Below are positions 1 through 12,025 of a DNA stretch of 12,025 bases, piece by piece. The translations under genes and the position numbers were made by a program. The notes beneath the pieces are model-generated. The model was given only the letters and a program-made list of their open reading frames with translations, was not told where the DNA came from and searched no databases. Numbering within the stretch: the first letter of the stretch is position 1; each line of letters begins with the position of its first letter. Origin of the DNA: Bacillota bacterium (lineage in GTDB: Bacteria; Bacillota_A; Clostridia; Lachnospirales; Lachnospiraceae); contig JAEZTQ010000039.1 of the NCBI GenBank assembly GCA_023443625.1, positions 1-12,025 of the forward strand, given 5' to 3'.

Positions 1-13
1 CGGCTCTTTTCAT
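1..13 (-). CDS. 5' end of a leftward gene running off the window
   Basis: Only the start is in the window. On the minus strand an ATG at 13-11 opens the codons for M-K-R-A. It is preceded by AAAGGAG (plus positions 24-30) with a 10-nt spacer, and further upstream by a good promoter (-10 at 44-49, -35 at 68-73). The coherent order of promoter, short leader, ribosome site and start codon supports a real gene, divergent from padR. Nothing can be said about its product. Confidence 0.4.
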
Positions 14-43
14 TAGTAAAATACTCCTTTGTGAAAAACTTTT

Positions 44-73
44 ATTCTAGTTTATCACAATAACAACTGACAA
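44..73 (-). promoter_or_regulatory. Probable sigma-A-type promoter for the leftward edge gene
   Basis: Read on the minus strand, TTGTCA (68-73) and TAGAAT (44-49) are separated by 18 bp and each matches the vegetative consensus at five of six positions. Transcription would start near 37, leaving a leader of about 24 nt before the ATG at 13. The padR promoter lies about 135 bp away and points the other way. Confidence 0.45.
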
Positions 74-196
74 GTCCTATAAATACTCATTAAATTAGTG
101 CGAAAAATATTTACCTTTCATCGCTGATTACCAACAAAAAGAATAGTATTTTCAAAGCCTTAGTATGACATTAATGCAATTCTAATATAAATCTAA

Positions 197-243
197 TAAC
201 AATACTATTGACATATAATATTATATGTTGTATAGTATTGTTA
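197..243. promoter_or_regulatory. Nested dyad operator overlapping the padR promoter
   Basis: The inner element ACATATAATATTATATGT (211-228) is a perfect 18-bp palindrome filling the -35/-10 spacer and overlapping the end of the -35 box. Outside it, TAACAATACTAT (197-208) and ATAGTATTGTTA (232-243) form a 12-bp inverted repeat whose centre is half a base from that of the inner palindrome. PadR proteins usually bind ATGT/ACAT-type dyads over their own promoters, so autoregulation by the first gene product is the natural inference. Binding itself is not shown. Confidence 0.55.
208..236 (+). promoter_or_regulatory. Strong vegetative promoter of the padR operon
   Basis: A perfect TTGACA (-35, 208-213) is followed after exactly 17 bp by TATAGT (-10, 231-236), one mismatch from consensus. 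The expected start point is near 243, giving a leader of about 45 nt before the padR ATG at 288. The spacer is almost entirely occupied by a perfect palindrome (211-228), so a protein bound there would block RNA polymerase. This is the clearest promoter in the window. Confidence 0.75.
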
Positions 244-287
244 AATTAATAATATTACAATTAATGTAATCGAAGGGAGTTGTTTGC

Positions 288-605
288 ATGGTATTTAATA
301 CCGGTTCGGCGCTTTTAGACGCAATAGTGCTTGCTGCTGTCTCAAAGGAACCGGAAGGAACCTATGGATATAAAATAACACAGGATGTTCGACAGGCCAT
401 TGAAGTATCCGAATCTACCCTATACCCAGTGCTTCGAAGGCTTCAGAAGGATGATTGCCTAGAAGTCTATGATATGGAATTTGGCGGAAGAAATAGAAGA
501 TATTATAAAATAACTGATGCAGGCAGATCGCAATTAAGACTATATTGTAATGAGTGGGAAATATATTATAAAAAGATAAATAATATTTTTGAAGGAGTGA
601 AATAA
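288..605 (+). CDS. PadR-family transcriptional regulator
   Basis: A 105-residue cytoplasmic DNA-binding repressor of the short PadR subfamily (PadR-s2 type: one winged helix-turn-helix plus a short C-terminal dimerisation helix). Visible family marks are the N-terminal helix with LLDAIVLAAV (9-18), YGYKI (26-30), the recognition-helix segment SESTLYPVLRRLQ (41-53) and the wing with GGRNRRYYKITDAG (66-79). A helix at about 80-103 ends the protein. The start is supported by AAGGGAG (273-279) eight nucleotides upstream. It is the first gene of a four-gene operon; its TAA shares a base with the next ATG (TAATG), implying translational coupling. PadR-DUF1700-DUF4097 cassettes are common in Firmicutes, where the regulator is thought to control the membrane genes it travels with. 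The ligand is unknown. The palindrome in its promoter suggests autorepression. Confidence 0.92.
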   Translation: MVFNTGSALLDAIVLAAVSKEPEGTYGYKITQDVRQAIEVSESTLYPVLRRLQKDDCLEVYDMEFGGRNRRYYKITDAGRSQLRLYCNEWEIYYKKINNIFEGVK

Positions 606-1273
606 TGACAAAGCTAGAATTCATTCAGGAACTCGAAAGCTTATTGTCCGATATCCCATTGGAGGAAAGAGAGGAAGCACTTCAATATTATAGGGGTTAT
701 TTTGAAGACGCTGGGGAAAATAATGAAGCAGAAATTATTAAAGAGCTTGTATCACCAGCTAGAGTTGCCGCCATCATTAAGGAAGATTTGAATCTAAATA
801 CTTCTGATCGAGATAATAGAGGATATTATACGGAGCAGGGTTATCAAAATACCTTTAATAAGGAACAGAGATTTGAAGTCGTAGGAAGTGATAATACCGC
901 CCAGCAAAGAACTAGAAATAATAACATCGGACTTATTATTTTACTCTGCATTCTTGGAGCACCAATCATTATGTCAGCACTGGGAGTCTTGTTTGGAATA
1001 GCTATGGCCATAGTAGGTATCCTATTTGGTTTTGGTATAGCAGGAGTCGTAATGATGGGGGTAGGAATAGCTCTATTTGTTACAGGATTAATTAAGATTG
1101 GAGTTCCCTTTGTAGGAATATTGTTATGTGGCAGCGGATTAATTGTATTAGGTCTTGGAATGCTCTTTGCTTTAGCATGTATCACCCTTTGCAAGAAGGT
1201 TATACCTGGTTTAATTAGGGGTATTGTTCAAATATGCAGAAGACCTTTTCAGAATAGGAGCGTGACTGCATGA
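605..1273 (+). CDS. DUF1700 (HAAS-domain) integral membrane protein
   Basis: A 222-residue protein with the HAAS/DUF1700 architecture. A soluble helical N-terminus (about 1-60, starting MTKLEFIQELESLLSDIP and containing YYRGYFEDAG at 28-37) is followed by a charged, Asn/Gln-rich linker (65-107). A Gly-rich hydrophobic region (about 108-198) is long enough for four membrane helices, and the C-terminal tail is basic. HAAS domains are typically encoded beside PadR regulators and are thought to link the regulator to membrane proteins; no enzymatic role is known. The gene overlaps padR by one base and the next gene by four (ATGA), so the three are translated as a unit. The ribosome site GAAGGAG (591-597) lies within the padR 3' end. 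Family assignment is confident, function is not. Confidence 0.88.
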   Translation: MTKLEFIQELESLLSDIPLEEREEALQYYRGYFEDAGENNEAEIIKELVSPARVAAIIKEDLNLNTSDRDNRGYYTEQGYQNTFNKEQRFEVVGSDNTAQQRTRNNNIGLIILLCILGAPIIMSALGVLFGIAMAIVGILFGFGIAGVVMMGVGIALFVTGLIKIGVPFVGILLCGSGLIVLGLGMLFALACITLCKKVIPGLIRGIVQICRRPFQNRSVTA

Positions 1274-2115
1274 GGACATTGACTAAAATATGGTTGGGAA
1301 TTAGTTTTATTTCCGTTGGTGTAGGAATTGCCCTTGTAATTGTTGCTCTTGTCTCTGGAGTTAAAGTGGATGAAACAATGGTATTTTCAGAGAAAACGGG
1401 TGTTTATGAGAATGTTGACAGCGTTAAATTTGATATAAGCTATGGAGAAGTTAAAATCATTAAGGGGAATACTTTCTCTTTTAAGGCCGAGAATATTCTA
1501 GAAGATCAATTAGAATCCTATGTTGAGGATGGAATTTGGTATATACGGGAAGGAAGTAATAAATTTATTAATGTCTTTGGCGTAGAGTTTCCTTTAGGCT
1601 TTGTAAGTCACTATAAAGATAAAACACCAAAGATAACAATTACTATACCAGAGGATTTTATTGCTGAGAAGTTTCATTTAAGTGTGTCTGCAGGTAGAGT
1701 TATAGTTGAAGAACTTATTGCAAAAGAGGGTGATTTTAGTGTTTCTGCCGGTGTACTTCATATTGATGGACTTAAGATTAATGAGAGATCAAATTATACC
1801 CTAGGGTCAGGAGAAATGATTCTAAACAATGTTGAAGTGGGTGATATAACAGTAGATTGTGGAATTGGTTCTGTTAAAATAGATGGAACAATTACTGGGG
1901 ATAATCGCATTGATTGTGGTATGGGGGATGTTAATTTGCAATTGAGCGGAAACAAGCAGGATTATTCCTATGATTTAAGTTCCTCCATTGGAAAGCTTAC
2001 CATAGGGGATAAAAAGTTTAAGGGTATTACCAATGAAGTAATAAACAATAAGGAAGCAGATCATAAGCTATATTTAAGTTGTGAAGTAGGAAGTATTACA
2101 GTTGATTTTAACTAA
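1270..2115 (+). CDS. DUF4097 beta-solenoid protein, membrane-anchored
   Basis: A 281-residue protein with an uncleaved-looking N-terminal membrane helix (about 7-29) and a long extracytoplasmic part. That part is made of short beta-rich, Gly/Val/Ile-alternating repeats, for example FHLSVSAGRVIVEEL, FSVSAGVLHIDGL, ITVDCGIGSVKIDG and NRIDCGMGDVNLQL. The repeats alternate S/D-x-G-x-G turns with beta strands, the pattern of DUF4097 adhesin-like right-handed solenoids. Relatives such as Bacillus YvlB and LiaX belong to envelope-stress modules that also contain PspC proteins, which matches the neighbourhood here. The start codon overlaps the stop of the DUF1700 gene (ATGA). Two conserved cysteines sit in consecutive solenoid rungs (D-C-G). 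A role in the cell envelope is inferred; the ligand is unknown. Confidence 0.85.
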   Translation: MRTLTKIWLGISFISVGVGIALVIVALVSGVKVDETMVFSEKTGVYENVDSVKFDISYGEVKIIKGNTFSFKAENILEDQLESYVEDGIWYIREGSNKFINVFGVEFPLGFVSHYKDKTPKITITIPEDFIAEKFHLSVSAGRVIVEELIAKEGDFSVSAGVLHIDGLKINERSNYTLGSGEMILNNVEVGDITVDCGIGSVKIDGTITGDNRIDCGMGDVNLQLSGNKQDYSYDLSSSIGKLTIGDKKFKGITNEVINNKEADHKLYLSCEVGSITVDFN

Positions 2116-2154
2116 AAATAGTATTATTATTTTATCATAAGGAGGTTAATAATT

Positions 2155-2337
2155 ATGGATATAAAAAGATTATTTCGTTCTAATAGGAATAAGATGATTT
2201 GTGGCGTTTGTGGTGGTATTGCTGAATACCTCAATATTGATCCTACAATTGTTCGATTGTTATGGGTAGTCTTTGGATTTACAGGATTTGGAGTTCTGGC
2301 TTATATTGTGGCTGCAATAATTATGCCGGTTCAGTAG
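2155..2337 (+). CDS. PspC-domain small membrane protein
   Basis: A 60-residue protein that is essentially a bare PspC domain. A basic N-terminus (KRLFRSNRNK) leads to the hallmark MICGVCGGIAEYLNIDPTIV (14-33), then one strongly hydrophobic helix (about 34-58) ending IIMPVQ. PspC proteins act at the inner membrane in phage-shock or Lia-type envelope-stress responses, often as sensors or anti-activators. This single-domain form lacks the C-terminal part of enterobacterial PspC. It has one of the best ribosome sites in the window (AAGGAGGT, 2141-2148), 39 nt after the DUF4097 stop, and is the last gene before the terminator at 2372-2417. It probably shares the padR promoter. Confidence 0.9.
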   Translation: MDIKRLFRSNRNKMICGVCGGIAEYLNIDPTIVRLLWVVFGFTGFGVLAYIVAAIIMPVQ

Positions 2338-2371
2338 GAGTTGGTTACAACTGTGATTGTGAGACGTAAAT

Positions 2372-2417
2372 AAAAACCGATGTAATATTCAGTTCATCTG
2401 ATATCACGTCGGTTTTT
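2372..2417 (+). terminator. Intrinsic terminator of the padR-pspC operon
   Basis: A 12-bp stem (2372-2383 with 2406-2417, one G-U pair) closes a loop that can itself pair (ATAT/CAG with CTG/ATA). The stem begins with five A and ends with five T, so it has a U-tract on either strand and could also stop leftward transcription leaving the receiver gene. Confidence 0.8.
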
Positions 2418-2439
2418 AATTTAAGCTTTGTTCATACTA

Positions 2440-2530
2440 ACAGTACATGCCTTCCCTTTGAGTTAGTTTGTGCCGAGGATTACGCAGGCACAAACTTCTA
2501 GGTGTGAAAATTGCTTTTTATTTTCACACT
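2440..2530. repeat. 91-bp tandem repeat, unit 1
   Basis: The first of two adjacent 91-bp units that are identical at every base. Each unit holds two perfect hairpins. The first pairs AGTTTGTGCC (2465-2474) with GGCACAAACT (2487-2496) around a 12-nt loop. The second pairs GTGTGAAAA (2502-2510) with TTTTCACAC (2521-2529) around a 10-nt loop. Neither is followed by a T-run on either strand, so they do not look like ordinary terminators. The length is not a multiple of three and no reading frame is convincing. The block sits between the convergent pspC and receiver genes. Confidence 0.95.
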
Positions 2531-2621
2531 ACAGTACATGCCTTCCCTTTGAGTTAGTTTGTGCCGAGGATTACGCAGGCACAAACTTCTAGGTGTGAAA
2601 ATTGCTTTTTATTTTCACACT
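2531..2621. repeat. 91-bp tandem repeat, unit 2, reaching into a stop codon
   Basis: An exact copy of 2440-2530, directly abutting it, with the same two hairpins at 2556-2565/2578-2587 and 2593-2601/2612-2620. The last bases are part of the TAG stop (2622-2620) of the leftward receiver gene, so the second hairpin begins inside that stop codon. Because the unit starts at the stop (minus-strand reading), a TAG also recurs at the junction (2531-2529). Complete identity implies a recent duplication or active homogenisation. Confidence 0.95.
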
Positions 2622-2982
2622 ATGCATTAAGCACTTTGTTGATTATATCGATAATCTGAGGAGCTTCGAAAGGTTTAGCAAGGAATTCAGCAGCACCATA
2701 TTTTAATGCATCTACCATTTTGGATTTCTGACCAGCAGCAGTAACCATTACAACCTTGGCATTTTTGTCATATTCCATAATTGTCTTTAATGCTTCTAAT
2801 CCATCCATAACAGGCATTGTAATGTCCATTGTAGTTATATCAGGATTTAATTCTTTGTATTTTTCTAATCCTTCTACGCCGTTAGTAGCATCACCAACAA
2901 CGATATGACCATTTTCTTCCAATATTCCTCTCAGAATTTTACGTGATGTTTTGGAATCATCTACCAAAAGAATTTTTGCCAT
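2620..2982 (-). CDS. Stand-alone CheY-like response regulator receiver
   Basis: A 120-residue single-domain receiver with no output domain. The catalytic set is complete: acidic pair D8-D9, phospho-acceptor D53 (in TMDITMPVMDG), T81 and K103 (in LAKPF), so it should be phosphorylated by a histidine kinase and signal by protein contact, as CheY does. It lies 13 nt downstream of the CheX-type gene and is probably co-transcribed with it; the ribosome site is a G-rich AGGGGGA (2989-2995). No kinase, MCP or flagellar gene is nearby, so whether it acts in chemotaxis or elsewhere cannot be decided from the window. Clostridial annotations often call such proteins CheY, but the symbol is withheld because several paralogues are usual. 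The stop codon lies in the 91-bp repeat. Confidence 0.92.
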   Translation of the reverse strand: MAKILLVDDSKTSRKILRGILEENGHIVVGDATNGVEGLEKYKELNPDITTMDITMPVMDGLEALKTIMEYDKNAKVVMVTAAGQKSKMVDALKYGAAEFLAKPFEAPQIIDIINKVLNA

Positions 2983-2995
2983 AGCTTTTTTCCCC

Positions 2996-3883
2996 CTAAT
3001 CTATTTCGAATAAACTGTCTACTGCGATGAGTAGATCAGATTGTTTGCCACCAATTATTATTGGTATAACCATCAGTTCCCTCTTTGTAGTAATCTTTTT
3101 CTTTGTATAGAAAAGTGGAGGGGTCATATCGATATGGATGTCTTCTTGGCTTAGCTTAGATGCATACAATCCGTTGGTGCAATTAATGAATTCACATACA
3201 GAATCAAAAGCATCTTCATCCATTGTTACAAATTCTTCTTTTGCAAAGGGATTAGCAATGGATAATAACTCGTCGCTCTTACTGGCAAATCCTACGAAAA
3301 ATTCATGATCACCAACCATCTTCTGATAAGCGATAATACCGGCTTCATACTCCTGCGTAATATAAGAGGTTTTGATTATAATATTGTTACTGATAAAACG
3401 AACTATATTGCGAAGGAAAAGGCTGATGCAGTCACCGCTAAGTGATGTGGGATCCTGTATAAATACGGGAATGATACGATCAATATCTCCTGATTTTAAA
3501 GCATCTATATCTGATTTAGAAAAACCATTTTCTGTACGATATTCCTCTAAATATGTTTCAATTTCCTCAAGGGTTAATATATTATGCTCACTTACCACTT
3601 GTACAAACTGAAGGTAAGGATTCCCCTGCATATTCAATAGATATGTAACTTCTTCTGCAAGAAGATAACCCTTCTCTATAGCTATGTCACCAAAACGGCT
3701 GTCCAATTTACGCTGGATATCATTAATCTCCTCTGCCTGTCTGGTAGTCAGTAATTTCTCTGATACAGCAATTAGCCCTAATTTAACCCTAGCTTTCTGT
3801 TGAAGATTCATGACTTCATCAAATTGGGATTGAGAAATTTTATTCTTTTCTACTAAGTAATTACCAAAAAATAGCCCGAACAT
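2996..3883 (-). CDS. MshEN-like repeats fused to a CheX-type phosphatase domain
   Basis: A 295-residue cytoplasmic protein. The C-terminal half (about 150-295) resembles the CheX/CheC/FliY phosphatase fold, with the signature ExxN as E231-F-I-N234; this family dephosphorylates CheY-P. The N-terminus holds tandem helical repeats of exactly 29 residues. FG/LG doublets fall at 6-7, 35-36 and 64-65, each followed 21 residues later by Gln (Q28, Q57, Q86), with a weaker fourth copy from 92. That 24-residue motif plus 5-residue spacer is the layout of the c-di-GMP-binding MshEN (T2SSE_N) domain. The third copy is closest (R63-F64-G65); the first lacks the Arg. The chosen start (M-F-G-L-F-F) has AAAGGAG seven bases upstream; an in-frame ATG 35 codons earlier has none. 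The receiver downstream is the likely substrate. Phosphatase activity and c-di-GMP binding are inferences. Confidence 0.8.
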   Translation of the reverse strand: MFGLFFGNYLVEKNKISQSQFDEVMNLQQKARVKLGLIAVSEKLLTTRQAEEINDIQRKLDSRFGDIAIEKGYLLAEEVTYLLNMQGNPYLQFVQVVSEHNILTLEEIETYLEEYRTENGFSKSDIDALKSGDIDRIIPVFIQDPTSLSGDCISLFLRNIVRFISNNIIIKTSYITQEYEAGIIAYQKMVGDHEFFVGFASKSDELLSIANPFAKEEFVTMDEDAFDSVCEFINCTNGLYASKLSQEDIHIDMTPPLFYTKKKITTKRELMVIPIIIGGKQSDLLIAVDSLFEID

Positions 3884-3890
3884 GATATTT

Positions 3891-3897
3891 CTCCTTT
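3891..3897 (-). promoter_or_regulatory. Ribosome site fixing the CheX-type start
   Basis: AAAGGAG on the minus strand, seven nucleotides before the ATG at 3883-3881. It selects the 295-residue form over the 330-residue reading that starts at 3988. A small hairpin (TTCAGA 3903-3908 with TCTGAA 3914-3919) stands just upstream in the leader. No convincing -35/-10 pair was found on this strand further up. Confidence 0.7.
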
Positions 3898-4212
3898 CGT
3901 GATTCAGATAATCTCTGAACATTCCAATTAACGAGAAAATCCATCTTATGTACCCCCATACACTATACATACAAGTAAAGTACTCCACACTTTCTTGTTA
4001 CATAGAAATCTCTTTAGAATGTTAATATAAGATTAATATACAACATTTTATATGAAAAAAATAGTCTTTATTTTAAAATTATACAAATATTTAAAAATAT
4101 AGTAAATATTATAAAATGGGATTCAAATAATAGTTATTACAGTTTGGCCAATAAAGAAGGAAAAATTTATTCTTATATGATGACAACCAAGTTTTTGTAT
4201 GTTAAAGTATTG

Positions 4213-4241
4213 TTTAAATTAATATGAATATTTAGTATAAA
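4213..4241 (+). promoter_or_regulatory. Candidate argS promoter
   Basis: TTTAAA (4213-4218) and TATAAA (4236-4241) are spaced by exactly 17 bp and match the vegetative consensus at 4/6 and 5/6 positions. The start point would be near 4248, giving a leader of about 30 nt. The region is so AT-rich that chance matches are likely. A short CGCT/AGCG hairpin (4252-4265) would lie at the 5' end of the transcript. Confidence 0.4.
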
Positions 4242-4268
4242 TATTTATGGCGCTATATAGAGCGTTAT

Positions 4269-4273
4269 GGAGG
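4269..4273 (+). promoter_or_regulatory. Ribosome site fixing the argS start
   Basis: GGAGG lies five nucleotides before the ATG at 4279. An in-frame ATG at 4267 overlaps this ribosome site and so is unlikely to be used; the shorter form is chosen. Confidence 0.75.
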
Positions 4274-4278
4274 TAATA

Positions 4279-6051
4279 ATGAAGACAATTATCGAACTAA
4301 TTACAGAAGAAGTGAGAGAGGCTTTTAAGGCAAAGGGGTTTGAAGAGAAGTATGGTATGGTGACCATATCCAATCGTCCTGATTTATGCCAGTACCAATG
4401 TAATGGTGCCTTGGCAGCTGCTAAGCAGTATAAAACAGCACCCATTAAAATTGCCCAGGAGATTACAGAAGCCCTGTGTAACAGTAAATCTTTTAAAGAA
4501 ATTTCAGCAATCATGCCTGGATTTATTAATATTTCAATAAGTGATGATTTTTTAGCAGATTATTTAAATAAGATGAAGAATTCGGAACAATTTGGATGTG
4601 AGAAAGTTCAAAATCCACAGAAAATCCTTATCGATTACGGCGGTCCCAATATCGCAAAGCCATTGCATATCGGACATATGCGTTCTGCCATCATTGGTGA
4701 GAGTATCAAAAGACTTCTACGCTTTTGCGGACATGAAGTGATTGGTGATGTACATTTGGGAGACTGGGGTACCCAGATGGGCTTGATTATTGCAGAACTG
4801 AAAAGACGTAAGCCGGATTTGATTTATTTTGATGATAATTATGAAGGGGAGTATCCCAAGGAAGCCCCCTTTACTATTACGGAATTAGAAGAAATCTATC
4901 CTGCTGCCAGCGAATATTCTAAGGAATATCCAGAATTCCGTGAAGAGGCAAAGCAGATAACCTATCTTCTCCAGAATGGACATAGAGGCTATACAGCCAT
5001 CTGGAACCATATGATGGAGGTATCGGTAGCAGATGTTAAAAGAATTTATAATAACTTAGATGTATCCTTTGAGCTTTGGAAGAAGGAAAGTGATGTACAA
5101 CCTTATATTCCTCAGATGGTTCAGTATTTGAAAGATAATAACTATACTCGTATTAGTGAAGGAGCTTTGGTAGTTGATGTTAAAGAGGAGACAGATACCA
5201 AAGAGATCCCCCCTTGCATCATTCTAAAATCTGATGGAGCTGCTCTTTACAATACCACTGACTTGGCAACAATTCTTGAGCGTATGGAGCTCTTTAATCC
5301 GGATCATATTATCTACGTTACAGATAAACGCCAGGAATTATATTTTGAGACAGTATTTCGTTGTGCAAGAAAGACAAAGCTCATTAATGAGAACACGAAG
5401 TTAACTCATATTGGTTATGGTACCATGAACGGTAAGGATGGAAAACCTTTTAAGACAAGAGAAGGCGGCGTTATGCGCCTTGAGAACTTAATCAAGAGCG
5501 TTAATGAAGAAGTTTATCGCAAAATCATGGAAAACCGGAATATGGAGGAAGAGGAAGCCAGAGGAATTGCTGCACAGGTAGGTCTTGCTGCCCTTAAATA
5601 CGGGGACTTATCCAATCAGGTATCAAAGGATTATATCTTTGATTTGGAACGATTTACTTCCTTTGAAGGTGATACTGGACCTTATATTCTCTATACAATC
5701 GTTCGTATTAAATCCATTTTGGCTAAATTTGAAGAACTCAATAAGGAGAAGATTGGAGGCAACTTTACTATTCTACCCGCAGAGACTGGGGCAGAGCAGA
5801 CTTTAATGTTGGAACTTACTAAGTTTAGCGAGATGATTCATAGTGCTTATGAAGAAATAGCACCTCATCGTATCTGTGCATATATTTATGATTTAGCCAA
5901 TGCTTTTAATAGCTTCTATCATAATACAAAGATTATTACAGAAGAGGATATGAATAGACAATCCTCCTGGATTGGTTTAATTACTTTGGTTCAAAATCTA
6001 TTACTAACCTGCATAGATTTATTAGGCTTTGATGCACCAGAAAGAATGTAG
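4279..6051 (+). CDS. argS: Arginyl-tRNA synthetase
   Basis: A 590-residue cytoplasmic class I aminoacyl-tRNA synthetase that charges tRNA-Arg with arginine using ATP. The N-terminal Add1 domain (about 1-90) contains the SNRPDLCQYQCNGAL block (31-45), which contacts the tRNA elbow in this family. The catalytic Rossmann fold carries HIGH exactly (H130-H133, in KPLHIGHMRSA) and GDVHLGDWGTQMG (156-168). As usual for ArgRS the KMSKS loop is degenerate, here GKPFKTR (388-394). The C-terminal DALR anticodon-binding domain fills the last 130 or so residues. Length is normal for bacterial ArgRS, with no truncation. It is the first gene of a run of five co-directional genes; the next starts 47 nt after its stop. 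No T-box leader is present, so arginine-responsive control of that kind is unlikely. Confidence 0.97.
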   Translation: MKTIIELITEEVREAFKAKGFEEKYGMVTISNRPDLCQYQCNGALAAAKQYKTAPIKIAQEITEALCNSKSFKEISAIMPGFINISISDDFLADYLNKMKNSEQFGCEKVQNPQKILIDYGGPNIAKPLHIGHMRSAIIGESIKRLLRFCGHEVIGDVHLGDWGTQMGLIIAELKRRKPDLIYFDDNYEGEYPKEAPFTITELEEIYPAASEYSKEYPEFREEAKQITYLLQNGHRGYTAIWNHMMEVSVADVKRIYNNLDVSFELWKKESDVQPYIPQMVQYLKDNNYTRISEGALVVDVKEETDTKEIPPCIILKSDGAALYNTTDLATILERMELFNPDHIIYVTDKRQELYFETVFRCARKTKLINENTKLTHIGYGTMNGKDGKPFKTREGGVMRLENLIKSVNEEVYRKIMENRNMEEEEARGIAAQVGLAALKYGDLSNQVSKDYIFDLERFTSFEGDTGPYILYTIVRIKSILAKFEELNKEKIGGNFTILPAETGAEQTLMLELTKFSEMIHSAYEEIAPHRICAYIYDLANAFNSFYHNTKIITEEDMNRQSSWIGLITLVQNLLLTCIDLLGFDAPERM

Positions 6052-6098
6052 TATTGGATGTTTTATGATATAGATGACTGATAGGAAGAAGGAATAGA

Positions 6099-7436
6099 AT
6101 GTACCGATTAATATCTAAGTTGGTTGTATATAAGAATTTAGGTGAGGATAGCCTCCTTCTTAAGCTAGCTTTATTAATTAAGGAATATGACAGCTATGAT
6201 GAGGATATGTATAATAAGGTTTTTGAGAAAGAAAGCATCATATCAAGTATTTATTCCTTGATTAATCAACTACTGGAGATAGCTACGGAATATGGTTTTA
6301 ATAAAAACCTATGGCATAATTACCTGGCCTTTCTTTTAGCAACGGCAGAAAATCCCTTCAGTATTACTTGCGAGAAGGTGGGTGCAAAGAAGGGTTCAGT
6401 AAACCAATTTGCAGAAAATGATTTTTGGATCTTCAAGAAATTATTTGACTATGATTTTTCTATATTAGAAAAAGGACTGGATATTAATTGCTTTTCGGTT
6501 ATAACCAATTACCAAGCCATTGAGAAGAGTGGAGGCCGTTATAATAAAAATGTCAGTGATAAGGTAAGAATGCTCAGTGATCAGATAGCAGGAGCTAAGG
6601 ATGAGCATGAAATATTTACTTATGTAACTGATTTTTATAAAGAACATGGTGTAGGCACCTTTGGCTTAAATAAGGCCTTTCGTATTAATAAAGAAAAGGG
6701 TCAGCTTGATATAGTGCCTATTACAAATACCCAAGAGGTCATGTTGTCTGATTTGGTTGGCTATGAAATTCAGAAAAAGAAACTTATAGACAATACAAGA
6801 GCCTTTGTTGAAGGCAGAAAGGCAAATAACGTTCTATTATTTGGTGACAGTGGTACCGGCAAATCTACATCAGTTAAGGCAATTTTAAATGAGTATTATA
6901 AGGAAGGTCTTCGAATGGTAGAGATTTACAAGCATCAGTTTGAAGATTTATCAGCAGTAATTGCCAGGATCAAAAATCGAAATTATAAGTTTATTATCTA
7001 TATGGATGATTTATCCTTTGAAGAATTCGAAATTGAATACAAATATCTAAAGGCAGTTATTGAAGGTGGTCTAGAGACTAAACCTGATAATATACTTATT
7101 TATGCTACCTCTAACCGTAGACATCTTATTAGAGAAACTTGGAAGGATCGCTCGGATATGGAGAGAACAGAGGAATTGCATCGCTCGGATACCATGGAGG
7201 AAAAACTATCCTTAGTGGCCCGCTTTGGAGTTACCATCAATTTCTCCTCCCCTGCCCCTAAGGAGTTTATGGAGATTGTCAGGACTTTAGCAAGGCGGCA
7301 TGATAGTATTAAGCTAAGGGATGAGGAGCTGTATGCAGAAGCAAATAAATGGGAGTTATCCCATGGAGGTAAGTCGGGACGTAGTGCACAGCAATTTATT
7401 AATTATTTATTAGGACAGGGAGAGAGTTATACCTAA
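6099..7436 (+). CDS. DUF815-family AAA+ ATPase
   Basis: A 445-residue protein. The C-terminal half is a DUF815 AAA+ domain with Walker [10 protein letters not shown] (249-257), Walker B FIIYMDD (298-304), an Asn-containing sensor 1 (YATSNRRH, 335-342), candidate arginine fingers in the [14 protein letters not shown] stretch (351-364) and a sensor-2-like GRSAQQF (427-433). The first 190 residues are helical with no recognised motif and may bind a partner. DUF815 proteins are widespread in bacteria, but their substrate is not established. The ribosome site AAGAAGGA (6086-6093) precedes the ATG. It is probably co-transcribed with argS and the Nudix gene. The nucleotide-binding residues are intact, so ATP hydrolysis is expected; the remodelled target is unknown. 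Confidence 0.88.
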
Positions 7437-7447
7437 CAAAGGCATAT

Positions 7448-7462
7448 GCGGCCAGGGGCTGC
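7448..7462 (+). promoter_or_regulatory. GC-rich hairpin before the Nudix ribosome site
   Basis: GCGGCC (7448-7453) pairs with GGCTGC (7457-7462), including one G-U pair, around a three-base loop. It is a conspicuously G+C-rich patch in AT-rich DNA, five bases before the ribosome site GGAGG (7468-7472). It could modulate translation or mark an mRNA processing point. No T-run follows, so it is not a terminator. Confidence 0.35.
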
Positions 7463-7476
7463 GGAATGGAGGTACG

Positions 7477-7872
7477 ATGGATAAATACAGAATATTAGTA
7501 AAAGGTGTTATTCAATATGAGGATAAGTATCTTGTTGTTCGCAAGTGGTACAACGATCGTGTAGCTGAACCCTATCAATGGGAATTCATTGATGGAGATA
7601 TTGAGTTTGGTGAGGAGCCAGATAAGGCAGTTTTACGTATTATATTTGAACAAACAGGCTTATCTGCTACCATAGATCATATTTTGTATACTTGGTCCTT
7701 CCTGACAGGGGATATATTTAACATCGGTATCAGCTATCTATGCAGAGTACCCTTGGATGGCGTAATAATGTCCGAAGAGTTAATGGATAGCAAGTGGATT
7801 GTCAAGGAGGAAATGGAAGGTTATCTCAGTAGTAAAGTCCTTGAGGATATAGAAAAGGCTGAGTTGGATTAG
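7477..7872 (+). CDS. Nudix-fold protein with a degenerate Nudix box
   Basis: A 131-residue protein with the Nudix fold: an N-terminal strand (YRILVKGVIQYEDKYLVVRK, 4-23), WEFIDG (35-40) where active enzymes have WEFPGG, and a Nudix box at 40-62. Against the consensus G-x5-E-x7-R-E-U-x-E-E-x-G-U it keeps G40, E46, R54, E58, G61 and L62. The first Glu of the REUxEE core is I55 and the last is Q59. Those glutamates bind the catalytic metal in active family members, so diphosphate hydrolysis may be weak or lost and the protein could be a nucleotide sensor. The start is set by GGAGG four bases upstream. It sits between the DUF815 ATPase and pyrC, each gap about 40-47 nt. The substrate is unknown. 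Fold confident, activity not. Confidence 0.82.
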   Translation: MDKYRILVKGVIQYEDKYLVVRKWYNDRVAEPYQWEFIDGDIEFGEEPDKAVLRIIFEQTGLSATIDHILYTWSFLTGDIFNIGISYLCRVPLDGVIMSEELMDSKWIVKEEMEGYLSSKVLEDIEKAELD

Positions 7873-7919
7873 TTGGTGATAAATATAAGGAATAGAGTTT
7901 AAGATGAAGGAGTAAAGTT

Positions 7920-9230
7920 ATGCTTACTTTAATCAAACACGGATATGTTATTGATCCTGCTTCAGGCAGAGAGGGTATTTATGATATCTTGATTGAGAAA
8001 GATCAGATTAAAAGAGTTGAAGCTTGTCTGGATATGGATAGGATACGTGAGGAAGCAGAGAATAAGGGCGAGGAGTTTATTTATATTGATGCAGCAGATA
8101 AATATGTAATGCCTGGCTTTATTGACCTTCATGTACATCTTAGAGAACCGGGATTTGAATATAAGGAAACTATTAAATCAGGGGCTATGGCAGCTGCGGC
8201 AGGTGGTTTTACTTGTATTTGTGCAATGCCTAACACAAAGCCTGCAGTTGATAATGAAGAAATAGTCAGATGGATATTAGAAAAAGCAGCAAAGGAAGCA
8301 GCTGTGCATATTCTTCCTGTAGGAGCCATTACCCTAGGGCAAGAGGGAAAAGAGTTGGTTCCTATTAAAGAACTAAAAGATGCAGGAGCAGTAGCTCTTA
8401 GTGAAGATGGAAAGTCCGTAATGGATACAGCCCTATATGCCAAAGGGATGAAAGAGGCAGCTCTATATAATATACCAGTATTTGCTCATTGTGAAGATAA
8501 GAGTCTGGTGGGTAAAGGTGTGATTAACGAAGGTAATAAAGCAAAAGAGTTAGACCTTATAGGAATTAGTAATGCCGTAGAGGATGTTATTACTGCTCGT
8601 GATATTTTACTTGCAAAGGAAACAGGAGCAAGGCTTCATCTATGCCATTGTTCTACAAAAGATAGTGCGAAAATGATAGAATTGGCAAAAAAAGAAGGCT
8701 TATCCGTTACTGGTGAGGTATGCCCCCAACATTTTACTTTATCAGATGATGATATCCCGGCAGATGACGCTAATTATAAAATGAATCCACCCCTAAGATC
8801 CCCAGGAGATGTGCAGGCACTAAAGGAAGCATTAAGAGACGATATAATCGATGTGATAGCAACAGATCATGCCCCCCATTCTGAGGAGGAGAAGATGAAG
8901 TCCTTTTCAGAAGCTCCTTTTGGTGTTGTTGGTTTAGAAACAGCATTTGCCCTAGCTTATACGGAGCTTGTAAAAACCGGTTATCTCACACCAAGACAGT
9001 TGGTGGAGAAGATGAGCCTAAATCCAGCCAAGGTTTTAAGAAGTGACCGGGGTTCTATTGGGGAGGGAAGAGTAGCAGATCTAGTCATAGCAGATCCGAA
9101 AGCGGAATACTCCATTAATAAGAATAAGTTCTACTCTAAAGGGAAGAATACTCCTTTTGATGGAAGGAAAGTTACGGGCAGAGTGGAATATACCTTAGTG
9201 TCAGGGAAGATTGTTTACCAATATCAATGA
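7920..9230 (+). CDS. pyrC: Dihydroorotase (type I)
   Basis: A 436-residue zinc amidohydrolase that interconverts N-carbamoyl-aspartate and dihydroorotate, the third step of UMP synthesis. The metal and catalytic residues are visible: H71-x-H73 (DLHVHLREPG), the bridging acidic residue in SEDGKS (D163), H190 (PVFAHCED), H243 (HLCHCST) and D316 (IATDHAPH). The Asp in place of a carboxylated Lys fits the Bacillus/Aquifex-like type I enzymes. Length is typical and the (beta/alpha)8 barrel is complete, with the beta-sandwich formed from both ends. The ribosome site AAGGAG (7907-7912) lies seven bases before the ATG. pyrF follows after 73 nt, so two steps of the pathway are co-located; pyrB, pyrD and pyrE are not in the window. 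No PyrR-type attenuator was recognised before it. Confidence 0.96.
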   Translation: MLTLIKHGYVIDPASGREGIYDILIEKDQIKRVEACLDMDRIREEAENKGEEFIYIDAADKYVMPGFIDLHVHLREPGFEYKETIKSGAMAAAAGGFTCICAMPNTKPAVDNEEIVRWILEKAAKEAAVHILPVGAITLGQEGKELVPIKELKDAGAVALSEDGKSVMDTALYAKGMKEAALYNIPVFAHCEDKSLVGKGVINEGNKAKELDLIGISNAVEDVITARDILLAKETGARLHLCHCSTKDSAKMIELAKKEGLSVTGEVCPQHFTLSDDDIPADDANYKMNPPLRSPGDVQALKEALRDDIIDVIATDHAPHSEEEKMKSFSEAPFGVVGLETAFALAYTELVKTGYLTPRQLVEKMSLNPAKVLRSDRGSIGEGRVADLVIADPKAEYSINKNKFYSKGKNTPFDGRKVTGRVEYTLVSGKIVYQYQ

Positions 9231-9303
9231 ATTAATTTCTTGGTAAATACATGATATTTCTAGTATTAAATTATCATTATAAGAGAGGGAGAGTAAGCAA
9301 GCG

Positions 9304-10233
9304 ATGATTAATAAATTAATTAAAAAAATTGAGGATATGAGTGCACCTATCGTGGTAGGCCTTGATCCAATGCTGGATTTTATACCTTTACATATTCTAA
9401 CCAAGGCCTATAGTGAAAAAGGTGAGAATTTAGAAGGAATAGCGGAAGGGATCTGGCAATATAACAAGGGAATAATTGATGCAACCTATGATATTATTCC
9501 TGCAGTAAAGCCCCAAATAGCCATGTATGAGCAATTTGGAATTGAAGGCATTAAGGTCTTTAATAAGACAGTTGATTACTGTAAAGAAAAAGGTTTGGTG
9601 GTCATTGGGGATATAAAGCGTGGTGATATTGGTTCTACCTCTGCAGCTTATGCTACGGGACATCTTGGTAAGGTAACCCTGGGTGGCAAGGAGTACCGAG
9701 GCTTTGATGAGGATTTTATCACAGTAAACCCTTATCTTGGATCAGATGGAATAAATCCTTTTATCGATGTATGTAAGGAAGAGAAGAAAGGCTTGTTCGT
9801 TCTTGTTAAGACCTCCAACCCCTCTAGTGGAGAGTTTCAGGATCAGTTGATTGATGGAAGACCCTTATATGAATTAGTTGGTGAAAAAGTAGCCCAGTGG
9901 GGTGAGCAGCATATGGGTGATTCCTATAGTTATATTGGAGCTGTTGTTGGTGCTACTTATCCTAAGATGGGTAAGATACTTAGAGAACTCATGCCGAGGA
10001 CTTATATTCTTGTTCCGGGTTACGGTGCTCAGGGAGGCAAAGCAGAGGATTTGGCTCCTTACTTTAATAAGGACGGCTTGGGAGCTATTATAAATTCCTC
10101 TAGGGGAATTATTGCAGCTTATAAAACGAAGGCATATGACAAATATGGACCCGAGGCTTATGCTGATGCATCAAGACAGGCAGTGATTGATATGAGAGAG
10201 GATTTAAAACAAGCTTGGGTAACGAATAAGTAG
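9304..10233 (+). CDS. pyrF: Orotidine 5'-phosphate decarboxylase, long form
   Basis: A 309-residue enzyme that decarboxylates OMP to UMP, the last step of de novo pyrimidine synthesis. It belongs to the longer (type 2) OMP decarboxylase family rather than the roughly 230-residue Bacillus type. Visible motifs are VGLDP (18-22), AVKPQIAMYEQFG (67-79), the catalytic D103-x-K105-x-x-D108 (GDIKRGDI), VNPYLGSDGI and the phosphate-gripping VPGYGAQGG (237-245) with SSRGIIAAY beyond. All catalytic residues are present and the length is normal. A weak purine-rich ribosome site (AGAGGGAGAG, 9282-9291) stands about 12 nt before the ATG. The 73-nt gap from pyrC has no strong promoter or terminator, so transcription probably continues through it. 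A long hairpin 27 nt after the stop ends the unit. Confidence 0.95.
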   Translation: MINKLIKKIEDMSAPIVVGLDPMLDFIPLHILTKAYSEKGENLEGIAEGIWQYNKGIIDATYDIIPAVKPQIAMYEQFGIEGIKVFNKTVDYCKEKGLVVIGDIKRGDIGSTSAAYATGHLGKVTLGGKEYRGFDEDFITVNPYLGSDGINPFIDVCKEEKKGLFVLVKTSNPSSGEFQDQLIDGRPLYELVGEKVAQWGEQHMGDSYSYIGAVVGATYPKMGKILRELMPRTYILVPGYGAQGGKAEDLAPYFNKDGLGAIINSSRGIIAAYKTKAYDKYGPEAYADASRQAVIDMREDLKQAWVTNK

Positions 10234-10260
10234 AATATCACAGGTTTATCAGGATATATG

Positions 10261-10314
10261 TGAAAGAAAAGGATTCTTAAGGCAGCAGGCTGCTTTTCTA
10301 ATCCTTTTCTTTCA
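10261..10314 (+). terminator. Long hairpin terminator after pyrF
   Basis: A perfect 15-bp stem (TGAAAGAAAAGGATT 10261-10275 with 10300-10314) contains an inner GCAGC/GCTGC stem-loop (10283-10293). The stem ends in a pyrimidine-rich arm and is followed by TTTATA. It closes the argS-pyrF gene run and separates it from lepB. The trailing U-tract is modest, so termination is inferred mainly from stem length and position. Confidence 0.75.
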
Positions 10315-10345
10315 TTTATACTTTAGAATAGAATTTACAAAAAGA

Positions 10346-10364
10346 TTAAGAATTCTTAAGAATT
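10346..10364 (+). promoter_or_regulatory. Phased direct repeat upstream of the lepB promoter
   Basis: TTAAGAATT occurs at 10346-10354 and again at 10356-10364, exactly 10 bp apart, one helical turn. The first copy also forms the 14-bp palindrome TTAAGAATTCTTAA (10346-10359). The second copy ends 11 bp before the -35 box. Direct repeats at 10-11 bp spacing just upstream of a promoter are typical of OmpR/PhoB-family activator sites; which regulator would bind is unknown. Confidence 0.4.
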
Positions 10365-10375
10365 TAATCCATTGA

Positions 10376-10404
10376 TTTACAATAGAATAGACTTATGTTA
10401 AGAT
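10376..10404 (+). promoter_or_regulatory. Candidate lepB promoter
   Basis: TTTACA (10376-10381, five of six consensus bases) and TAAGAT (10399-10404, four of six) are spaced by 17 bp. An overlapping alternative is TTGATT (10372-10377) with TATGTT (10394-10399), spaced 16 bp. Either places the start point near 10406-10411, about 50 nt before the ATG, and makes lepB independent of the pyrF unit. Confidence 0.5.
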
Positions 10405-10445
10405 TGGCAGAGAATATTTACTAATAAATGAATGATACTATTTTC

Positions 10446-10452
10446 AAGGAGG
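10446..10452 (+). promoter_or_regulatory. Ribosome site fixing the lepB start
   Basis: AAGGAGG ends six bases before the ATG at 10459. In-frame ATGs at 10432 (upstream of this site) and 10453 (touching it) are poorly placed, so the 202-residue form is chosen. Confidence 0.8.
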
Positions 10453-10458
10453 ATGAAG

Positions 10459-11067
10459 ATGACGGATAAAAAAGCCATTTTAAAAGAGATCTTAAGCTGG
10501 GTTATAACCATAATAGTAGCCTTTGTACTAGCATTTTTAATTAATAGCAAAGCCTATGCCAATGTAAGAGTGGAACAGAGTTCTATGGAGAATACCCTTT
10601 ATGATAAGGAACGCTTAGTGGTTGATATATTGACTTATAGATTTAAGGAGCCAAAGAGAGGCGATATCATTACCTTCTACCGATATGAAGAGAAGGGCTC
10701 CATATTCGATGACTTAACAAGAACAATAGATGATTTTGTATCTAATATCAAAACTGGAGAAGACTGTGTAGAGCATGAAAGACTTATTAAAAGGGTCATT
10801 GGTATTGAGGGAGATGTAATCGAGGTTAAAGATGGATTTGTCTATCGTAACGGTGAAAAGCTTGAGGAGGATTATGCCAAGGGGGTAACTAAGGATAAAG
10901 GTCTATTATCGCCTGTCATTGTAGGAAAAGATCAGCTATTTGTCCTGGGAGATAATCGTATTGTCAGTATAGATAGTAGAGAGCTGGGTGTTATTAATGT
11001 TAATCAAGTAGAAGGAAAAGCCATATTTAGAATTCTTCCCTTTAGCAAAATGGGAAAGATCAAATAA
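10459..11067 (+). CDS. lepB: Signal peptidase I
   Basis: A 202-residue membrane-bound Ser/Lys protease that removes signal peptides from exported proteins at the outer face of the membrane. One N-terminal membrane helix (about 12-30), as in Gram-positive SipS-type enzymes, precedes the catalytic domain. Box B contains the nucleophile S42 in QSSMENTL, box C is RGDIITFYRY (67-76), box D holds the general base K111 in RLIKRVIGIEGD, and box E is LGDNR...SIDSRELG (163-177). About 25 extra residues (78-105, acidic) separate boxes C and D, more than in Bacillus SipS. All catalytic residues are intact. Its own promoter and a phased direct repeat lie upstream, and the pyrF terminator isolates it. A structured inverted-repeat element follows. 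Confidence 0.95.
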   Translation: MTDKKAILKEILSWVITIIVAFVLAFLINSKAYANVRVEQSSMENTLYDKERLVVDILTYRFKEPKRGDIITFYRYEEKGSIFDDLTRTIDDFVSNIKTGEDCVEHERLIKRVIGIEGDVIEVKDGFVYRNGEKLEEDYAKGVTKDKGLLSPVIVGKDQLFVLGDNRIVSIDSRELGVINVNQVEGKAIFRILPFSKMGKIK

Positions 11068-11109
11068 ATACTAAGCTAGCAAAAGAGCTACTACATAATG
11101 ATAATAAAG

Positions 11110-11225
11110 AGGGAGCCTTATTATGCCCTTTAGAGTTTATTATTCATACCACAGTAAAGAATGACCGTTATAGGCATTCCTTCGGTGAATGAAACTAAAA
11201 CTTGAAGGGGATAATAAGGCTCCCT
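11110..11225. repeat. 116-nt element bounded by a perfect 15-bp inverted repeat
   Basis: The ends (11110-11124 and 11211-11225, AGGGAGCCTTATTAT and its reverse complement) pair perfectly. The complementarity continues imperfectly inward (CCC 11126-11128 with GGG 11208-11210, then AGTTT with AAACT). The centre holds a hairpin CATTCC-TTCG-G-GAATG (11175-11191, one bulged T) with the very stable C(UUCG)G tetraloop. It lies between convergent lepB and ppiB. No T-run follows on the plus side, and only T-richness on the minus side. It could be a two-way terminator, a structured RNA or a small MITE-like insertion; no clear target duplication flanks it and no product is encoded. Confidence 0.7.
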
Positions 11226-11251
11226 ATATGATTGAATTAGTTCTTATAATA

Positions 11252-11776
11252 TTAGCATTTTTCTGGTTCAGGGTATTCTACACCGAAGGTTTCAACGGTA
11301 AGTTTTTTCATGATCTGTGGCTCTAAAGGAGCATCTGAATAATCTGTTTTTATCTCTGCAATCTTATTAACAGCCTCCATACCTTCTATTACCTTACCAA
11401 AAGCAGCATAGGAACCATCAAGATGAGGGGAATCCTTGTGCATAATAAAGAATTGAGAACCTGCTGAATCAGGACGCTGTGATCTTGCCATGGATAGAAC
11501 CCCGGCAGTGTGCTTTAAATCATTGGGAAAATTATTATAGGAAAATTCACCTTTTATAGAATAATTGGGACCACCCATACCGGTTCCTTCTGGGTCGCCT
11601 CCTTGAATCATAAATCCGCGGATAACTCGATGGAACTTCAATCCATCATAAAAGCCTTTATTAACTAAAGACACAAAGTTATTTACCGTATTAGGAGCAA
11701 TTTCAGGATATAACTCGATTTTGATAATATCACCATTTTGTAATTCCATAGTTACTATTGGGTTCTTGTTTGCCAT
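11252..11776 (-). CDS. ppiB: Cyclophilin-type peptidyl-prolyl cis-trans isomerase
   Basis: A 174-residue single-domain cyclophilin that speeds cis-trans isomerisation of Xaa-Pro bonds during folding. There is no signal peptide, so it is cytoplasmic. The active-site block FHRVIRGFMIQGGDPEGTG (48-66) holds the catalytic Arg R50 with F55 and Q58, and SMARS (95-99) and GSQFFI (106-111) follow. The position of the cyclosporin-contacting Trp of human CypA is H118 (PHLDGSYAAFG), as in many bacterial members, so weak cyclosporin binding is expected. A short C-terminal extension (EYPEPEKC) ends in Cys. The ribosome site AGAGGAAA lies about 10 nt upstream on the minus strand. The gene is convergent with lepB. 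The symbol follows common usage for this class. Confidence 0.93.
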   Translation of the reverse strand: MANKNPIVTMELQNGDIIKIELYPEIAPNTVNNFVSLVNKGFYDGLKFHRVIRGFMIQGGDPEGTGMGGPNYSIKGEFSYNNFPNDLKHTAGVLSMARSQRPDSAGSQFFIMHKDSPHLDGSYAAFGKVIEGMEAVNKIAEIKTDYSDAPLEPQIMKKLTVETFGVEYPEPEKC

Positions 11777-12025
11777 ACTTATTCATTTCCTCTCGATTAA
11801 GAATTATTAAATATTAGATAAGAATCTCCACAACTATATAGTATTTAGCCCTGTTGGTTAATATAACATAGGAGTTTAAATGTGTCAAGAAGTCGTAAAG
11901 TATAGATTGCGTTTAGTTAGCTTAGGATTTTAATGGGTAGAATTACCCTTTGATGATAAACTTAGACTTATTTATCATCATTATAATCATTTCTAAATTA
12001 TTTTCAACTCCTTATTCCTCTTTTT
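11777..12025. other. Intergenic region upstream of ppiB
   Basis: About 250 nt without a supportable gene. It must contain the ppiB promoter on the minus strand, but no -35/-10 pair stands out from the AT-rich background; a TATATA within the 10-bp palindrome ACTATATAGT (11833-11842) is the best -10 candidate and lacks a good -35. The right part holds the hairpins at 11935-11980. Confidence 0.4.
11951..11980. terminator. AT-rich hairpin near the right edge
   Basis: TGATGATAAA (11951-11960) pairs perfectly with TTTATCATCA (11971-11980) around a 10-nt loop. A second small stem, GGGTA/TACCC (11935-11948), stands beside it. Neither strand shows a proper U-tract. It may end transcription from a gene to the right, since a minus-strand frame entering from the edge stops at 11995-11993, but that frame is only 10 codons long in view and cannot be judged. 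Confidence 0.35.

Follow-up and report, generated by a model that had tools for sequence, protein, structure and literature searches.

We identified a protein, P0001, that is probably a CheX-type CheY-P phosphatase carrying a four-copy MshEN-like repeat, in which c-di-GMP would gate dephosphorylation of a neighboring receiver (rough probability, 0.55). The protein is encoded in a 12,025-nucleotide stretch of DNA (the window). Our computational analysis recovered the fold, retained ligand-contact residues, a gene pairing that includes natural fusions, and co-occurrence with CheA, FliM, and GGDEF domains. If the proposed gating is correct, a second messenger would act on a phosphorelay at its dephosphorylation step.

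The gene pair and its surroundings

The two genes lie side by side:

2996..3883, minus strand: MshEN-repeat CheX protein P0001, 295 aa, matching Pfam CheX and NCBIfam c-di-GMP_motif above the curated cut-offs
2620..2982, minus strand: CheY-like receiver, 120 aa, 13 nt downstream of the CheX gene, matching Pfam Response_reg with 105.1 bits

Translation of the 2996-3883 minus-strand gene starts with MFGLFFG and yields 295 aa. We rejected a 330-aa open reading frame with a GTG start, as a good ribosome site (AGGAG) precedes the ATG at 3883 and a length of 294 to 296 aa is shared by most of the 120 matches listed, of 956 homologues. Among the matches listed, the nearest named relatives of P0001 are from Herbinix and Mobilitalea, so a clostridium of the Lachnospiraceae type is the most likely source of the window. 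The AlphaFold2 (AF2) model of P0001 has a pLDDT of 93.3 and a pTM of 0.84.

Just downstream of the receiver gene, at 2431-2622, a 91-bp unit is present in 2.1 copies with a 98% match and has hairpin-like stretches by eye (GTGTGAAAA...TTTTCACAC); it is possibly a duplicated terminator, a small element, or an assembly duplication. Positions 288-2338 encode a PadR regulator, a HAAS-domain membrane protein, and a DUF4097 toastrack protein, followed by a short open reading frame that we take to be PspC-like, and this gene set looks like an envelope operon under PadR control. No Rfam family matched the window at gathering thresholds, and promoter and terminator scans of 2340-4300 gave scores not above those of shuffled sequence.

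Sets of homologues

Pattern searches covering residues 71-79 or 231-239 yielded 80 loci, so the conservation of G72, V79, E231, and N234 in these loci is partly built in. Set A1 comprises 47 of the 120 matches listed, of 956 homologues. Set A2 comprises 50 of the 80 loci plus the window protein, with L037 dropped for a stop and others for truncation or similarity, and set A3 comprises 55 rows with identity down to 35% in the repeat region. Partial or one-domain matches (e.g., G030, G092, G115, and G127) were not counted as members, nor were the weak FliM matches G056 and G145 counted.

An N-terminal repeat with a 29-residue period

Residues 1-121 of P0001 comprise four helix-turn-helix units with a period of exactly 29 residues, predicted by AF2 to fold as eight helices, two per copy:

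3800..3871, minus strand: copy 1, residues 5-28, FFG...Q, degenerate, with an aromatic at position 1
3713..3784, minus strand: copy 2, residues 34-57, KLG...Q, contributing the first half of the predicted c-di-GMP site, Leu/Leu being replaced by A50/N54
3626..3697, minus strand: copy 3, residues 63-86, RFGD...Q, near-canonical second half of the predicted c-di-GMP site
3539..3610, minus strand: copy 4, residues 92-115, helical, lacking the motif Gly and Gln

The initial annotation had described exact 29-residue repeats marked by recurring doublets and glutamines. The [FL]G doublets do fall at residues 6-7, 35-36, and 64-65 and the glutamines at 28, 57, and 86, with a further doublet at residues 2-3 and a total of 14 glutamines in P0001. 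Exactness holds for the period and fails for the sequence, where copies 1 to 3 share 5 to 6 of 24 residues in pairwise comparison. In a BLOSUM self-comparison of residues 1-121, the top two periods were 58 and 29; the period-29 score was matched by none of 5,000 shuffles, and neither was the best score over periods 10 to 60 (0/5,000). The weaker fourth copy that had been proposed was also recovered, its similarity to copies 3, 1, and 2 being equaled by 10, 134, and 162 of 5,000 shuffles, respectively. Contact positions drift in copy 1, with Q28 present in 31 of 55 members. Separately, Q95 in copy 4 is invariant in 55/55 members although this copy lacks the c-di-GMP motif.

A predicted c-di-GMP pocket in copies 2 and 3

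Several comparisons support the proposed relation to MshEN. NCBIfam NF053729 matched P0001 with 40.4 bits (cut-off, 38), and a profile of the 51 A2 members matched PDB 5htl over residues 29-87 (E, 2.5e-5); Pfam PF05157 gave no match listed against P0001 at E<=10. The modeled structure adopts the four-helix MshEN_N fold and fits both c-di-GMP-bound MshE and PilF GSPII-B. We regarded matches to the Fumarase C tail, DUF4388, and EpsG as cross-matches because MshEN domains of the pilus type are hit by these models as well.

The annotated geometry of two 24-residue motifs joined by a 5-residue spacer is present in copies 2 and 3 (residues 34-57 and 63-86), which form the near-canonical pair (K34...Q57 and R63...Q86). 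Copies 1 and 2 as the binding site ranked behind copies 2 and 3 by the 5htl profile match, superposition, and contact conservation; despite this preference, the best stretch for NF053729 is residues 6-52.

Loss of ligand-contact residues across orthologues, together with an absence of c-di-GMP binding, had been named as an outcome that would refute the initial idea; we found most of these residues retained. Ten of 12 contact positions (34, 35, 36, 57, 63, 64, 65, 79, 83, and 86) agree with the extended consensus in 53 to 55 of the 55 A3 members and in the window protein. Conservation of these ten is 0.94, a level reached by 2 of 20,000 random position sets, versus 0.64 for the rest of residues 30-89. 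At the other two positions, A50 and N54 replace the first-motif Leu/Leu, so the window protein lacks the full (R/K/L)LG...L...L..Q consensus, and K43 takes the place of the turn Gly in copy 2. The counterparts of Ala50 and Asn54 in MshE are the Gua1-facing Leu25 and Leu29. The signature A50, N54, F64 (A-N-F) is found in 43/55 members, at positions where the pilus-type MshENs of the clade have L-L-L/I, with Leu in 19/20 at each of the first-motif pair. Phe64 may fill the space vacated by Ala50.

The initial annotation had cautioned that the motif Arg is clear only in copy 3. Lys (K34) in copy 2 and an aromatic in copy 1 do take its place, but Lys is compatible with tight binding: excerpts of the PilF report give a K_D of 6 nM for wild-type K167, 150 nM for K167R, and 2 nM for K167L (PMC11731258). 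As Lys and Leu bind tighter than Arg there, the missing Arg is a minor worry. Judged from the residues present, the main doubt about c-di-GMP binding is A50/N54. In MshE, single changes of conserved hydrophobic residues caused a ten-fold or greater loss, and two or three such changes nearly abolished binding, according to the sections of PMC5013675 consulted.

These substitutions would fit an alternative that we consider rather unlikely: the repeat would be a decayed remnant of MshEN without c-di-GMP binding, acting as a structural arm or docking module (for dimerization or for C-ring or receptor-array placement), with CheX constitutively active on the receiver. Most window-type members have A50/N54 at the Gua1-facing positions, and the clade L078-L080 has lost copy-2 K34, Gly36, and Gln57 while retaining the receiver, which counts against c-di-GMP binding being universal. 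The fold without binding also has precedents in XpsE (PMC5013675) and PilF GSPII-A (PMC12002112), as described in the available portions of these articles. However, a scaffold would not obviously need the ten other contact positions to be more conserved than their surroundings, though some of them also stabilize the fold, and GGDEF genes adjoin some members.

The CheX domain

The C-terminal domain carries the following features:

3014..3454, minus strand: CheX phosphatase fold, residues 144-290
3182..3193, minus strand: catalytic-type ExxN, E231-F-I-N234

The annotation of this domain as CheX is upheld by PF13690 (34.5 bits; cut-off, 27; residues 184-268), and 51/51 A2 members match the CheX profile at E<=0.01. 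The ExxN motif lies in the window protein where it had been placed, at E231-F-I-N234. Both E231 and N234 are invariant in the 51 A2 rows, a set partly found via a pattern over this motif. In an unbiased fetch, Glu231 was present in 23/24 window-type members and replaced by Asp in 15/16 distant-type members, and Asn234 was present in 40/40. From gene pairing and fusion, we predict that the CheX domain dephosphorylates a CheY-type receiver.

The distant subfamily consists of 16 members (L129-L143 and L148), with the receiver gene upstream in 15. It retains Gly36 (16/16), Gln57 (15/16), Phe64 (16/16), and Gln86 (16/16), with Val50 in 14/16 and no fixed residue at position 54. Among six proteins scored, four from this subfamily and one more distant window-type member matched the c-di-GMP motif with 57 to 94 bits.

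In a divergent homologue, L087:509-1423 (G115), the motif glycines are missing from copies 2 and 3, and by eye Asp stands for the catalytic Glu; the 508 nt examined downstream hold no receiver open reading frame of at least 60 aa, and this homologue was left out of the counts. A 61% identical member, L022, occurs in an Anaerolineaceae record, outside the Bacillota, and reflects either transfer or a mis-binned contig.

The receiver partner

The adjacent receiver assumed in the initial annotation is a CheY-like gene directly beside the CheX gene, and the arrangement is conserved in relatives. An even sample yielded 48 full-length members in 47 carrier genomes, with the receiver downstream in 27, directly upstream in 15, fused in 5, and not found in 1 (the second copy in G100). 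Among the 80 pattern-found loci, 77 have a same-strand receiver gene after the CheX gene, at a gap of -40 to 148 nt (mechanical starts), L070 has a fusion, and the remaining two (L032 and L077) stop at a contig edge. Receiver residues D8, D9, D53, and K103 are present in 78/78 and T81 in 77/78, with Ser in the other one, giving the D-D-D-T/S-K set of a stand-alone CheY-type receiver.

In total, we found seven natural fusions (P0052, L070, and L081-L085). Response_reg (Pfam) matched 7/7 and Pfam CheX 3/7 at E<=1e-5, and by eye the Glu and Asn of ExxN are retained in L070 and L081-L085. These six require one origin on the tree. P0052 is 67% identical to the window protein and lies outside the tree; it looks like a second fusion origin.

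Adjacency or fusion in 47/48 members, in either gene order, points to the neighboring receiver as the main partner. This argues against another doubtful reading, in which c-di-GMP is bound but controls localization or partner binding, or in which CheX serves the operon CheY or several CheYs and the neighboring receiver is a regulatory subunit. Such a reading gains from a different short CheY-like gene, 40 to 46% identical to the receiver, that lies about 2 kb or less from fliM in 4/5 genomes; the neighboring receiver lies outside the flagellar operon in the five genomes checked and is distinct from the flagellar-operon CheY. In the distant subfamily, the replacement of the catalytic Glu by Asp would likewise fit binding, not hydrolysis. 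This reading shares the binding step with our preferred explanation, and their odds overlap.

Occurrence and GGDEF neighbors

Full-length members occurred in 13 of 291 genomes sampled across the class. In the even 150-genome sample, whose genomes are of unstated completeness, CheA was found in 46/47 carriers versus 37/103 others (Fisher p, 1.7e-14) and FliM in 42/47 versus 38/103 (Fisher p, 6.5e-10), both p values being uncorrected for shared ancestry. GGDEF domains (4 to 52 matches), FliM, and CheA were present in all 14 carrier genomes tested. A non-chemotaxis role, raised by the location outside flagellar operons and by presence in Herbinix hemicellulosilytica, was rejected; FliM and CheA are both present in that genome (G002).

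We scanned loci having >1.5 kb upstream with one GGDEF domain as BLAST query and found a divergent GGDEF gene 66 to 180 nt away in 5/71 (L045, L048, L053, L056, and L069). Pfam assigned GGDEF-EAL to L048, L053, and L069 and GGDEF to the neighbor at L070. At the latter locus, with 1.4 kb upstream, the GGDEF gene overlaps at its end with the beginning of the CheX-receiver fusion gene. The encoded GGDEF protein (L070:33-1412) has an ABC-type substrate-binding domain, and the L070 pair is a possible make-and-sense unit. BLAST of another 20 upstream stretches, of which one is nearly empty, found a divergent GGDEF also at G083 (L094) and G016 (L101). On a 60-member tree, the seven GGDEF-adjacent cases are divided between L070 and a single clade, with a parsimony of 4 changes; L044 and L050, unlabeled rows of that clade, have only 1.0 to 1.2 kb upstream and cannot be judged. 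This distribution amounts to about two independent events of GGDEF adjacency and is suggestive rather than conclusive. The window's own locus has no GGDEF neighbor.

The weakest alternative, that a remodeled Gua1 half (A50, N54, and F64) suits the pocket to another cyclic dinucleotide or a hybrid one, draws on the consistent A-N-F in 43/55 members versus L-L-L/I and on weak cGAMP binding by MshE (PMC5013675, in part), but is very improbable given that MshE recognizes the base via the backbone amides of the Gly and of the residue that follows it (same source), that the Gly is kept, and that 14/14 carrier genomes tested have GGDEF domains.

Proposed mechanism

We infer the substrate, the kinase, ligand binding, and gating as follows for c-di-GMP-gated dephosphorylation by P0001. 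CheA (most likely) or another kinase would phosphorylate the neighboring receiver at D53, the putative phospho-acceptor, and the CheX domain would remove the phosphate. Copies 2 and 3 would form one four-helix c-di-GMP pocket, with copies 1 and 4 flanking it and connecting it to CheX. Binding of c-di-GMP to the repeat may alter the docking of Glu231/Asn234 into the receiver and so set the lifetime of receiver phosphorylation, by either activation or inhibition. The more specific proposition, that c-di-GMP directly sets the lifetime of a phospho-CheY-type regulator via a dedicated CheX with an asymmetric, remodeled MshEN pocket, is put forward tentatively, at somewhat less than even odds. The figures behind our gradings of the alternatives overlap with that of the main reading and do not sum to one.

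Comparison with known systems

The pairing of MshEN with CheX has been known in kind since 2016, when Wang et al. named the association in one sentence (PMC5013675). The main text of that article, as far as consulted and with Supplementary Table 4 aside, neither describes a CheX-receiver pairing nor reports testing a CheX protein. Apart from that sentence, a literature search of titles and abstract openings found no study of an MshEN-CheX protein among the matches listed, and none there covers the four-copy repeat, the remodeled half-site, the near-fixed receiver partner with fusions, or the adjacency of c-di-GMP enzymes.

The c-di-GMP route to chemotaxis is only partly known. A Borrelia review, seen in excerpt, reports that loss of both pdeB and plzA causes the constant flexing of a cheX mutant, and it suggests control of CheX or CheY3 through PlzA (PMC4013479). 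With a predicted sensor and a phosphatase in one chain and the receiver almost always beside it or fused, the Borrelia idea becomes testable with two purified proteins. The A50/N54/F64 signature would probe how far the MshEN consensus stretches.

Like Vibrio cholerae MshE (5HTL; PMC5013675, in part), P0001 has a 29-residue period and two helix-turn-helix motifs that would form a four-helix bundle. The Gly, the Gln, and most hydrophobic contacts are kept, and modeled residues 30-89 superpose on MshE 5-64. Unlike MshE, P0001 has four copies, its model lacks the alpha/beta MshEN_C subdomain, and it has Lys for the first Arg, A50/N54 for Leu25/Leu29, and Phe64 for Leu39; its repeat is joined to CheX, whereas that of MshE is joined to an ATPase. 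Thermus thermophilus PilF GSPII-B shares the Lys at first-motif position 1, there a natural variant with the 6 nM K_D, but keeps both first-motif Leu residues and belongs to a pilus ATPase (PMC11731258, excerpt). The CheX proteins of Thermotoga maritima and Borrelia burgdorferi (1SQU and 3HZH) share the CheX fold and ExxN position; their chains of about 155 to 172 residues match only P0001 144-290 and lack the N-terminal repeat. As with the Caulobacter Cle proteins, c-di-GMP would act on a CheY-type output; in Cle, however, its binding site is an Arg-rich extension on the CheY-like protein (PMC5677366, in the portion available), whereas here the predicted sensor sits on the phosphatase.
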